Below are positions 1-64,000 of a stretch of DNA of 64,000 nucleotides, piece by piece; position 1 is the stretch's first letter; every line of letters begins with the position of its first letter. Where the stretch lies: NCBI RefSeq assembly GCF_000733935.1, contig NZ_JPON01000001.1:3546623-3610622 (forward strand). Direction: 5' to 3'. The notes under the pieces were generated by a model. It did not search any database. It saw only the letters and a program-made list of their open reading frames with translations, and was not told the origin of the DNA. The position numbers were made by a program, and so were the translations under genes. This DNA is from Methylomarinum vadi. GTDB lineage: Bacteria > Pseudomonadota > Gammaproteobacteria > Methylococcales > Methylomonadaceae.

Positions 1-63
1 AAGCGTAGTCAATTTATTTGCTCCATCTGATCAGAATATTAAACTTATCTCAAAGTGGATTTT

Positions 64-702
64 ATGATTAAAGTTTTGCTTGTTGATGATCACGAATTAG
101 TTAGGACTGGAGTTGAGGCATTACTCAATCAGGAGGAAGATATTTCGGTGGTTGCGGTATGCGGTACCGGCGAAGAGGCTGTGGAAGCCGTTGAAAAACA
201 TTTGCCGGATATTGTCATGATGGATATCCAGATGCCGGGTATCGGCGGCGTGGAGGCTTGCCGAAGGATATTGCAGCGCCACCCCGAAGCCAGGGTCGTG
301 GCGTTATCGGTATGTAATGACGGGCCGGTTCCGCAACGGTTATTGAAAATGGGGGCGAAGGGATTTATTTCCAAAGGCTCGCCGGTCAGCGAAATGGTCA
401 ACGCCATTCATGTCGTCATGTCCGGCAAACGCTATTTGTGCTCGGAAGTGGCGAACAACCTTGCCTTCCAGGGCTTGGAGGAGCAAGAGCCGTCACCTTT
501 CGCCAAATTGTCGCAAAGGGAGTCTCAAGTCGTTAACTTGATTTTGCAAGGGAAAAGCATTCAGGAAATGTCGGATATTCTCGTGATCAGCGATAAAACG
601 GTCAATACCTATCGCTACCGCCTGTATGACAAGTTGAAAGTCAAGAATGATGTCGAGTTGACGCGCTTGGCGGTCAAATTCAATTTGCTGGAATCGGTTT
701 GA
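64..702 (+). CDS. GacA/UvrY-like two-component response regulator
   Basis: A 212-residue NarL/LuxR-class response regulator. The receiver domain fills residues 1-120, with the acidic pair Asp8-Asp9, phospho-acceptor Asp54 in DIQMPG and the conserved Lys in FISKG. A LuxR-type helix-turn-helix follows at about 145-205. Length and N-terminus (MIKVLLVDDHEL) fit the GacA/UvrY/SirA group, which answers to BarA/GacS kinases and drives Csr small RNAs; that role is inferred from the family. ATG at 64 is preferred to the in-frame GTG at 55 because it gives the family N-terminus. No kinase gene lies in the window and the upstream region is cut off. Confidence 0.85.
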   Translation: MIKVLLVDDHELVRTGVEALLNQEEDISVVAVCGTGEEAVEAVEKHLPDIVMMDIQMPGIGGVEACRRILQRHPEARVVALSVCNDGPVPQRLLKMGAKGFISKGSPVSEMVNAIHVVMSGKRYLCSEVANNLAFQGLEEQEPSPFAKLSQRESQVVNLILQGKSIQEMSDILVISDKTVNTYRYRLYDKLKVKNDVELTRLAVKFNLLESV

Positions 703-708
703 TTGGCC

Positions 709-730
709 CCGCCGCAATTATTTGCGGCGG
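709..730. terminator. Hairpin between convergent genes
   Basis: A perfect 9-bp stem (CCGCCGCAA / TTGCGGCGG) with a TTAT loop lies 6 bases past the response-regulator stop and 15 bases from the end of the convergent dehydrogenase gene. It has no clear T-run, so bidirectional termination is an inference from position. Confidence 0.5.
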
Positions 731-745
731 AAGCGGGTCGTTGGT

Positions 746-1651
746 TTACACCAATGTTTGCGCTTTGCTGAACGCGTCGCGGAAATCGAGATATAATGGT
801 TTGTCTGTTTCCAACATCGATTTCAACAGGACGTTTTGCAGACGGTATTTGATGTCGCCGACGGCCAAAGAACCCACACCGACAGCTCCTTTCGATTGAG
901 TGGCATGAATCAATGGAGCGCCGAAGTCCTTCAATTTGATTCCGTCGATACCCAAAGGCGGAACGGCGTTAACATCGCCGGCCACTTTCAGTTGCTTGGC
1001 CTGCGCCAGCACTCCGGCATTCAAAACCTGAATGCCGGCCTTGGCGGTGCAGAAAATGATGTCGGCATCGGCGATCAACGCCGCTTTTTCAGCATCGGAT
1101 CCGGCGACAGCGCCTTGTAACGAGGCCTTGAAACGGCGATTGTATTCCTTGGCGGCGTCATTAGCGGTCTCGACCGACAAATGGTCCACTAATGTAGTCT
1201 CGGCGCCGGCCAGCGATGCGATGACGCCGGTGGCGATGCCGACCGGACCAGTGCCGCCGAACACCAGCGCCTTACATTCCTTCAATTCCTTTCCGTGTTT
1301 TTGTTTCAATTCCCTTTCCACGCACGCGACGAGGGCGGCGGCCGTGGTAAAGGCGCCGCTGGGGTCGGCAAAAACGGAAATTTCAAAAGGAGGCACCATG
1401 GCCTGCCGGGCCGATTTCAGCATATCGATGGCCAACCCCATGTCGCGGCCGCCGATGAATAATGCGGTTTTCTTGACGCCGGCGGGGCCGCGCGAAAAGA
1501 TGGCGTCTTGAGTCAAGCCAGGCACGCTTTCCAGCTTGACATTGGAATAAGGCATCAACACGTCGAAACCGGCATCCAGTGCCATATTCACATCGAATGG
1601 ACTGTTATTAGGCATCGGGTCGAGCATGTGGAGAATACTGCGTTTTTCCAT
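746..1651 (-). CDS. mtdB: Methylene-tetrahydromethanopterin dehydrogenase, MtdB-type (second paralogue)
   Basis: A 301-residue enzyme of the MtdA/MtdB/MtdC family, which oxidises methylene-H4MPT to methenyl-H4MPT with NAD(P) during formaldehyde oxidation. The N-terminus (SILHML, then SPFDVNMALDAGF) is typical of MtdB. A Rossmann motif GGTGPVG sits near residue 147. At the end of the next strand it reads LVDHLSVE, without the basic residue that binds NADP phosphate. An AAAGGA ribosome site at 1661-1667 fixes ATG 1651 and rejects a longer upstream extension. It lies 37 bp behind the first mtdB gene, so the two are probably co-transcribed. Confidence 0.85.
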   Translation of the reverse strand: MEKRSILHMLDPMPNNSPFDVNMALDAGFDVLMPYSNVKLESVPGLTQDAIFSRGPAGVKKTALFIGGRDMGLAIDMLKSARQAMVPPFEISVFADPSGAFTTAAALVACVERELKQKHGKELKECKALVFGGTGPVGIATGVIASLAGAETTLVDHLSVETANDAAKEYNRRFKASLQGAVAGSDAEKAALIADADIIFCTAKAGIQVLNAGVLAQAKQLKVAGDVNAVPPLGIDGIKLKDFGAPLIHATQSKGAVGVGSLAVGDIKYRLQNVLLKSMLETDKPLYLDFRDAFSKAQTLV

Positions 1652-1688
1652 TCTGGCGTCTCCTTTCGGATGATGGGGGCAAAAACCT

Positions 1689-2597
1689 TTAAGCAGTTTC
1701 TTTAATAAATTCACGGGCGACTTCAAATGCGTGTTCGAAATGCAGATATAATGGCTTGTCGGATTCCAGCATTTTCTTCAGCAAGCGGCTTTGCGCCTGA
1801 TATTTGATATTGCCGATAGCCAGGGCGCCAATTCCGACAGCGCCGCTTTGGGAGCCGGCAATCGCTTTACCGTTGTCGAAGGCGTCGACACCCGCAATAC
1901 CAGCTGGCGGGACTGCGTTGACGTCGGCTGCTACTTTCAATTGCGGAGCCGAAGCAATTAGTTCCGCGCTCAACAGCTCGATGCCAGCAGCACCGGTGGC
2001 GAATACCACATCGGCCGTTTTGATGTATTCCGCTTTATCGGCATCGGCGCCGGCGGTAATATTGATTTTTCCATCGCCAAATTCTTCATTGCACAGTTCG
2101 GCGACTCTTTCGGCTTTTTCCAACTGACGGCCGATGATGCGAACATTGGCGCCGGCTTGTGCCGATATGACCGCGGCCGCTTGTCCGACCGGGCCGGTGC
2201 CGCCCAGGGCCAGGATATTCTTGCCTTCCAGGGTCGTATTGAATTTTTCAGCTAGTTCTTTTTCAACAGCCGCGACCATGCCGGCAGCTGTTGTAAAAGC
2301 ACCGCTGGGGTCGGCAAACACGGAAACTTCGAAAGGAGGAACCATCGAATTCTTGGCGATCTTCAGCATGTCCATGGCCTGCTTGGTTTCACGGCCGCCG
2401 ATGAAAATACCGGTCCGGATCAAGCCTTTCGGGCTGCGGGAGAAGATGGCGTCCTGAACCAGGCCGCGAACTTCACTGGGTTCGACATTGATATAAGGGA
2501 CAGCATGCAGCCAGCCCGCGTCCATCGCCATGTTGACATCGAACGGGCTCAAGTTTTTTGCTGTTGTCAGCATATGCAAAATGAATGGTTTTTCCAT
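1689..2597 (-). CDS. mtdB: Methylene-tetrahydromethanopterin dehydrogenase, MtdB-type (first paralogue)
   Basis: A 302-residue MtdB-family protein, first gene of a two-gene minus-strand unit. The start (FILHML, SPFDVNMAMDAG), the FADPSGAFTTAA segment and DVNAVPPAGIAG match the H4MPT-dependent branch. The Rossmann loop GGTGPVG is followed by IIGRQLEKAE. That Arg-containing GRxLxKA stretch resembles the NADP-binding part of MtdA and is missing from the neighbouring paralogue. GAGG precedes the ATG. By eye the two copies share about half their residues, so this is an old duplication or two subfamilies (MtdB plus MtdC-like), not a recent copy. Confidence 0.85.
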   Translation of the reverse strand: MEKPFILHMLTTAKNLSPFDVNMAMDAGWLHAVPYINVEPSEVRGLVQDAIFSRSPKGLIRTGIFIGGRETKQAMDMLKIAKNSMVPPFEVSVFADPSGAFTTAAGMVAAVEKELAEKFNTTLEGKNILALGGTGPVGQAAAVISAQAGANVRIIGRQLEKAERVAELCNEEFGDGKINITAGADADKAEYIKTADVVFATGAAGIELLSAELIASAPQLKVAADVNAVPPAGIAGVDAFDNGKAIAGSQSGAVGIGALAIGNIKYQAQSRLLKKMLESDKPLYLHFEHAFEVAREFIKETA

Positions 2598-2686
2598 GTT
2601 TACCTCTAAAATCTATTCAGCGGCTAAGTATAAAAGAAAAAACAGGCCGTTAACAGGCTTAAACCGCTGGATTTTGCGCGCCGGGG

Positions 2687-2692
2687 TATAAT
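2687..2692 (+). promoter_or_regulatory. Consensus -10 box upstream of fau
   Basis: A perfect TATAAT whose expected transcription start (about 2698-2700) coincides with the first base of the heptanucleotide tract. No good -35 hexamer is visible 16-18 bases upstream. Confidence 0.45.
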
Positions 2693-2699
2693 GCCGGGC

Positions 2700-2783
2700 G
2701 AAAGACGAAAGACGAAAGACGAAAGACGAAAGACGAAAGACGAAAGACGAAAGACGAAAGACGAAAGACGAAAGACGAAAGAC
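2700..2783 (+). repeat. Heptanucleotide tandem repeat (GAAAGAC)x12
   Basis: Twelve uninterrupted perfect copies of GAAAGAC fill 2700-2783. They are followed by a partial unit that merges into the ribosome site (GAAAGGGG, 2784-2791) and the fau ATG at 2797. If the TATAAT at 2687 is used, the tract is almost the whole 5' leader. Such perfect 7-bp arrays change copy number by slippage. Here that would alter leader length, not reading frame. Confidence 0.95.
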
Positions 2784-2796
2784 GAAAGGGGATGTC

Positions 2797-3390
2797 ATGA
2801 CTCTGAAGCAGGAACAACGTCGTCAAGGTTATGCGGCCCGGCGGGCGCAAACCGATAAGAAGACGGCCAGTCGGATCATCTGTCGACGGTTTATGCAAAT
2901 GCCGGAGTATCTTAACGCCGAGACCGTCATGTGGTATCTGCACTGCCGCTCGGAGGTGAGAACGCTGGAGGCTCTGCAAGCCGCGCTTGAATCGGACAAA
3001 CGTTGCGTGATTCCGTATTGCACGGTTGACGAACAAGGGAATAAACGGCTCGGGTTATGGCGATTGCAAAATCTCAACGAACTGGAACCGGGAACCTGGG
3101 GAATCCTGGAGCCGCCAAGGCAAAGATGGTTGGAGCCGGGAAAAAAGGTGGCAGCTGAACAATTGGACCTAATCATGGTGCCGGGAGTGGCTTTCGATCG
3201 CCGCGGCGGTCGGCTCGGTAATGGCGCCGGTTATTATGACCGTCTACTGGCCGAAGTGCGGCCCGATACGGTTTTGGCGGGTGTGTGTTATGAGTCTCAA
3301 TTAGTGGACAGGGTGGAAATGGATCGGCATGATGTGGCTATGAATAAAGTGATAACCGAACTAACAATCTATCGAGGCGACAGGGGGTGA
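2797..3390 (+). CDS. fau: 5-formyltetrahydrofolate cyclo-ligase
   Basis: A 197-residue member of the 5-FTHF cyclo-ligase family (YgfA/Fau/MTHFS), which uses ATP to convert 5-formyl-THF to 5,10-methenyl-THF. The C-terminal signature FDRRGGRLGNGAGYYDR lies at about residues 130-147, and basic N-terminal residues for ATP are present. Length is normal. GAAAGGGG gives a strong ribosome site 6 bases before the ATG. The stop overlaps the nspC start (TGATG), implying translational coupling. The gene is divergent from mtdB, so two one-carbon functions flank the repeat tract. Confidence 0.9.
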   Translation: MTLKQEQRRQGYAARRAQTDKKTASRIICRRFMQMPEYLNAETVMWYLHCRSEVRTLEALQAALESDKRCVIPYCTVDEQGNKRLGLWRLQNLNELEPGTWGILEPPRQRWLEPGKKVAAEQLDLIMVPGVAFDRRGGRLGNGAGYYDRLLAEVRPDTVLAGVCYESQLVDRVEMDRHDVAMNKVITELTIYRGDRG

Positions 3391-4529
3391 TGGAACGGCA
3401 ATTATTTGGTGAAAAAATTGCGACGACGCCGGCCTTCGTCATCGACGAAACCGATGTCCGCCGGCGCTTGCAGTCGTTGGCGCTGCTGCGCGAGGAAAGC
3501 GGTTGCAAGGTTTTGTATTCGATGAAGGCGCTGCCTTTGCAATCGATACTCGAGCTGGCAATCGATGTCAGCGACGGCATATCCGTCAGTTCGCTGTTCG
3601 AGGCAAGGTTGGCGCGTGAGTGTATCGCAGACCATGGCAGCGTGCATTTGACGACGCCAGGACTCAGAAAGGATGAATTCCCCGAATTGAGCGAATTGTG
3701 CTCGCATGTCAGTTTCAATTCAACCAGTCAATGGCGGGCCATGGCGGGATTGGGCGAGGTTTTTTCGCCGGGATTGCGCCTTAATCCGAAAGTACCGTTC
3801 GTCTACGATCAACGTTACGATCCTTGCCGATTGCACTCGAAACTGGGGGTCGATATCGATACCTTGGACAGTGTGGATGGCATCGAGCAGTTGGAAGGAT
3901 TGCATTTTCATACCGTGTTTTCCTGCCCAGATTTCACGCCCATGTCGCGAACGGTCGAAATCATCCGCCATCGATTGTTAAACAAGATGAGGAACTTGAA
4001 ATGGTTGAATCTGGGGGGCGGTTATCTGTTCAGCCAAATTGAACAACGCGGAGCATTTGTCGAGCTAGTGCAGGGCTTACGTCGAGATTACGCGATCGAT
4101 GTCTATGTCGAACCGGGCAATGACGTGGTCAAACAGGCCGGTTATCTGGTGAGCACCGTCGTCGATCGTTTCGACAGCGGCGGAAAAACGGTGGCGATCC
4201 TCGATACGTCGGTCAATCACAACCCGGAGGTTTTCGAATATCAATATCAGCCAGAATTGTTGCGGCAACCTTGCGGCGATGTTCCTGTGATATTGGCCGG
4301 GTCGACCTGCTTGGCGGGCGATTTGTTCGGCGAATACGGATTCGCTAGCAAGCCCGAGGTCGGCGACCGCATCGTCTTCAAGCACTGCGGCGCCTATAGT
4401 TTGATCAAGGCCCATCGTTTCAACGGCTATAATCTGCCTGATATTTACAACTGGGACGGGAAAAACTTCCAGCGATTGAAACACTATGATTATCAAGATT
4501 ATCGCCGGCAATGGCTGGTTGACGGGTAA
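3390..4529 (+). CDS. nspC: Carboxynorspermidine decarboxylase
   Basis: A 379-residue PLP enzyme of the alanine-racemase-fold decarboxylases, forming norspermidine or spermidine from the carboxy precursor. The PLP lysine lies in VLYSMKALP near residue 46. EPGNDVV and the GSTCLAGDLFGEY active-site segment are characteristic of NspC. ATG 3390 overlaps the fau stop; a GTG one codon earlier is also possible. The carboxynorspermidine dehydrogenase partner is not in the window. Only 6 bases separate it from the next gene. Confidence 0.88.
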   Translation: MERQLFGEKIATTPAFVIDETDVRRRLQSLALLREESGCKVLYSMKALPLQSILELAIDVSDGISVSSLFEARLARECIADHGSVHLTTPGLRKDEFPELSELCSHVSFNSTSQWRAMAGLGEVFSPGLRLNPKVPFVYDQRYDPCRLHSKLGVDIDTLDSVDGIEQLEGLHFHTVFSCPDFTPMSRTVEIIRHRLLNKMRNLKWLNLGGGYLFSQIEQRGAFVELVQGLRRDYAIDVYVEPGNDVVKQAGYLVSTVVDRFDSGGKTVAILDTSVNHNPEVFEYQYQPELLRQPCGDVPVILAGSTCLAGDLFGEYGFASKPEVGDRIVFKHCGAYSLIKAHRFNGYNLPDIYNWDGKNFQRLKHYDYQDYRRQWLVDG

Positions 4530-4535
4530 GGGCCT

Positions 4536-5825
4536 GTGGCCTCGGTCATTGCGATAACCAGCGGCAAGGGCGGCGTCGGCAAGACCAACGCCGCGACCAA
4601 TCTGGGTTTGGCGTTGGTCGCGCGCGGCGCCAAGGTGTGTCTGTTCGACGCCGACACCGGACTGGCCAATGTCAATATTCTGTTGGGCATTCAGCCGCAA
4701 TACACGCTCGAGCATGTGTTGAACGGCGAGCGCGCACTGACGGATATCATGGTCCGGGTCGAGGGCGGCCTGCATGTCATCCCGGCCGCATCCGGCGTGC
4801 AGCATTGCATCGAACTGGGCGAGGAAAAACGGCTGCTTTTGGTGCGGGCATTACAAAAACTGGAGCAGGAGTTCGATTTTATTTTGATCGATACCGCCGC
4901 CGGGATCGACAGCGGTGTGCTCGATTTCGTCGCTTCGGCCCAATATCGGGTCGTCGTTATCACGCCGGAGCCGACGTCGCTGACCGATGCCTTCGCCTTG
5001 CTGAAAATGTTGACGCTACGGGGCGGCAAACGTAATCTGTTCGCCTTGGTCAACCGGGTCGACGATTACAAAACCAGCCAGAAAATCTTCAAGCGTTTTC
5101 AGGGCGCGGTGGCCAAATATCTCCGCGTCGATATCCATTATTTGGGATATCTGGCCGATGACCGAGCCTTGCCTGAAGCGGTTGGACGCCAGGTGCCGGT
5201 CGTGACCGGCGCGCCCGATAGTTCCGTGAGTTGTTGTTTTTTCGCTTTGGCGGACATCGTCAAAAGGCAATTCCTGAATGCGAAGAACCTGCCTTATTTC
5301 AGCCATTACTGGCAGAAACTCTCGGCGGCAGCGCAACAAAAAACGCGGCGGCAGGAGCAGGTCGTGGCTTCCGCGTTATCGACAGTCGGAAAACGCAAAG
5401 CGGAATCCGAGCTGCAGTTGGCCGATATCATCGCTTGGCTGCAACGCCGCGATTATCCGGAAGACGACATGCGCGAATTGATCAACACGCTGGAAGCCAT
5501 GTTTGAAAAAAAATATCTCAAGCCAATCAAGAGCATGGACAGCGCTATCGCGGAGTGGTTCGCGGATGCCTCGACCAGCGAGGAAAAAGCGCGCCGGCTT
5601 CATCGGGCCTTGTTGGAAGGCTTCGAGCGCCGTTTTCACCAATGTCTCGAAGATCCAGAAACCATGCTGTTGCAACAGCTGCGGGACGAGCGAACTTCCC
5701 GCGAGCAATTTTCCAGCCTGCTCAAGCAATTCGGCAAACTCTATCGGACCCGTTTCGGGGTCACTTATTACGACGACGGCGAACAATTATTGGCTAAAAT
5801 TACCCGCCTGTTGAACAACAAATAA
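4536..5825 (+). CDS. MinD/FlhG-like P-loop ATPase with long C-terminal extension
   Basis: A 429-residue protein. Residues 1-260 form a deviant Walker-A ATPase of the MinD/ParA/FlhG group: SGKGGVGKT near 9-17, [11 protein letters not shown] near 39-49 and ILIDTAAG near 117. A charged helical extension of about 165 residues follows with no domain I recognise, whereas MinD and FlhG usually end near 270-290. The start is GTG at 4536 with AAGGG just upstream; an internal ATG would cut the ATPase fold. It follows nspC by 6 bp and precedes queA by 19 bp. Role unknown; no flagellar or min genes are nearby. Confidence 0.65.
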
Positions 5826-5844
5826 TTCCAATCCTTGCGGCCAC

Positions 5845-6864
5845 ATGAAAAAGAGCGATTTTTACTATCCATTACCCGAAGAACTGATTGCACAAAAACC
5901 TTTGCCGGAACGTAGCGCCAGTCGACTGTTGTGTCTAAACAAAAATAACGGCGAACTGGACGACCGGATGTTCAACGATTTTGCCGGCTTGATCGATGCC
6001 AAGGATTTATTGGTCTTCAATAATACCAAGGTCATTCCGGCCCGTTTGTTCGGCCGTAAAACAACCGGCGGGAAGGTGGAAATCCTGATCGAGCGGGTGC
6101 TCGACGACCACAGTGCCATCGCTCATATGCGCGCCAGCAAGTCGCCCAAGGCCGGCGCGGTGATCGAACTGGACGGCGATATTGCCTGCCGCGTGACCGG
6201 CAGGGAAGGAGATTTGTTTTGCCTGCACTTCGACACGGATGAAACCTTGTCCAGTCTACTCGATCGCATCGGCCACATGCCGTTGCCTCCCTATATCACC
6301 CGCGCCGATGATGAAGAGGACCTGAGCCGCTATCAGACCGTTTTTGCCCGGGAAGCGGGAGCGGTCGCCGCGCCGACCGCCGGCCTGCATTTCGATCAAG
6401 ACATGTTGGATGCCTTGGCGCAAAAAGGGATCGCTAGCACTTATGTCACGCTGCATGTCGGCAGTGGCACCTTTCAGCCGGTCAGGGTGGAAAACCTATC
6501 CGAGCACGTCATGCATAAGGAGTATTATTCCGTGTCCGAAGACACCGTGGTCGCGGTGCAAAGGACCCGGCAGCAGGGCGGCCGGGTCGTCGCCATCGGC
6601 ACGACCGCGGTCAGGGCCCTGGAGTCGGCCTCGCGCAACGGCGAATTGCAAGCCGGTTTCGGGGATACCGACTTGTTCATCACGCCGGGTTACCGTTTCC
6701 GTACGGTCGATGCCATGTTGACCAATTTTCACCTGCCGGAGTCCACCTTACTGGTGCTGGTGGCGGCGTTTGCCGGTTACGAGCCCATCATGAACGCGTA
6801 TCGTCATGCCGTAGAGGAAAAATATCGCTTCTTCAGTTACGGCGATGCCATGTTTCTGTATTGA
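5845..6864 (+). CDS. queA: S-adenosylmethionine:tRNA ribosyltransferase-isomerase
   Basis: A 339-residue QueA, full family length. It transfers and isomerises the ribosyl part of SAM onto preQ1-modified tRNA to make epoxyqueuosine at wobble position 34. Typical segments are [12 protein letters not shown] at the start, [12 protein letters not shown] near 55, AAPTAGLHF near 175 and [12 protein letters not shown] near 290. It is probably the last gene of the run starting at fau. The tgt partner is not present. Confidence 0.93.
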
Positions 6865-6897
6865 TAATCCGAATGCGGTGACCTTTTTTGTTGCCGA

Positions 6898-6957
6898 GGC
6901 GTAGACGCCGGCATCTCTTCCTCTGGTTCTCATGCTCCTGCGGAGCGACGCCAGAAC
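6898..6957. repeat. Imperfect palindromic intergenic sequence
   Basis: Between queA and the HdeD-like gene lie GGCGT-AG-ACGCC (6898-6909) and a nested hairpin GCTCC-TGC-GGAGC (6934-6946) flanked by CTGG and CCAG. It looks like a REP-type intergenic repeat. No second copy was recognised in the window. Confidence 0.35.
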
Positions 6958-7096
6958 ATGGAAACGATGAGGATAGAAAAAATCGGGAAGTTAAAATTTA
7001 CCGTATCCTAAAAGATGGACTCCGGCATCGCTTTATGTTTAAGTGAGACTGTCACTAATTTGTAACAAAATCAAAATAGTATCAGAGAGGTGGGTC

Positions 7097-7678
7097 ATGA
7101 AAGAACTAGAAGAACAACAGGAATTGACTCAGTTTTTGCCGCAAAAGAACTTGATTAGACTGCGCGGCTATATCTTGCTGGGGGTCGGGGTGTTGATTGC
7201 ATTAGGCTCGATTATCGCACCCAATGTCGGCATGTTGTCGTATAAGAATGCTTGGTTGCCGGTGGCCTCCTTCGTCATTCTGTTAACCGGGGTTGTCGAA
7301 TCCCTGGATACGTATATCTCGCGGAAAACCACGCGCTTTTTCGTCAATCTGCAGTTTGCCATTCTCGATAGCGTGGTCGGTATGGTGTTATTTTTCAGCC
7401 TTAATTACCCGGCTTATAAATTGAGTATTTTGATCGCCGTGTTTTTAATGGTGAAGGGCCTGTTCAGGGTCATAGGCGCTTATGCCGGCCATTTCGCGAC
7501 CACCAAGCAAACCATGATCGGCGGTGGGGTTTCCCTGGTCTTGGGGCTGTTGATTTGGGTGCAATGGCCGGGCGAGCCTTCCAGCGCGGTATTGTCGTTT
7601 TGTCTTAGCGTGGAACTCGCCCTGCGCGGTTGGGCCTTGCTCCGTTTGGCCGATTGGTTGGACGAACATCAGGAATAG
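7097..7678 (+). CDS. HdeD/DUF308-like membrane protein
   Basis: A 193-residue protein with about six hydrophobic segments starting near residue 23, separated by short loops, and a charged N-terminus rich in Glu and Gln. The pattern fits the HdeD family, whose E. coli member contributes to acid resistance; the function here is not shown. AGAGAGGTGGG just before ATG 7097 fixes the start and excludes an 18-residue upstream extension. Confidence 0.6.
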   Translation: MKELEEQQELTQFLPQKNLIRLRGYILLGVGVLIALGSIIAPNVGMLSYKNAWLPVASFVILLTGVVESLDTYISRKTTRFFVNLQFAILDSVVGMVLFFSLNYPAYKLSILIAVFLMVKGLFRVIGAYAGHFATTKQTMIGGGVSLVLGLLIWVQWPGEPSSAVLSFCLSVELALRGWALLRLADWLDEHQE

Positions 7679-7740
7679 CGCCATGAAATACCGTGGCGCT
7701 CGGTATATAATTAAAGGATTTTGAATAAGCGCCAAGAATC

Positions 7741-10700
7741 ATGTCCGAAACCAATCTGTTTTCTCCCGAATTGCCGCAACAAGCCGAAACGCCGTTGTAT
7801 TGGAGCGGTTTGGCCGGTTGCGGCGATTCGTTGGCGTTGGCCTCGGCGATTAAACAGCAACGGCGCCTGTTCGTCATCGTCACGCCGGATAGCCAGACAG
7901 CACTGCGCCTGGAACATGAGCTGGATTTCTTTCTTAATTACGAATTTCCCATCCTGCATTTTCCGGACTGGGAAACTCTTCCCTATGATGTTTTCTCGCC
8001 GTTGCCGGAGATTATTTCCGAACGGTTGAGGACTTTGGCCTTACTGCCGGAAGTGCGGCGCGGGGCGCTGGTGGTCTCGGTATCGACGTTGATGCACCGC
8101 TTGGCCCCGCGCGATCATGTGCTCGCCAACAGTTTCGCTATCGAGGTCGGCGGGACGTTTAATCTGGAGTTGAACCGCGCCAAGCTGGAAGCGGTCGGCT
8201 ACCAATGCGTTTCGCAAGTCTACCAGCATGCCGAATTCGCCGTGCGCGGTTCGATCGTCGATTTGTTTCCGATGGGAAGCAAACGGCCTTTCCGTATCGA
8301 ACTGTTCGACGAGGACATCGAATCGATTCGCACGTTCGACCCGGAAACGCAGCGCTCGCTTGAGAAAATCGACAAGGTGGAGTTGTTTCCGGCGCGCGAG
8401 TTTCCGTTCACCGATGCCGCGATCAAGCATTTTCGCCAGTCGTTTCGCGCCCATTTTCCGGAAGTCTCGGAAAAAAACCCCATTTATCAGGATGTCAGCA
8501 AGGGCGTCGCGCCGGGCGGCATCGAATATTACTTGCCGCTGTTCGTCGAAACGACGGAAACGTTGTTCGATTATTTGCCGGATAACACGGTGCTGGTTCT
8601 GCCGGCCTCTTTCGACGAGGCGGCGGCAACTTTTTACGATGAAGCGGAAGATCGTTTTCAACAGCGTAAATACGACGCCCACCGCCCCTTGCTGGAACCG
8701 CCGGCATTGTTTTTGTCCGCCGAGGAATTGCAACAACGAACGCAGTCGTTCGGCCGCGTGGTGATCGACGCCAAGGCGGAGCAGGCTTGCGATTATCGTT
8801 GCCAACCGCTGCCCGAACTGGCCATCGATACGCGGCTGAAAGAGCCGGCCCAGCGCTTGCGCCAGTTTGTCGAAGGATTTTCCGGACGTGTACTGTTCGT
8901 CGCCGAGACGGCGGGACATCGGGAAGGGTTGATCGAAAAACTGAAACGATACAAGCTCGGCGTCAAACAGGTCGAGGATTGGCAGGATTTTCTCGGCGGC
9001 GAGCAGCGTTTGGCCATTCTGGTCGCGCCGATGGATCATGGCTTGCTGCTGGAAGACCCGGCCATCGCCATCATCACCGAAAGTCAGCTGAGCGGCGAAA
9101 AGGTCCAGCAACGGCGGCGCAGGCGGCAGTCGGCGGCCAAGGAGCTGGAGAATGTCTTCAACAACCTGAACGAGCTGACCATCGGTTCGCCGGTGGTGCA
9201 CCAGGAGCATGGCGTCGGCCGTTATCTGGGCTTGCAGACCCTGACGGTGGGCGGCATCGAGGCCGAATTCCTGACCCTGGAATACGCGAACCAGGATAAG
9301 CTTTATGTGCCGGTTTCGTCCTTGCAATTGATCGGCCGCTACAGCGGCGTCAGCGCCGAAAACGCGCCGCTGCACCGGTTGGGCACCGATCAGTGGAGCA
9401 AGGCCAAGAAAAAAGCCATGGAGCGGGCGCGCGATGTCGCGGCGGAATTGTTGGACATCCACGCCAAACGGGCTGCCCGCCAAGGGCATCAGTTCGTCAT
9501 CGATAACGATGACTATAATGCCTTTGCCGGCGCCTTCCCGTTCGAGGAAACGCCGGACCAGCAATCGGCGATCGAGGCGATTCTGGCCGACATGCATGCG
9601 CCGCAGCCAATGGACCGTGTCGTTTGCGGCGATGTCGGTTTCGGCAAGACCGAAGTGGCGATGCGGGCGGCCTTCATCGCCGTGCAAAGCGGCAAGCAGG
9701 TGGCGGTGCTGGTGCCGACCACGTTGCTGGCGCAGCAACACTTTCAGAATTTCCGCGACCGCTTCGCCGATTGGCCGGTTCGCATCGAGGTGATGTCGCG
9801 CTTCAATACGCCCAAGCAACAAAAGACGATTGGCGAGGACCTGGCCGATGGCAAGGTCGACATCGTCGTCGGCACCCACAAGTTACTGTCCAAGGAAATC
9901 CAATACAAGTCGCTGGGCCTTGTGATCATCGACGAGGAACACCGCTTCGGTGTTCGCCAGAAGGAACATTTCAAGAAACTGCGCTACGAACTGGATCTGC
10001 TGACGTTGACGGCGACGCCGATACCGAGGACCTTGAACATGGCGATGTCGGGATTGCGCGATATCTCCATCATCGCGACGCCGCCACCCAATCGCCATGC
10101 CATCAAGACCTTCATCAGCGAATGGATCGACGTGCAGATACAAGAGGCCTGCCAACGTGAAATCAAGCGCGGCGGCCAGGTATTCTTCCTGCACAACGAC
10201 GTCAAGAGCATGGAGAAAATGGAGCGCGAGCTGAATCGCCTGGTGCCCGAGGCACGCGCCCGGATCGCACATGGCCAGATGCCGGAGCGTGAGCTGGAGC
10301 AGATCATGCTCGACTTTTACCATCAGCGCTTCAATCTGCTGATCAGCACCACCATCATCGAGAGCGGCATCGATATCCCCAGCGCCAACACCATCATCAT
10401 CAATCGGGCCGATAAACTCGGCCTGGCGCAATTGCATCAATTGCGCGGCCGGGTTGGGCGCTCCCATCATCGCGCCTACGCCTATTTCATCGTGCCGCCG
10501 AAATCCTTGATGAGCAAGGATGCGATGAAGCGTTTGGAAGCGCTGGAGACTTCCGGCGAGCTGGGCGCAGGCTTCATGCTGTCCTCTCACGACATGGAAA
10601 TTCGCGGCGCCGGCGAATTGCTGGGCGAAGACCAAAGCGGGCAAATCCAGGAAATCGGTTTTACCCTCTATACCGAATTGCTGGAACGGGCGGTCGAGGC

Positions 10701-11190
10701 ATTGAAGTCGGGCAAGCAGCCGGAACTGGACGCGCCGTTGGATATCGGCCCGGAAGTCGATTTGCAGACGGCCGCGTTGATCCCGGAAGATTATCTGCCC
10801 GACATTCATGCCCGCCTGGTATTGTACAAACGCATCGCCAGCGCCGAAACGTCGGACGATTTGCGCGTGCTGAAAGTGGAAATGATCGACCGTTTCGGCC
10901 TGTTGCCGGAACCGGTCAAGGCACTGTTCAGCGTCACCGAGTTGAAGCAGCAGGCGGCCGAATTGGGCATCCGCAAGTTGGAGGCCTTCGCGACCGGCGG
11001 TAGGGTGATCTTCAACACGGACCCCAATATCGATACCGCGGCGTTGATCGAGCTGATTCAAACCCAATCCCAGCTTTACAAATTCGACGGCGCCGATAAG
11101 CTAAGATTTACCCATACGTTCGAGAAGTTGGAAGACAAGCTGGATTTTCTGACCCGATTATTGGAAAAGCTGACACCGGAGGCAGCGTAA
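7741..11190 (+). CDS. mfd: Transcription-repair coupling factor
   Basis: A 1149-residue Mfd, full length. It removes stalled RNA polymerase and recruits UvrA for strand-specific repair. Order of parts: UvrB-like N-terminal module (to about 350), RNA-polymerase interaction domain (about 480-550, with SPVVHQEHGVGRYLG), RecG-like translocase with Walker A GDVGFGKTE near 629 and DEEH near 730, motif III TATPIPRT, the QLRGRVGRS helicase motif near 900, and the TRCF C-terminal domain. The stop overlaps the next start (TAATG), so csiV is coupled to it. Confidence 0.97.
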   Translation: MSETNLFSPELPQQAETPLYWSGLAGCGDSLALASAIKQQRRLFVIVTPDSQTALRLEHELDFFLNYEFPILHFPDWETLPYDVFSPLPEIISERLRTLALLPEVRRGALVVSVSTLMHRLAPRDHVLANSFAIEVGGTFNLELNRAKLEAVGYQCVSQVYQHAEFAVRGSIVDLFPMGSKRPFRIELFDEDIESIRTFDPETQRSLEKIDKVELFPAREFPFTDAAIKHFRQSFRAHFPEVSEKNPIYQDVSKGVAPGGIEYYLPLFVETTETLFDYLPDNTVLVLPASFDEAAATFYDEAEDRFQQRKYDAHRPLLEPPALFLSAEELQQRTQSFGRVVIDAKAEQACDYRCQPLPELAIDTRLKEPAQRLRQFVEGFSGRVLFVAETAGHREGLIEKLKRYKLGVKQVEDWQDFLGGEQRLAILVAPMDHGLLLEDPAIAIITESQLSGEKVQQRRRRRQSAAKELENVFNNLNELTIGSPVVHQEHGVGRYLGLQTLTVGGIEAEFLTLEYANQDKLYVPVSSLQLIGRYSGVSAENAPLHRLGTDQWSKAKKKAMERARDVAAELLDIHAKRAARQGHQFVIDNDDYNAFAGAFPFEETPDQQSAIEAILADMHAPQPMDRVVCGDVGFGKTEVAMRAAFIAVQSGKQVAVLVPTTLLAQQHFQNFRDRFADWPVRIEVMSRFNTPKQQKTIGEDLADGKVDIVVGTHKLLSKEIQYKSLGLVIIDEEHRFGVRQKEHFKKLRYELDLLTLTATPIPRTLNMAMSGLRDISIIATPPPNRHAIKTFISEWIDVQIQEACQREIKRGGQVFFLHNDVKSMEKMERELNRLVPEARARIAHGQMPERELEQIMLDFYHQRFNLLISTTIIESGIDIPSANTIIINRADKLGLAQLHQLRGRVGRSHHRAYAYFIVPPKSLMSKDAMKRLEALETSGELGAGFMLSSHDMEIRGAGELLGEDQSGQIQEIGFTLYTELLERAVEALKSGKQPELDAPLDIGPEVDLQTAALIPEDYLPDIHARLVLYKRIASAETSDDLRVLKVEMIDRFGLLPEPVKALFSVTELKQQAAELGIRKLEAFATGGRVIFNTDPNIDTAALIELIQTQSQLYKFDGADKLRFTHTFEKLEDKLDFLTRLLEKLTPEAA

Positions 11191-11720
11191 TGGAAAAATA
11201 TTTTTTCACGGGGTTGATAGGGTTATGGCTGGCCGTGTTCAGCGCGGCGGGTTTGGCCGACAGCAAAGCCTTTAAAATCGAAGTGGTGGTGTTCGCCCAG
11301 GACCAGCCGACCAGCGAAGTGTTAGATCAGCTGGAAAGCGAAATCGACTGGCCGCGCCGGCTCGCCGATCTAAACAATTATCCTCAGGTCGATCCGCAAT
11401 ATATTTCCTTGAACGGCATTTCCGCCAAATTAAGGCGAACCGCGGGCTACCGGCCGTTGCTGCATGTCGCCTGGACCCAGGAAGTTCCCGCCGACAGCAT
11501 CGGCACGGCGGTGCAATTGCAAAACCCCTCCGGCAGTTTGAACGGCTTCATTCGCATCCAGCGCGGCCATTATTTGTATTTGATCGCGGATATGGAGTAC
11601 AACCCGACCGGCTCGTTGTATTATCGCCTCGATGAAAAACGCCGCATCAAATTGAACGAAATTCATTATCTGGATCATCCCAAATTCGGCATCATCGCCA
11701 GGGTTACGCCGTTGTCCTGA
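11190..11720 (+). CDS. CsiV-family periplasmic protein
   Basis: A 176-residue secreted protein with an N-terminal signal peptide (FFTGLIGLWLAVFSAAGLA, cleavage near residue 24). The next segment, FKIEVVVFAQ, is typical of the CsiV family (PF10972), described as peptidoglycan-associated. A CsiV gene directly after mfd is a recurrent arrangement in gammaproteobacteria, which supports the call. It overlaps mfd by one base, and its stop overlaps glcE by one base. Confidence 0.7.
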   Translation: MEKYFFTGLIGLWLAVFSAAGLADSKAFKIEVVVFAQDQPTSEVLDQLESEIDWPRRLADLNNYPQVDPQYISLNGISAKLRRTAGYRPLLHVAWTQEVPADSIGTAVQLQNPSGSLNGFIRIQRGHYLYLIADMEYNPTGSLYYRLDEKRRIKLNEIHYLDHPKFGIIARVTPLS

Positions 11721-12784
11721 TGCAAGCGAGCGACCAATCACGGCAAATTCAACAGGCGGTGAAGGACGCCGTTGCCGGGCGAACGCCGCTCGCTATCGTC
11801 GCCGGCAACAGCAAGGCCTTTTACGGCAGAGAGCCTCAAGGCCTAAAACTCGATGTCAGCGGCCATCGCGGAATCGTCAATTACCACCCCTCCGAATTGG
11901 TCATTACCGCGCGGGCCGGCACGCCGTTAAGCGAAATCAACCAAGTCTTGGCGGAACGGAAACAAATGCTGGCCTTCGAGCCGCCAGGATTTTCTGATAG
12001 CGCCACATTGGGCGGTACCATCGCTTGCGGCCTGTCCGGCAGCCGGCGGCCATTTGCCGGTTCTGCCAGGGACTTCGTGCTGGGTTGCCAGATCGTCGAT
12101 GGGCAGGGAGAAATCCTGTCGTTCGGCGGCGAGGTCATGAAGAATGTCGCCGGCTACGACGTATCCCGGCTGATGACCGGCGCGTTGGGAACGCTGGGCG
12201 TGTTGCTGCAGGTTTCCCTGAAAGTGCTGCCCTTGCCCGAGCAGGATATGACCTGCGCATTGGAGCTCGAGGAAGCCGGGGCGATGGCAGCCATGCAGCA
12301 ATTGGCGCTGCGTCCCTTGCCGCTGTCCGGCCTTAGTTATGACGGCGAACGCCTGTTCGTGCGGTTGTCCGGCGCGGAGAAGGCGGTGAGTTCGGCGGCG
12401 CAGAAAATCGGCGGCGATGCCTTGGCCGATGCCGGCCACTATTGGCGACGATTGAACGAACAACGGTTACCGTTTTTTCGCTCCGACCGGCCGTTATGGC
12501 GGTTGTCGCTGGCGCCGGCCACGGCGCAGCTTGAATTGTCAGGGGAATGTTATTGGGACTGGGGCGGCGCCCTGCGCTGGCTGAAAAGCGATGAACCAGC
12601 GGCCCCGATTTTCGCCGCGGCCGCCGCCGTCGACGGACACGCCACGTTGTTCCGAAACGGCGACAGAAGCGGCCATGTGTTTCAGCCCTTGAGCGGCAAG
12701 CTGCAGCAGTTGCAGCGCAATCTGAAGCAAGCCTTCGACCCGCATGGCATCTTCAATCCCCAACGCATGTACCGGGACTGGTAA
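11720..12784 (+). CDS. glcE: Glycolate oxidase FAD-binding subunit
   Basis: A 354-residue GlcE. It is a FAD_binding_4 protein shorter than the GlcD catalytic subunit, forming glycolate dehydrogenase with GlcD and GlcF. The PP-loop-like region around LVITARAGTPLSEI, then FEPPGF and ATLGGTIACGLSG, bind FAD; VMKNVAGYDVSRLM is a family signature. It overlaps csiV and glcF by one base each. No glcD lies before it in this window, unlike the usual glcDEF order. Confidence 0.88.
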   Translation: MQASDQSRQIQQAVKDAVAGRTPLAIVAGNSKAFYGREPQGLKLDVSGHRGIVNYHPSELVITARAGTPLSEINQVLAERKQMLAFEPPGFSDSATLGGTIACGLSGSRRPFAGSARDFVLGCQIVDGQGEILSFGGEVMKNVAGYDVSRLMTGALGTLGVLLQVSLKVLPLPEQDMTCALELEEAGAMAAMQQLALRPLPLSGLSYDGERLFVRLSGAEKAVSSAAQKIGGDALADAGHYWRRLNEQRLPFFRSDRPLWRLSLAPATAQLELSGECYWDWGGALRWLKSDEPAAPIFAAAAAVDGHATLFRNGDRSGHVFQPLSGKLQQLQRNLKQAFDPHGIFNPQRMYRDW

Positions 12785-14001
12785 TGCAAACCAATCTGGC
12801 CGATTTCGTCAAACAACGCCCGGAACACGCGGAACTCGACGGCATATTGCGCAACTGCGTGCATTGCGGTTTTTGCAACGCCACCTGTCCGACCTACCAA
12901 TTGCTGGGCGACGAACGGGACGGCCCGCGCGGGCGCATCTATCTGCTGAAACAAGCATTGGAAGGCGAAGCCGTCAGCCGCCTGACGCAAACGCATTTGG
13001 ACCGTTGCCTGAGTTGCCGCTCCTGCGAAACCACTTGCCCTTCGGGCGTCAAATACGGCCGCCTGTTGGACCTGGGGAGGGAGATTGTCGAGGAAAAGGT
13101 GGAGCGCTCTGTGTTCGACCGGCTGCGGCGTTTCGCCTTGCGCCAGATCCTGCCTTATCGAAGTCGTTTTGGCCCGCTGATGCGCATGCTTCGGTTGGCG
13201 AGACCGCTGCTGCCGCTGTCGTTGCGGCATAAGATTTCGCCGCCAGCGAAGGCTTATGCCTGGCCGGCCGCAAACCATCCGCGCAAGATGTTGATCATGC
13301 CGGGGTGCGTGCAAGCCGAGCTGGCCCCATCCATCGATGCGGCTACGGCCAATGTATTGGACAGACTGGGGATTTCCTTGCTGCGGATCGAGGACAGCGG
13401 GTGTTGTGGCGCGTTGCCTTATCATCTGTCCGCGCACAAGCAGGCCAGGGCCATGGCCCGGCGCAATATCGACGCCTGTTGGCCGTCTATCGAGCAAGGG
13501 GCCGAAGCCATCGTCATGACCGCTAGCGGCTGCGGCGTGACGCTGAAGGAATACGGCGTGTTGCTGCAAAACGACGCGGATTACAAGGATAAAGCGCAGC
13601 GCTTTGCCGGATTGTGCAAGGACATAGCCGAAATGCTGGCCGAAGAGGATTTGCCGCGATTCGGCGTGCAGCCTCGTAAAATAGCCTTCCAGTCGCCGTG
13701 CACGCTGCAGCACGGACAACAATTGAACGGCGCGGTCGAAGCGATTCTGCAACGCATCGGGTTTCAGTTGACGCCGGTACAGGACGCCCATTTATGCTGC
13801 GGTTCGGCCGGCGTTTATTCGCTGCTGCAACCCGAATTGTCGAATAGCTTACGCGGCCAGAAATTACAACATTTACAGGCCGGCCAGCCGGAGCTGATCG
13901 CCACGGCCAACATCGGCTGTCTCAATCATTTACAGGCCGGCACATCCACTAGAGTGGCGCATTGGATAGAATTATTGAACGAAAGTGAAGAAAAACCATG
14001 A
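12784..14001 (+). CDS. glcF: Glycolate oxidase iron-sulfur subunit
   Basis: A 405-residue GlcF that passes electrons from glycolate oxidation to the quinone pool. Two 4Fe-4S motifs are visible: CVHCGFCNATCP near residues 22-33 and CLSCRSCETTCPSG near 76-89. Two CCG-type cysteine-rich domains follow (DSGCCGALPYH and HLCCGSAGVYSLLQ). Its last codons overlap the DUF1289 gene by 4 bases. In methanotrophs glycolate may arise from side reactions of C1 or phosphoglycolate metabolism; that link is inference. Confidence 0.92.
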   Translation: MQTNLADFVKQRPEHAELDGILRNCVHCGFCNATCPTYQLLGDERDGPRGRIYLLKQALEGEAVSRLTQTHLDRCLSCRSCETTCPSGVKYGRLLDLGREIVEEKVERSVFDRLRRFALRQILPYRSRFGPLMRMLRLARPLLPLSLRHKISPPAKAYAWPAANHPRKMLIMPGCVQAELAPSIDAATANVLDRLGISLLRIEDSGCCGALPYHLSAHKQARAMARRNIDACWPSIEQGAEAIVMTASGCGVTLKEYGVLLQNDADYKDKAQRFAGLCKDIAEMLAEEDLPRFGVQPRKIAFQSPCTLQHGQQLNGAVEAILQRIGFQLTPVQDAHLCCGSAGVYSLLQPELSNSLRGQKLQHLQAGQPELIATANIGCLNHLQAGTSTRVAHWIELLNESEEKP

Positions 14002-14186
14002 ATGACCTACCCGAATTGGAAACCATCGAATCCCCCTGCATAGGCCAATGCTGCCTGAACGAACAAGACATCTGCCTGGGCTGCTACCGCAGCCTAGAAG
14101 AAATCACCAGCTGGACCCTGGTCGACAACGACACCCGCCGCCAATATTTGCAAAATGTTGCCGAGCGGAAGAAAGAGCGGGAATGA
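13998..14186 (+). CDS. DUF1289 small cysteine protein
   Basis: A 62-residue protein matching DUF1289: PCIGQCCLNEQDICLGC followed by YRSLEEITSW. Four cysteines in the C-x3-C...C-x2-C arrangement suggest metal binding. It overlaps glcF by 4 bases (ATGA), so it is the tail gene of the mfd-csiV-glcEF unit. Function unknown. Confidence 0.8.
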   Translation: MNDLPELETIESPCIGQCCLNEQDICLGCYRSLEEITSWTLVDNDTRRQYLQNVAERKKERE

Positions 14187-14342
14187 ATTTTTGATAAAAG
14201 GCATTCGATATGGGAGTTAGTCGGATCTGGTTATCATGATAAATATTCATGTTATCCCGTTTAGAACTTTAAGGGTTCCTGTGCATGAGTGCCTTGATGA
14301 TCAAGTCTAGTGTATAGGATATGCGGGTCTGGTGAATAACTT

Positions 14343-14423
14343 GGGCCGTAGGATGTGCCGACGTTAGGAGGCGCATCGTTCGCGATCGATGCGCTTCACG
14401 TTGTTCAGCACATCCTACGGCCC
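14343..14423. repeat. Long intergenic palindrome, subfamily A copy 1
   Basis: Outer arms GGGCCGTAGGATGTGC / GCACATCCTACGGCCC pair over 16 bp. An inner hairpin GCGCATCG...CGATGCGC lies between them. Related copies are at 14802, 18508 and 19259. Confidence 0.85.
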
Positions 14424-14428
14424 TTAAA

Positions 14429-14689
14429 TCATCTGGCGCCTAGAATAAAATTCCAAATTGCAAATAACATTGGTAGAGTTAAAACTATACTCGCGTAAAT
14501 ACCAAATAAATTTTGTGCGGAAAGCGCAAACAAAATTAAAAGAAAGGGCAAAATTAGTCCCCAAAAAATCAATAAATTTTTTCCGAATATTAAGTCGTAT
14601 ATCTTTAGATAACCTTTTTTCGCGTTACAAGTCGAGCAAATATTGTCTTTTGCTGCTATCTCGCTTTTACAAAATGGGCAACTGATCAT
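14429..14689 (-). CDS. Zinc-ribbon membrane protein
   Basis: An 86-residue protein. An N-terminal zinc ribbon with CPFC near residues 4-7 and CSTC 13 residues later is followed by two hydrophobic helices (from IFWGLILPFLLILFAL on). GGAGG followed 8 bases later by ATG 14689 marks the start; the ATG at 14704 sits inside this ribosome site and is unlikely to be used. Low GC compared with the mfd-glc genes suggests acquired DNA. It lies between two palindromic repeats. Confidence 0.55.
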   Translation of the reverse strand: MISCPFCKSEIAAKDNICSTCNAKKGYLKIYDLIFGKNLLIFWGLILPFLLILFALSAQNLFGIYASIVLTLPMLFAIWNFILGAR

Positions 14690-14801
14690 TTTATTTTCCT
14701 CCATTCATTTAGATAGAAACATACTAAAAATTTACCATCTAATATCGAAGTCTTAGAATCAATTACAGAGCGTAGCAAGATAAAATGACAATTTTAAGTC
14801 A

Positions 14802-14882
14802 GGGCCGTAGAATGTGCAGGCGTTAGGAGGCGCATCTTTCGTGATAGATGCGCTTCACTTTGTTAAGAACATCCTACGGCCC
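14802..14882. repeat. Long intergenic palindrome, subfamily A copy 2
   Basis: Same architecture as 14343-14423 with scattered differences (GTAGAATGTGC on the left arm, AACATCCTAC on the right). It borders the IS200 insertion cluster. Confidence 0.8.
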
Positions 14883-14927
14883 TTTTCGCGTCCAGTTATT
14901 TGCGGCATTATGCTGAGCCTTTTTAAT

Positions 14928-14984
14928 TATCCATCATAAGGTTTAAACCACCGGCTTTAGCCGGTCAGCTTTAGCTGCGATAAT
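14928..14984 (+). repeat. Orphan 57-bp left end of the IS200 element
   Basis: An exact copy of the first 57 bp of the IS element, directly abutting the complete copy A. It ends in GATAAT, an internal TNAT site. See the finding on self-insertion. Confidence 0.9.
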
Positions 14985-15570
14985 TATCCATCATAAGGTT
15001 TAAACCACCGGCTTTAGCCGGTCAGCTTTAGCTGCGATAATTTGCCCAAGGAGGTGGCGATGGACTATAGATACGGCAGCCATACGGTTTACCAAATTGA
15101 GTATCATTTTGTTTGGGTTACGAAGTATCGTTATAAAGTGCTGAAGGATGAAATAGCCGAACGAGTGAGAGACTTGGTGCGGCAGACATGCGAAGCCTTT
15201 GAGATACGGATTATCAAAGGTGTCGTGAGCAAAGATCATGTGCACATTTTGGTGAGTGCGCCGCCGACTATGGCCCCAAGCGAAATCATGAGGCGAATCA
15301 AGGGACGAACTTCGAGCTATCTGTTCGAAGAGTTCCCGCACTTGAAAAAGCGATATTGGGGTCGACATTTTTGAGCCCGCGGTTATTTTTGCGCCACAGT
15401 GGGGCAAATGACTGATGAGATGATAAAGCAATATTTGGAGCATCACTTTGAACCTAATCCAAACGATAATTTCAAGATGGAGCCCGACTAAGACGCGTCG
15501 TTTAGTCGACGCGTATCCGGACTTTCAGTCCGTTATTGGAACCCACCCGCTTGAGCGGGTGGTTGTTTAG
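14985..15570 (+). mobile_element. IS200-group element, copy A
   Basis: A 586-bp element of the IS200/IS605 family carrying only tnpA. The left end has two subterminal hairpins (ACCGGC-TTTA-GCCGGT and CAGCT-TT-AGCTG). The right end has three (ACGCGTCG...CGACGCGT; CGGACT-TTC-AGTCCG; CCACCCGC-TTGA-GCGGGTGG). There is no target duplication. The left flank is TAAT and the copies together suggest target TNAT. Boundaries carry a one-base T ambiguity. This copy sits just upstream of the disrupted gene at 15593. Confidence 0.9.
15060..15491 (+). pseudogene. tnpA: IS200-type Y1 transposase TnpA with in-frame UGA (copy A)
   Basis: AAGGAGG precedes ATG 15060. The frame encodes a REP-type HUH transposase: YHFVWVTKYRYKVL near the start and the HUH motif in DHVHILV. 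TGA at 15372-15374 stops it after 104 residues (RYWGRHF). The same frame continues for 38 codons (ARGYFCATVGQMTDEM, then KQYLEHH) to TAA 15491. Relatives have Trp at this spot, so TGG became TGA. The presumed catalytic Tyr (KQYLEHH) lies beyond the stop, so the 104-residue product should be inactive. Confidence 0.85.
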
Positions 15571-15638
15571 TTAATACAAATCTAATTAAAACATGTCAGA
15601 TAATAAAAAAACCTTTGAACCACCTCTGCCACCTTTAT

Positions 15639-16224
15639 TATCCATCATAAGGTTTAAACCACCGGCTTTAGCCGGTCAGCTTTAGCTGCGATAATTTGCC
15701 CAAGGAGGTGGCGATGGACTATAGATACGGCAGCCATACGGTTTACCAAATTGAGTATCATTTTGTTTGGGTTACGAAGTATCGTTATAAAGTGCTGAAG
15801 GATGAAATAGCCGAACGAGTGAGAGACTTGGTGCGGCAGACATGCGAAGCCTTTGAGATACGGATTATCAAAGGTGTCGTGAGCAAAGATCATGTGCACA
15901 TTTTGGTGAGTGCGCCGCCGACTATGGCCCCAAGCGAAATCATGAGGCGAATCAAGGGACGAACTTCGAGCTATCTGTTCGAAGAGTTCCCGCACTTGAA
16001 AAAGCGATATTGGGGTCGACATTTTTGAGCCCGCGGTTATTTTTGCGCCACAGTGGGGCAAATGACTGATGAGATGATAAAGCAATATTTGGAGCATCAC
16101 TTTGAACCTAATCCAAACGATAATTTCAAGATGGAGCCCGACTAAGACGCGTCGTTTAGTCGACGCGTATCCGGACTTTCAGTCCGTTATTGGAACCCAC
16201 CCGCTTGAGCGGGTGGTTGTTTAG
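15639..16224 (+). mobile_element. IS200-group element, copy B
   Basis: This copy sits in codon 16 of the disrupted gene, left flank TTAT. Precise removal of 586 bp restores the host frame (PPLPPL joined to FGCCSKK), showing a clean insertion without duplication. Confidence 0.92.
15714..16145 (+). pseudogene. tnpA: TnpA with in-frame UGA (copy B)
   Basis: Same sequence as copy A; the UGA is at 16026-16028. Confidence 0.85.
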
Positions 16225-16458
16225 TTGGATGTTGTTCAAAAAAAGATGTAGCTAGATGGGCTAAAAACCTCAAACATATTCGATTATGCTTAGGAGCAAG
16301 GTCTGGTCATGCAAATGAAGGTGATAGTTATAAAGTTAAATTTAAATTTTCAAACGAAGATGAGTTAAATTGGATATTAAATACATTAAATATTAATAAT
16401 TCAACTCCAAAAAAAATCCATAACTATGAAAGAGTTAAAACAATAAGTCTTAGTATTT

Positions 16459-18138
16459 CCTGAATCCGTGACTTAAGAAGTGATAATCTCTTCTATCCTA
16501 ATGATTTAACAAGCTTAATCTGGGATAATGTCGTTATTTCTTCATTCACCCACTCAGTGAATCATGAAACGATTTATCCTGGAGCAGTCAGAAACTGAAT
16601 TTTATACCAGCCATTCCGGATTAGCCTTAGTGGGCTTATGTTTGAATCAGTATGGCCAACTCAATCAAGTGCTGGATAAGGGTATTCCATTGCGCCACGG
16701 TATCGCTCATGCCGATATTATCAAAAGCATGATCGGGTCGCTTTGCCTGGGCAAGAGCGATTTCGAAGCGATTGAGAATTACCGCGACGACGACTATTTC
16801 AAAACCGCGCTGTCGATTCAACAAGTCCCCTCCAGCGCTCGCCTTAGACAACGGTTGGACGAACACGCCGAGGCACTATTGCCGCTCGTTTATCAGAGCA
16901 ACATCGATTTTCTGGCCCACGCGCAAGTCCCGGTAACGCCGTTAGCCACTGGTCATGTGGCGCTGGATATCGATGTTTATCCGATGAACAACGAAAAAAC
17001 GCGCAAGGAAGGCGTCTCCCGGACCTATAAAGGATTCGACGGCTATGCCCCCATCGCGCTTTATTTGGGCCAAGAAGGCTGGTGTCTTGGCAACGAACTG
17101 CGCGAAGGCAAGCAACATTGCCAATACGAATTCCTCTATTCCTTGGAGCGCGGACTGACTGCAGCCAAGCGTCTGACACCCTTGCCGTTACTTGTTCGCC
17201 TGGATAGCGGGCATGACGCTCTCGACAACCGAATTGTCTTACAGGAAGACGAGCAAGCCGAGTTCATCATCAAATGGAATCCCCGTAAACAGAATGCCGA
17301 TGCTTGGCTAGCCTACGCCGAGCAACACGGACAATGGGACACACCACGTGAAGGCAAACGGGTGGCCTTATTTAGTGTCACGGAGGAACACACCCGAAAC
17401 GGCCAAACCTATTCCTGTCGTCGCGTCATACCCACAGGGCACAAGTGCAAATCACCGAACGAACAACAACGGCTAAGGGACAACTCCTGCTGTTCCCTGA
17501 GATCGAGATGGAAGGCTGGTGGACAAGCCTAGCTTCTACCGAATATGACGACACATTGATCGTTCAACTGTATCGTGATCATGCCACCGCCGAGCAATTT
17601 CACAGCGAGTTTAAAACGGATCTGGACATCGAACGCTTGCCTTCGGGCAAATTCGCCACCAACGATGTCATCATGACCCTGAGCGCCTACAGCTACAATA
17701 TCTTGCGCTGGATCGGCCTGATCGGCTTACTGGGGCAACAAAGCCCCATTCGGCATCCGGCCAAACGACGCCGCATCAGAACCGTCATTCAAGAACTCAT
17801 GTATCTGGCCGCCCGTTTGATCCGTACCGGTCGCCGGTTAAAACTGCGCTTTTCCAACGCTTGCCCCGGCTTTATCGCGTTTGAATCGACCTACACAAAA
17901 CTCGCCGCCGGTTAACCCTTCAACGTTTTCAGCTTCAAACCATCAGCGTGGCAACACCGCGTTTAATCTCTCTTTGCCCAAAAAACGCCATACCCCTATT
18001 ATTTTCTCAAAACCTACGAAAAAAAGTTTCAATAATCCTCAGTTAAACTCGACTTTATTGATAGCGTTATAAAATCTCCGAATTTTGGAAAACTCAAGAA
18101 TTAATTTCCCAACCAATAATTGAAGTCACTGATTCAGG
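16459..18138 (+). mobile_element. IS1380-family element
   Basis: A 1680-bp element with inverted ends CCTGAATCCGTGACTT (16459-16474) and AAGTCACTGATTCAGG (18123-18138), matching at 15 of 16 positions. It is flanked by a 5-bp direct repeat TATTT (16454-16458 and 18139-18143). Size, ends and transposase fit IS1380. It interrupts the unknown gene beginning at 15593. Confidence 0.9.
16564..17915 (+). pseudogene. IS1380-family transposase, frameshifted
   Basis: The frame from ATG 16564 encodes the N-terminal two thirds of a DDE transposase, with the first Asp in VALDIDVYPMNNEKTRKEG and the second in LLVRLDSGHDALDN. Near 17430-17445 the similarity moves to the -1 frame, which continues with TERTTTAKGQLLLFPEIE and carries the catalytic Glu in YRDHATAEQFHSEFKTDLD, ending at 17915. 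A single lost base around GTCATACCCACAGG explains this. IS1380 transposases are normally one frame, so the copy is probably dead or the base call is wrong. Confidence 0.85.
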
Positions 18139-18507
18139 TATTTATGATTTAGGGTATCAAAAAGTAAAAAAGGACATTCCAGAATGGGCAACAGCTAAAA
18201 TACCACCTAAGTGGATGGACGGAAAAATCCCAGCAGATACTTGGTCTAAGATATCTGCATATGCTAATGATGAGCCCAATTGCTACGCACCTATAGAATT
18301 AACCATTACAAAGGATAAATTTTTATACTTAAGATTAATGGTTATAGATGGCTATGTAGCTACAGAAAAGGATTTTTCAAATGGTAAATTTTTAGATGAC
18401 CTTCTTAAAAAAGTTCAAGACTATATTGTTGAACCTCCAATGGAAAATAACAGGTGTATTTCTCCTGTTTATTATCCAGAATTATGGAGTGATTGTTAAA
18501 TTGATTA

Positions 18508-18585
18508 GGGCCGTAAAATGTGCCGACGTAAGAAGGCGCATAGTTCGCGATAGATGCGCTTCACGCTGTTCAGCACATCTACGGG
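18508..18585. repeat. Long intergenic palindrome, subfamily A copy 3 (degenerate)
   Basis: GGGCCGTAAAATGTGCC...GCACATCTACGG with a GCGCATAG...ATGCGC core. The right arm has lost a base compared with copy 1. It lies immediately after the disrupted gene's stop. Confidence 0.75.
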
Positions 18586-18634
18586 ACTGTTCAACTTGGT
18601 CAGAATCGGTGTTCAAATAAATCAGAATAGGCAC

Positions 18635-19258
18635 ATGTGGAGAATACAACTTCGAAACCCTGTAAAGTTCATACCAATTTCTGTATTTCCTTCTAATATT
18701 TTTTGGCATAAATCAGTATTTAAAGGATATGGGGAGGGCATTACAGATGTCGGTGGCACTCAAAAGCTAGCTGATCTTTGCAAATTGCGAGAAGTAGACG
18801 ATATACATCCGATTGTTTCGCTCAATCCCGACTACTTTTTTCAAACTGCAAATACGACCTGGGTTTATACTGGCAGGGTGGGAAACGCGCCGGATTATTT
18901 GGGGTTCAATCAGATAGAATGTGTTGTAGGTGAAGTAAAATGGAACGACGGTTGGCACCTGCGATTGTTGCCTCAGATAAAGGAGTATGTGTCTCGTAAA
19001 ATTTGGCTGTCAAATACCAATAACAAAATAATCTCGATCTACATTGCATGTCCGCAAACGGCGTCCAGGCAATTGCTAGATAACCTCGTTAAAATAAAAT
19101 CAGGCGATTGGAAGAGCGTCCGCTTGTTTTTTGGGTTCATTCAATTTGGGTGGTTGCGTTCTAATAGTCATGATACCTATATGAGAGTGCTCTGGAAACC
19201 ATCGCATGAATGGAATGGTGAAAGCTTTAATGGTTCTGATGATGTTGGCCTTCATTGA
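18635..19258 (+). CDS. Unknown protein with a PD-(D/E)xK-like motif
   Basis: A 207-residue frame from ATG 18635. It stays open upstream into the preceding palindrome, so the true start is uncertain and the 5' end may be truncated. NAPDYLGFNQIECVVGEVKW contains Pro-Asp, twelve residues, then Glu-x-Lys. LLPQIKEYV follows, with Gln and Tyr spaced as in the helix after the ExK strand of restriction-endonuclease-like folds. I infer a nuclease-superfamily protein but recognise no named family. Low GC and IS-rich surroundings suggest an accessory gene. Confidence 0.45.
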   Translation: MWRIQLRNPVKFIPISVFPSNIFWHKSVFKGYGEGITDVGGTQKLADLCKLREVDDIHPIVSLNPDYFFQTANTTWVYTGRVGNAPDYLGFNQIECVVGEVKWNDGWHLRLLPQIKEYVSRKIWLSNTNNKIISIYIACPQTASRQLLDNLVKIKSGDWKSVRLFFGFIQFGWLRSNSHDTYMRVLWKPSHEWNGESFNGSDDVGLH

Positions 19259-19342
19259 GGACCGTAGGATGTACCGCCGACGTTAGGAGGCGCATCGTTC
19301 GCGATAGATGCGCTTAACGTTGTTCGGTACATGCTACGGCCC
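19259..19342. repeat. Long intergenic palindrome, subfamily A copy 4
   Basis: Arms GGACCGTAGGATGTACC and GGTACATGCTACGGCCC. Its right end overlaps the last codons of the SulP-carbonic anhydrase gene and supplies that gene's TAG stop (19334-19336). Confidence 0.8.
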
Positions 19343-21550
19343 TTCCACGACCATACGGTCGACATGTTCGCCATTGAAATTGGTTTCCGTCGAACAGAAC
19401 TCAACCTCGCCGCTTTCTATATCGTACATGCCGCCGACGATGTCGATTTTGTTTTGCTGTAACAGTGTTTTAAGAGTCTGGCTTTTATCGAGAATTTGTT
19501 GCATGGACAGTTGTACATTTTGCCTGGCCACCTTGTCGATAAAGGAATCATCCGACAGCTCGGCATGATGTTGGTGGACATGGTTGACGGCCGGTTTGAT
19601 CTTCGCCAATAGGCCGGTCAAGTTCTCCAACTCGATGCCGGAGCAGGCCCCGCGCACGGCGCCGCAATGGGTATGGCCTAGCACGATGATGAGCTTGGAA
19701 CCGGTGACGCTGCAAGCGTATTCCATGCAACCGAGAATATCCTCATTGATGACGTTGCCGGCGACGCGTACGCTGAAAATGTCGCCCAAGCCCTGATCGA
19801 AAATCAATTCCGCCGACGTTCGCGAATCGATACAGGACAGCACGATCGCAAACGGATATTGGCCTGAGCTGGTAACGTTAACCTGTGCTAACAGATCATG
19901 ATGGGAGTGCAGATTATTGACGAAACGTTTGTTTCCTTCTTTCAAAATTTCGAGCGCCTCGGCCGGCGTCATCGTTTCCTGAATGTTCTTGGAACGGATG
20001 GGGAAGGCGGTCGGCATTTCGATGAATTTGAAATCGATATTGCGGTCTTTTGCTTCGATTTTGAAATTATTGATGATTTCGCGCACGTCATAATCGATAA
20101 ACTTGGCCCCCAGCGCGTTGATGATCAGTTCCGTGTTGGAGGGCTGACGATGCAATACCTGCAATAAGTTGGCCTTGTTTAAGAAAGAGACATGCTCGGC
20201 CAGGTGCAGAATGCTGGTATTGCCTTTTTGCGTGCGCTGGAAATACATGCCCATGCGATAGTTCTCCATCAGGATGGAGAAGACCGCGATGCCGTTACCG
20301 ATGGCGATACCGGTCAGCAAGTCGGTCAATACCAGCCCGGCGGCCGTGGCGATAAACGGAATAAAATGAAAGATGCCGCTCGTATACATCTTTTTCACCC
20401 TTGTCGGGTGGGCGAGTTTGAAACCGACAACCAGCAGAATGGCGGCCAGGGTCGCCAGGGGGATCGTGTTAAGCAGTGCCGGAATCGCCAATATCGAGAT
20501 CAACAATAAAAGTCCGTGGAAGATGGTGGAGGTTTTGGTTTGGCCGTTGGCTTGGACATTGGCGGAACTTCGTACGATCACCTGGGTGATCGGCATGCCG
20601 CCCAACAGTCCGGAAGCCGCATTGCCGATGCCTTGCGCTAACAATTCCCGGTTGGTATTGGTCGAACGCTTGTGGGGATCGAGCTTGTCGGTGGCTTCGG
20701 TACAGAGCAGGGTTTCCAAGCTAGCGACGATCGCTATGATGAAACCGGTGGAATAGATGGATGGATTGGCAAATTGCGAAAAATCCGGAAATGTCAGCTG
20801 GGAAAAAAGATCGAGGTGGCTTTCCATGACCGGGATCGTGACCAAATGGTTGCTTAGCAATGCCAGATCGGGCGCCGCAATAAGAAGGATCTGATTGGCG
20901 ACGGCACCGCCGATCACGGCAATCAGAGAGCCGGGCACGAGTTTCCCCAGCCGCGTTTGTTTGACCCAATCCGTTTCCCACAACAGCAAAATGGCCAGCG
21001 CGCCCAGCGAGATGGCGATGGCGGTGGGCGAAATCATGTTAAGTATATGGCTCAGTTCGCTAAGCGTGTTGAAACCATCGCTCTGGGCAAAACCGATGTC
21101 GCCTTCATAGTCTTTGTCGTAGCCCAGGGCGTGCGGAATTTGTTTTAGAATGATAATCAAGCCGATGCCGAACAGCATGCCGCTGATCACGGCGGAGGGA
21201 AAGTAGTAGGCGATGATGCCGGCGCGCAGGAAACTCAGCATGATTTGCACTAAGCCGGCAAAAATGACGGCGAGCAAAAAGGTTGAAAGTCCCAGTTGTT
21301 CGATGCCGGTTAACACCAAGACCGTTAAACCCGCTGCTGGACCGCTGACGCCTAATGAAGAGTTGCTGATAAAACCGACCACGATACCGCCGACGATGCC
21401 GGCGATGACGCCGGAGATCAAGGGAGCGCCTGAAGCGAGGGCGATGCCCAGGCAAAGCGGCAAGGCGACCAGAAAAACGGCCAGGCCGGCAGGCAAGTCT
21501 TTGTGCAGATTGGCCAGGGGGTTCAGATTGGGTCGAGTTGGGCTGTTCAT
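19334..21550 (-). CDS. SulP-type anion transporter fused to beta-carbonic anhydrase
   Basis: A 738-residue fusion. Residues 1-430 are a SulP/SLC26 permease with 10-12 hydrophobic segments (PAGLAVFLVALPLCLGIALA, then GLTVLVLTGIEQ). From about 530 a beta-carbonic anhydrase follows, with zinc-site segments SCIDSRTSAE and GHTHCGAVRGA. A transporter joined to the enzyme interconverting CO2 and bicarbonate suggests bicarbonate uptake coupled to hydration; this is inferred from the fusion. The stop codon lies inside an intergenic palindrome, so the last residues (VVEGP) come from repeat sequence. No strong ribosome site was seen. Confidence 0.88.
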   Translation of the reverse strand: MNSPTRPNLNPLANLHKDLPAGLAVFLVALPLCLGIALASGAPLISGVIAGIVGGIVVGFISNSSLGVSGPAAGLTVLVLTGIEQLGLSTFLLAVIFAGLVQIMLSFLRAGIIAYYFPSAVISGMLFGIGLIIILKQIPHALGYDKDYEGDIGFAQSDGFNTLSELSHILNMISPTAIAISLGALAILLLWETDWVKQTRLGKLVPGSLIAVIGGAVANQILLIAAPDLALLSNHLVTIPVMESHLDLFSQLTFPDFSQFANPSIYSTGFIIAIVASLETLLCTEATDKLDPHKRSTNTNRELLAQGIGNAASGLLGGMPITQVIVRSSANVQANGQTKTSTIFHGLLLLISILAIPALLNTIPLATLAAILLVVGFKLAHPTRVKKMYTSGIFHFIPFIATAAGLVLTDLLTGIAIGNGIAVFSILMENYRMGMYFQRTQKGNTSILHLAEHVSFLNKANLLQVLHRQPSNTELIINALGAKFIDYDVREIINNFKIEAKDRNIDFKFIEMPTAFPIRSKNIQETMTPAEALEILKEGNKRFVNNLHSHHDLLAQVNVTSSGQYPFAIVLSCIDSRTSAELIFDQGLGDIFSVRVAGNVINEDILGCMEYACSVTGSKLIIVLGHTHCGAVRGACSGIELENLTGLLAKIKPAVNHVHQHHAELSDDSFIDKVARQNVQLSMQQILDKSQTLKTLLQQNKIDIVGGMYDIESGEVEFCSTETNFNGEHVDRMVVEGP

Positions 21551-22035
21551 AAAGATCTTGAGTCGTCGTTAAAATTTTTATTGGTTAAGGTTTCACCCAT
21601 TAGCCCGCCGGTGTCAATAAGTAAAACAATCTCTGCTGAAAAAAGCATGTTTTTAAAGCCATTGGTCGCCTCGATTTTGCTCCCATTATTTCTCTTCACA
21701 GGTGTTGGCTGAAATATCCGCGCCGGCCAAAAATCGGTGGTTAACCGATTCATTCAACACCCGAGCGCCGCTCGCGCTTCGGGCAAATAATGTCAATCGA
21801 TGGCGGACCTGAGTAAGGTGGAAGCGGTTAACCGGATTCCGCCGTAGGAAAAACTGGCGGCTCTTCCGGCGCGAAAGGCTTGTTAAGCGAACCAATCTGT
21901 GCATACGTAACTGTAGCGACAGCGTGGCAACAAAACGCTCTCCGATTTTGCTCATGCAATTTAACCTGATTGCGTTATTATCTGTGCAATCTTACTTGAT
22001 CTTTCCCGAACCGAAATCAGGATTAACGGAGGTCG
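21551..22035. other. Divergent intergenic region
   Basis: 485 bp between the divergent SulP-carbonic anhydrase and BT1 genes. It holds inverted-repeat fragments such as GGTTAACCG but no convincing gene, and no promoter good enough to call. Short open frames here lack ribosome sites. Confidence 0.4.
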
Positions 22036-23718
22036 ATGGTGTCCGGACAAAAAGACGCAGGCGAAATTCATAAAACAACCGTTCCCAGCCTGGCGCGGCA
22101 ATGGCGAGAGTGGCTGGACCGCAACGTTTACGATCTGGGCCGGCAGGTGCGCTTGAGTTATTTGCCGCCGCTGATGGTTTATCTGGCGGCCGGTATCTCC
22201 GGATTGACCGGCATCGTCGGCACATTTTTCGTTAAGGAATATCTGGGCTTGTCGGCGCAGTTTCTAGCGGCGCTGGGTTTCTGGGCCATGTTGCCCTGGA
22301 CGCTGAAAATGCCGGTCGGCCATTTGGTCGATTTATTGTGGGACTATAAAAACCGTTTGGTTTATCTGGGCGCCGCGCTGATCGCCGCCAGTTTGTTGAT
22401 CATGATCAACTTGCTGGACGACCCCGATTATATGGCCACTATCATGTCGGCGGAAAACTGGTATGTCCTGGCGACGCTGTTGGCGCCGGTCGGTTATGTC
22501 ATCCAGGATACCGTGGCCGACGCGATGACCGTGGAAGCGGTGCCGCGCTACGACGAGCACGGCAACGCGCTCGCCAAGGAAAAAATCCTGCTGGCGCACA
22601 CGACCATGCAGACCTTGGGGCGGGTGGCGATCATCGGCGGTTCCATGCTGGTGGCGGCGGCCAATGTTCAATTCTTTAGCGGCGTGGCGGAGATGGATGC
22701 CGCGCAAAAAGCGCGGATTTATTTGTCCATTTATCACTGGGCCTTGCTGATTCCGCTGATTTCGGTCGCCGGCGTGCTGTTGTCGGTTTATTTAAGGCAT
22801 CAGGAAGCCTGCCGACTTGCCGCCCAAGGTTACGAGTTCGAGGATATCCAACGCATTCAAAGGCGCCCGGAGCAGGAGCGGACGGAAGTCAATTGGTGGA
22901 TTTTAGGCGGCGGTATCGCTTTCGCGCTGTTCGCCGCCGTCATGGGCTTGAGCGACGTACCCAACAACGAAGAAATCGTCTTTGCCGGCTCCTTGGGTAT
23001 CGTCGTGTTCCTGATCTGGCTGTTGACCCGCGACTTGGAGCGGCCGGCCAGGCTGCAATTGTACGGCATCGCTTTCGTCATCTTCGCGTTCCGGGCCGCG
23101 CCGACTACCGGCGCCGGCGAAACGTGGTGGATGATCGACGAGCTGGGCTTCGACCAGCAATTCATCTCCAAACTTTCCTTGCTGACCAGCACGTTTACCC
23201 TGCTTGGCATGTTTCTGTTTCGCCGCTTCATGGCCGAACGGCCGATTACTTACATCATCGCGGCATTGACCGTCGCCCTGACCGTGCTGTACCTGCCGAA
23301 CGTGGGCTTGTACTACGGTTTGCATGAATGGACCGCGGCGCATACCGGCGGCGTGGTCGACGCGCGCTTTATCGCCTTGTTCGATACCGCGCTGGAATCC
23401 CCACTGGGGCAAGTCTCGATGATTCCGATGCTGGCCTGGATCGCCAATTCGGCGCCGGAAAAACTCAAGGCGACCTATTTCGCCGTGATGGCGGCTTTCG
23501 TCAATTTGGCCTTGTCGTTGTCGCAATTGATTACCAAGGGGCTCAACCAGGTCTTTTTGGTTGCCAGAGAGGTCAAAGATTCGGCAACAGGGGCGGTGCA
23601 GGTGCCGGCCGACTATAGCGAGTTGGGAAGCTTGTTGTTTTGCGTCATGCTGATCAGTTTCGCCATGCCGATGTTGGCAATACTGGTTGCCAAGCGCACG
23701 TTTTTGGCCGGGAAATGA
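22036..23718 (+). CDS. BT1/folate-biopterin-type transporter (MFS)
   Basis: A 560-residue membrane protein with about twelve hydrophobic segments. Segments resembling the BT1 (folate-biopterin transporter) family include SGLTGIVGTFFVKEYLGLS, LPWTLKMPVGHLVDLL near residue 90 and GYVIQDTVADAMTVE near 155. An acidic loop sits mid-protein near 270. ACGGAGG precedes the ATG. BT1 members move folates or pterins. In an organism using H4MPT and H4F a pterin cargo is plausible but unproven. Confidence 0.7.
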   Translation: MVSGQKDAGEIHKTTVPSLARQWREWLDRNVYDLGRQVRLSYLPPLMVYLAAGISGLTGIVGTFFVKEYLGLSAQFLAALGFWAMLPWTLKMPVGHLVDLLWDYKNRLVYLGAALIAASLLIMINLLDDPDYMATIMSAENWYVLATLLAPVGYVIQDTVADAMTVEAVPRYDEHGNALAKEKILLAHTTMQTLGRVAIIGGSMLVAAANVQFFSGVAEMDAAQKARIYLSIYHWALLIPLISVAGVLLSVYLRHQEACRLAAQGYEFEDIQRIQRRPEQERTEVNWWILGGGIAFALFAAVMGLSDVPNNEEIVFAGSLGIVVFLIWLLTRDLERPARLQLYGIAFVIFAFRAAPTTGAGETWWMIDELGFDQQFISKLSLLTSTFTLLGMFLFRRFMAERPITYIIAALTVALTVLYLPNVGLYYGLHEWTAAHTGGVVDARFIALFDTALESPLGQVSMIPMLAWIANSAPEKLKATYFAVMAAFVNLALSLSQLITKGLNQVFLVAREVKDSATGAVQVPADYSELGSLLFCVMLISFAMPMLAILVAKRTFLAGK

Positions 23719-23729
23719 AGAGACGAAAG

Positions 23730-23760
23730 TAGGTTGGGCAAAGCGATAGCGTGCCCAACA
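23730..23760. repeat. Short intergenic hairpin repeat
   Basis: GTTGGGCA (23733-23740) and TGCCCAAC (23752-23759) form an 8-bp stem around AAGCGATAGCG. A REP-like element, possibly acting as a terminator for the transporter gene. Confidence 0.6.
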
Positions 23761-23797
23761 AAAACCTTACAATCTATCGATAGCATAGGAAAGAAAG

Positions 23798-24658
23798 ATG
23801 ACACAGACAAAAGCGACGATTGCCTGGTTGGGCGCAGGCTTGATGGGTGCGCCGATGGCGGCCCGGTTGTTGGAGGCAGGTTATCCGCTGCGCGTATGGA
23901 ACCGGACGCAAAGCAAAGTAGCCACGCTTGCAGAGCAAGGCGTCCATATCGCGGCGACGGCAGCCGAGGCGGTGACGGGGGCCGATTTCGTCATAACCAT
24001 GCTGAGCGACGGCCGGGCGACCGAGACGGTGGTGGAGGGAGTCGACATGGCCGGCAAGACCCTGGTGCAAATGGCGACCATCGGTCCGGGCGAAAATATG
24101 CGCTTGGCGGAACGGATTGATAAAGCCGGCGGCGCTTATCTGGAAGCGCCGGTGTTGGGTAGCATTCCTGAGGCCAAGTCGGGTCGTTTGATCATCATGG
24201 CCGGCGGCTCCGAAGCGTTGTTCGCCAGGGTTCGACCGATTTTATGTTGTTTGGGAAACGAACCGCGCCGGGTCGGCGAGGTGGGGCAGGCGTCGGCGAT
24301 GAAGCTGGCGTTGAACCAATTGATTGCGTCGTTGACGGTGGCGTTCTCCACCAGTCTGGCGTTCGCCGAGGAATACGGTGTCGATGTCGAGGCCTTCATG
24401 GCGATCTTGCGCGAGAGTGCGCTTTATGCGCCGACTTTCGACAAGAAATTGGCGAAAATGCTGGAACGCAACTACCAGAACCCCAATTTTCCCACCGAAC
24501 ATCTGATCAAGGATATCGATCTGTTCAAGGACCAGGCGAAGGAACTCGATACCCGGTTGCTCGATGTGTTGCGGCAATTATACGGCAGGGCGCAGGCCAA
24601 ACATGAGCGGGAGGACTATTCCTGTGTCTACGAGGCGGTGCGTGGCGCCGTCGAGTGA
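23798..24658 (+). CDS. NAD(P)-dependent beta-hydroxyacid dehydrogenase
   Basis: A 286-residue member of the 3-hydroxyisobutyrate dehydrogenase family. The dinucleotide motif GAGLMGAPMAARLLEAG is at the N-terminus. WNRT at the end of the second strand favours NADPH. EAPVLGSIPEAKSGRL is the substrate loop, and Lys in GQASAMKLALNQ is the catalytic lysine. The loop resembles glyoxylate/succinic-semialdehyde reductases, so glyoxylate reduction is the best guess and would oppose the glycolate oxidase encoded upstream. AGGAAAGAAAG before ATG 23798 supports the start. Confidence 0.75.
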   Translation: MTQTKATIAWLGAGLMGAPMAARLLEAGYPLRVWNRTQSKVATLAEQGVHIAATAAEAVTGADFVITMLSDGRATETVVEGVDMAGKTLVQMATIGPGENMRLAERIDKAGGAYLEAPVLGSIPEAKSGRLIIMAGGSEALFARVRPILCCLGNEPRRVGEVGQASAMKLALNQLIASLTVAFSTSLAFAEEYGVDVEAFMAILRESALYAPTFDKKLAKMLERNYQNPNFPTEHLIKDIDLFKDQAKELDTRLLDVLRQLYGRAQAKHEREDYSCVYEAVRGAVE

Positions 24659-25178
24659 ATATTGCCACTAGTAGTTACGGATAAGTCCACTATACTTGGT
24701 ATTCGACGCTTGTCGGTCATTAACGGCGTGCGTTAGCCGGCATTTTGGGGCAAGCGTACTCATTGAAGTCGGCAAGGCGAATGGTTGCACTTATCATGTG
24801 GCGGGTGATCCTCGGTGGTCCACGCTTCCTGAACTGGTCCGTCAGCGAACGAATTAAGCCGTCTCGGCGGCATTCCATAGAGGCCGGTACTCACGCAACG
24901 AGTTGCACCGGTGTCTAAAATTTCACAGATACTGTTCCTGGCAAATAAGCATTAATATGCCTTGGTCATTGTTTGTCTCCCGGTTTCATTTCAGGGAAGG
25001 GTAAGGATTTTCAGCGACCGCTCGAATAATGAGTCGATGCCGCTGCAAGCGATATGACCATTATTTCGGCTTATGGGCCGCGTCGCATAATCTGGCTTGG
25101 CAGGGGAGAGTCGAACGAAGTGTTTTGTGTCATTTGAAGCACAAGTCGACAATCTTGAATCTAAGGAGTAATAAATTA
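24659..25178. other. Intergenic region before chemoreceptor
   Basis: 520 bp without a convincing gene. An open extension of the chemoreceptor frame back to 25029 lacks a ribosome site and family similarity. I saw no repeat or clear promoter. Confidence 0.4.
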
Positions 25179-27053
25179 ATGAGGAATGTGTCCATTAAAT
25201 GGAGAGTGGGGTTAGTCGTTGGATTAGCCGCGATTGGAATGCTCAGCCAAATCGGATTGCAACAATATGCGTTTCGCCATCTGGAGCAATTGAAGGATTC
25301 TCAGATTTTGGTTAGCGATATTAAGTCGGGCATGCTGATGTTGCGCCGCAATGAAAAGGATTTCATTGTCCGCAAAGATCCAAGTTATGTCACTAAATTC
25401 AAAAAGAACTATCAAGAAACCCGCGACAACACAGACAAGCTCGGTAGCATACTGAAACGAAACGCTATCGATGCGGCATCCGTTCACGAGTTGGAAAGTG
25501 TATTGGAAGCTTATCGGCGCAGCTTCCTGGCTTTAGTGGAGTTGCAACTGCGCATCGGTAAGGACCATCATTCCGGGTTGTATGGGAAATTACGCGATGC
25601 TGTGCACCAGGCGGAGGAGCGTATCAATCATCTGAATCAGCTAAAACTGGCCGTGGATATGCTGATGCTGCGCCGGCGGGAAAAAGATTTCATGCTTCGG
25701 TACGATCTGTCTTATCTCGATAAATTCAATAAAGACATGGCGGCTTTCCGCCAGGACCTGGCCTTGGCATCCCTGGAGCAGAGAGAAAAACAGGGCATTA
25801 CCCAGGCAATGCAGCGCTATGAAAATGATTTTAAGGCATTGGTAAATGCGCATGTCGACATGGGCCTGCATAGGGATGCCGGTGTGCTGGGCGATATGCG
25901 CCAAACCATTCATCGGAGCGAACAATTGCTCGAGCAATTGCGTGAGACGGCCAGCCAACAAATCGCCTCGAACATCACCCGCTTTGGCATCAGTGCGTTA
26001 CTGTTCGGTTTGGTATTAATGTGCGCCTTGCTCGGTTTAATCCTCTTTATCATGCCGGGCATCCTAAAGCCGATCCAGCGGCTTGCGGACCTTATGGCGC
26101 AGGCCAGTAGGGAGCGGGATGTCACGGTAAGGGCCGATGAATCCGCCCCAAAGGAAATCGCCGCCATGGCCCTAGCCTTTAACCGGATGATGGCGATGCT
26201 GCAGCAGATGGTCGCCCAGATCGAGGATTCCGCAAGGGAGCTAGGCAGCGCATCGGAGCAGCTGAGCCAAGCGGTAGAAACCGCCAATAGTGGGGTGAAT
26301 AATCAACGTTCTGAAACCGAGCAAGTCGCCTCGGCCATGACCGAAATGACGGCGACGGCGCAAGAAGTTGCTCGTTATGCGGCCTCTGCCGCCTCGGCAT
26401 CCGCCTCGGCGGATCAGGAGGTGCAAAAGGGCTGGGAATCCGTAAAGAAGAATAAAGTAGGTATTGAAGTGCTGGCCGGCGAAGTAACGGAGACGGCAAA
26501 CATTATCGGCGATTTGAATAAGGAAAGCGAAAACATTGGCATGGTTTTGGGGGTTATTCGCGAGATTGCCGAACAGACCAATCTGTTGGCTCTGAATGCG
26601 GCTATCGAGGCAGCCCGCGCCGGAGAACAGGGGCGCGGCTTTGCCGTCGTTGCCGATGAGGTGAGAAAGCTGGCGCAACGTTCGCAGGAATCCACCCAGG
26701 AAATCCAAGAGATCGTGGATCGCCTGCAAAATACCGCGCTCAGCGCCGTGTCGGCAATGGAGCAGGGCCAGGAACAGGCGCAAGAAAGCGTGATAGGTTC
26801 GGAAATGGCCAGCAATGCGCTCGACGCCATTCATGCGGCTATTTCGGTCATGAAAGACATGAATCTGCAAATATCGACTGCGGCCGAGCAGCAATCGGCG
26901 GTAGCCGAGGACATTAATCGCAATATCGTCAATATCAACGACCTGAACCTGGACAATATCGCTCAGTCCGAGCAAACGATGGAAACGGCGTCTTCACTAT
27001 CGGCGATAGCGGTGCAATTGAAGGAGTTGGTAGGGAGATTTAAGATCGTTTAA
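25179..27053 (+). CDS. Methyl-accepting chemotaxis protein with HBM-type sensor domain
   Basis: A 624-residue receptor. A membrane helix near 9-27 is followed by a periplasmic helical region with two related motifs, [20 protein letters not shown] and [20 protein letters not shown], as in helical bimodular (HBM) sensors. A second membrane helix (about 275-300), HAMP ([14 protein letters not shown]) and the signalling hairpin [19 protein letters not shown] follow. HBM receptors often bind organic acids; the ligand here is unknown. TAAGGAG before ATG 25179 sets the start. No C-terminal pentapeptide for CheR is seen. Confidence 0.85.
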
Positions 27054-27061
27054 GCGGCCAG

Positions 27062-27085
27062 TCTCCAGTATGTTGAACCTGGAGA
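27062..27085. terminator. Hairpin between convergent genes
   Basis: TCTCCAG / CTGGAGA, a 7-bp stem with a 10-base loop, lies 8 bases past the chemoreceptor stop and 7 bases from the end of the opposing gene. No T-run. Confidence 0.4.
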
Positions 27086-27092
27086 TCGTCGA

Positions 27093-27683
27093 TCATTTCC
27101 TCACAATCGCTTGAATTAACAGAAATATCTCAAAGGCGATCGCTAAACAGCCCAGTGCGATAATGGCTATCGATCCACCGGCCAGCAAGTGGCTGAGAAC
27201 AATGGTCTGCAGTGCAATCGTGATAGTGGGTTGAACGGCTTCGAATAAATTCCACCACAGTCGATGAAGTTTATTCGGGCAAGAAGTGCCGGCGTGGATA
27301 TATTCCTCCCAAAGCATGAAGTCCGCGGGGAGTGTTACGCATTTCCTAAAACCGGGCTCGATATGGGTTCTAATGTATGCGCCAACCCTTATGATGGCTT
27401 TGCCATTAAAGTAAAGGGCCGCGTCGAATACGACGGGTAAAAGCATGACCGCGAGGAATAAGGTGTCTAGGTATTGCGCGTTCACGCCTTTCGCGATGAC
27501 CACGCCAAGCATTGCGCCAAGCGCAATCAGCTTGTAATAACCCAATTGATGCGACAGTTTCATCTTCTCCATGATTTCCTCGCGGAGCGACTCATACTGC
27601 ATTTTCAGTAAATCGAATGCTTTATCCATGGAGTCGATGGGTGATTGTTCAAGTGGCATGTTTTCAAGATTGAGAGCAGTCAT
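27093..27683 (-). CDS. Unknown membrane protein
   Basis: A 196-residue protein. A polar helical N-terminus (DKAFDLLKMQYESLREEIME) is followed by two hydrophobic segments near 50-90 (LIALGAMLGVVIAKG; LFLAVMLLPVVFDAALYF), a polar middle with WEEY, and two more at the C-terminus (TIVLSHLLAGGSIAIIALGC). Not recognised. ATG 27683 with TTGGAATTAG upstream is preferred to an ATG seven codons earlier. Confidence 0.55.
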   Translation of the reverse strand: MTALNLENMPLEQSPIDSMDKAFDLLKMQYESLREEIMEKMKLSHQLGYYKLIALGAMLGVVIAKGVNAQYLDTLFLAVMLLPVVFDAALYFNGKAIIRVGAYIRTHIEPGFRKCVTLPADFMLWEEYIHAGTSCPNKLHRLWWNLFEAVQPTITIALQTIVLSHLLAGGSIAIIALGCLAIAFEIFLLIQAIVRK

Positions 27684-27734
27684 CAAGCTAATTCCAATTA
27701 GCAATTTTATAATACTAGGCGAAAGACTATGCTT

Positions 27735-28487
27735 TTAATTACCCTTTCGTTGTGGGTGACGATATGTTTTATAGTTTTCCTGTACCCACTCGAAGAAGAT
27801 CCTGGAGCTATGTTGTTCCCTGAGTTTAAATACTTTGCTAGAAAATGTTACGGAAGCGTCCTCGGTTGACAGGCCGGGCGCGCAGTAGGGTGACAATAAA
27901 GCGCAGGCCGTTAGGTCGGCCCTCGAGAATTGATCCCCGACCAGAAAACGACGTGCTTGCAACGCGTGGTCAAGCTCGTCCAATGCAGCCAGGAAGCGCG
28001 TTTCGGCCTGTTTGGCCGATTTGGCATTGATACCCATCAGCTTTTTCATTGCGGTTCGAACCCTGGGAAAGATAAACGGGAATAGCAGGCGACCGATCCA
28101 CGGCGCGCCATTCAGCATGAATCGCAAGGTGCGGTCGCGGTCGGGGAGTGTGTGGTAATAAAACCATAACCTAAGTGGGACGCCGATTTCCTGGTCAAAA
28201 TACTTTTCCCAGGCCAAGGCGGTTTCGGCTTCCTTGGCTTCTTCTGGCGTTAGTGCATGAGCCGGATATTTTTGGTCCAGGTAGGTGATGATCTTGCTCG
28301 AGTCTTGAACGACAGTGGTTCCGTCCGTGATGATCGGTAATGAGGTCTGTGCGGCAAGTTTGCGCGTCACCCTGGCATGAAGTCCAGGCAATAGGTTGAC
28401 CGGCGTGTAAGGTATGTTTTTGTAGTCAAGCGCCCAGCGAACTTTCTCGCAATAATGTGAAAACCGGAATTGATACAGCTTGATCAT
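27735..28487 (-). CDS. Glutathione S-transferase family protein
   Basis: A 250-residue protein. The thioredoxin-like N-terminus (KLYQFRFSHYCEKVRWAL) carries a CxxK active-site region, then LPIITDGTTVVQDSSKIITYL, the cis-Pro and glutathione gamma-Glu contact region. The helical C-terminal domain (FLVGDQFSRADLTACALL) is typical of GSTs. GGCAGG precedes ATG 28487. The substrate is unknown. Confidence 0.75.
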   Translation of the reverse strand: MIKLYQFRFSHYCEKVRWALDYKNIPYTPVNLLPGLHARVTRKLAAQTSLPIITDGTTVVQDSSKIITYLDQKYPAHALTPEEAKEAETALAWEKYFDQEIGVPLRLWFYYHTLPDRDRTLRFMLNGAPWIGRLLFPFIFPRVRTAMKKLMGINAKSAKQAETRFLAALDELDHALQARRFLVGDQFSRADLTACALLSPYCAPGLSTEDASVTFSSKVFKLREQHSSRIFFEWVQENYKTYRHPQRKGN

Positions 28488-28674
28488 GGAAACCTGCCAT
28501 TCTGGGATAATGCCGTTACTGCTCAAAAAAGATGAGCCTGCCCCAGCTACTTATACTTTATAAGCCTTAGCCGGAACAATATTTTTCGTGTGAATGCTTG
28601 AGTTGTGGGGGTGGATCGATTGTTTTTCCGGCGCCGGTTGGCAAGGGCATTTCGCTTAATCCCGTTCGACTACC

Positions 28675-29238
28675 TCACATAGCCTCCAACGCGCCCCGCA
28701 GAAAAAATTCGCTGACCACCAACGGTTGCTTTTTAATGGCATAAATCGTCCGGCGTCCCCAAATCGTTTCTTCGATCTTCACCAGTTGGCGAATGTCGCT
28801 ACTCCAATCATTCGGTTTGATGCTGCAGATATCGAGTTGCCGTCGTTCCAGGTCGGGATAGGAAAAAATAACCTCGCCCAGCGGGCGTGTGCCTAAGTGG
28901 GACAAGTTACGCTTGGCGATTTTGATGGTGTTTGTCGGCAGAATGGTGCGGGCCAGGATCAGCGGCTTGCCGTCGGCATGCAGCAGAACTTCACGAACCA
29001 GCCCATATTGCTGATGGGGCAGGTGTAATTGTTTGCACTCGCTTAAAAAAGCGGGGCGCCACTGGTGGAACAAAATTTTTACTGCGAAACTGTCGCCGTA
29101 AAAACCGCGTAATCGTTTGGTCAGCGAGCCGGCTTCGTAAACCCAGGAGCCGACGGCTTGGGGCAGGGCGTGGCGCAGACCAGGGTGGTTTGGCTTCCAG
29201 CATGGCTCTTGCTTGAATAAGAAACTGTTGTTAGGCAC
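28675..29238 (-). CDS. ubiC: Chorismate lyase (chorismate pyruvate-lyase)
   Basis: A 187-residue UbiC-type protein that releases pyruvate from chorismate to give 4-hydroxybenzoate, the ubiquinone ring precursor. Typical segments are GSLTKRLRGFYGDSF, VREVLLHADGKPLILARTILP and LSHLGTRPLGEVIFSYP, containing the conserved Arg and substrate-contact residues. The start appears to be GTG at 29238 with little ribosome-site support. Chorismate lyase is slightly shorter in E. coli. No ubiA follows in the window. Confidence 0.75.
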   Translation of the reverse strand: MPNNSFLFKQEPCWKPNHPGLRHALPQAVGSWVYEAGSLTKRLRGFYGDSFAVKILFHQWRPAFLSECKQLHLPHQQYGLVREVLLHADGKPLILARTILPTNTIKIAKRNLSHLGTRPLGEVIFSYPDLERRQLDICSIKPNDWSSDIRQLVKIEETIWGRRTIYAIKKQPLVVSEFFLRGALEAM

Positions 29239-29310
29239 GTTGCTTGCGGATCGTCAAATGCTGTTGATAAAAGTGAAAAAATACTTCACGGTAGGATGTC
29301 GAACGAATAG

Positions 29311-29826
29311 TCAGCTTTCTTTGCTGAGCGGTCCGTTATCGTCCGCAGAACTGCTTTGTCTGTCCAGCATGCCGACATCCAATACCGGGGAGGCATCGAT
29401 ATCCTGGGCGTCCATCATTTGCGCCAGCCGTTGCAGGGCGGAAATAATCATGGTTTTTTCCCAATCCTGCAAGGTTTCGAACTGACGGGTGAAATGGTCC
29501 TGCAAAGGAATGGGCGCATTCTTCAATATTTCGATTGCCTCATTTGTCAGATGGGCATGTACCTTGCGTTTGTCCGTTGTAGAGCGTTCGCGGTAGACCA
29601 ATTTGCGCTTTTCCAGCCTATCCAGAATTGTCGTAACGGTGGCCTGGCTGAGGCTGATTTCGTTGGCCAATTCGCCGATGGTTGCCTGGCCTTTCGTATG
29701 GATGGTCTTGAGTAGCAAGATCTGCGGCGCGGTCAGGCCGGTGGTTTTGGCAAGATGCTTGGAATGAAGGTCGGTAGCCCTGATGACGCGGCGCAGGGCA
29801 ATAAGTACTTCCTCGATGCGCTCCAA
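29311..29826 (-). CDS. ectR1: MarR-family regulator, EctR-like
   Basis: A 171-residue MarR protein with a winged helix near residues 30-100 (TAPQILLLKTIHTKGQATIG, then LSQATVTTILDRLEKRKLV and the DKRKVHAHLT wing). It is divergent from ectA, the position of EctR1, the repressor of the ectoine operon in halotolerant methanotrophs; the name rests on this context. The start is TTG 29826, eight bases after TAGGA. A Ser/Asp-rich tail extends past the usual MarR end. Confidence 0.82.
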   Translation of the reverse strand: MERIEEVLIALRRVIRATDLHSKHLAKTTGLTAPQILLLKTIHTKGQATIGELANEISLSQATVTTILDRLEKRKLVYRERSTTDKRKVHAHLTNEAIEILKNAPIPLQDHFTRQFETLQDWEKTMIISALQRLAQMMDAQDIDASPVLDVGMLDRQSSSADDNGPLSKES

Positions 29827-30019
29827 TAGTGTGTCCTATCGTTGTTTGAAAAATACTGATTATAAACCGGCTAACACTACAAGCCGATCGATTTCAATGA
29901 TATCGCGGTCAATGAAAAATGAATTTTAACAGCCGCTGAAATTCTTGCTCGCCATGGAATTCAATGCTTTCAACGGATTTTTCATTGGCCTGAATAAAAA
30001 TTGCGTGAGGGTAAGGCGG

Positions 30020-30047
30020 TGGACAATAAAATTCTTTAGTGTACAAT
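30020..30047 (+). promoter_or_regulatory. Candidate sigma-70 promoter of the ectoine operon
   Basis: TGGACA (30020-30025), a 16-base spacer and TACAAT (30042-30047) lie about 130 bases before ectA in the 351-bp ectR1-ectA gap. The surrounding AT-rich sequence could host the EctR operator; I could not define one. Confidence 0.5.
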
Positions 30048-30177
30048 GTATTAATATCGCTGAACAATAGGTGGTCTGATTTTGTTTATGGTATTAAAAC
30101 ATTATTTTACTGCGTAAAACTATCTTTACCTGGGTAACTTATTGTTTAGTGTCGTAAATATTAGACATATATCAATC

Positions 30178-30684
30178 ATGCGAGAGTCAAAATCCGAATC
30201 AATAGATATCAATTTACGCCCGCCTCAAGCGGAGGACGGCGCCTCAGTATTTCAGTTGGTGGCACATTGTCCGCCGCTTGACCCCAATTCCATGTACTGC
30301 AATTTGTTGCAATGCAGCCATTTTGCCGGGACTTCGGTAGCGGCGCTCAACCAAGACGATTTAGTCGGTTTTATCTCCGGGTATCTGATCCCGGAACGTC
30401 AGGATTGCCTATTCATTTGGCAGGTGGCCGTTAGCGAGAAGGCCAGGGGGCAAGGGCTGGCGACCAGGATGTTGAACGATATTCTGGCGCGTCCTCAATG
30501 CGCCGATGTCCGTTTCCTGGAAACGACGATTACCGAAGAGAACAGGGCCTCGTGGGCTTTATTCCAAGGATTGGCAAAGAAACTGAACACGGAATTGCAC
30601 ACGAAGGTGATGTTCGATCGAAAACAGCATTTTGATAACGCGCATGATACGGAAATGTTGGTCAGGGTCGGTCCGTTCCAATGA
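30178..30684 (+). CDS. ectA: L-2,4-diaminobutyrate acetyltransferase
   Basis: A 168-residue GNAT-fold EctA that acetylates 2,4-diaminobutyrate, the second ectoine step. Family segments: LRPPQAEDGASVFQLV, CPPLDPNSMYCNLLQCSHF near residue 40, the acetyl-CoA loop VSEKARGQGLATRML, and ETTITEENRASWALFQ. ATG 30178 is chosen over an upstream TTG that adds an unconserved extension. The ribosome site is weak. First gene of the ect operon. Confidence 0.93.
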   Translation: MRESKSESIDINLRPPQAEDGASVFQLVAHCPPLDPNSMYCNLLQCSHFAGTSVAALNQDDLVGFISGYLIPERQDCLFIWQVAVSEKARGQGLATRMLNDILARPQCADVRFLETTITEENRASWALFQGLAKKLNTELHTKVMFDRKQHFDNAHDTEMLVRVGPFQ

Positions 30685-30724
30685 AGTTAGGCCGGCGTTT
30701 GGCTGGGATATGTTCCGTGACTAA

Positions 30725-32053
<1,329 letters not shown>

Positions 32054-32218
32054 GAGCTTGGACTATCTTAGAGGCGCCGCATAAGGCTAGTGTCGAGCGG
32101 ATTTCCCGTGGGACGCGTGCGTTAGAAAACAGCGCGAGTCCTACGGCGGATTCCAACAGAAATAAAACATTGTTTTTCGTCCTAACTTTTCTTTCCGGAC
32201 TTTTCCTCATTTAGCACT

Positions 32219-32289
32219 TCTCATCGACTGGAGTGATCCTTTTAGTCGATGAGAGAATGCGGTGTCTTTTTTGCTGGCTTCGAGCCAGC
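32219..32289 (+). promoter_or_regulatory. Two hairpins in the ectB-ectC spacer
   Basis: TCTCATCGACT (32219-32229) pairs with AGTCGATGAGA (32244-32254) over 11 perfect bp. After a CTTTTTTG stretch, GCTGGCT-TCG-AGCCAGC (32273-32289) forms a second tight hairpin 40 bases before ectC. The spacer is 275 bp, long for this operon. Attenuation, processing or mRNA stabilisation are all possible. Confidence 0.6.
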
Positions 32290-32328
32290 CAGTACCTACA
32301 ACCTCTTTGATCAATACCAAACAAGATA

Positions 32329-32733
32329 ATGATAGTTAGAAATTTAGCCGAAGCAGAACAAAGCAATCGTCGAATCGTCTCGCCAGACGGCAATTGGGAA
32401 AGTACCCGAATGTTGTTGAAAGACGATAACATGGGATTTTCCTTCCATATTACAACCATTTATCAAGGTGCGGATTTCCGCATGCATTATAAAAACCACC
32501 TCGAGTCGGTGTACTGCATGTCCGGCGAAGGCGAAGTCGAAACGCTGGCCGATGGCAAAAAATATCCCATCTCGCCAGGTACCTTGTATATCCTGGACAA
32601 GCATGACGAGCATATTTTGCGCGCCTTCAGCGAAATGAAGATGGCCTGCGTCTTTAACCCGCCCTTGAACGGTAAGGAAGTGCACAATGCCGAAGGTGCC
32701 TATGAATTGGTAGCGGAGGAAATCAGCGACTGA
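32329..32733 (+). CDS. ectC: Ectoine synthase
   Basis: A 134-residue cupin-fold EctC that cyclises N-acetyl-diaminobutyrate to ectoine. [11 protein letters not shown] is the usual N-terminus. [19 protein letters not shown] and [13 protein letters not shown] are the cupin motif region. Normal length. It is separated from ectB by a 275-bp structured spacer and from ectD by 34 bp. Confidence 0.95.
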
Positions 32734-32767
32734 GCGCTTTAAACTCAACAGGAGGAAATAATTCATT

Positions 32768-33712
32768 ATGTTTACCGAGCAACTACTCGAATTGGATAGG
32801 ACTAGCGATATCTATCCTTCCCGTGGTTATGGGGCGGCGCGGTTACTGGAACGGAAAGACCCTGTTGTGTATGCGTCCACGGAGCAGGAAAGTCCGATCG
32901 ATATTGCCTTAGTCCGGCAATATAGGACGCGGGGCTTTCTGGTGCTGGAAAATTTTTTCTCCAAGCAAGAAGTTGCTTGCTTTCGTGAGGAACTCGATCG
33001 CCTAGGCGAGGGTGCAAAACTTCGCCAAACAGAAGAAATCATTACGGAGACCGAGAGCGGCGATATCCGTTCCCTGTTTAAGGTCCATGAGAACAATTTG
33101 CTGTTTGGCCAATTGGCACGCGATCAGCGTATCGCGGGTTTGGCGCAATATTTGTTAGACGATCAAGTGTATATTCATCAGTCGCGCGTCAACTACAAGC
33201 CCGGTTTCAGGGCCAAGGAATTCTATTGGCATTCCGATTTTGAAACCTGGCATGTCGAGGACGGCATGCCTCGCATGCGGGCAGTGAGTATTTCGATCGC
33301 GTTGACCGATAACTATGCCTGCAACGGCCCTCTGATGTTGGTGCCGGGTTCGCATGATTACTTCGCGGTATGCGAGGGGGAAACCCCCGACCAGCATTAC
33401 CGGAGTTCGCTGAAGATGCAGCAATACGGTGTGCCCAGCGATCGGTTGTTGCAAAAGTTGGTGCGACGAGGCGGTATCGTTCAGGCTACCGGCAAGGCGG
33501 GCAACGTGATCGTTTTCGATTGCAATGTCATGCACGGCTCGGGGAGCAACATCACCCCTTATCCGCGTTCCAACATCTTTTTTGTTTATAACGCGATTTC
33601 CAACCGGGTGCAGGAACCCTTCGGCAACCTGTTGCCGCGTCCGGAGTATCTTTGTTCCAGGGAGCAAATCAAACCCATCGTGCCGCAACAATTTGACTAT
33701 ACAGACCGATGA
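32768..33712 (+). CDS. ectD: Ectoine hydroxylase
   Basis: A 314-residue Fe(II)/2-oxoglutarate dioxygenase that makes 5-hydroxyectoine. Iron ligands are visible as His-x-Asp in FYWHSDFETWH and the distal His in NVMHGSGSNITPYPR; the EctD signature region lies around these. A strong AGGAGG precedes the ATG. Its stop overlaps the start of the zinc-finger gene by 4 bases. Its presence implies the strain makes hydroxyectoine, useful under salt, heat or desiccation stress. Confidence 0.95.
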   Translation: MFTEQLLELDRTSDIYPSRGYGAARLLERKDPVVYASTEQESPIDIALVRQYRTRGFLVLENFFSKQEVACFREELDRLGEGAKLRQTEEIITETESGDIRSLFKVHENNLLFGQLARDQRIAGLAQYLLDDQVYIHQSRVNYKPGFRAKEFYWHSDFETWHVEDGMPRMRAVSISIALTDNYACNGPLMLVPGSHDYFAVCEGETPDQHYRSSLKMQQYGVPSDRLLQKLVRRGGIVQATGKAGNVIVFDCNVMHGSGSNITPYPRSNIFFVYNAISNRVQEPFGNLLPRPEYLCSREQIKPIVPQQFDYTDR

Positions 33713-34053
33713 CCGAAGAAGAATGCTTACAACTCAAGCGTTTGGTCCGTTCACGCATCGCCTTGCTGGAAGAAGTATTGGGCGGCGCCGTGGTGGTGTC
33801 CGATAAGAAGCAAGAGCAGGAAGACGATGAGGCCGCGAATCTGGATTTGACCATCAATTCGGCCGTCGAGTCGCGCGTGGTGGAGAATACCAAGTTGGAG
33901 CTGGTGCGCTTGAAACGGAATTTGCAATGGCTGAACAGCGAAGATGCGGGATATTGCGAGCAGTGTGGCCGTGAAATTCCCTTTGCCCGTTTGAAAACGG
34001 TCCCTGATACACAGTTCTGCGTGTTTTGCGCGGATAGCAGCAGGAAATCTTAA
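33709..34053 (+). CDS. TraR/DksA-family zinc-finger protein inside the ectoine operon
   Basis: A 114-residue protein. A helical N-terminus with an acidic stretch (KKQEQEDDEAAN) is followed by a DksA-type zinc finger, CEQCGREIPFARLK, then CVFC 17 residues after the second Cys. DksA/TraR proteins bind the RNA polymerase secondary channel with or in place of ppGpp; that role is inferred. ATGA overlap with ectD and a 3-bp gap to ask make it a genuine operon member. It is shorter than DksA (about 150). Confidence 0.8.
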   Translation: MTEEECLQLKRLVRSRIALLEEVLGGAVVVSDKKQEQEDDEAANLDLTINSAVESRVVENTKLELVRLKRNLQWLNSEDAGYCEQCGREIPFARLKTVPDTQFCVFCADSSRKS

Positions 34054-34056
34054 TCA

Positions 34057-35499
34057 ATGAATGATCATAGTGTAGAAAAAATCGGCGGTACGTCGATGAG
34101 TGATTATGTCTCGGTGCGGGATAATATTATCCTGAAACCGATGCGTGAGGAATCGTTGTATCAACGAATTTTCGTCGTATCCGCCTATGGCGGCATTACC
34201 GACCGCTTGTTGGAACATAAAAAAAACGGCCAACCGGGCGTGTTCGCTTTGTTCGCCAACGGCCGCAACGATGAAAGCTGGCGCGAGGCCTTGTTGTCGC
34301 TGAAACAGGAACTGTTCGCGATCAATGCGTCCTTGTTCGATGACGAAGATATGTTGGAACGAGCGAACCGTTTCATCGGCGAGCGCCTGGATAATGCGCA
34401 TAAATGCCTGGAGGATCTGCAAAGCTTGTGCCGGCACGGCCATTTCGCATTGGAAGCCCATCTCGCCACGGTCAGGGAAATGCTGGCCAGTATCGGCGAA
34501 GCGCACAGTGCGTGGAACACCACGCAGTTGTTGCAGCGCGACGGCGTCAATGCCTGCCTGGTCGACTTGACCGGCTGGAATTCGGCCAAGCATACGTCCT
34601 TGGACGAGCGCATACTGTCGGCATTCAAGGATGTCGATTTGCAGACGCAACTGCCGATCGTCACCGGGTATGCCCATAGCGAGGAAGGCTTGATGTCCAC
34701 CTTCGATCGCGGTTACAGCGAAATGACGTTTAGCCGCATCGCGGTGTTGACCGAGGCCAAGGAAACGGTCATCCACAAGGAATTTCATTTAAGCAGTGCC
34801 GATCCCAGGCTGGTGGGCGAGGACAATGCCGTACCCATCGGCCGTACCAACTACGATGTGGCCGACCAGCTGGCCAACCTGGGCATGGAGGCGATTCATC
34901 CCAAGGCGGCCAAGGGGCTGCGGCGGCACGACATACCGTTGCGGGTCAAGAACACCTTCGAACCGGAGCATGCCGGCACGTTGATTACCGGCGATTACAT
35001 TAGCGACAAGCCGTGCGTGGAAATCATCGCCGGTTGCAAGGGCGTCTACGCCATCGAGCTGTTCGACCAGGATATGGCCGGTAATATCGATCAGTACGAT
35101 AAGGAAATTCTGACCGTGATAAGACGCTTCAATGCGCATATCGTCTCCAAGGACATCAATGCCAACACCATCACCCATTACCTGTCGACCAATTTGAAAA
35201 CGGTGAAAAGAATCCGTCATGTCCTGCAGGAACGCTTTGCCGAGGCCGACATCAATCAGCGGAAGGTTGCCATCGCTTCGGCCATCGGCAGCGACATGCA
35301 AATACCCGGGATCTTGGCCAAGACGGTCGCGGCGCTGGCCGACAGCAATATCAGCGTGCTAGCGATACATCAATCGATGCGCCAGGTAGACATGCAGCTG
35401 GTCGTTAGCGAGGATGATTTCGACCAGGCCATCAAGAGCCTGCATCGCGCCCTGGTGGAAGTGCATGATCATGGGCGGGCGATATGCCTCGCTTGCTGA
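34057..35499 (+). CDS. ask: Ectoine-pathway aspartate kinase
   Basis: A 480-residue aspartokinase of the Ask_Ect type, giving aspartyl phosphate for the ectoine branch. VEKIGGTSM opens the kinase domain; VVSAYGGITDRLLEHK, then GYSEMTFSRIAVL and HKEFHLSSADPRLV follow. Tandem ACT domains occupy about 330-480 (VAIASAIGSDMQIPGILAKT). Ask_Ect enzymes are less feedback-sensitive than LysC, which suits compatible-solute overproduction. Last ect gene; its 3' end overlaps the TPR gene by 16 bases. Confidence 0.93.
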   Translation: MNDHSVEKIGGTSMSDYVSVRDNIILKPMREESLYQRIFVVSAYGGITDRLLEHKKNGQPGVFALFANGRNDESWREALLSLKQELFAINASLFDDEDMLERANRFIGERLDNAHKCLEDLQSLCRHGHFALEAHLATVREMLASIGEAHSAWNTTQLLQRDGVNACLVDLTGWNSAKHTSLDERILSAFKDVDLQTQLPIVTGYAHSEEGLMSTFDRGYSEMTFSRIAVLTEAKETVIHKEFHLSSADPRLVGEDNAVPIGRTNYDVADQLANLGMEAIHPKAAKGLRRHDIPLRVKNTFEPEHAGTLITGDYISDKPCVEIIAGCKGVYAIELFDQDMAGNIDQYDKEILTVIRRFNAHIVSKDINANTITHYLSTNLKTVKRIRHVLQERFAEADINQRKVAIASAIGSDMQIPGILAKTVAALADSNISVLAIHQSMRQVDMQLVVSEDDFDQAIKSLHRALVEVHDHGRAICLAC

Positions 35500-36362
35500 T
35501 TTTTTGTCTGTCGATTGTCTTTTTTGCTTCTATTCAATCGGCATACGGCGATCCAACCAATCGGCAAGATAGCATCGAGCAAGAGGTGGAGAGTCTCGAC
35601 AAGCCGCTGTATTCGCCTTTTGTCGAACGTTATGTGCTGGATGAATTGAAACAACTACGAATCGACCTGGGCACGCAAAAGGCGGAGTTGATTCAGCAAA
35701 TCGTCGACCGTGAGTTGGCTTCGGTCGATCGCGCCGTCGCCTATGCCACCGATACCATAACGTATTTTTTCTACCTGATTGCCGGGGCGACGTCGGTATT
35801 GGTATTAGTGGGATGGTCCTCGATAAGAGACATCAAGGAACGTGTTCATTCCCTGGCCGACGAGGAAATTTCCAAGCTGGTCAAAGAATACGAGCAAAGG
35901 CTTCGCGACGTGGAACAACAGCTCAACCAGGAAACGAAACATATCGAACACAACCGCGCCGAAATCGAACGCACACGCGAATTGCAATCGTTATGGCTGC
36001 GCGCGGCGCAAGATCATAATCCGGCTAATAAAATCCTGATCTATGATCAAATCCTGAAGCTGCGCAGCAATGACTGCGAGGCATTGACCTATAAAGCCGA
36101 TGCGGTATTGGAGTTGGGTGAGCCGCAATGGGCGGCCAATCTATGCCACCAGGCGCTGATTATCGAACCGGACAATTGCCATGCCTTTTACCAGTTGGCC
36201 TGCGCCTACACGGCGATGAAGCAATATGACGAGGCCGTCCGTTATTTAGGGGAAACCTTAAGCCGCTCGGAAACCTATCGCGAGGATATTCTGAAGGAGC
36301 CGGCGTTGCAAGCGTTGCACGATTTTAACCCGTTCCAGAAATTGTTGAACCTGAAGGAATAG
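35484..36362 (+). CDS. Membrane-anchored coiled-coil TPR protein
   Basis: A 292-residue protein. Signal peptide at 1-22 (LLIFCLSIVFFASIQSAYG), a single membrane helix near 92-110 (YFFYLIAGATSVLVLVGW), a long charged coiled coil (about 115-165), then TPR-like repeats (ALTYKADAVLELGEPQWAAN; AFYQLACAYTAMKQYDEAVR). Function unknown. It overlaps ask by 16 bases, so it may be expressed with the ectoine operon. Confidence 0.65.
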   Translation: MPRLLIFCLSIVFFASIQSAYGDPTNRQDSIEQEVESLDKPLYSPFVERYVLDELKQLRIDLGTQKAELIQQIVDRELASVDRAVAYATDTITYFFYLIAGATSVLVLVGWSSIRDIKERVHSLADEEISKLVKEYEQRLRDVEQQLNQETKHIEHNRAEIERTRELQSLWLRAAQDHNPANKILIYDQILKLRSNDCEALTYKADAVLELGEPQWAANLCHQALIIEPDNCHAFYQLACAYTAMKQYDEAVRYLGETLSRSETYREDILKEPALQALHDFNPFQKLLNLKE

Positions 36363-36441
36363 CTCCGCTTGACAGCCCGGACCGCAACGCCGGTTGCCCC
36401 ACGCGATTGCCATATGACCATTATCTTTCGAGAATCACAAC

Positions 36442-37869
36442 ATGATCTTAAGTTTCATCTTTTTCCTGCTAGTCTTCGTTCTCATTGGCGTCAGCTCGTT
36501 GTTCCAGAGCCGAGGCGATAAAAAGGACTATTATTTGGCCAGCGGTTCGGTGCATCCCGCCCTGGTCGGCTTATCCGCCGTCGCCACCAACAACAGCGGC
36601 TATATGTTCATCGGCGTGATCGGTTATACCTACGTCACCGGCCTGGCTTCGATCTGGCTGATGTGCGGCTGGATACTGGGGGATTATCTCGGTTCGACCT
36701 TTATTCATTCGCGTTTGCACCAATCGACTCGTGCCTCGGGCGAGGTCAGTTATGCTGGCGTGTTGAGTAATTGGCACGGCGAGAATTACGAACGCTTGCA
36801 AAAACTGATCGCCTTGATTTCTTTGGTCTTCTTGATGGCTTATTCCAGTGCCCAATTGGTGGCCGGCAGCAAGGCCTTGCATGTGTTATTCGGCTGGCCG
36901 CAGTGGGCCGGCGCGGTGATGGGTACGGTGTTGGTCATTCTGTATTGTTTCGCCGGCGGCATCCGTGCGTCGATCTGGACCGACGCCGCGCAATCGGTCG
37001 TTATGATGTTGGCGATGGGACTGTTGTTGGTGGTGGCGGTCAATTCGCTGGGAGGCATCGACGGCGCCATCCAAAGAATGGACCGAGTGCCGGGCTTCAT
37101 GGATTGGTTTCCGAAGGATGAGGTGCTTCCCGGCTTGGCTGGTGGCATCGTCTTCATTGTAGGCTGGATGTTCGCCGGCCTGTCCGTGATCGGCCAGCCG
37201 CATATCATGGTGCGCTTCATGACCCTGGACGACATCGATCATATGCGTCAAGCCAGGCTTTGGTATTACCTATGGTTCATCGTCTTCTATTGCATGGCGA
37301 CCGCTGTCGGCATGCTGTCGCGCGTTTATCTGGGCGATATGAGTTCCTTCGACGCCGAACTAGCGTTGCCGACCATGGCCCAGCAATTGTTGCCGCCGGT
37401 GTTGGTCGGATTGATCCTAGCTGGCATTTTCGCCGCCACGATGAGTACTGCCGATTCGCTGATTTTGAGTTGTTCGGCCTCGCTGACTCACGATCTGTTG
37501 CCGCACAAGAGCGAAAACATGCTGCTACTGAAATCGATGACGACGCTGATCGCGTTGTCCGCCTTGCTATGGGCCTTCGTCAATAGCCAAAGCGTGTTCA
37601 GTCTGGTCATCATGGCCTGGTCCGGCCTGGCCAGCGCCTTCGCGCCGTTGTTGATCGTGCTGAGTCTGGGAGCAAAACCCGGTCAAAAATCCACGCTGCT
37701 GGCGGTGTGTGCGGGATTATCGGCGGCGTTAATATGGCGCTATTTAGGCTGGAACAATGTCGTCTACGAAGGCATGGCCGGCATGTTGACGGGTTTGTTG
37801 ATCTTTTACGGTGACGCACAATACCGAAAAATGAGGCTTGGCTGGGTGTCTTCTTCGCCAGATAAATAA
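36442..37869 (+). CDS. Sodium:solute symporter (SSS family, PutP-like)
   Basis: A 475-residue symporter with 12-13 hydrophobic segments. SSS features: DYYLASGSVHP after helix 1, LSAVATNNSGYMFIGVIGY with sodium-site residues, CFAGGIRASIWTDAAQSVVMM and GIFAATMSTADSLILSCSA, the most conserved SSS segment. The pattern is closest to PutP sodium/proline symporters. Beside the ectoine operon, uptake or recapture of a compatible solute is a reasonable inference. Confidence 0.8.
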   Translation: MILSFIFFLLVFVLIGVSSLFQSRGDKKDYYLASGSVHPALVGLSAVATNNSGYMFIGVIGYTYVTGLASIWLMCGWILGDYLGSTFIHSRLHQSTRASGEVSYAGVLSNWHGENYERLQKLIALISLVFLMAYSSAQLVAGSKALHVLFGWPQWAGAVMGTVLVILYCFAGGIRASIWTDAAQSVVMMLAMGLLLVVAVNSLGGIDGAIQRMDRVPGFMDWFPKDEVLPGLAGGIVFIVGWMFAGLSVIGQPHIMVRFMTLDDIDHMRQARLWYYLWFIVFYCMATAVGMLSRVYLGDMSSFDAELALPTMAQQLLPPVLVGLILAGIFAATMSTADSLILSCSASLTHDLLPHKSENMLLLKSMTTLIALSALLWAFVNSQSVFSLVIMAWSGLASAFAPLLIVLSLGAKPGQKSTLLAVCAGLSAALIWRYLGWNNVVYEGMAGMLTGLLIFYGDAQYRKMRLGWVSSSPDK

Positions 37870-37994
37870 ATTCACGTTTATCCTCCTCATCCGAGAATCC
37901 CTTATTTTTATTCCGAACTGACCAGGCCGAGTGGCTCCTGTTGTCAAAGCTTAACCGAAGATAAGCCGAGTATACTGTCGTTGAGTTGGTTAAT

Positions 37995-38580
37995 TATCCA
38001 TCATAAGGTTTAAACCACCGGCTTTAGCCGGTCAGCTTTAGCTGCGATAATTTGCCCAAGGAGGTGGCGATGGACTATAGATACGGCAGCCATACGGTTT
38101 ACCAAATTGAGTATCATTTTGTTTGGGTTACGAAGTATCGTTATAAAGTGCTGAAGGATGAAATAGCCGAACGAGTGAGAGACTTGGTGCGGCAGACATG
38201 CGAAGCCTTTGAGATACGGATTATCAAAGGTGTCGTGAGCAAAGATCATGTGCACATTTTGGTGAGTGCGCCGCCGACTATGGCCCCAAGCGAAATCATG
38301 AGGCGAATCAAGGGACGAACTTCGAGCTATCTGTTCGAAGAGTTCCCGCACTTGAAAAAGCGATATTGGGGTCGACATTTTTGAGCCCGCGGTTATTTTT
38401 GCGCCACAGTGGGGCAAATGACTGATGAGATGATAAAGCAATATTTGGAGCATCACTTTGAACCTAATCCAAACGATAATTTCAAGATGGAGCCCGACTA
38501 AGACGCGTCGTTTAGTCGACGCGTATCCGGACTTTCAGTCCGTTATTGGAACCCACCCGCTTGAGCGGGTGGTTGTTTAG
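37995..38580 (+). mobile_element. IS200-group element, copy C
   Basis: Left flank TAAT. Joining the flanks gives TTGATATCAA, a palindromic target with no recognisable gene around it. Confidence 0.9.
38070..38501 (+). pseudogene. tnpA: TnpA with in-frame UGA (copy C)
   Basis: Sequence matches copy A; the UGA is at 38382-38384. Confidence 0.85.
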
Positions 38581-38640
38581 TGATATCAATCCAGCGCGTT
38601 TTTACAAAGTGTTTTCAGCAGCAGAAACCAAACCGAAGTA

Positions 38641-39526
38641 ATGGATTTTCCGTATTGTGGTCATACAGGCATGAACAAAGTATCTGAGCGGCGCTTACGG
38701 GCGTATGTTTATGAGCTAACCGGTAAAATTGGCGAACACGATATTTTTCATCCGGATGCGCTTTGTGCCGCGGAGGCATATATCAGTGAAGATTGGCGGT
38801 GACAAGGCTACGCCGTTAATAAACAAACATATTCCTCACAAAGGGTTGCCTGCGCTAATCTTGAAATTACCCGTCCCGGTGGCGGTGCTGACGATGATGT
38901 CATTGTGATCGGTGCGCATTATGATTCGGTCTTGGGTAGTCCGGGCGCTAATGATAATGGCAGCGGGGTTGCAGCTTTGCTAGAACTTTCTCGCCTATTC
39001 AAGGAGGTTACGCCAAAAATTGGTTTGCGTTTCGCCGCTTTCGTGAACGAAGAACCGCCTTTTTTTCTTCTGGAACAGCATGGGCAGTATGATCTATGCG
39101 GAAGCGGCCCGGCAACGCGGTGATGTAATCCGCTTTATGATTTCGCTGGAGACCATCGGCTATTATCGAAATCAAAAGGGCAGTCAAACCTACCCCCCAT
39201 TGCTGAAGTATTTTTATCCAGATACCGGCAACTTTATCGCATTTGTTTCCAATTTGAGCTCCCGCAGCATCATGAAAGACTGTGTCCGAACGTTTTCCTC
39301 GGTCACGGATTTCCCGGTGCAATCCATTGCCACTCTGGAACTTGTGCCAGGCGTAACCTGGAGCGATCATCTGGCGTTTTGGCGGCACGGATATAAGGCT
39401 TTCATGATCACAGATACCGCCTTTTATCGTTATCCCTATTATCATACGGCGCAAGATACACCGGATAAGCTCAACTACGAGCCGTTCGTAGCAATGACCA
39501 ATTGGATTGTTTTTGATGCTTTGTGA
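38641..39526 (+). pseudogene. M28-family metallopeptidase, decayed
   Basis: Zinc-peptidase pieces lie in order: LRAYVYELTGKIGEHDIF, a TGA (38800-38802) after EDWR, then QGYAVNKQTYSSQRVACANL, IGAHYDSVLGSPGANDNGSG (the M28 zinc motif with His and Asp) and FAAFVNEEPPFF. A frame change in the T-run near 39058-39068 leads to NSMGSMIYAEAARQRGD and the conserved end (YHTAQDTPDKLNYEP). One nonsense codon plus one homopolymer shift make it inactive as written. The 5' end after IS copy C is undefined. Confidence 0.8.
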
Positions 39527-39552
39527 TTTGACCGGTGTTGGGCCTAATTTAT

Positions 39553-39640
39553 AGGGCCGTCGGTGCGATTAGCATAGCGTAATCGCTCGCCTAGGAGTAT
39601 GACCTCCCTCCGATTACGCTTTCGCTAATCGAGGCTACGC
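39553..39640. repeat. Imperfect palindrome of a second repeat family
   Basis: GCGATTAGCATAGCGTAATCG on the left mirrors CGATTACGCTTTCGCTAATCG on the right around CTAGGAG. Distinct from the GTAGGATGTGC family. Confidence 0.65.
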
Positions 39641-39732
39641 GCTTTTATGACGTTTGAGGTGGAAAACAGACTTAACGGAAGGTGTAAACGTAGGGGGGTA
39701 ATGGCAACCAATGCTACTCCTAGTAGTTGTTA

Positions 39733-40728
39733 ATGAAAAGACGATTATTTTTAAAACTACTGCCTGGTTCGGCTACTATGGTTAGCATTATATTTGGGAT
39801 GAAGAGGTGCAGTATGAATCAGACCGTTTCCCATCTGGTTGTTGATCATTTGCCTCCTGCGCTTAAGATAGATGAAATAGGCTGGCAAGCTTTTTTGCAA
39901 AAATGGAACGATCAAATACTAAGTCTAGTAAAGAAACAAGTTTTGACTTATGAACAAGATTTTGATTGGGTTAAACGGTTTTTGCAACAAAACAACGTTG
40001 AATATCAAGAAGATCTGCTATCAGGAAGAATTAGTTATCCGTCTGAAACAGATTTAGATAAAAAAAATGCAGATCAACTGTTAAATTATATCGTCAAAGC
40101 AATCTATTTTAGAAAGAAAAGTCGAACAAAAGAAATACAAATCGTTGGAGGAAATGATTTGATTGACGAAGTATTACTCAACAACGGCTTACTTTTCCCT
40201 CCTGCAGATAAATCGGTGATTGATGCTCTAGAGCGACGGTTACAAGTAACTTTGCCTGAATCATACAAAGAATTTTTACAAGTCTCCAATGGCATGTTGA
40301 ATGTTTACGGACGATTATTACCCGATAATGAAGTTGATTGGTTAAGAATTCGCGACAAGGAAACCATGGAAACGTGGTGGATAGAAGGGGATGAACCTGA
40401 CGAGGAAGTTCCCGATGTGGGCTATTTCAGTTATGAAGCTAATGACGTGTTCGGTAATGCAGAGGATACCCGGGTTGAATATTTAGAAAAGTGTTTGCAG
40501 ATTGGCGATACCAATCAAATAATGAACGCTTCACTTTGGCTGTTGAATCCGGTGATCCAAAATGGACCGAACGACTGGGAATGTTGGGTTTGGAATCCGG
40601 GTGACCCGAGTGTTCCACGTTATCGTAATTTCAAAGAAATGATGGAAATTCGCTATCGCATCGATGTCGCCAGTTTGAAAATCGATTTACTTTATTTGGA
40701 AGAAGAATTTAATCAACGGAGCTCGTAG
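39733..40728 (+). CDS. SUKH (SMI1/KNR4)-domain protein with Tat-like leader
   Basis: A 331-residue protein. The N-terminus KRRLFLKLLPGSATMVSI contains RRxFLK, the twin-arginine export pattern, with a hydrophobic stretch after it. A SUKH domain sits mid-protein (VIDALERRLQVTLPESYKEF, then LQVSNGMLNVYG near 185, and the acidic WWIEGDEPDEE). SUKH proteins often act as immunity proteins against secreted nuclease toxins; no toxin gene is adjacent. Low GC. ATG 39733 is chosen over a TTG two codons earlier; no ribosome site is clear. Confidence 0.65.
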   Translation: MKRRLFLKLLPGSATMVSIIFGMKRCSMNQTVSHLVVDHLPPALKIDEIGWQAFLQKWNDQILSLVKKQVLTYEQDFDWVKRFLQQNNVEYQEDLLSGRISYPSETDLDKKNADQLLNYIVKAIYFRKKSRTKEIQIVGGNDLIDEVLLNNGLLFPPADKSVIDALERRLQVTLPESYKEFLQVSNGMLNVYGRLLPDNEVDWLRIRDKETMETWWIEGDEPDEEVPDVGYFSYEANDVFGNAEDTRVEYLEKCLQIGDTNQIMNASLWLLNPVIQNGPNDWECWVWNPGDPSVPRYRNFKEMMEIRYRIDVASLKIDLLYLEEEFNQRSS

Positions 40729-40753
40729 CGTGCGGTGAGTTACGAACCGCACG
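40729..40753 (+). terminator. Hairpin after the SUKH gene
   Basis: CGTGCGG / CCGCACG with an 11-base loop begins at the stop codon's next base. It lacks a strong T-run. Confidence 0.5.
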
Positions 40754-40783
40754 ATTTACTAAACCGATTATGCCTCCTACTAG

Positions 40784-40964
40784 GTGCTCGGTACCATCGA
40801 CATTCCTGCCAAGTCCTTTAAAAACTGGATCAGCGGTTTCGATAGCATGACCGCCGAGCCGTAGGCGGTATTAACTTCTGTTGTACAAGGCGGAGAAGTT
40901 AAAACTACGGGAAGTACAAAAATCATTCCCGGACCACAAGCAATAGGATATTTTTTAGGTGATT
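40784..40964 (+). pseudogene. Coding remnants, unrecognised
   Basis: The 494-bp gap 40729-41222 holds no intact gene. Two short protein-like tails lie in it: VLGTIDIPAKSFKNWISGFD ending at TAG 40862-40864, and VVQGGEVKTTGSTKIIPGPQ ending near 40964. They look like 3' fragments of lost genes. Neither family is recognised. Confidence 0.3.
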
Positions 40965-41222
40965 AGGCAAATCAAATTGCATAGCAGAGACAGCTAATTG
41001 TAATTTCGGCTATCAATTGTTAGTACAAGAACCTTGGCAACAGTTACTTGCACAGAAGATTGCATCGGTTTCTGTTTTTCAAGTCTGTCCTTCTAAATGG
41101 GTGGAGCCACCAGATCTGACCGGCGCAAAACCTATTAACCACCTATAAACAGGTTCGCTGATCTGTATTTGGATGTAGTGGAATAATTTTCAATTGTAAT
41201 TCGCTATTGGGGTTTGCAGACA

Positions 41223-42317
41223 ATGCCGGATAATTTTATTGATTATGATGGGAAACTGCCAAATTATAGATTGGACTTTTTTTGCCCTACCCGGGATTTT
41301 TCCGCAGAAACTCTAGAGCAATTAATGCAGTGTATTGAAGGTCTTGCTCCTGGTGTTCATATAGGTTGGAAACTCAAATTTACTATTAAAGAACGTTTAA
41401 TAAATGAAGTGTGGACGGAAGATCTTCAATATAAAAACATTTCTGTTGGAAAAAAGAGGCTTGAATTTTTGATCAAAATATCTGAAAAATATGGGTGTTT
41501 TGGAGAGAATTCGTTTTGGAACGGAGATTTGGCAAATCTAGTTAAACTACATTTTATTCCTACGAGGCTTTATCTGCCGGGGATGTCAACACCAACTTCA
41601 TGGGGCTATCATTTAGAGCTTGATATTGCGCAACATTTAACGGAATTTGATGCTTTATTTGAGGTTGTGGCAGAGGTTTCCAATGCTCAATATTCATCAT
41701 GGAGCTTTGTCGATACGAATGATAATTTATTTTTAGTCAATAAGGCTTTAGAACGGAATCTGTCTTTTGACGCGCGCTTTCCTGATCAGCATCAATTCGT
41801 TCAAGAGTTGGCTTTGCATTTGCCGCATTTAAAAAATTCCAATTACGTGGCCTATAAGCGAGCGGTTCCGCGTATTCTTTGGCAAAATTATTGGAATGCT
41901 GAAACGGCTAAGTTTTATAACTTTCCCGATCCTCAACAAGACGAGAGAATAATGCCGTTGGCAAAGCAATTGTCGAATGGAGGATGGCGTTTTAAGCTAA
42001 CCAAAGAACCTCTTGATATTTTGCGGGCTGATCATCGTGAAGCCATTATCTGGGCTTATCGGCGATTTCAGCCAGTGGGTATGACTGTCGAAGAGTTCGA
42101 ACGATCGACTCCTTCTCAATCACCAAACTGCAGTATGGAGGATTTACAGCGAATATTGGAACAGCCTCGGAAAACAATATCGCAGGAAGAGCAGGAAAAG
42201 GCAATCAAGAAATTACGGCAAGGCATAAAGCAAGCAGCTAAAAAAATATCGTCAAAACACAATGAAAAAATCGAGGCCAATACTTTGACATTTCTTTCCA
42301 AGCTGAAAAAGAAATGA
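41223..42317 (+). CDS. Unknown protein
   Basis: A 364-residue soluble, AT-rich protein. Features: aromatic-rich N-terminal half (VHIGWKLKF, SWGYHLELDIAQHLTEFDAL), a central region with RILWQNYWNAETAKFYNF, and a lysine-rich helical tail (QEEQEKAIKKLRQGIKQAAK). No membrane segment or signal. ATG 41223 has GGGG 11 bases upstream. Its place after a SUKH gene and gene fragments suggests a polymorphic-toxin or immunity island, but that is only context. Confidence 0.5.
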   Translation: MPDNFIDYDGKLPNYRLDFFCPTRDFSAETLEQLMQCIEGLAPGVHIGWKLKFTIKERLINEVWTEDLQYKNISVGKKRLEFLIKISEKYGCFGENSFWNGDLANLVKLHFIPTRLYLPGMSTPTSWGYHLELDIAQHLTEFDALFEVVAEVSNAQYSSWSFVDTNDNLFLVNKALERNLSFDARFPDQHQFVQELALHLPHLKNSNYVAYKRAVPRILWQNYWNAETAKFYNFPDPQQDERIMPLAKQLSNGGWRFKLTKEPLDILRADHREAIIWAYRRFQPVGMTVEEFERSTPSQSPNCSMEDLQRILEQPRKTISQEEQEKAIKKLRQGIKQAAKKISSKHNEKIEANTLTFLSKLKKK

Positions 42318-42603
42318 ACTCGAAGCTAAATCCATAAAAATTGTTTTTCACGACAAAACAAAATCACATGTTGCTATTTTACAATGACTTTTTGTTGCTC
42401 GCTTGTATTCAACAGAACTTGAAAGCTTCTTTTTTGCTTAAAGGGATACGCCGATTGACTTGAGCAATAAGGTTAGTTTAATTGGGGCTCATTCTGTCGG
42501 CTGTATTTCTTGGTAACCGGCATAGCTGTTAAAATAATCGTTTAATCGCTTCTATGGCCTTTTTTGATTCTCCTTCTCAATTTTCCATTCATACGGACAC
42601 ACT

Positions 42604-44250
42604 ATGAAATTAGAAAAGTCTTCTCGTTTTTCCCCATCTCCGGGGCCGGTTGTTACTATTGTGCTTGATGGCGTGGGTATTTCTCCGCGCGAGGAAGGCG
42701 ATGCGGTTAAAACCGCTCGAACGCCCATGTTAGACAAGCTGATGGCGAATTTCCCTATGACCGCCTTGCGCGCGCATGGCACGGCGGTCGGCATGCCTAG
42801 CGACGGCGACATGGGCAACAGCGAGGTCGGCCACAATGCCATCGGTGCCGGTCGCGTATTCGCTCAAGGCGCCAAGCTGGTCGCCGAGTCCATTGCTAGC
42901 GGCAATTTATGGCAAGGCCAAGCCTGGCATGAAGTCGTCGATACCGCTAAGCAAGGCGGCACCCTGCATTTCATGGGGTTGTTCTCGGACGGCAACGTGC
43001 ATTCCCACATAGACCACCTAAAAGCGATGCTGGAGCAAGCCAAGCAAGAAGGCGTTGCTAAGGTGCGGATTCATATCTTGCTGGACGGACGCGACGTGGG
43101 CGAGACCTCGGCATTGGATTACGTTGATCCGTTCGAAACCTATCTGGATGAATTGCGCAATGCCGAATTCGACGTGGCGATTGCGTCCGGTGGCGGCCGT
43201 ATGACCATCACGATGGACCGTTACGAAGCGCATTGGGCCATGGTGCAGCGCGGCTGGGACATCCACGTGCGCGGCGAGGGTCGGCAATTCGCCAGCGCCC
43301 ATGAAGCCATCGAGACTTATCGTGAAGAACTGAAGGTGATCGACCAGGATCTGCCGGGTTTCGTGATCGCCAAAGACGGCCAACCATTGGGCCCGATTGT
43401 CGACGGCGACGCGGTGGTGTTCTTTAATTTCCGTGGCGACCGTGCCATCGAAATTTCTCGCGCTTTTACCGAGGAGGATTTCACGGCCTTCAATCGCGGC
43501 CCGCTGCCTAAGGTTACTTATGCCGGTATGATGCAATATGACGGCGATACCAAAATGCCGGCGCGCTTTCTGGTCGAACCCCCGGCGATCGAAAGAACGA
43601 TGGGGGAATATCTGGCCAAAAACAGCATTCCGCAATACGCGATCAGCGAGACGCAGAAATACGGCCACGTCACGTATTTCTGGAACGGCAACCGCTCCGG
43701 AAAATTCGATGAAGCGCAGGAAACCTATGTCGAAATCCCCAGCGACGTCGTACCTTTCGAACAACGTCCGTGGATGAAATGCGCCGAGATCACCGACGCG
43801 TTGATCGACGCGATTCGCAGCGGCAAATACCGCTATTTGCGGGTCAATTACGCCAACGGCGACATGGTCGGCCATACCGGCAATTTCGAAGCTGCCGTCA
43901 CCTCGATGCAGGGGTTGGACCTGCAATTGGCGCGCTTGATTCCGGTCATTTTGGAAGTGGGCGGCACGGCGATCATTACCGCCGACCATGGCAACGCCGA
44001 TGAAATGTACGAGCTGGATAAAAAAGGTTTCGTGAAAAGGGATGCGGAGGGCCGGACCAAAGCCAAAACGTCGCACACCCTGAATCCTGTGCCTTTCGTG
44101 CTGATTTCCGGGGAAATGGCTCCGGCTTACCAATTGCGCCAGGATCTGGAAGCGCCAGGTCTGTCGAACATAGCGGCCACTGTGTTGAATCTGCTGGGCT
44201 TTGAAGCGCCGGAAGATTACGATCCGAGCCTGATCGAACCGGCCCAATAA
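42604..44250 (+). CDS. gpmI: 2,3-bisphosphoglycerate-independent phosphoglycerate mutase
   Basis: A 548-residue GpmI, interconverting 3- and 2-phosphoglycerate with two Mn ions. [16 protein letters not shown] holds the first metal Asp. The nucleophile Ser is in [16 protein letters not shown] near residue 70. Later metal-site segments are [18 protein letters not shown] and [10 protein letters not shown]. The length is slightly above the common 510-515 because of an N-terminal addition. No clear operon partners. Confidence 0.95.
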
Positions 44251-44499
44251 AACCTCTGTTCGCTGCGGGATGTTGCTAGCACCTGCAGCGATCTTCAAAT
44301 TAACCCGCATAGTTGGCAATTGTTTAGCGGGCTGCGCTAAGCCCCTGTCGCGCTAGCGGAAATTGACTGTAAAAATTCCCGGGCTCGGCGCAAAATGTTA
44401 AGATTTAACTTGGCGCCTGAATGTAAAACAAGCAGAAAAAGCACATTCCAATCAACTGATTTAAGGCGTTAATCCAGTGTTTCTAGTCCCGGAGTAGTT

Positions 44500-45117
44500 A
44501 TGAAAAGATTAGACCGACCGTTTAAGAAGCTATTCCGTTACCACAATTACGATTTCCTGGAGAAGCATAGTGGAGCCATTTATGGCGTTTGGAAAGATTT
44601 TCGCCTCGCTTATTTGAATCCGGGATGGTTTCAATTTGCCAAGGAAAATGAGGGTGAACCGCAAATTTCCGAGCAATGGGGACTGGGACGGTCGATTATG
44701 GATTGCGTCGCCGGAGAGGTTAAAGCCTTGTACCTCGAAAAATTGAATGTCTGCCTCAAGTCCAATACTGTCTGGGGTCATAAATATGAATGTTCGAGCG
44801 CTAACGTCTTCCGGCTTTACCATCAGATTGTTTATCCGTTGCCAAAACATGAGGGATTGCTCTTCGTTAACTCGCTAGTCGTCGAAAGGCCGCATGATCC
44901 CGGACGAAGGCGAGAGAGGGACGCGGACGAATCCGCCTATTTGGATCAGAACGGATTTATTTGTCAGTGCGCTTATTGTCGAAGGGTGAAAAACTTTCGC
45001 TATGCTGAACGTTGGGACTGGGTGGGCGAATGGGTTACACGTTGTCCCGGCAATACCAGCCATACCTTCTGTCCGTCCTGCTTCGGCCATTATTTTCCGA
45101 TTGAGACGTCCGATTGA
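44500..45117 (+). CDS. PAS-like sensor protein with cysteine-rich tail
   Basis: A 205-residue protein. Residues 15-130 look like a PAS domain (IYGVWKDFRLAYLNPGWFQF ... GLLFVNSLVVERP). The tail carries CQCAYCRRVKNF, a Trp-rich stretch and FCPSCF, resembling the Cys motif after PAS in some signalling proteins (CxxCRRV ... CPxC), probably for zinc or a redox centre. No kinase or output domain is attached. ATG 44500 has GGAG 11 bases before it. Confidence 0.55.
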   Translation: MKRLDRPFKKLFRYHNYDFLEKHSGAIYGVWKDFRLAYLNPGWFQFAKENEGEPQISEQWGLGRSIMDCVAGEVKALYLEKLNVCLKSNTVWGHKYECSSANVFRLYHQIVYPLPKHEGLLFVNSLVVERPHDPGRRRERDADESAYLDQNGFICQCAYCRRVKNFRYAERWDWVGEWVTRCPGNTSHTFCPSCFGHYFPIETSD

Positions 45118-45250
45118 CCGGCAGCAATATAGCGACGAACGAATCATCAGGTACTGGTGGCTTCCTAAAAGGATGACAAAAATCTGGTAAAAAACCGACT
45201 CGACTATATGATGAGGGGATTGCTATTGGTCAATGTCGCATCGATGATTA

Positions 45251-45394
45251 CTAACGCGGTTTTTTTCGGTACCAAAGAAATACACCCGCGCCGATTGCTC
45301 CTATCATTAACAACACCATTAAAACCGGGTGTTGATAAAACGAATCGAAAAAAGCCCCCATGCCTTGCGATGTACCACGATAATAAGGTCCCAT
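45251..45394 (-). CDS. Small single-span membrane protein (47 residues)
   Basis: A short frame starts at ATG 45394, six bases after GAGGGA. It encodes a glycine/aromatic-rich head (MGPYYRGTSQGMGAFFDSFY), one strongly hydrophobic helix (LMVLLMIGAIGAGVFLW) and a basic end (YRKKPR) that predicts a cytoplasmic C-terminus. The ribosome site and well-formed helix argue for a real gene. The family is unknown. Confidence 0.55.
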   Translation of the reverse strand: MGPYYRGTSQGMGAFFDSFYQHPVLMVLLMIGAIGAGVFLWYRKKPR

Positions 45395-45579
45395 AGCTTT
45401 CCCTCATTTTGTTTGAATTAGAATAACAGCCTGTTTTGGCCGGTTAGGTGGGATTGCCAAAAACATAATCGGATAAAATCAGCATCTTGTCTTGTCAATC
45501 ATTGAGAAGTCTACCTTGCAAAAGCGCGTTGTCTAGTTAACTTACCAATGTATATGATGGCGCCATAACGGAATTGATT

Positions 45580-46425
45580 ATGAAACGATTTTTGCTACTG
45601 ATTATTTCTATCTGGAAGCAGCAGATTAAATTGTATTTTTATGCGGCATTGATTGGCGCTGTATTGGGTGTACTGGTACTGGCGCCGAGTTATGAATTCA
45701 TTACGTTGCAAATCCTCAGTGAAGAAAATCTTTCTTCATTCGATTATATTCTCAGCCATGCTCAGGCCTTGTTGAAGGGCAATCTCAGCTTTAAGCTGGA
45801 ATTTTTGCTGTTTTATGCCGAAATCGGCGCCTTGTTGGGGTTGCTGTCGTTCGCGATCTATGGCTACGTGCATCGCAACCTGCATAGCATAGAGCTGTTA
45901 AAACACGAACTGGACAAGGACCTGATATCGATCATTGAACAAGGGGAAGGGCCGTGGTTGGAATTCAAATCTTCATTTCGCTGGGATATCGAACAATCGC
46001 GGGTCAATCGTTCACTGGAAACCGTGATTATGAAAACCCTGGCCGGTTTCTTAAACAGTGCTCACGGTGGAACCTTGTTGATCGGGGTGGCCGACGACGG
46101 GACGATTCTGGGGTTGGAACAGGATTTCCAATCGTTGAAAAAACAAAACCAAGACGGTTTCGAACAGGCCATCATGACGGCGGTTTCGAATAATCTCGGC
46201 GCTGATTTATGCCACTATCTGCATATATTATTTCATGTCCGGGATGGCAAGAACGTGTGCCGTGTCATCGTCTCACCCGCTCCCCGTCCCGTGTTTTTAA
46301 ACCAGGGCAACACGCCGAAATTTTTCCTCCGCACCGGCGGTGCGACCAGGGATCTCAATATTCGGGAAGCGCTGGAGTTCGTCCAAGGCCGCTGGAAACA
46401 AAAAGCCATTGCGCTCGATTCGTAG
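45580..46425 (+). CDS. Membrane protein with Schlafen AlbA_2-type domain
   Basis: A 281-residue protein. Two membrane helices (about 18-36 and 82-100) precede a cytosolic AlbA_2 domain: EGPWLEFKSSFRWD near 127, LETVIMKTLAGFLNSAHGGT and LLIGVADDGTILGLEQDF near 170, PRPVFLNQGNTPKFFLRTG near 240. AlbA_2 domains usually occur in soluble transcriptional or nucleic-acid-binding proteins; the membrane anchor is unusual. ATG 45580 follows CGGA; a TTG two codons earlier is less likely. Confidence 0.7.
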   Translation: MKRFLLLIISIWKQQIKLYFYAALIGAVLGVLVLAPSYEFITLQILSEENLSSFDYILSHAQALLKGNLSFKLEFLLFYAEIGALLGLLSFAIYGYVHRNLHSIELLKHELDKDLISIIEQGEGPWLEFKSSFRWDIEQSRVNRSLETVIMKTLAGFLNSAHGGTLLIGVADDGTILGLEQDFQSLKKQNQDGFEQAIMTAVSNNLGADLCHYLHILFHVRDGKNVCRVIVSPAPRPVFLNQGNTPKFFLRTGGATRDLNIREALEFVQGRWKQKAIALDS

Positions 46426-46476
46426 GGATGTTGAAGAGTGTCTGATTTTGCTGTGATCGGCGAGAATTGATTGCGG

Positions 46477-47208
46477 TCATGGATTGCCTCTAATCCGCGC
46501 AAGCATGTCTTCCAGACGTTTTGTGGAAACAGGCTTTCTTGCTGTTCCTCGTAGAGTATAGTGAAGCTTATCGGCTTCGAAACCCCGCAAGACGAGGTCC
46601 AGGTTTTGTAAAAATTCGAGGATTTTTTCTTCCTCGCCTGGGTGTTCCTTGGCGGTACGGCTCGCCTGGACAGCGCTTAGGTATTCGAGTGCCACGATGA
46701 TCGCTTGCAAGTCGCTACGTCCTGTCTGCTCGGAAATGAATGCCAAGGACCTGAACAAAGCATCGTGGTGCTCATGCTTGTGCCATTTTGCTCGATTTGG
46801 CCTGACGCCGCGCAATCGGGTGCGTACCGAGTCGATATAGATTTCACTCGCCTCCTCGGTTTCGAATAGCATCATGGCTTCATAGGCGAGGCGTGCACCT
46901 TCGGCGTTGCCGTGTTCGATCTCGGCGAGCACTAGTGCGGCTAACACCTTAATCGGAGGAAGGTTGCTAAAAGTCACTGATAATTTAGCGTCGTAGCTTC
47001 CGTACAGATCCACGAACAAGTCGACCAAATGGGGCCTTACTGTCCACAAAGCGCGGGTCAAACCGGAGAAGGGTTCGGGACCGCGGATAAGCGACCAATG
47101 CTCCTCGCACAGCTCGATGACTTCCCGTTGCAGGGCTTCGAGTTTCTGTTCCGGAAACCTGCCTAAGCGTCTTCGCGCTTCGGTTTCGATTAAGGAAAGT
47201 TTCGTCAT
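46477..47208 (-). CDS. Unknown helical protein
   Basis: A 243-residue, mostly helical soluble protein rich in Glu, Leu and Arg (ETEARRRLGRFPEQKLEALQ; LAALVLAEIEHGNAEGARLA). No signal or membrane segment and no motif recognised. It faces the AlbA_2 gene convergently with a 51-bp gap. GC content is like the core genes. Confidence 0.55.
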   Translation of the reverse strand: MTKLSLIETEARRRLGRFPEQKLEALQREVIELCEEHWSLIRGPEPFSGLTRALWTVRPHLVDLFVDLYGSYDAKLSVTFSNLPPIKVLAALVLAEIEHGNAEGARLAYEAMMLFETEEASEIYIDSVRTRLRGVRPNRAKWHKHEHHDALFRSLAFISEQTGRSDLQAIIVALEYLSAVQASRTAKEHPGEEEKILEFLQNLDLVLRGFEADKLHYTLRGTARKPVSTKRLEDMLARIRGNP

Positions 47209-47422
47209 ATTGCCTATCTTGTTCGGTTTCTGTGGGTGTTGTGTCAGGTCGCGCGCAGCAATTGTGTTAGCTTGAATCAGTCAGACTCTCGTCTCAGGCA
47301 GCTGATAAAATTGCGAAAGAATTTATGAATAGTCCGGTAGTAAGCTTTAGGGCATAGCGGACAACGCGATGCGCTTGTTTTCCGCACGGCAGATCCGATG
47401 AACGTTGGTGGCGCGGATTGAA

Positions 47423-47851
47423 TCAATTGTCGTTAAAATGGCGGTCGTAATATTTTTTTAACGCATCGCGTACATCGTCGCTGCTTCCCAGCACGACTCC
47501 GGCCAGCAATGTCAGCGTTACACTGCGTCCCGGATGCTGTTTAACCCAATCGCGGATGGCCGGGTCGAACGGCTTTTGCAACGTTTCTTCAAGCGGGTTT
47601 ATCGTCTCATCGTTGCGTGATGGATGGCTCCGTCGTCTATCGTAAATGCTGAACAGTTGGGCGAATATCAGAACGATGAGCGCCAACAGTAAATAAATCG
47701 CCGCTGTCAACAAGGCGGCCAGATCCAGCGAAAAATAGGAAGAGAAAAAATAAAACATTGCCAGGCCGCCAAAAACCAGGGCCAGCAAGAAAAACACGGC
47801 CGCGATGCCGATAGCGACCGTGTAGACCTTGAATCTAGCGCGAAGGCCCAT
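47423..47851 (-). CDS. YqjE/holin-superfamily-like membrane protein
   Basis: A 142-residue protein with two adjacent hydrophobic helices (about 10-34 and 42-64) and a basic/acidic linker (YDRRRSHPSRNDE), then WVKQHPGRSVTLTLLAG near the C-terminus. It follows a DUF883 gene by 38 bp, the arrangement of yqjD-yqjE, whose products are small inner-membrane proteins. Role unproven. Confidence 0.6.
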   Translation of the reverse strand: MGLRARFKVYTVAIGIAAVFFLLALVFGGLAMFYFFSSYFSLDLAALLTAAIYLLLALIVLIFAQLFSIYDRRRSHPSRNDETINPLEETLQKPFDPAIRDWVKQHPGRSVTLTLLAGVVLGSSDDVRDALKKYYDRHFNDN

Positions 47852-47889
47852 TAAAGCCGTGCTGTTTCAAGACAATGGGAGTGCTTCAT

Positions 47890-48162
47890 TCAACGATCCA
47901 ACAACTTGCCGATCAATAGCCCCAAACCGAACGAGATTGCCATACTAGTAAAAGGGTTTGCCTTGATCTCGGCTTCCGCTTTACCAAGCGATTCTTTGAC
48001 CTGTTGTTGCGCTTGCTCGGCCGCGTGTTGAACCCCAGCCTGCTTCTCTCCGACATAAGCGGACGACATTCCCTTGATCGTCTTTGCCAATTCAGCGAAG
48101 TCTTGCCGCAGCGCTTCGAGTTGCTTTTGCAATTCCTCATTGCTTGCTTGTTGTGTCGCCAT
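47890..48162 (-). CDS. DUF883/YqjD-ElaB-like protein
   Basis: A 90-residue protein. The N-terminal 65 residues are a coiled coil (ELQKQLEALRQDFAELAKTI). Then comes PFTSMAISFGLGLLIGKLLD, the glycine-zipper C-terminal anchor typical of DUF883. E. coli relatives tether ribosomes to the inner membrane in stationary phase. GGAGGTAGGC upstream marks the start. Confidence 0.75.
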   Translation of the reverse strand: MATQQASNEELQKQLEALRQDFAELAKTIKGMSSAYVGEKQAGVQHAAEQAQQQVKESLGKAEAEIKANPFTSMAISFGLGLLIGKLLDR

Positions 48163-48313
48163 AGTGCCTACCTCCAGAGAGTGATCAAATCGTCGTCTAA
48201 GCCCGTCCTCAACATAGCGGCCTTTATCAAAATATGCAAGGGAATTTATCGGCCCGGTTGAGCGTTGCTGATTATTAAATCAGTGTTCTATTGATCCGGC
48301 TTTGGAAAGGGCT

Positions 48314-49372
48314 TCAGAACAAATCCAGCTGTTGCGGTTGCCCTCTAAATTGAGAACAATCAAGACGTTCGGTTGGCCGGTCCAATCCCAGACGACGGCT
48401 TGCAATCTTGAAGCGTTGGGCAATCATATCGGCATAAACGCCTTGCCCGCGCAGCCGGTGACCGAAACGCGGGTCGTTGGCGCGGCCGCCGCGGCAGTCG
48501 CGTATCTGATTCAGCACATGCTTGGTTTGGCCGGGGCTATGAGCTTGCAGCCATTCTTCAAACATTTCCGCCACCTCCAGCGGTAATCTAATCAGGATAT
48601 AACCCGCCGATTCGGCGCCTGCCGTGGCCGCTTCTTCGAGAATGGACTCCAGTTCCGGGTCGGTCAAAACGGGGATCACCGGCGCGACCATGACATTGAC
48701 CGGAATGGCCGATTCGCGGAGTCTTTCAATGGCGCGTAGTCTTCTTAGCGGCGTGCTGGCGCGGGGCTCCAGGCTGCGAGCAAGCTCCGGGTCCAGCGTT
48801 GTGATAGATAGATTAACCTGCACCAGGTGCTTTTTCGCCATTTCCTGCAGAATATCGGTGTCCCGCTCGACCAGTGCCGATTTTGTCGTGATGGTGCAGG
48901 GATGGTTGAATTCGCTCAGAACCTGAAGAATCTGACGGGTAATGAGGCTATGGCGCTCGATCGGTTGATAAGGATCGGTATTGGCGCCCAATGCAATGGG
49001 CGAACAGCGGTAGCGGGGTTTCTGAAGCTCCTTGCGCAATAATGCGGCCGCATTGGTTTTTTTGCTCAGTTTGGTTTCAAAATCCAGGCCGGGAGACAGC
49101 CCGAGATAGGCATGGGTGGGACGGGCGAAACAATAAATGCAACCATGCTCGCAACCCCGGTAAGGATTGATCGATTGTTCGAAAGGAACATCGGGTGATT
49201 GGTTATGCGCAATGATCGTTCGCGCAATCTCGCTAGCGATTTCGGTGCGAGTCGTTGAATCGTTATCAAAGTATTCCCAGTCATCATGTTCCGTTTCATG
49301 CGTGGTGGCGTTGTAGCGGCCATCCCGGTTGCTTTGTGCGCCTCGGCCTTTCACGAGTGATATTGGCTTCAT
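48314..49372 (-). CDS. PA0069-family radical SAM protein
   Basis: A 352-residue radical SAM protein. The cluster motif is CEHGCIYCFARP (Cys-x3-Cys-x2-Cys) near residue 75, after NPYRGC. The body resembles the spore-photoproduct-lyase-like PA0069 group (SPIALGANTDPYQPIERH; TITTKSALVERDTDIL; RLPLEVAEMFEEWL). The reaction is unknown for this family. The gene stands alone on the minus strand. Confidence 0.82.
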   Translation of the reverse strand: MKPISLVKGRGAQSNRDGRYNATTHETEHDDWEYFDNDSTTRTEIASEIARTIIAHNQSPDVPFEQSINPYRGCEHGCIYCFARPTHAYLGLSPGLDFETKLSKKTNAAALLRKELQKPRYRCSPIALGANTDPYQPIERHSLITRQILQVLSEFNHPCTITTKSALVERDTDILQEMAKKHLVQVNLSITTLDPELARSLEPRASTPLRRLRAIERLRESAIPVNVMVAPVIPVLTDPELESILEEAATAGAESAGYILIRLPLEVAEMFEEWLQAHSPGQTKHVLNQIRDCRGGRANDPRFGHRLRGQGVYADMIAQRFKIASRRLGLDRPTERLDCSQFRGQPQQLDLF

Positions 49373-49429
49373 ACTCGGTTTTGTCTAGTGAGTTGGGTGT
49401 CCCGGACAACAGAGGCGCATCGATCACGC

Positions 49430-49822
49430 CTATTGAGAAGGAGCAAGTTCAAAAATAATCAATTCCGCTTCGCCTTCGCCGGTGTTTTCGACTCGCATTC
49501 TCAATCCCGATTCCCAAAACACGTCGCCCGCGCCATAGGTATTGGTTTTACCGCCTTCGGTGACGGTCAATTGGCCTTTCAAAATATAGCGAGGGCCCGG
49601 TCCTTGATGTTCGTGCCAGGGGGTTTTAAATTTCGGCGGAAAAGTCACCCTGACGATTTTCGCATCGATCGCGGGCTTCGGTAGCTCGACCGATTTTTCG
49701 AACAGCAACTCCTTGTTCAATTTTGAGTTTTCTTTAGCGGATACAGTCGTATTGGCGAATAGTAAAGCTATCGTGGCCAGCAACAAGAAAACTGGATTTT
49801 TGGCTGTAGTTAAATTGATCAT
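49430..49822 (-). CDS. Secreted cupin-domain protein
   Basis: A 130-residue protein with a signal peptide (VFLLLATIALLFANTTVSA, cleavage near 29) and one cupin barrel. Metal-site residues appear in TPWHEHQGPGPRYILKGQ (two His and a Tyr/Glu position) and the second motif YGAGDVFWESG. Periplasmic by inference; ligand unknown. Confidence 0.7.
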   Translation of the reverse strand: MINLTTAKNPVFLLLATIALLFANTTVSAKENSKLNKELLFEKSVELPKPAIDAKIVRVTFPPKFKTPWHEHQGPGPRYILKGQLTVTEGGKTNTYGAGDVFWESGLRMRVENTGEGEAELIIFELAPSQ

Positions 49823-49930
49823 GATAGTTTTCCCTCGAATAATTAAAAAGTCGTAGCCTATTCGATAAAAGCCAACAATTAAAGGTTCAATTCTTAAACC
49901 GGAGGTATGAGCGATATGGATAACCTGTTA

Positions 49931-49980
49931 TAGGATGTGCCGAACAACGAGAGGCGCATCGATCGATTCTCGGCACATCC
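49931..49980. repeat. Intergenic palindrome, subfamily B (short copy)
   Basis: TAGGATGTGCCGAACAACGA with GGCGCATCGATCGATTC and a closing CGGCACATCC. The right half is truncated relative to the copies at 50991 and 54171. Confidence 0.7.
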
Positions 49981-50026
49981 AGAAAATCTATAGGAATCGG
50001 GAGCGTCAGAGATATATTCGCTTCGG

Positions 50027-50821
50027 TCAAAGCAATTGACAAAAACCCGAAGCCGGCAATCTGTCACCGAATATGGACAGTACCTTCAGAAAACTCGCCT
50101 CCGGTTCCGCGTTCAATTGCAGCCTTTCGCCGGTAACCGGGTGGAGAACAGCCATCCCCGTAGCCGCCAGCATTAACCGACCTTGCCCGAAGCGTTCGGC
50201 GAAATAGCGGTTGTGGCGTCCTCGGCCGTGGTTGGCGTCGCCGATGATCGGGTGGCTGATATGCTTCATGTGCCTGCGCAACTGATGTTTACGGCCCGTT
50301 TCGGGATATAGAGCCACCAGGCTGTAGCGGCTGGTCGGATAGCCTTCGATTGCCACCGGAATTTCCGTAATCGCCAAGCGGCGGTATCGAGTCACGGCAT
50401 CGCGCACGGCTTGAGGCTCGCCCTTACGCCGCTTATCCTCAGGCTCGTCCCGTAGCGGATGATCGATAATCCCTTGTTCCGGCAACCATCCTCGCACCAT
50501 GGCCAGATAGGTTTTTCTCACGGCTCCGGCCATCATCGCCTTACCCAGCGTGCTCGCGGTTTGCGGGTCCCGCGCGAACACCAGCAATCCCGAGGTTGGG
50601 CGGTCCAGCCGATGCACAGGGTAAACATACTTGCCGCCATTCATCACTCGCGCGTATTGCAGCGCAAACTCGGTTTCATGCTTGTCGATGGGGCTGCGAT
50701 GCACCAGCAAGCCCGCCGGCTTGTGGACGACCAGCAACCAGTCGTCGCGATAAATCTCGGTGAGTGGGTTCTTATCTGGTAGGGGCCGGGTATCGGGTTG
50801 ATCATTGTTTGGCATCAACAT
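50027..50821 (-). CDS. truC: tRNA pseudouridine(65) synthase
   Basis: A 264-residue RluA-family pseudouridine synthase. The catalytic Asp is in YPVHRLDRPTSGLLVFA. VHKPAGLLVHRS and ETGRKHQLRRHMKHISHPI follow family order. GDANHGRGRHNRYFAE is typical of TruC, which modifies U65 of tRNA-Ile and tRNA-Asp. ATG 50821 is used although a second ATG lies two codons in; no ribosome site is evident. Confidence 0.88.
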   Translation of the reverse strand: MLMPNNDQPDTRPLPDKNPLTEIYRDDWLLVVHKPAGLLVHRSPIDKHETEFALQYARVMNGGKYVYPVHRLDRPTSGLLVFARDPQTASTLGKAMMAGAVRKTYLAMVRGWLPEQGIIDHPLRDEPEDKRRKGEPQAVRDAVTRYRRLAITEIPVAIEGYPTSRYSLVALYPETGRKHQLRRHMKHISHPIIGDANHGRGRHNRYFAERFGQGRLMLAATGMAVLHPVTGERLQLNAEPEASFLKVLSIFGDRLPASGFCQLL

Positions 50822-50990
50822 TTCGATTTTCCAGCCTGTAACATGACTTCTTTACGCATCTGTTTTCATATATCGATCAAAACGATGCGTTATAACACAA
50901 TGCTGCAACAGATATTTCCAAATCCGCTTTTTACTTGCACCCGGAAGAAGCGAAATCCTTATTTTATTTCTATATCTCGAATAAATTTCT

Positions 50991-51072
50991 TGTAGGATGT
51001 GCCGAACAACGTGAGGCGCATCGGTCGCGATAGATATGATCTCGATGCGCTTCGCTTGAGCTCAGAACATCC
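50991..51072. repeat. Intergenic palindrome, subfamily B
   Basis: TGTAGGATGTGCCGAACAAC...GCTCAGAACATCC with a GCGCATCG / CGATGCGC core. The 302-bp gap 50822-51123 contains nothing else I can call. Confidence 0.8.
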
Positions 51073-51123
51073 GCTCATTAACGAAATGGTAACGAAGGCA
51101 ATTTGTTGAGGCGCGTGGTTCGA

Positions 51124-52212
51124 TCACTTACCAAGCTCCTGCTGGACAAACTTTAGCGTCTGTTCATGCCGTAGTTTGCAGACAACATTTTGATTTGCGA
51201 ACACACCGCTGAATGTTTTCGCCTGTGATTTAGGAACCGCTTTGATCCACTTAACGCCCACAACCCATTCTGATAATTCTTCGTCGTCAGAGTTTTCTCC
51301 GGGCCGCTCTGCTTTAAGTCCGGCATCCAATAATGGGATGTTGCTTTCCGACACAACGAAGTCGCGAATCATCACAGCCGGACTTATTACTTCACCAAAG
51401 CCGACGTAACCAAGTCCTTTCATGTAGGCATAAATCTTATCCCCGATTGATAGACGATGGAGAGCAGATGAATAGCGCTTTCCTTGACCAGCACCTATGA
51501 AGCCGAATTTTATGTTGTCTTCCCAAATGCGATGCGGACCTTCCCCAACGTTCACAAACCAGTATCCAGTCCATTCTCCAGGTATCGAAGCAGCTTTCCG
51601 CTGCTTGATCTCTTTTCGCTCAATATAGTCTTTGGCTTCTGGAAGTGGAATTATGGTTTCTGGTTTAATGAACAGTCCTCCATCTGCGTCGAGATAAGGT
51701 GCAAGCCTTGTACACTGAATATTAACTCCAAACTCTCGCAGCCATAGCACCGCCGATATTACTTCAGAGTTAAATTCTTTCGATGCGAGGATAATGCGCT
51801 GAACGGAATTCAATGACTCAATGTCACCATCAATAAACTCTTCGATTGCCTTAGCAGCATCAGCTTCCGACTTATCCAGATATCCGGCGTATTGTCTGAA
51901 AATCTCCTCGGGAAGAAAGTTTGAACAGTAAGACGCATACTTTATAGCCTGCCATTCAACAGATGCTCCAGAATCATCACGTTTAAGTTCTACAATCACT
52001 AGAGTAGCTGACTTATCAACACATAGAAGATCTAACCGCTTTCCAGAAGGCAAGATCACCTCTTTACCAATAACTAACAATTCCTCACCTAGAATAGTCG
52101 GTGATTTTTCGATCCATTCTTGAATGTCAAAACGTTCCTTCAATCCCAGCTCTGAGAAGCCGGTGGGCTTCAGCTCAATCAAACATTTGTTGTTTATATC
52201 CACTCGAAACAC
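51124..52212 (-). CDS. NucS-like nuclease domain fused to EVE/PUA-like domain
   Basis: A 362-residue protein. Residues 20-110 carry a PD-(D/E)xK nuclease pattern: LPSGKRLDLLCVD (Asp), LVIVELKRDD (ExK) and VEWQAIKYASYC (Gln-x3-Tyr helix), as in NucS-type proteins. A helical middle (SLNSVQRIILASKE) is followed from about 210 by GYWFVNVGEGPHRIWED ... KIYAYMKGLGYVGFGEV, resembling EVE/PUA-like domains that read modified bases. The start is GTG 52212 with GGGAG 9 bases upstream. It lies beside the IS200 tandem array. A role in DNA defence is an inference. Confidence 0.68.
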   Translation of the reverse strand: MFRVDINNKCLIELKPTGFSELGLKERFDIQEWIEKSPTILGEELLVIGKEVILPSGKRLDLLCVDKSATLVIVELKRDDSGASVEWQAIKYASYCSNFLPEEIFRQYAGYLDKSEADAAKAIEEFIDGDIESLNSVQRIILASKEFNSEVISAVLWLREFGVNIQCTRLAPYLDADGGLFIKPETIIPLPEAKDYIERKEIKQRKAASIPGEWTGYWFVNVGEGPHRIWEDNIKFGFIGAGQGKRYSSALHRLSIGDKIYAYMKGLGYVGFGEVISPAVMIRDFVVSESNIPLLDAGLKAERPGENSDDEELSEWVVGVKWIKAVPKSQAKTFSGVFANQNVVCKLRHEQTLKFVQQELGK

Positions 52213-52316
52213 GCTTTAAGCTCCCTGTAAAGTCCAACTGATAATTATCAAGTGCAACTAGCACTGAAAGGTAAAGTAAAAAACCGATTATTCATATTGA
52301 CCAGCATATTATTAAT

Positions 52317-52902
52317 TATCCATCATAAGGTTTAAACCACCGGCTTTAGCCGGTCAGCTTTAGCTGCGATAATTTGCCCAAGGAGGTGGCGATGGACTAT
52401 AGATACGGCAGCCATACGGTTTACCAAATTGAGTATCATTTTGTTTGGGTTACGAAGTATCGTTATAAAGTGCTGAAGGATGAAATAGCCGAACGAGTGA
52501 GAGACTTGGTGCGGCAGACATGCGAAGCCTTTGAGATACGGATTATCAAAGGTGTCGTGAGCAAAGATCATGTGCACATTTTGGTGAGTGCGCCGCCGAC
52601 TATGGCCCCAAGCGAAATCATGAGGCGAATCAAGGGACGAACTTCGAGCTATCTGTTCGAAGAGTTCCCGCACTTGAAAAAGCGATATTGGGGTCGACAT
52701 TTTTGAGCCCGCGGTTATTTTTGCGCCACAGTGGGGCAAATGACTGATGAGATGATAAAGCAATATTTGGAGCATCACTTTGAACCTAATCCAAACGATA
52801 ATTTCAAGATGGAGCCCGACTAAGACGCGTCGTTTAGTCGACGCGTATCCGGACTTTCAGTCCGTTATTGGAACCCACCCGCTTGAGCGGGTGGTTGTTT
52901 AG
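52317..52902 (+). mobile_element. IS200-group element, copy D (tandem array)
   Basis: First of three head-to-tail copies; left flank TAAT, about 105 bp upstream of the nuclease-like gene. Confidence 0.9.
52392..52823 (+). pseudogene. tnpA: TnpA with in-frame UGA (copy D)
   Basis: Matches copy A; the UGA is at 52704-52706. Confidence 0.85.
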
Positions 52903-52912
52903 TATCCATCAT
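52903..52912 (+). repeat. 10-bp orphan IS left end between copies D and E
   Basis: TATCCATCAT, exactly the first ten bases of the element, ending at the internal TCAT site. Confidence 0.8.
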
Positions 52913-53498
52913 TATCCATCATAAGGTTTAAACCACCGGCTTTAGCCGGTCAGCTTTAGCTGCGATAATTTGCCCAAGGAGGTGGCGATGGACTATAGAT
53001 ACGGCAGCCATACGGTTTACCAAATTGAGTATCATTTTGTTTGGGTTACGAAGTATCGTTATAAAGTGCTGAAGGATGAAATAGCCGAACGAGTGAGAGA
53101 CTTGGTGCGGCAGACATGCGAAGCCTTTGAGATACGGATTATCAAAGGTGTCGTGAGCAAAGATCATGTGCACATTTTGGTGAGTGCGCCGCCGACTATG
53201 GCCCCAAGCGAAATCATGAGGCGAATCAAGGGACGAACTTCGAGCTATCTGTTCGAAGAGTTCCCGCACTTGAAAAAGCGATATTGGGGTCGACATTTTT
53301 GAGCCCGCGGTTATTTTTGCGCCACAGTGGGGCAAATGACTGATGAGATGATAAAGCAATATTTGGAGCATCACTTTGAACCTAATCCAAACGATAATTT
53401 CAAGATGGAGCCCGACTAAGACGCGTCGTTTAGTCGACGCGTATCCGGACTTTCAGTCCGTTATTGGAACCCACCCGCTTGAGCGGGTGGTTGTTTAG
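52913..53498 (+). mobile_element. IS200-group element, copy E (tandem array)
   Basis: Left flank TCAT from the 10-bp orphan end. Its right end joins copy F with no spacer, which sets the element length at 586 bp. Confidence 0.9.
52988..53419 (+). pseudogene. tnpA: TnpA with in-frame UGA (copy E)
   Basis: Matches copy A; the UGA is at 53300-53302. Confidence 0.85.
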
Positions 53499-54084
53499 TA
53501 TCCATCATAAGGTTTAAACCACCGGCTTTAGCCGGTCAGCTTTAGCTGCGATAATTTGCCCAAGGAGGTGGCGATGGACTATAGATACGGCAGCCATACG
53601 GTTTACCAAATTGAGTATCATTTTGTTTGGGTTACGAAGTATCGTTATAAAGTGCTGAAGGATGAAATAGCCGAACGAGTGAGAGACTTGGTGCGGCAGA
53701 CATGCGAAGCCTTTGAGATACGGATTATCAAAGGTGTCGTGAGCAAAGATCATGTGCACATTTTGGTGAGTGCGCCGCCGACTATGGCCCCAAGCGAAAT
53801 CATGAGGCGAATCAAGGGACGAACTTCGAGCTATCTGTTCGAAGAGTTCCCGCACTTGAAAAAGCGATATTGGGGTCGACATTTTTGAGCCCGCGGTTAT
53901 TTTTGCGCCACAGTGGAGCAAATGACTGATGAGATGATAAAGCAATATTTGGAGCATCACTTTGAACCTAATCCAAACGATAATTTCAAGATGGAGCCCG
54001 ACTAAGACGCGTCGTTTAGTCGACGCGTATCCGGACTTTCAGTCCGTTATTGGAACCCACCCGCTTGAGCGGGTGGTTGTTTAG
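53499..54084 (+). mobile_element. IS200-group element, copy F (tandem array)
   Basis: Abuts copy E directly. It differs from the other five by one base seen by eye, GGGG to GGAG near 53917. Confidence 0.9.
53574..54005 (+). pseudogene. tnpA: TnpA with in-frame UGA (copy F)
   Basis: The UGA is at 53886-53888. The one-base difference changes Gly to Glu in the segment after the UGA (ATVGQM to ATVEQM). Confidence 0.85.
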
Positions 54085-54170
54085 TTGAGATGAATCTAGG
54101 CGCTAACAATTATTATGTCAAGCCATGCCATATGCCTGCTTTACCATGTTAAATTTTATATGAACATGTT

Positions 54171-54266
54171 TGTAGGATGTGCCGAACAACGTGAGGCGCA
54201 TCGGTCGGGGTATCGTTACGATGAGACTCGACCGATGCGCTTCGCTTTTGCTCAGCACATCCTACA
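54171..54266. repeat. Intergenic palindrome, subfamily B, extended core
   Basis: Outer arms TGTAGGATGTGC and GCACATCCTACA. The inner stem GCGCATCGGTCG / CGACCGATGCGC is longer than in other copies. It lies just past the stop of the slipin gene and could end the rtc operon transcript. Confidence 0.8.
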
Positions 54267-54300
54267 ACTTGTTTTAAACAAGAATACATCCCGAACCCTG

Positions 54301-55455
54301 TCAGGACTTGCCATCAACCGGAAGCTGAACCAGGTTGTTCATCAAGCCTTTTAGGCCGTCATAAACCGTGATCTTGTCGATGCGGTCGGAGACCCGCTCC
54401 AGCACTTCCAGCTCCTTCAGGCGCAGGATGGTCGGATTGCCTTCCATGACCTTCGCTGTGTTATGCAGCGACCGGGTCGCAGCGGTTTCCTCGCGGCGTT
54501 TGATCAGGTTGGCTTCGGCCGCTTTTTCCGCCTCGACGACCTGGTTCAGGATCGTCTTCATTTCGCCCGGCAGGATGATGTCCTTGACGCCGACGCCGCT
54601 CAGGTGCAAGCCGTAATGGCGGGCCTTGGCCGACACGGTCCGGAAAATATTCTCATTCATCGCATTCTTGTAGGCCAGCAATTCGTCCAAGGTCTTTCCA
54701 CCGATTGTCTCGCGCAGTGCCAATTGCAATTCGCGGTACAGGAAATCGGCGTAATCGGCCAACTGCATCGCCGCCTTCTCGGCATCTTCAACCTTGTAAG
54801 CCGCCGATAGGTTGATCCGCAGGCTGACCCGGTCCTTGGTCAACATTTCCTGGCCGCCGATATCAAGGCTTTGCAGACGCAAATCGACCAGCTTTACGGC
54901 GATATTGCGGTTGTAACGCCAGAAACCGTAACTGGCGGGCGGCAGCAATCCTTCCTTATGGCCGTTGACCAACAACAGGCCGACAGCGTAATCGGGCACT
55001 TCGGCGTAATAAACCATTGCCGCCGCGGCCTGCGCGCTACGGAAATAATCGCTGTGCACCAGCAGGGACAAAACGTTGTCGGCCACGCGATATTCCCGGC
55101 TGATGTCCAGCCGCTCGACCTTAACCTCGGCCGGTTGCCTCCAGAACACATGATAAGTTCCCGGCGGCAGTACGTCGGCCAGTTTGCCGTCGACATAGCA
55201 CAGGCCCAGCTCGGAATCGTTCAATTCATAATCGTCGAAATGATCGCTTTTCAACTGCGGATAGGTGCGCAGCAGAAACTTCGCCAACTTATGCTGGAAT
55301 TTAGGCTGGGCGCAATCGTGAACTTCGGCGCGTAACTCGTTCAACGGGTCGATGAACCAATAGCGTCCCGGCTCCAGCATTTTCTTGAAACTGTTCTTGC
55401 GGAACAACATGGCTTTTTCGTGATCCGCGATTTCGTATGTTTTGATTCCTAACAT
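54301..55455 (-). CDS. Soluble SPFH/slipin-type protein, last gene of the rtc operon
   Basis: A 384-residue SPFH (band-7) protein: LRLQSLDIGGQEMLTKDRVS, YRELQLALRETIGGKTLDEL, AKARHYGLHLSGVGVKDIIL and EAEKAAEANLIKRREETAAT are slipin-like. The N-terminal membrane hairpin usual in slipins is missing. Instead a motif occurs three times, near 13-36 (KAMLFRKNSFKKMLEPGRYW), 82-105 (ELGLCYVDGKLADVLPPGTY) and 157-179 (AVGLLLVNGHKEGLLPPASY). AAGGAG before ATG 55455 sets the start. SPFH genes accompany some bacterial RNA-repair operons; the mechanism is unknown. Confidence 0.8.
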   Translation of the reverse strand: MLGIKTYEIADHEKAMLFRKNSFKKMLEPGRYWFIDPLNELRAEVHDCAQPKFQHKLAKFLLRTYPQLKSDHFDDYELNDSELGLCYVDGKLADVLPPGTYHVFWRQPAEVKVERLDISREYRVADNVLSLLVHSDYFRSAQAAAAMVYYAEVPDYAVGLLLVNGHKEGLLPPASYGFWRYNRNIAVKLVDLRLQSLDIGGQEMLTKDRVSLRINLSAAYKVEDAEKAAMQLADYADFLYRELQLALRETIGGKTLDELLAYKNAMNENIFRTVSAKARHYGLHLSGVGVKDIILPGEMKTILNQVVEAEKAAEANLIKRREETAATRSLHNTAKVMEGNPTILRLKELEVLERVSDRIDKITVYDGLKGLMNNLVQLPVDGKS

Positions 55456-55654
55456 GGTGTTCTCCTTAAATAATGTGAAAATGCCGTGTTGATCGGCATT
55501 TTCCCGTGTGCTTGGATGCACGATCACAATCTATCGCCAAGCGATTGATTTTGTGAGGCCAAGGGCAATCGTATTTTCCTTGGCCGGACGATGAAAAATC
55601 CCGGATGGATTTATTCAGCGCTTTGATGAGAACTCCCTGACGGCGCAGGCGGAA

Positions 55655-55670
55655 CCTTGTTTACGCAAGG
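55655..55670 (-). ncRNA. Hairpin in the rtcA-slipin spacer
   Basis: CCTTG / CAAGG, a 5-bp stem with a 6-base loop, in the 3' part of the structured spacer, about 200 bases before the slipin start. Confidence 0.35.
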
Positions 55671-55809
55671 CAGGAGTCATTGTTCCGAAAGGCGGCGGAA
55701 AAACGCTCGCCATGCAACCTCCTGTCGCGCTGCCGGCATCTTTCGGCCGCCTCCGTCGCGACGCTCGTGTCCTGCGGATCCGCAAGGTTCGGCGCTGTCG
55801 CCGTCATCG

Positions 55810-55861
55810 CCCCGGCAGTCGCCTGCCGGGGCCGGGATTTCCGTGGTGACGCCGAAGCGTC
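55810..55861 (-). ncRNA. Paired GNRA and UUCG tetraloop hairpins
   Basis: Read on the minus strand, GACGC-UUCG-GCGUC (55861-55848) is followed 16 bases later by CCCCGGCAG-GCGA-CUGCCGGGG (55831-55810). Both loops are the stable UUCG and GNRA classes only when the operon strand is transcribed; on the other strand they read CGAA and TCGC. This supports a folded RNA inside the rtc transcript. Confidence 0.65.
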
Positions 55862-55866
55862 GAAAA

Positions 55867-55906
55867 GGGGAGTCGAACCCCAGGCCGAGGCCTTTACCAA
55901 GAGCCT
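55867..55906 (-). ncRNA. tRNA-elbow-like RNA without an anticodon arm
   Basis: On the minus strand a D-arm-like hairpin (AGGC / GCCU, loop with UUGGUAA, 55906-55888) is followed, with only 6 bases between, by a T-arm-like hairpin GGGG-UUCGACU-CCCC (55881-55867). The two conserved elbow loops (GG and UUCGA) are present but no anticodon arm fits between them. This recalls tRNA mimicry in bacterial Y RNAs. Acceptor pairing was not found, so it may also be a decayed tRNA. Confidence 0.5.
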
Positions 55907-55917
55907 TGTTAAGGCGG

Positions 55918-55987
55918 TACTTTGGCCGGACTCGAACCGGCACAACTTGATTATCAGTCAAGGGCTCTACCTTTGAGCTACAAAGTG
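55918..55987 (-). tRNA. tRNA-Ile(GAU)-like gene inside the rtc operon
   Basis: A 70-base cloverleaf on the minus strand. The acceptor CACUUUG / CAAAGUA has six pairs and a C-A mismatch at the first position. D-arm GCUC-AAAGGUA-GAGC, anticodon arm CUUGA-CUGAUAA-UCAAG with anticodon GAU, a 4-base variable loop, and T-arm GCCGG-UUCGAGU-CCGGC. The next bases are CCGCC, so no CCA is encoded. The anticodon loop is that of tRNA-Ile. The mismatch and the place inside an mRNA suggest a tRNA mimic or a special tRNA. Confidence 0.65.
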
Positions 55988-56113
55988 TCGTTCGGATTTT
56001 CGCCGGGAAGCGGTACACAGAAAGCCAGCGGCCTCTGCGCCGGGCCGGCATATTGAACCGGCTCCGCTGATTCGCGGCAAACGTCCAAACCCGTTCGGGC
56101 GGATGCGATCCGC

Positions 56114-57145
56114 CTACATTCTTTTTTCTACCGAAATCCGCCATTGCCGTTTCGGCGCGATTTCCTCGCACTGGATGTCGATGTCCAGAAACTGTTTGAT
56201 GACGACGATATTGGTGCGCACATGTTCGCTGGGCGGACCGGCCACGAAGGAACCGCCTTTGGTCAACGCCAGCGGCAACAACAATTGGTCCGCCAAATGC
56301 TCGCCGACCGGGGCTCCGTTGTTTTGGTAGCGACGCAATTGCTCGACGGCATTGCTGGCAACCCGTTCGGCGCTGACGCCGATCACACCGATGCTGTCGA
56401 TGACTTCCGTCGCATGCCGATAATAACTGCGCAGGGATACCACATTGCCGCCGCCCAACGCCTTGACTTTCAATCTGCCGAAGGCGTCCTCCGGCCAGTT
56501 CAGCTTTTTCCGCAGTCTTTTGATCTCCCGCTCGGCGACATGGGCCGGCAAACCGGCCTCGATACAAACCGCTTCCGCTTTCAGTAATGCGCCTCGTTCG
56601 GTTAAATCGATACGGCAAAAATCCGATTTCGGTTCTATTGTCACGGACCATTGGCCGCCGCCGACCGGATAAAAACCGTAGCGGTCGATTTGCGCCTGAC
56701 AGTCGACGCCTATTTGCCGCAGTATCGGCAAAAAGACCTCGTGAATGAAGTCGTAACTCGGCGCTAACGGATTATGGGTGCCGCCTTCAAGCTGCAAAAG
56801 CGACGGTTTGCCGGCCAACATCAACAGCGGCAACGCGGTTTGGAATATCAACGTGCTGCTGCCGGCGCTGCCGACCGAAAAGCGGTAGTTTCCGGCCTCG
56901 ATTTCGTTCGGCACGAACTGGATATTTTTCGAACCCAGCGATGCGCCTTTGACCTCGGCGTTGCAGATCGCCGCGGCGGCCTGCACGCAAGCCAGATGTT
57001 GTCTCATCAATCCCGGTTTTCGGCGGCCGTTGCGGATATGGCGGATATGCATCGCCCGGCCGGTGCAAGCCGACAGCGACAACGCCGTCCGCAGCACCTG
57101 GCCGCCGCCTTCGCCCTGTGAACCATCTATTTCTATAAATTCCAT
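56114..57145 (-). CDS. rtcA: RNA 3'-terminal phosphate cyclase
   Basis: A 343-residue RtcA that converts RNA 3'-phosphate to 2',3'-cyclic phosphate using ATP through a covalent His-AMP. Motifs: IDGSQGEGGGQVLRTALSLS at the N-terminus, RKPGLMRQHLACVQA, and GSAGSSTLIFQTALPLL. The catalytic His lies in PSEHVRTNIVV near residue 315. ATG 57145 matches the usual N-terminus; an ATG eight codons earlier is possible. It lies 69 bp after rtcB. A hairpin-rich spacer follows the stop, starting with GCGGAU-CGC-AUCCGC. Confidence 0.92.
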   Translation of the reverse strand: MEFIEIDGSQGEGGGQVLRTALSLSACTGRAMHIRHIRNGRRKPGLMRQHLACVQAAAAICNAEVKGASLGSKNIQFVPNEIEAGNYRFSVGSAGSSTLIFQTALPLLMLAGKPSLLQLEGGTHNPLAPSYDFIHEVFLPILRQIGVDCQAQIDRYGFYPVGGGQWSVTIEPKSDFCRIDLTERGALLKAEAVCIEAGLPAHVAEREIKRLRKKLNWPEDAFGRLKVKALGGGNVVSLRSYYRHATEVIDSIGVIGVSAERVASNAVEQLRRYQNNGAPVGEHLADQLLLPLALTKGGSFVAGPPSEHVRTNIVVIKQFLDIDIQCEEIAPKRQWRISVEKRM

Positions 57146-57176
57146 CGCATTGCCTATGTTGTTTTTCATCCCATTT

Positions 57177-57205
57177 GGTGCAATACGGCTATCGCCTATT
57201 GCACC
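57177..57205. repeat. Hairpin in the rtcB-rtcA gap
   Basis: GGTGCAATA / TATTGCACC form a perfect 9-bp stem around an 11-base loop. A REP-like intercistronic element that could tune rtcA relative to rtcB. Confidence 0.6.
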
Positions 57206-57214
57206 CTACGAAAT

Positions 57215-58447
57215 TCATCCCTTTACGCAAACCACCTGCTTCAGGGTATGGACGATCTCGACCAGATCCTGCTGAGCGGCCATCACCGCATCGATGTCCT
57301 TATAAGCCGCCGGCGTTTCGTCGATCACGCTCTTGTCCTTGCGGCACTCGACTCCGGCGGTGGCGGCTTCGTGTTGTGCCAGCGATACCGACTTTTTCGC
57401 CTCGGTCCGAGACATCACCCGGCCAGCGCCATGCGAGCAGCTATGAAAGCTTTCCGAGTTACCCAGCCCCCGGACGATATAGGATTTCGCCCCCATGCTG
57501 CCGGGTATGATGCCCATCTCGCCCAAACCGGCTCTCACCGCGCCCTTGCGGGTCACCATTACTTCCTCGCCGTAGTGCAGCTCGCGGCTGATGTAATTAT
57601 GATGACAATTGACCGCCTCAAGATGAGCCTCGAATTCCAGTTGCAGGCTTTGCCGTATTGCCGACAGCACTCTCGCCATCATCACCTCGCGGTTGATACG
57701 GGCGAACTGCTGCGCCCACTCTACCGCCTCGACGTAATCGTCGAAATGCTTGCTGCCTTCCGGCAGATAAGCCAAGTCGCGGTCCGGCAGATGAATATGC
57801 CAACGCTCCATTTCCTTCTTCGCCAATTCGATGAAATGGCTGCCGATACGGTTGCCGACACCGCGCGAACCGCTATGCAGCATCACCCAAACGGCCTGAT
57901 CTTGGTCCAAACAGACTTCGATGAAGTGGTTGCCGGTGCCCAGCGTTCCCAAATGATTAATGTTGTTGGTGTTCTTCAGCACGCCGTGTTTTTCGGTCAA
58001 CACCGTGAATTGCTCTGACAACGGTTTCCACGCCGCCATCACATCGTCCGGCAAATCGCCCCAGGCACCGATATCGCGTGTGCTTTTCCTAAGACGCTTG
58101 GAGCGTCCATGCGGCACAGCCTGTTCGATCGCGCTACGCACGGCGCTCAGATTATCAGGCAACTGCCCGGCGTCCAATGAGGTCTTGACCGCCATCATGC
58201 CGCAACCCAAATCGACGCCGACTGCGGCCGGAATAACGGCCTTAGTCGTCGCGACCACACTGCCGATCGTCGCGCCTTTTCCTAAATGCACATCCGGCAT
58301 CGCCGCGATCCATTTGTAGATAAATGGCAATTGGGCGATATTCAGCAATTGCCGTTTGGCGGCATCCTCGAATGCTACGCCATGCGTCCAAGCTTTAACC
58401 GGAACGCCGTCGTCTTCTTTTAGTACCTGATAATTGATCTGTGTCAT
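57215..58447 (-). CDS. rtcB: RNA-splicing ligase
   Basis: A 410-residue RtcB, which joins RNA 3'-phosphate or cyclic phosphate ends to 5'-OH ends using GTP and Mn. Asp79 and Cys82 in VDLGCGMMAVKT, GTLGTGNHFIEVCLD, MLHSGSRGVGNRIG and the guanylylated His in FHSCSHGAGRVMSR are all present. AAGGA before ATG 58447 sets the start. First gene of the sigma-54 operon rtcB-rtcA-RNA-slipin. Confidence 0.95.
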   Translation of the reverse strand: MTQINYQVLKEDDGVPVKAWTHGVAFEDAAKRQLLNIAQLPFIYKWIAAMPDVHLGKGATIGSVVATTKAVIPAAVGVDLGCGMMAVKTSLDAGQLPDNLSAVRSAIEQAVPHGRSKRLRKSTRDIGAWGDLPDDVMAAWKPLSEQFTVLTEKHGVLKNTNNINHLGTLGTGNHFIEVCLDQDQAVWVMLHSGSRGVGNRIGSHFIELAKKEMERWHIHLPDRDLAYLPEGSKHFDDYVEAVEWAQQFARINREVMMARVLSAIRQSLQLEFEAHLEAVNCHHNYISRELHYGEEVMVTRKGAVRAGLGEMGIIPGSMGAKSYIVRGLGNSESFHSCSHGAGRVMSRTEAKKSVSLAQHEAATAGVECRKDKSVIDETPAAYKDIDAVMAAQQDLVEIVHTLKQVVCVKG

Positions 58448-58478
58448 AGTCTTTTCCTTGCAAATCACACTCGCTATA

Positions 58479-58496
58479 AAGCAGAAACGATGCCAA
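58479..58496 (-). promoter_or_regulatory. Sigma-54 promoter of rtcB
   Basis: On the minus strand TTGGCATCGTTTCTGCTT has the GG and GC doublets exactly 10 bases apart, the sigma-54 -24/-12 pattern. Transcription would start about 20 bases before the rtcB ATG. AT-rich near-palindromes around 58590-58615 (ATCTA-AA-TAGAT) are candidate RtcR sites. Confidence 0.8.
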
Positions 58497-58616
58497 TTAT
58501 GGATTAGCTGTATTTTCCTTTTATTTTCATAAAGATATGAATTTTACTGGCGGATGCTTCGGCAAGCTCTATACTTTAGGCTATTTGTATCGATAAGTAG
58601 CTATCTAAATAGATAA

Positions 58617-60194
58617 ATGAAAACAGTCGCCATCAGCCTGTTGGGCACAACCCTGGACAACCGAGGCAAAGGCAAGAAACGCTGGGAACGTTGGCGTCCT
58701 ACCGTGTCGTTGTGCCAGCATGAAGACTTGGTGATAGACCGGCTGGAGTTAGTGTTTCAGGACGACTATCAGGCGCTGGCCGATATCGTTACAGCCGACA
58801 TACATGCGATTTCGCCGGAAACCGACGTCCGTCACCATCTGATAGAAATCGATGATCCGTGGGATTTCGAGAACATTTACGGCGCATTGCACGATTTCGC
58901 CCGCGGCTATCGTTTCGATCTTGAGCGCGAGGACTATCTGCTGCACATCACTACCGGCACCCATGTCGCACAGATTTGCTTGTTTCTTTTGAACGAAGCT
59001 CATTACCTCCGGGGACGGCTGATCCAGACCGCGCCGGCCAAACGCGACGAAGCGGCTCCGGCACATTATCAAATTATCGATCTTGACCTGTCGCGCTACG
59101 ACCGTATCGCCTCGCGCTTTTCCCGGGAACACGATGAAGGAACGGTCTATCTGAAGGGCGGAATTCCCACCCGCAACGCCGGTTTCAACAAGACCATCGC
59201 GCAATTGGAACAGGTCTCGCTGCGCTCGAAAGAACCAATTTTGTTGACCGGTCCGACCGGAGCAGGAAAATCGTTGCTGGCGAAGCGCATTTACGAATTG
59301 CGCAAGCAACGCGGACTCGTGACCGGCCAATTGGTCGAGGTCAACTGCGCGACGCTACGCGGCGATAATGCGATGTCGGCTCTGTTCGGCCATGTCAAAG
59401 GCGCTTTCACCGGCGCGGTCAAGGATCGCAAAGGCCTGTTGCTGGAAGCCGACCGCGGCGTGTTGTTTCTGGACGAGATCGGCGAATTGGGTCTGGACGA
59501 ACAAGCCATGCTGCTGCGCGCAATCGAGGACAAACGCTTCATGCCGTTCGGTTCGGACCGGGAAAGCGGCAGCGACTTTCAGTTGATCTCGGGTTCGAAT
59601 CGGAATTTACAAAAGCAAGTCGAAAAAGGGCTTTTCCGAGATGATTTGCTGGCGCGAATCAACTTATGGACCTATGCCTTGCCATCGCTGAAACAGCGCA
59701 TCGAGGATCTGGAACCAAACATCGATTACGAACTGGAAAAATTCGCTGAAAAAGCTGGCGCCTTGGTCAGCTTCAACAAGGCAGGGCGGTCTCGGTATCT
59801 CGCTTTCGCGATATCGCCGGAGGCAGCGTGGAAAGCCAATTTTCGCGATCTAAACGCCAGTATCACCCGCATGGCGACGCTGGCGCCGGGCGGTCGCATC
59901 ACTGCCGAGGTGGTAGACGACGAGGTGGCTTGTCTGCGGCGGAACTGGCAAGCGACAACTGCCGGAGAAAGGGCTGTAGATGTGGGCGTTTATGTCGACC
60001 AGCCGCTGGATCTATTCGAGCAAATTCAATTGGCCGGCGTCATCAAGGTCTGCAAGGAATCGGCTTCGGCCGCCGAAGCAGGTCGACGGCTGTTCGATAT
60101 CAGCCGGCAACAAAAGACGTCGGTCAACGATAGTCACCGCCTGGTGCAGTTTCTGCGCAAATACGGCTTGAAATTCGAGCAGTTGAAGTTTTAA
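58617..60194 (+). CDS. rtcR: RtcR, CARF-domain sigma-54 activator
   Basis: A 525-residue activator divergent from rtcB. Residues 1-180 form the RtcR-type CARF sensor (ISLLGTTLDNRGKG; YLLHITTGTHVAQICLFLL), thought to sense RNA fragments with cyclic phosphate ends. The AAA+ domain follows: Walker A GPTGAGKS near 217, the sigma-54 contact GAFTGA near 262, Walker B VLFLDEIGEL near 283. A C-terminal helix-turn-helix lies near 490-515 (ASAAEAGRRLFDISRQ). Full family length. Confidence 0.95.
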   Translation: MKTVAISLLGTTLDNRGKGKKRWERWRPTVSLCQHEDLVIDRLELVFQDDYQALADIVTADIHAISPETDVRHHLIEIDDPWDFENIYGALHDFARGYRFDLEREDYLLHITTGTHVAQICLFLLNEAHYLRGRLIQTAPAKRDEAAPAHYQIIDLDLSRYDRIASRFSREHDEGTVYLKGGIPTRNAGFNKTIAQLEQVSLRSKEPILLTGPTGAGKSLLAKRIYELRKQRGLVTGQLVEVNCATLRGDNAMSALFGHVKGAFTGAVKDRKGLLLEADRGVLFLDEIGELGLDEQAMLLRAIEDKRFMPFGSDRESGSDFQLISGSNRNLQKQVEKGLFRDDLLARINLWTYALPSLKQRIEDLEPNIDYELEKFAEKAGALVSFNKAGRSRYLAFAISPEAAWKANFRDLNASITRMATLAPGGRITAEVVDDEVACLRRNWQATTAGERAVDVGVYVDQPLDLFEQIQLAGVIKVCKESASAAEAGRRLFDISRQQKTSVNDSHRLVQFLRKYGLKFEQLKF

Positions 60195-60245
60195 TCAAGG
60201 GTCGAATTATGCTTAACATGGACGATGAATAATATTCGTCCTCGA

Positions 60246-60950
60246 TTAAAACAAGGCGCGAAAGCGGTAGCCTCCCAGCCAGTCGCGAATTTTGTCGTTG
60301 CTGACTTTTTTGCTGGCGTAACTATTGCCGAAATCCTGAAGGGGCAAGCCGTAATGATCGGCGATGTCGCGCCAGAGCAAGGCCTCGCCGTCGGCCAGGT
60401 TGAAGCGTTCGCCGCGCGGGTTGCGGTCGTCGTCCAGCAAACGCTCGGTGATCGTGACGATGTCGTCGACATGAATCAGATTGACGCGTTTATCCGGCGT
60501 CTTGATCAGGCCTTTCCTCAACCAGTCCTGCGGCTGGCGATTCGGGCCGTAAATGCCGGCCAGCACCAGTATCGTCGCGCCTTGTTGGCGCAGCCACTCC
60601 TCGCTCACGACTCGCTCGCGGGTCAAATCTAGCGGTTGGTCTTCATCGATCCGCAGGTCCGTTTGCTGCGTTCGATAGCAGGAGGTGCTGGCATAGACAA
60701 ACAGCTTCCGGACATTCGTCAACTTTGTCCGATAAAACGCCTGCACCTGATCCAGCGGCGCAGCCGGAAACGTCCATATCACGTTGCCGGCTTGCGGAAG
60801 ACTATCCCAACTGTCGGGGGCGGACAGATCGAAATAAATCGATTGTCGCATTGCCTTTTCCTCGCTGCGGTGGGTCATCGCCGCGTCTAGTCGGTCGGCC
60901 AGCCTTCGACCGACGTAGCCGCCTCCGAGTATTAATGTTTTTATGCTCAT
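60246..60950 (-). CDS. NAD(P)-dependent epimerase/SDR-like protein
   Basis: A 234-residue atypical short-chain dehydrogenase. ILGGGYVGRRLADRL is the Rossmann loop. TSCYRTQ and a Tyr in the GIYGPNRQP region follow. VNLIHVDDIVTI and FNLADGEALLWRDIADHYG are typical of sugar-epimerase-like proteins. It lacks the standard YxxxK spacing, so the activity is unclear. Convergent with rtcR. Confidence 0.65.
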   Translation of the reverse strand: MSIKTLILGGGYVGRRLADRLDAAMTHRSEEKAMRQSIYFDLSAPDSWDSLPQAGNVIWTFPAAPLDQVQAFYRTKLTNVRKLFVYASTSCYRTQQTDLRIDEDQPLDLTRERVVSEEWLRQQGATILVLAGIYGPNRQPQDWLRKGLIKTPDKRVNLIHVDDIVTITERLLDDDRNPRGERFNLADGEALLWRDIADHYGLPLQDFGNSYASKKVSNDKIRDWLGGYRFRALF

Positions 60951-61164
60951 TGCGTAACTTCTAACTCATTGCAGCTAGGCTGAGAAAAATGCCTAGTTCG
61001 CGCAAGCCTAGCTGGGCTGCCGGAAAGAGCGGTAGTAGCGCGCATTAGTAAGAATGATCTTGATAACTAAAGTGGATAGACATGCCCTGAAACCAATTTA
61101 TAGTAAAGTTTTGCTTGAAGCATCGAACAATCCTGTCAAATGCTTAGTAATCAGGGCACCTATG

Positions 61165-61563
61165 TCATTCCAAAGGTATATCTTGGTCTGTCTTTAAAGG
61201 GTCGATAATGCGGATATGCTTATCGGCAAAATAGATACGACCTTCCTTCTCGATAACCTGCACCGGCTGCAGTTTCTTGCCGGAGCCTTTTGGAGATAAA
61301 CATTCGCCGCTTGTCGGATCAAATTCAAAACCATGCATGGAGCAGCTCAGCAGTTGGCCGTTGGCATTGAACACGGTATCGGCTTCGCAATCCAGCCGCC
61401 GCTCCCCATGTCTGCAACTATTCAAATACGCTCGAACACGGTCTTGGTGATAAAAAATGACGGCGGTGGCTTTTTTTTCACGATATTCAATATGGCTAAT
61501 GAAATAATCGAGGCTGGTTAGCTTATCGGAGGTACAAATAAACTGCAGATCATCGGAATACAT
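61165..61563 (-). CDS. Rieske [2Fe-2S] domain protein
   Basis: A 132-residue ferredoxin-like Rieske protein with ligands Cys50-x-His52 (NSCRHGERR) and Cys74-x2-His77 (LLSCSMHGFEFDP), then SGECLSPKGSGKKLQPVQV. No membrane anchor or signal, so probably cytosolic electron transfer to an unknown partner. It stands alone on the minus strand. Confidence 0.75.
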   Translation of the reverse strand: MYSDDLQFICTSDKLTSLDYFISHIEYREKKATAVIFYHQDRVRAYLNSCRHGERRLDCEADTVFNANGQLLSCSMHGFEFDPTSGECLSPKGSGKKLQPVQVIEKEGRIYFADKHIRIIDPLKTDQDIPLE

Positions 61564-61744
61564 CGTAATTCATTTTCAGAGCAAATTACGTAATCTATGC
61601 AAGTAGCGAATCAAAATCAAGCCTATAAAGATTAAGGAAATAACCTTTCGAAAATCTCATCTCTTAGATATAGGTTGTTTCATTGTCTCTTCCTCAATAA
61701 AGCGTAAACCTCGTTACTTTGGAAGAAGCTAGCTATAGCGCAAT

Positions 61745-61767
61745 TAACCAAGTAAAATACTTGGTTA
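61745..61767. promoter_or_regulatory. Perfect inverted repeat upstream of cysJ
   Basis: TAACCAAGTA-AAA-TACTTGGTTA, 10-bp arms with a 3-base centre, about 100 bases before cysJ in the 305-bp gap 61564-61868. It could be an operator for a dimeric regulator or a terminator (TTAATCTT follows). Confidence 0.5.
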
Positions 61768-61868
61768 TTAATCTTGTTAGACTTCCGTCGGGTACATACT
61801 GACATGCTTCGATTGCTGCAGATATCCATGGAACTCATCTATTGCGCGGCACGATAAGGATAATATTT

Positions 61869-63665
61869 ATGCACGATTCACTTCCCGAACAAAGCCAGAC
61901 ACCATTCGACGAGCAACGCTATCGCTTGTTCCAGCAATTGGTTTCGTCCCTGACGCCGGAGCAAAAAGCCTGGATGGCGGGCTACTTGACCGCGCAATTG
62001 ACCTCTACCTCACATAGCGCTGGAGCTATGACACAGGCTGAAGAAATCACCATCCTAGTGGGTTCCCAGACCGGCAATTCCGAGGCGTTGGCCGAACAAA
62101 CCCAGGCCTTGGCCAGGGAACGTGGATTGCGGGCCGTGATCAAAGACATGGGCGATTACAAGGCGCCGCAACTGAAGACCGAAAAATTTCTGCTGGTGAT
62201 CGTCAGCACATACGGGGAAGGGGAACCGCCAGACAACGCCCGCGAGCTGTATGAATTTTTGTTCAGCAAGCGCGCGCCATCGCTGAAAAACACCCAGTTT
62301 GCCGTGTTGGCCCTGGGCGATTCCAGTTACGAATTCTTTTGCAAGACCGGTGCCGATTTCGACCGAAGATTGGAAGAACTGGGCGCGGCGCGGCTGCATG
62401 AACGGGTCGATTGCGACGTCGATTACGAGACGGCGGCGGAAGGCTGGATCAACGCCGTGCTGGAGGATTTGAGCCAACGCACGCAAAGCGCGCCATCGGC
62501 AACCGCTCAGCCAGCATCACCGCTCTCCAGCGCCGGGACATCCCCTTATTCGCGCAAGCACCCGTTTCCGGCCGTCTTATTGGAAGATATCGTGTTGAAC
62601 GGGCGCGGTTCGCAGAAAGAAACCCATCATTACGAATTGTCGCTGGAAGGCTCCGGCCTGCATTACGAGCCGGGCGATGCGCTGGGCGTTTATCCCTGTA
62701 ATGCACCGGAAATGGTCGACGAACTGCTCAAGAAGCTACATTTCAATGGCGAAGAAAAAATCGACAATGACGGCAAGGACAGCACATTATCTGAAGCCCT
62801 GTTGCGAAACTATGAGATCACGACACCGACTCGGCCGATGCTGCAAAAATACGCGGCATTGATCAACAATGCCGAGCTGGCGCGCTTGTTGGACGAGGCG
62901 CATAAGCAAGCGCTGGCGGACTATTTATACGGCCGAGAAATCATCGATGTCGTCACCGATTTTCCGGGGGGCGAACTGAATCCGCAAGACTTCATAGGCT
63001 GCCTGCGCAAGCTGCCGCCGCGCCTTTATTCGATCGCCTCCAGCCTGAAACAGCATCCGGACGAAGTGCATCTGACCGTCGCGGCGGTCAGGTATCAAAG
63101 CCACGGACGCAGGCGTCACGGCGTTTGTTCGACCTTCCTGGCCGACCGCTTGGGGCCTGATAGTACGATTCCGGTTTATGTCGATCACAACAAAAACTTC
63201 AAATTGCCGACAGACCCCGACACCCCGATCATCATGATCGGCCCCGGCACCGGCATCGCGCCGTTCCGCGCCTTTGTCGAGGAGCGGGAGGCGATCGGGG
63301 CGTCCGGCAAGAATTGGTTGTTTTTCGGCGATCAACATTTCATGACCGATTATCTTTATCAAAGCGAATGGTTGCGCTATCTGAAAAGCGGCCTGCTGAC
63401 GCGGATGAACGTCGCCTTTTCTCGCGACCAGGCAGAGAAAGTCTATGTGCAACAGCGCATGCGGGAAAACGGACGCGATTTGTACGCCTGGCTGCAGGAA
63501 GGCGCCTATCTTTATGTCTGCGGCGACGAGAAGCACATGGCGCGCGACGTGCACGAGACCTTGCTCGGCCTGGTCGAACGGGAAGGCGGCATGAGCCGCG
63601 AGGCGGCCGAGCAGTATGTCAAAACCCTACAGAAAGAAAAACGCTATCAGCGTGATGTTTATTAA
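61869..63665 (+). CDS. cysJ: Sulfite reductase flavoprotein alpha subunit
   Basis: A 598-residue CysJ that passes electrons from NADPH through FAD and FMN to the sulfite reductase haemoprotein. An N-terminal helical part is followed by a flavodoxin domain (VGSQTGNSEALAEQTQALA near 60; STYGEGEPPDNARELYEFL). The FAD domain (PRLYSIASSLKQHPDEVHLT) and NADPH domain (MIGPGTGIAPFRAFVEER; YVCGDEKHMARDV) end at the terminal KRYQRDVY. AAGGA before ATG 61869 sets the start. cysI follows 12 bp later. Confidence 0.95.
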   Translation: MHDSLPEQSQTPFDEQRYRLFQQLVSSLTPEQKAWMAGYLTAQLTSTSHSAGAMTQAEEITILVGSQTGNSEALAEQTQALARERGLRAVIKDMGDYKAPQLKTEKFLLVIVSTYGEGEPPDNARELYEFLFSKRAPSLKNTQFAVLALGDSSYEFFCKTGADFDRRLEELGAARLHERVDCDVDYETAAEGWINAVLEDLSQRTQSAPSATAQPASPLSSAGTSPYSRKHPFPAVLLEDIVLNGRGSQKETHHYELSLEGSGLHYEPGDALGVYPCNAPEMVDELLKKLHFNGEEKIDNDGKDSTLSEALLRNYEITTPTRPMLQKYAALINNAELARLLDEAHKQALADYLYGREIIDVVTDFPGGELNPQDFIGCLRKLPPRLYSIASSLKQHPDEVHLTVAAVRYQSHGRRRHGVCSTFLADRLGPDSTIPVYVDHNKNFKLPTDPDTPIIMIGPGTGIAPFRAFVEEREAIGASGKNWLFFGDQHFMTDYLYQSEWLRYLKSGLLTRMNVAFSRDQAEKVYVQQRMRENGRDLYAWLQEGAYLYVCGDEKHMARDVHETLLGLVEREGGMSREAAEQYVKTLQKEKRYQRDVY

Positions 63666-63677
63666 GAGGATGAAGCG

Positions 63678-64000
63678 ATGACCGATGTGTCTGCGGAAGA
63701 ACTGAACAAACGAGTGGAAGTGGAGCGCATCAAGGACGCCAGCAATTATCTGCGCGGCACCTTGGTGGAAAGCCTGAACGACCCGTTGACCGGCGCGCTG
63801 GCCGACAGCGACACCCAGCTGTCCAAGTTTCACGGCATTTACCAGCAAGACGACCGCGAACTGCGCGACGAGCGGCGCAAGCAGAAACTGGAGCCGCATT
63901 ACCAGTTCATGGTTCGGGTCCGGGTCGCCGGCGGCATTTGCACGCCGGCGCAATGGCTGGAAATGGACCGCATCGCCAACACTTGGTGCAATGGTAGCAT
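63678..64000 (+). CDS. cysI: Sulfite reductase haemoprotein beta subunit (5' part)
   Basis: The first 107 codons of CysI, cut by the window end. [39 protein letters not shown] and [20 protein letters not shown] match the N-terminal siroheme-protein domain. GAGGATGAAGCG precedes ATG 63678. It forms the cysJI pair for assimilatory sulfite reduction. Confidence 0.92.

What the first reader, a model, noticed from the sequence alone, without database searches (positions are those of the whole stretch)
54301..60194. RNA-repair operon carrying its own tRNA-like RNAs and a soluble SPFH protein
Seen: rtcB, rtcA, about 660 bp without a convincing protein gene but full of RNA-like hairpins, then an SPFH gene, all on one strand behind a GG-N10-GC promoter with divergent rtcR. 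Known: RtcB/RtcA heal and seal cleaved RNA, RtcR has a CARF sensor thought to read cyclic-phosphate RNA ends, and some bacteria place Ro protein and Y RNA genes in this operon. Inferred: the embedded tRNA-like RNAs are substrates, decoys or sensors made only when RtcR fires, and the SPFH protein may scaffold repair. I see no Ro (Rsr) gene here.
Basis: partly seen in the sequence, partly recalled or inferred. Interest (0 to 1): 0.88.

Follow-up and report, generated by a model that had tools for sequence, protein, structure and literature searches.

The report
RNA-repair operon with tRNA-mimic RNA
A bacterial RNA-repair operon carries a structured noncoding RNA with a built-in tRNA copy whose anticodon loop changes from species to species, placed next to a gene for an SPFH (slipin) protein that is probably its partner.

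Summary
In detail: divergent rtcR, a GG-N10-GC site, rtcB, rtcA, a 658-nt spacer and an SPFH (slipin) gene. The spacer holds one complete tRNA fold (55916-55987, minus strand) between a 5' domain (55988-56090) and a lone T-arm element (55866-55901). It is not chance: 104 of 111 slipin loci have such a unit within 1.1 kb upstream (ARAGORN: 62 of 75, against 8 of 510 control windows), and acceptor, anticodon-arm, T-arm and 5'-domain helices covary. The units are not ordinary tRNAs: few have CCA, many lack U33 or a 7-nt loop, and near-identical units rarely share an anticodon (2 of 32 pairs; 41 of 43 for genuine tRNAs). The loop changes little faster than fourfold sites (30/77 vs 597/2098), so diversifying selection is not shown. 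Best reading: an RtcR-induced SPFH-RNA particle that handles damaged tRNA by tRNA-elbow mimicry; bait for anticodon nucleases is the main rival. From memory, Burroughs & Aravind (2016) already paired SPFH/Band-7 with a "novel tRNA-like molecule" (text not held), so the kind is known; variable-anticodon arrays, the 5' domain and vault-like SPFH architecture may be additions.

The parts
58617..60194 (+). rtcR, CARF plus sigma54-activator protein, 525 aa, divergent
   Evidence: PF06956 5.4e-83; NF038308 774 bits over cut-off; PADLOC RtcR 1.4e-246
58481..58495 (-). sigma54-type GG-N10-GC site, TGGCATCGTTTCTGC
   Evidence: 8 of 10 consensus letters, shuffle P 0.008; consensus recalled
57215..58468 (-). 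rtcB RNA ligase (ORF; probable ATG start at 58447)
   Evidence: PF01139 1.8e-132; start read by eye from the sequence
56114..57169 (-). rtcA RNA cyclase (ORF; probable ATG start at 57145)
   Evidence: PF01137 3.5e-78; TIGR03399 over cut-off; start read by eye
55988..56090 (-). 5' domain of the noncoding RNA with its enclosing helix (arms about 56069-56090 and 55988-56011)
   Evidence: enclosing helix: own arms -19.8 vs arms swapped between loci -12.1 kcal/mol on average over 42 loci, P 1e-14; window -22.8, with 6 of 41 swapped partners as good or better; MFE fold
56012..56068 (-). conserved core of the 5' domain (AGCGG-NN-hairpin with TTC loop, CYGRYGC ... GYGTAYC)
   Evidence: A5, 28 sequences: covariation score 0.543 vs shuffled 0.245, 0/500; number of pairs changed on both sides 6, reached by 46/500; model R2 64.5 bits, but the window is in its training set
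55916..55987 (-). complete tRNA-like unit, anticodon loop CTGATAA (GAU), C1-A72 mismatch, C at position 73, no CCA
   Evidence: ARAGORN; RF00005 64.3 bits; R1 71.5 bits, but the window is in its training set
55903..55915 (-). linker hairpin GCCTTAACAAGGC
   Evidence: similar hairpins follow the last unit in many relatives, seen by eye
55866..55901 (-). T-arm element: short hairpin plus T-arm GGGG-TTCGACT-CCCC
   Evidence: T-stem paired in 26 of 26 sequences, 13 double-change cells, covariation score 0/500; the short hairpin is only 55% paired in the ungapped alignment
55640..55860 (-). GC-rich, strongly folded 3' region; ends not determined
   Evidence: MFE structure and z-score -5.2 of 55640-56090 as a whole; not tested by covariation
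55477..55503 (-). inverted repeat GAAAATGCCG-N7-CGGCATTTTC just upstream of the slipin ribosome site
   Evidence: read directly from the sequence; not tested
54301..55455 (-). SPFH/Band-7 (slipin) gene, 384 aa from the probable ATG; no obvious transmembrane segment
   Evidence: PF01145 3.9e-26; highest 19-residue hydropathy 1.28; model mean pLDDT 77.6

Best explanation
The locus makes a dedicated RNA-protein unit of the RtcR RNA-repair response. Damaged tRNA activates RtcR (shown by others in Salmonella). Transcription from the sigma54-type site (inferred) yields RtcB and RtcA, a structured noncoding RNA and the SPFH protein, which looks soluble. The RNA has a covarying 5' domain, in most loci one or more modules that copy the tRNA fold, and in the window's subgroup an isolated T-arm element (shown here by comparison). 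The modules keep the tRNA elbow (D-arm and T-arm) nearly letter for letter while acceptor, anticodon stem and anticodon loop drift, so the elbow is probably what is recognised. The most likely recogniser is the SPFH protein, whose gene lies directly downstream in the loci examined (which were found through it). I infer that SPFH oligomers bind this RNA through the elbow mimics and form a particle that holds or sorts tRNAs and their halves for RtcA/RtcB, in the way Ro protein and its tRNA-mimicking Y RNA sit in other rtc operons.
For: Unit within 1.1 kb upstream of slipin, same strand: 95 of 100 sources, 69 of 74 outside the training set, plus 9 of the 11 sources first left out (the other two at about 1.3 kb). 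ARAGORN alone: 62 of 75 vs 8 of 510 control windows. tRNA helices: 93.6% of cells paired, 152 double-change cells, covariation 0.626 vs 0.185, 0/500. 5' domain score 0/500; enclosing helix P 1e-14; T-arm element score 0/500. Elbow near invariant over 79 units with 7-nt loops: D-stem GCTC/GAGC, G19, T-loop TTC-A. The 5'-domain model hits 46 of 93 loci not used to build it. Of 9 strong hits in 201 genomes of the order, 8 lie in genomes with this slipin, 6 of these 8 being training genomes. No obvious membrane segment. RtcR binds cyclic-phosphate tRNA 5' halves (PMC7790460). In Anabaena a slipin gene, rtcB and a 26-tRNA operon are under one repressor (PMC10272220, passages).
Against: No expression, binding or processing data. 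Of 80 slipin loci with up to 6 kb flanks, 22 show none of rtcR, rtcB or rtcA, so the unit can lie apart from rtc genes. Eight of 12 further Pseudomonas genomes keep slipin and alignable parts of the RNA but have no tRNA unit by ARAGORN or R1; the E. coli and Citrobacter forms have no unit either and keep only a T-arm: a whole tRNA copy is dispensable. Genome G118 has the 5' domain with two units but no full-length slipin (best SPFH hit E 2.4e-11). The D-stem hardly varies, so it gives no covariation evidence.
Confidence: 0.45

Rival explanations
1. Bait and amplifier: the tRNA modules offer extra anticodon loops to anticodon nucleases of toxins or phages. Cleaved modules spare real tRNAs, are resealed by RtcB, and their 5' halves with cyclic phosphate feed RtcR. 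The anticodon changes because the attackers change.
For: Units at least 85% identical outside the loop, both loops 7 nt, share an anticodon in 2 of 32 pairs, not independent, against 41 of 43 pairs for genuine tRNAs. In 19 independent pairs at least 80% identical, anticodon sites differ at 32 of 57 vs 157 of 1267 elsewhere, odds ratio 9, P 3e-14. 29 different anticodons in 79 units. RtcR reads cyclic-phosphate 5' tRNA halves made by anticodon-loop cleavage (PMC7790460).
Against: Loop change (30 of 77 sites) is only a little above the fourfold-site rate of slipin (597 of 2098), so diversifying selection is not shown. 37 of 116 units have loops of 4-6 or 8-9 nt (one is a unit cut by a contig end), seven of them GAAA, GCAA or TTCG tetraloops. 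A34, rare in bacterial tRNAs (recalled; 3 of 101 in the non-ACG control set), occurs in 17 of 79, 3 of them ACG. The YrlA tRNA-like RNA of Salmonella was not cut by the nuclease studied (PMC7790460).
Confidence: 0.28
2. Processing punctuation: the tRNA folds only attract RNase P and RNase Z, which cut the transcript to free the 5' domain and the slipin mRNA. The anticodon loop is then irrelevant.
For: Elbow and paired acceptor kept, loop free; units are often tandem with little or no spacer; some first units end in CCA.
Against: Acceptor stems are poorer than in other tRNAs of the loci (mean 5.6 vs 6.5 pairs of 7; CCA in 26 of 116 vs 24 of 34), odd for a processing signal. The isolated T-arm element and the E. 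coli form have no full tRNA.
Confidence: 0.14
3. Backup tRNA: the units are induced spare tRNAs that replace damaged ones.
For: Some loci have long runs of ordinary-looking tRNA genes close by (L055; L104, L117, L124); Anabaena's 26-tRNA operon is under the same repressor as rtcB and a slipin gene (PMC10272220).
Against: U33 missing in 28 of 79 (though also in 15 of 107 CCA-bearing tRNAs of the loci), loop not 7 nt in 37 of 116, no CCA in 90 of 116. The host has a tRNA-Ile(GAU) with CCA elsewhere. The window unit has C at position 73 and a C1-A72 mismatch.
Confidence: 0.05

Closest known systems
SPFH/Band-7 plus 'novel tRNA-like molecule' of RNA-repair systems (Burroughs & Aravind 2016, NAR 44:8525; abstract recalled, text not held; citation seen)
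   Same: SPFH protein with a cognate tRNA-like noncoding RNA in RNA-repair neighbourhoods; proposed there as scaffolding cofactor (recalled)
   Different: I cannot say which details are in that paper; tandem units, the variable anticodon loop, the 5' domain and the vault-like repeats may or may not be
Salmonella rsr-yrlBA-rtcBA operon (Ro60 homologue plus Y RNAs; PMC7790460, passages seen)
   Same: RtcR-controlled rtcBA with a tRNA-mimicking RNA and a protein partner
   Different: here no TROVE match in the genome; the neighbour is SPFH; the RNA reaches gathering score with no Rfam family except tRNA
P. aeruginosa PaFlo8 SPFH gene in the rtc locus (PMC13086221, one passage seen)
   Same: SPFH gene inside an rtc locus
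   Different: the passage mentions no RNA there; the term tRNA does not occur in the main text
Anabaena TrcR regulon: trn operon, rtcB, slipin alr0740 (PMC10272220, passages seen)
   Same: slipin, rtcB and tRNA genes under one translation-stress regulator
   Different: separate loci, tRNA operon on a megaplasmid, no RtcR
Major vault protein (fold comparison only)
   Same: Foldseek alignments of 415-465 columns, long enough to run beyond the SPFH part, E 3.5e-10 to 3.4e-8 in five listed chains; beta modules, SPFH, long helix
   Different: half the length, TM-score 0.34-0.43 by query, stomatin scores better (E 3.5e-14); no sequence hit to vault proteins at E 0.01

Membership tests
RtcR-controlled rtcBA RNA-repair operon | divergent rtcR, rtcB and rtcA, sigma54-type promoter | tested here: met
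   promoter 8 of 10 letters, activity not testable
SPFH/Band-7 plus tRNA-like RNA of RNA-repair systems (Burroughs & Aravind 2016, recalled) | SPFH gene next to a tRNA-like noncoding RNA in an RNA-repair neighbourhood | tested here: met
   criterion taken from memory of the abstract
SPFH/Band-7 plus tRNA-like RNA of RNA-repair systems (Burroughs & Aravind 2016, recalled) | same RNA consensus as in the paper | not testable with these tools
   paper not held
Bacterial Y RNA with Ro (Rsr) | TROVE-domain partner in the genome | tested here: not met
   no match to PF05731 in the window's genome at E 0.001
Bacterial Y RNA with Ro (Rsr) | match to a described Y RNA family | tested here: not met
   no Rfam family but tRNA at gathering score; in the permissive search of 55400-56200 the next best hit after tRNA is E 0.03, to an unrelated family
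Bacterial Y RNA with Ro (Rsr) | tRNA-like module in the RNA | tested here: met
Functional elongator tRNA-Ile | tRNA fold with GAU loop | tested here: met
Functional elongator tRNA-Ile | paired 1-72, A73 and CCA end | tested here: not met
   C1-A72, C73, no CCA in the DNA; A73 as identity letter is recalled, and CCA could be added after transcription
tmRNA | tmRNA fold with tag frame | tested here: not met
   ARAGORN lists none in the window; no tmRNA family at gathering score
Major vault protein | sequence homology to vault proteins | tested here: not met
   profile search of PDB sequences lists stomatin, QmcA, HflK/C and flotillin (and one hypothetical membrane protein) only
Major vault protein | beta repeats, SPFH shoulder and long helix in that order | tested here: inconclusive
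   predicted model and Foldseek; N-terminal coverage inferred from alignment length; vault layout recalled

The most novel reading that the evidence does not exclude
A bacterial vault-like particle: a soluble SPFH protein with vault-like beta repeats packages an RtcR-induced RNA that displays exchangeable tRNA copies as bait. Lineages swap the anticodon loop to follow the anticodon nucleases they meet; cleaved copies are both the alarm (5' halves for RtcR) and a renewable shield (resealed by RtcB).
Probability: 0.1. Interest if true: 0.92.

Novelty: new member of a known kind. Interest (0 to 1): 0.62.

Why it matters
What RtcB/RtcA repair in bacteria, and what the extra partners in rtc operons do, is open. 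A structured RNA that copies tRNA, tied to an SPFH protein in many Gamma- and Betaproteobacteria, gives a concrete partner to delete, pull down and cleave. A reduced form lies upstream of slipin in nine E. coli copies read, and the slipin locus itself is in 1617 of 5426 complete E. coli genomes. The free anticodon loop on a fixed elbow lets one experiment separate the elbow-mimic and anticodon-bait models.

Tried and rejected
Chance hairpins: rejected by covariation and by position. Ordinary host tRNA-Ile: rejected. Ro/Y RNA: no TROVE match. Rfam hits other than tRNA in the spacer: best E 0.03, all below gathering score, taken as chance. Homologues on phages: none at E 1e-10 in 50,697 records; none in viral contigs with the single-protein search, which finds close relatives only. 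Diversifying selection on the loop: not shown, because the loop changes only a little faster than fourfold sites. My first anticodon control with CCA tRNAs from the loci was too small and did not separate the cases: 6 pairs, 2 with the same anticodon; of 4 independent pairs 2 the same. The larger control, 41 of 43, was fetched with the host tRNA-Ile and so leans to that tRNA. Alignment A6 of the 3' elements was poor and was replaced by the ungapped A7. RNAalifold on A5 adds a helix (columns 3-5 with 26-28) and pairs column 29 with 60 rather than 62, unlike the structure I counted. E. coli gave no anticodon variation: its form has no anticodon arm. For the PDB vault hits only alignment length, not range, is known. 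rtcB or rtcA loci without slipin were not searched for the RNA.

Literature: of 10 paper searches 9 were answered. Their listings, capped at 10-20 rows, showed no paper that I recognised by title or abstract start as being about variable anticodon loops in rtc-linked RNAs. Papers seen as passages found by terms only: PMC10272220, PMC7790460, PMC13086221, PMC7652931, PMC11237479, PMC7159879, PMC9879122, PMC9650030, PMC10630183. Burroughs & Aravind 2016: nothing seen, abstract recalled.
Full report
What is there. The window lies in a 4.34-Mb genome held as one contig. I take its order to be Methylococcales because close named relatives of the loci are Methylobacter, Methylococcaceae and Methylococcales MAGs; this is inference. 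On the minus strand run rtcB, rtcA, a 658-nt spacer and an SPFH/Band-7 (slipin) gene, with rtcR divergent. The site TGGCATCGTTTCTGC at 58481-58495 fits the sigma54 pattern at 8 of 10 letters. The slipin ORF opens at a GTG at 55527, but the ribosome site points to the ATG at 55455.

The RNA. ARAGORN finds one tRNA in 64 kb, tRNA-Ile(GAU) at 55916-55987 minus; Rfam gives it 64.3 bits and nothing else reaches gathering score. It has a C1-A72 mismatch, C at 73 and no CCA, and the genome has a tRNA-Ile(GAU) with CCA elsewhere. The RNA 55640-56090 is 5.2 sd more stable than its shuffles.

Relatives. Full-length homologues of this slipin occur in 11 of 201 genomes of the order and in 21 of 369 of the class sample at E 1e-40, the window's own genome included in both. 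In these 80, ARAGORN sees a same-strand tRNA within 1.5 kb upstream of slipin in 66. In 1.1-kb windows the figures are 62 of 75 (loci with enough upstream DNA) against 8 of 510 control windows of the same loci, P 2e-61. A covariance model R1 of the units (29 sequences) was run first on 100 of 111 sources; 95 of 100 have a unit within 1.1 kb upstream of slipin on its strand. Outside the 26 training sources among them the figure is 69 of 74. Without a unit: L049, L053, L082, L121, and L138, which holds only 231 nt there. The 11 sources first left out to keep to the cap (L050, L055, L070, L072, L088, L104, L117, L122, L123, L124, L131) were run later: 9 have a unit within 1.1 kb, L050 and L131 at about 1.3 kb. 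Together 104 of 111. Several of these 11 also have ordinary tRNA genes nearby.

Structure. The tRNA helices covary strongly (93.6% of cells paired, score 0.626 vs 0.185, 0/500); acceptor, anticodon and T stems change on both sides, the D-stem hardly varies. A 5' domain core precedes the first unit: 28 sequences, score 0.543 vs 0.245, 0/500, while the plain number of doubly changed pairs is reached by 46/500 shuffles. Its model R2 hits 46 of 93 loci that were not used to build it at E 0.1 or better, upstream of slipin as far as I checked by eye; 47 of 93 gave no hit. The domain is closed by a helix: own arms pair at -19.8 kcal/mol on average against -12.1 for arms swapped between loci, 42 loci, P 1e-14; in 7 of 42 the own partner is the best and in 23 of 42 in the best tenth. 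In the window's subgroup a lone T-arm follows: T-stem paired in 26 of 26, score 0/500, while its short hairpin is only 55% paired in the ungapped alignment.

Co-occurrence. In the same 201 genomes R2 gives 9 strong hits and 2 weak ones; 8 of the 9 strong are in the 11 slipin genomes, 6 of these 8 being training genomes. One (G118) has the 5' domain and two units without a full-length slipin. Of the 80 loci, rtcB is seen in 57, rtcR (minus strand) in 40, rtcA in 21, none of them in 22 (flanks at most 6 kb). So among slipin loci the RNA is a more constant neighbour than rtcB or rtcA. These loci were chosen by slipin; rtc loci without slipin were not examined. Where rtcR lies within 1.5 kb of the next of rtcB, rtcA or slipin (39 loci), that gene is slipin in 30 and rtcB in 9. 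A sigma54-type site of 9 or 10 letters lies in the gap in 33 of 39; in two of these (L083, L094) it lies at an unlikely place near slipin, and L126 and L130 have nothing better than 5 letters.

Anticodon loop. Of 116 near units 79 have a 7-nt loop; 26 are followed by CCA, against 24 of 34 other tRNAs matched by R1 in those sources. The near set includes a few ordinary-looking tRNAs (for example in L045 and L067) and one unit cut by a contig end (L018). In the 79, U33 is present in 51, and 29 anticodons occur, CAU most often (17). Units at least 85% identical outside the loop have the same anticodon in 2 of 32 pairs, which are not independent. In 19 independent pairs at least 80% identical, anticodon sites differ at 32 of 57 against 157 of 1267 elsewhere; 7 of all 29 independent pairs differ in loop length. 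Genuine tRNAs fetched as control share the anticodon in 41 of 43 pairs; a first, small control gave 2 of 6. Against fourfold sites of slipin the loop is only a little faster: 30 of 77 against 597 of 2098 in 12 independent pairs of equal loop length; four further pairs differ in length. Three Pseudomonas loci (L087, L090, L097) show the pattern best: second units 97-99% identical outside the loop, three different loops.

Exchangeable modules. In a sample of the genus of L087 (Pseudomonas) 13 of 199 genomes have this slipin. Of the 12 besides the query genome, 4 keep tRNA units and 8 have none by ARAGORN or R1, while parts of the flanking RNA remain alignable. In E. coli 1617 of 5426 complete genomes cover at least 80% of a stretch with slipin, a nucleotidyltransferase gene and the DNA upstream. 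In the nine copies read it lies beside yjbD; lysC is in view on the other side in seven and phage genes in two. Their upstream RNA, aligned with one Citrobacter copy, keeps a sigma54-type site and a T-arm but no anticodon arm.

The protein. The predicted model (mean pLDDT 77.6, pTM 0.56) has three similar beta modules (about 28-71, 97-141, 172-215), the last being the start of the SPFH domain, then a long helix. Foldseek ranks stomatin first (E 3.5e-14). Five major vault protein chains are listed at E 3.5e-10 to 3.4e-8 with alignments of 415-465 columns, long enough to run beyond the SPFH part, but with low TM-scores (0.34-0.43). Hydropathy shows no clear membrane segment in the window protein (1.28); 1 of the 22 proteins compared, window included, exceeds 1.6 (threshold recalled).

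Mechanism. Shown by others: RtcR binds tRNA 5' halves with cyclic phosphate (PMC7790460). Shown here by comparison: the RNA, its modules and its place beside slipin. Inferred: co-transcription under RtcR, binding by slipin, and the role in handling broken tRNA. The fixed elbow and free loop favour elbow recognition; bait for anticodon nucleases remains the main rival and the more exciting one.

Novelty. From memory, the abstract of Burroughs & Aravind 2016 names SPFH/Band-7 modules with a cognate novel tRNA-like molecule. The text is not held, so I file this locus as a new member of that kind. Nine searches of the open library listed nothing recognisable on the variable anticodon loops or the 5' domain; this does not show that they are unpublished.

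Noticed in passing
window 52315 to about 54090: Three tandem copies of an IS200-like element (Y1 transposase, 110-aa ORF each; 300-nt blocks 100% identical, spacing 596 and 586) lie just downstream of slipin.
   Followed up: partly
window 51124-52212 -: Next gene beyond the elements: candidate anti-phage protein PDC-S11 (PADLOC E 6e-104) with a weak NucS-like match.
   Followed up: partly
L139, L147-L154, L208; E. coli beside yjbD: 1617 of 5426 complete E. coli genomes cover most of a slipin plus nucleotidyltransferase locus; in the nine copies read it follows a sigma54-type site and a reduced form of the RNA, with no rtcR annotated in the stretches shown.
   Followed up: partly
L123 2429-3747: A Beggiatoa MAG has three 5' domains in a row upstream of one slipin, with tRNA units whose loops include TGA three times and CTT.
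   Followed up: no
L055, L104, L117, L124: Runs of ordinary-looking tRNA genes, many ending in CCA, next to this slipin, as if replacement tRNAs travel with it.
   Followed up: no
near units, anticodon position 36: T36 occurs in 53 of 79 units with 7-nt loops, so the anticodons lean to NNU; A37 (63 of 79) and A38 (69 of 79) are also frequent.
   Followed up: no
L171 1501-1724: 5' domain with two tRNA units in genome G118, which has no full-length slipin (best SPFH hit E 2.4e-11); ARAGORN lists no tRNA there although R1 finds both units.
   Followed up: partly
window 55477-55503: Inverted repeat directly upstream of the slipin ribosome site; could be an attenuator or processing hairpin.
   Followed up: no
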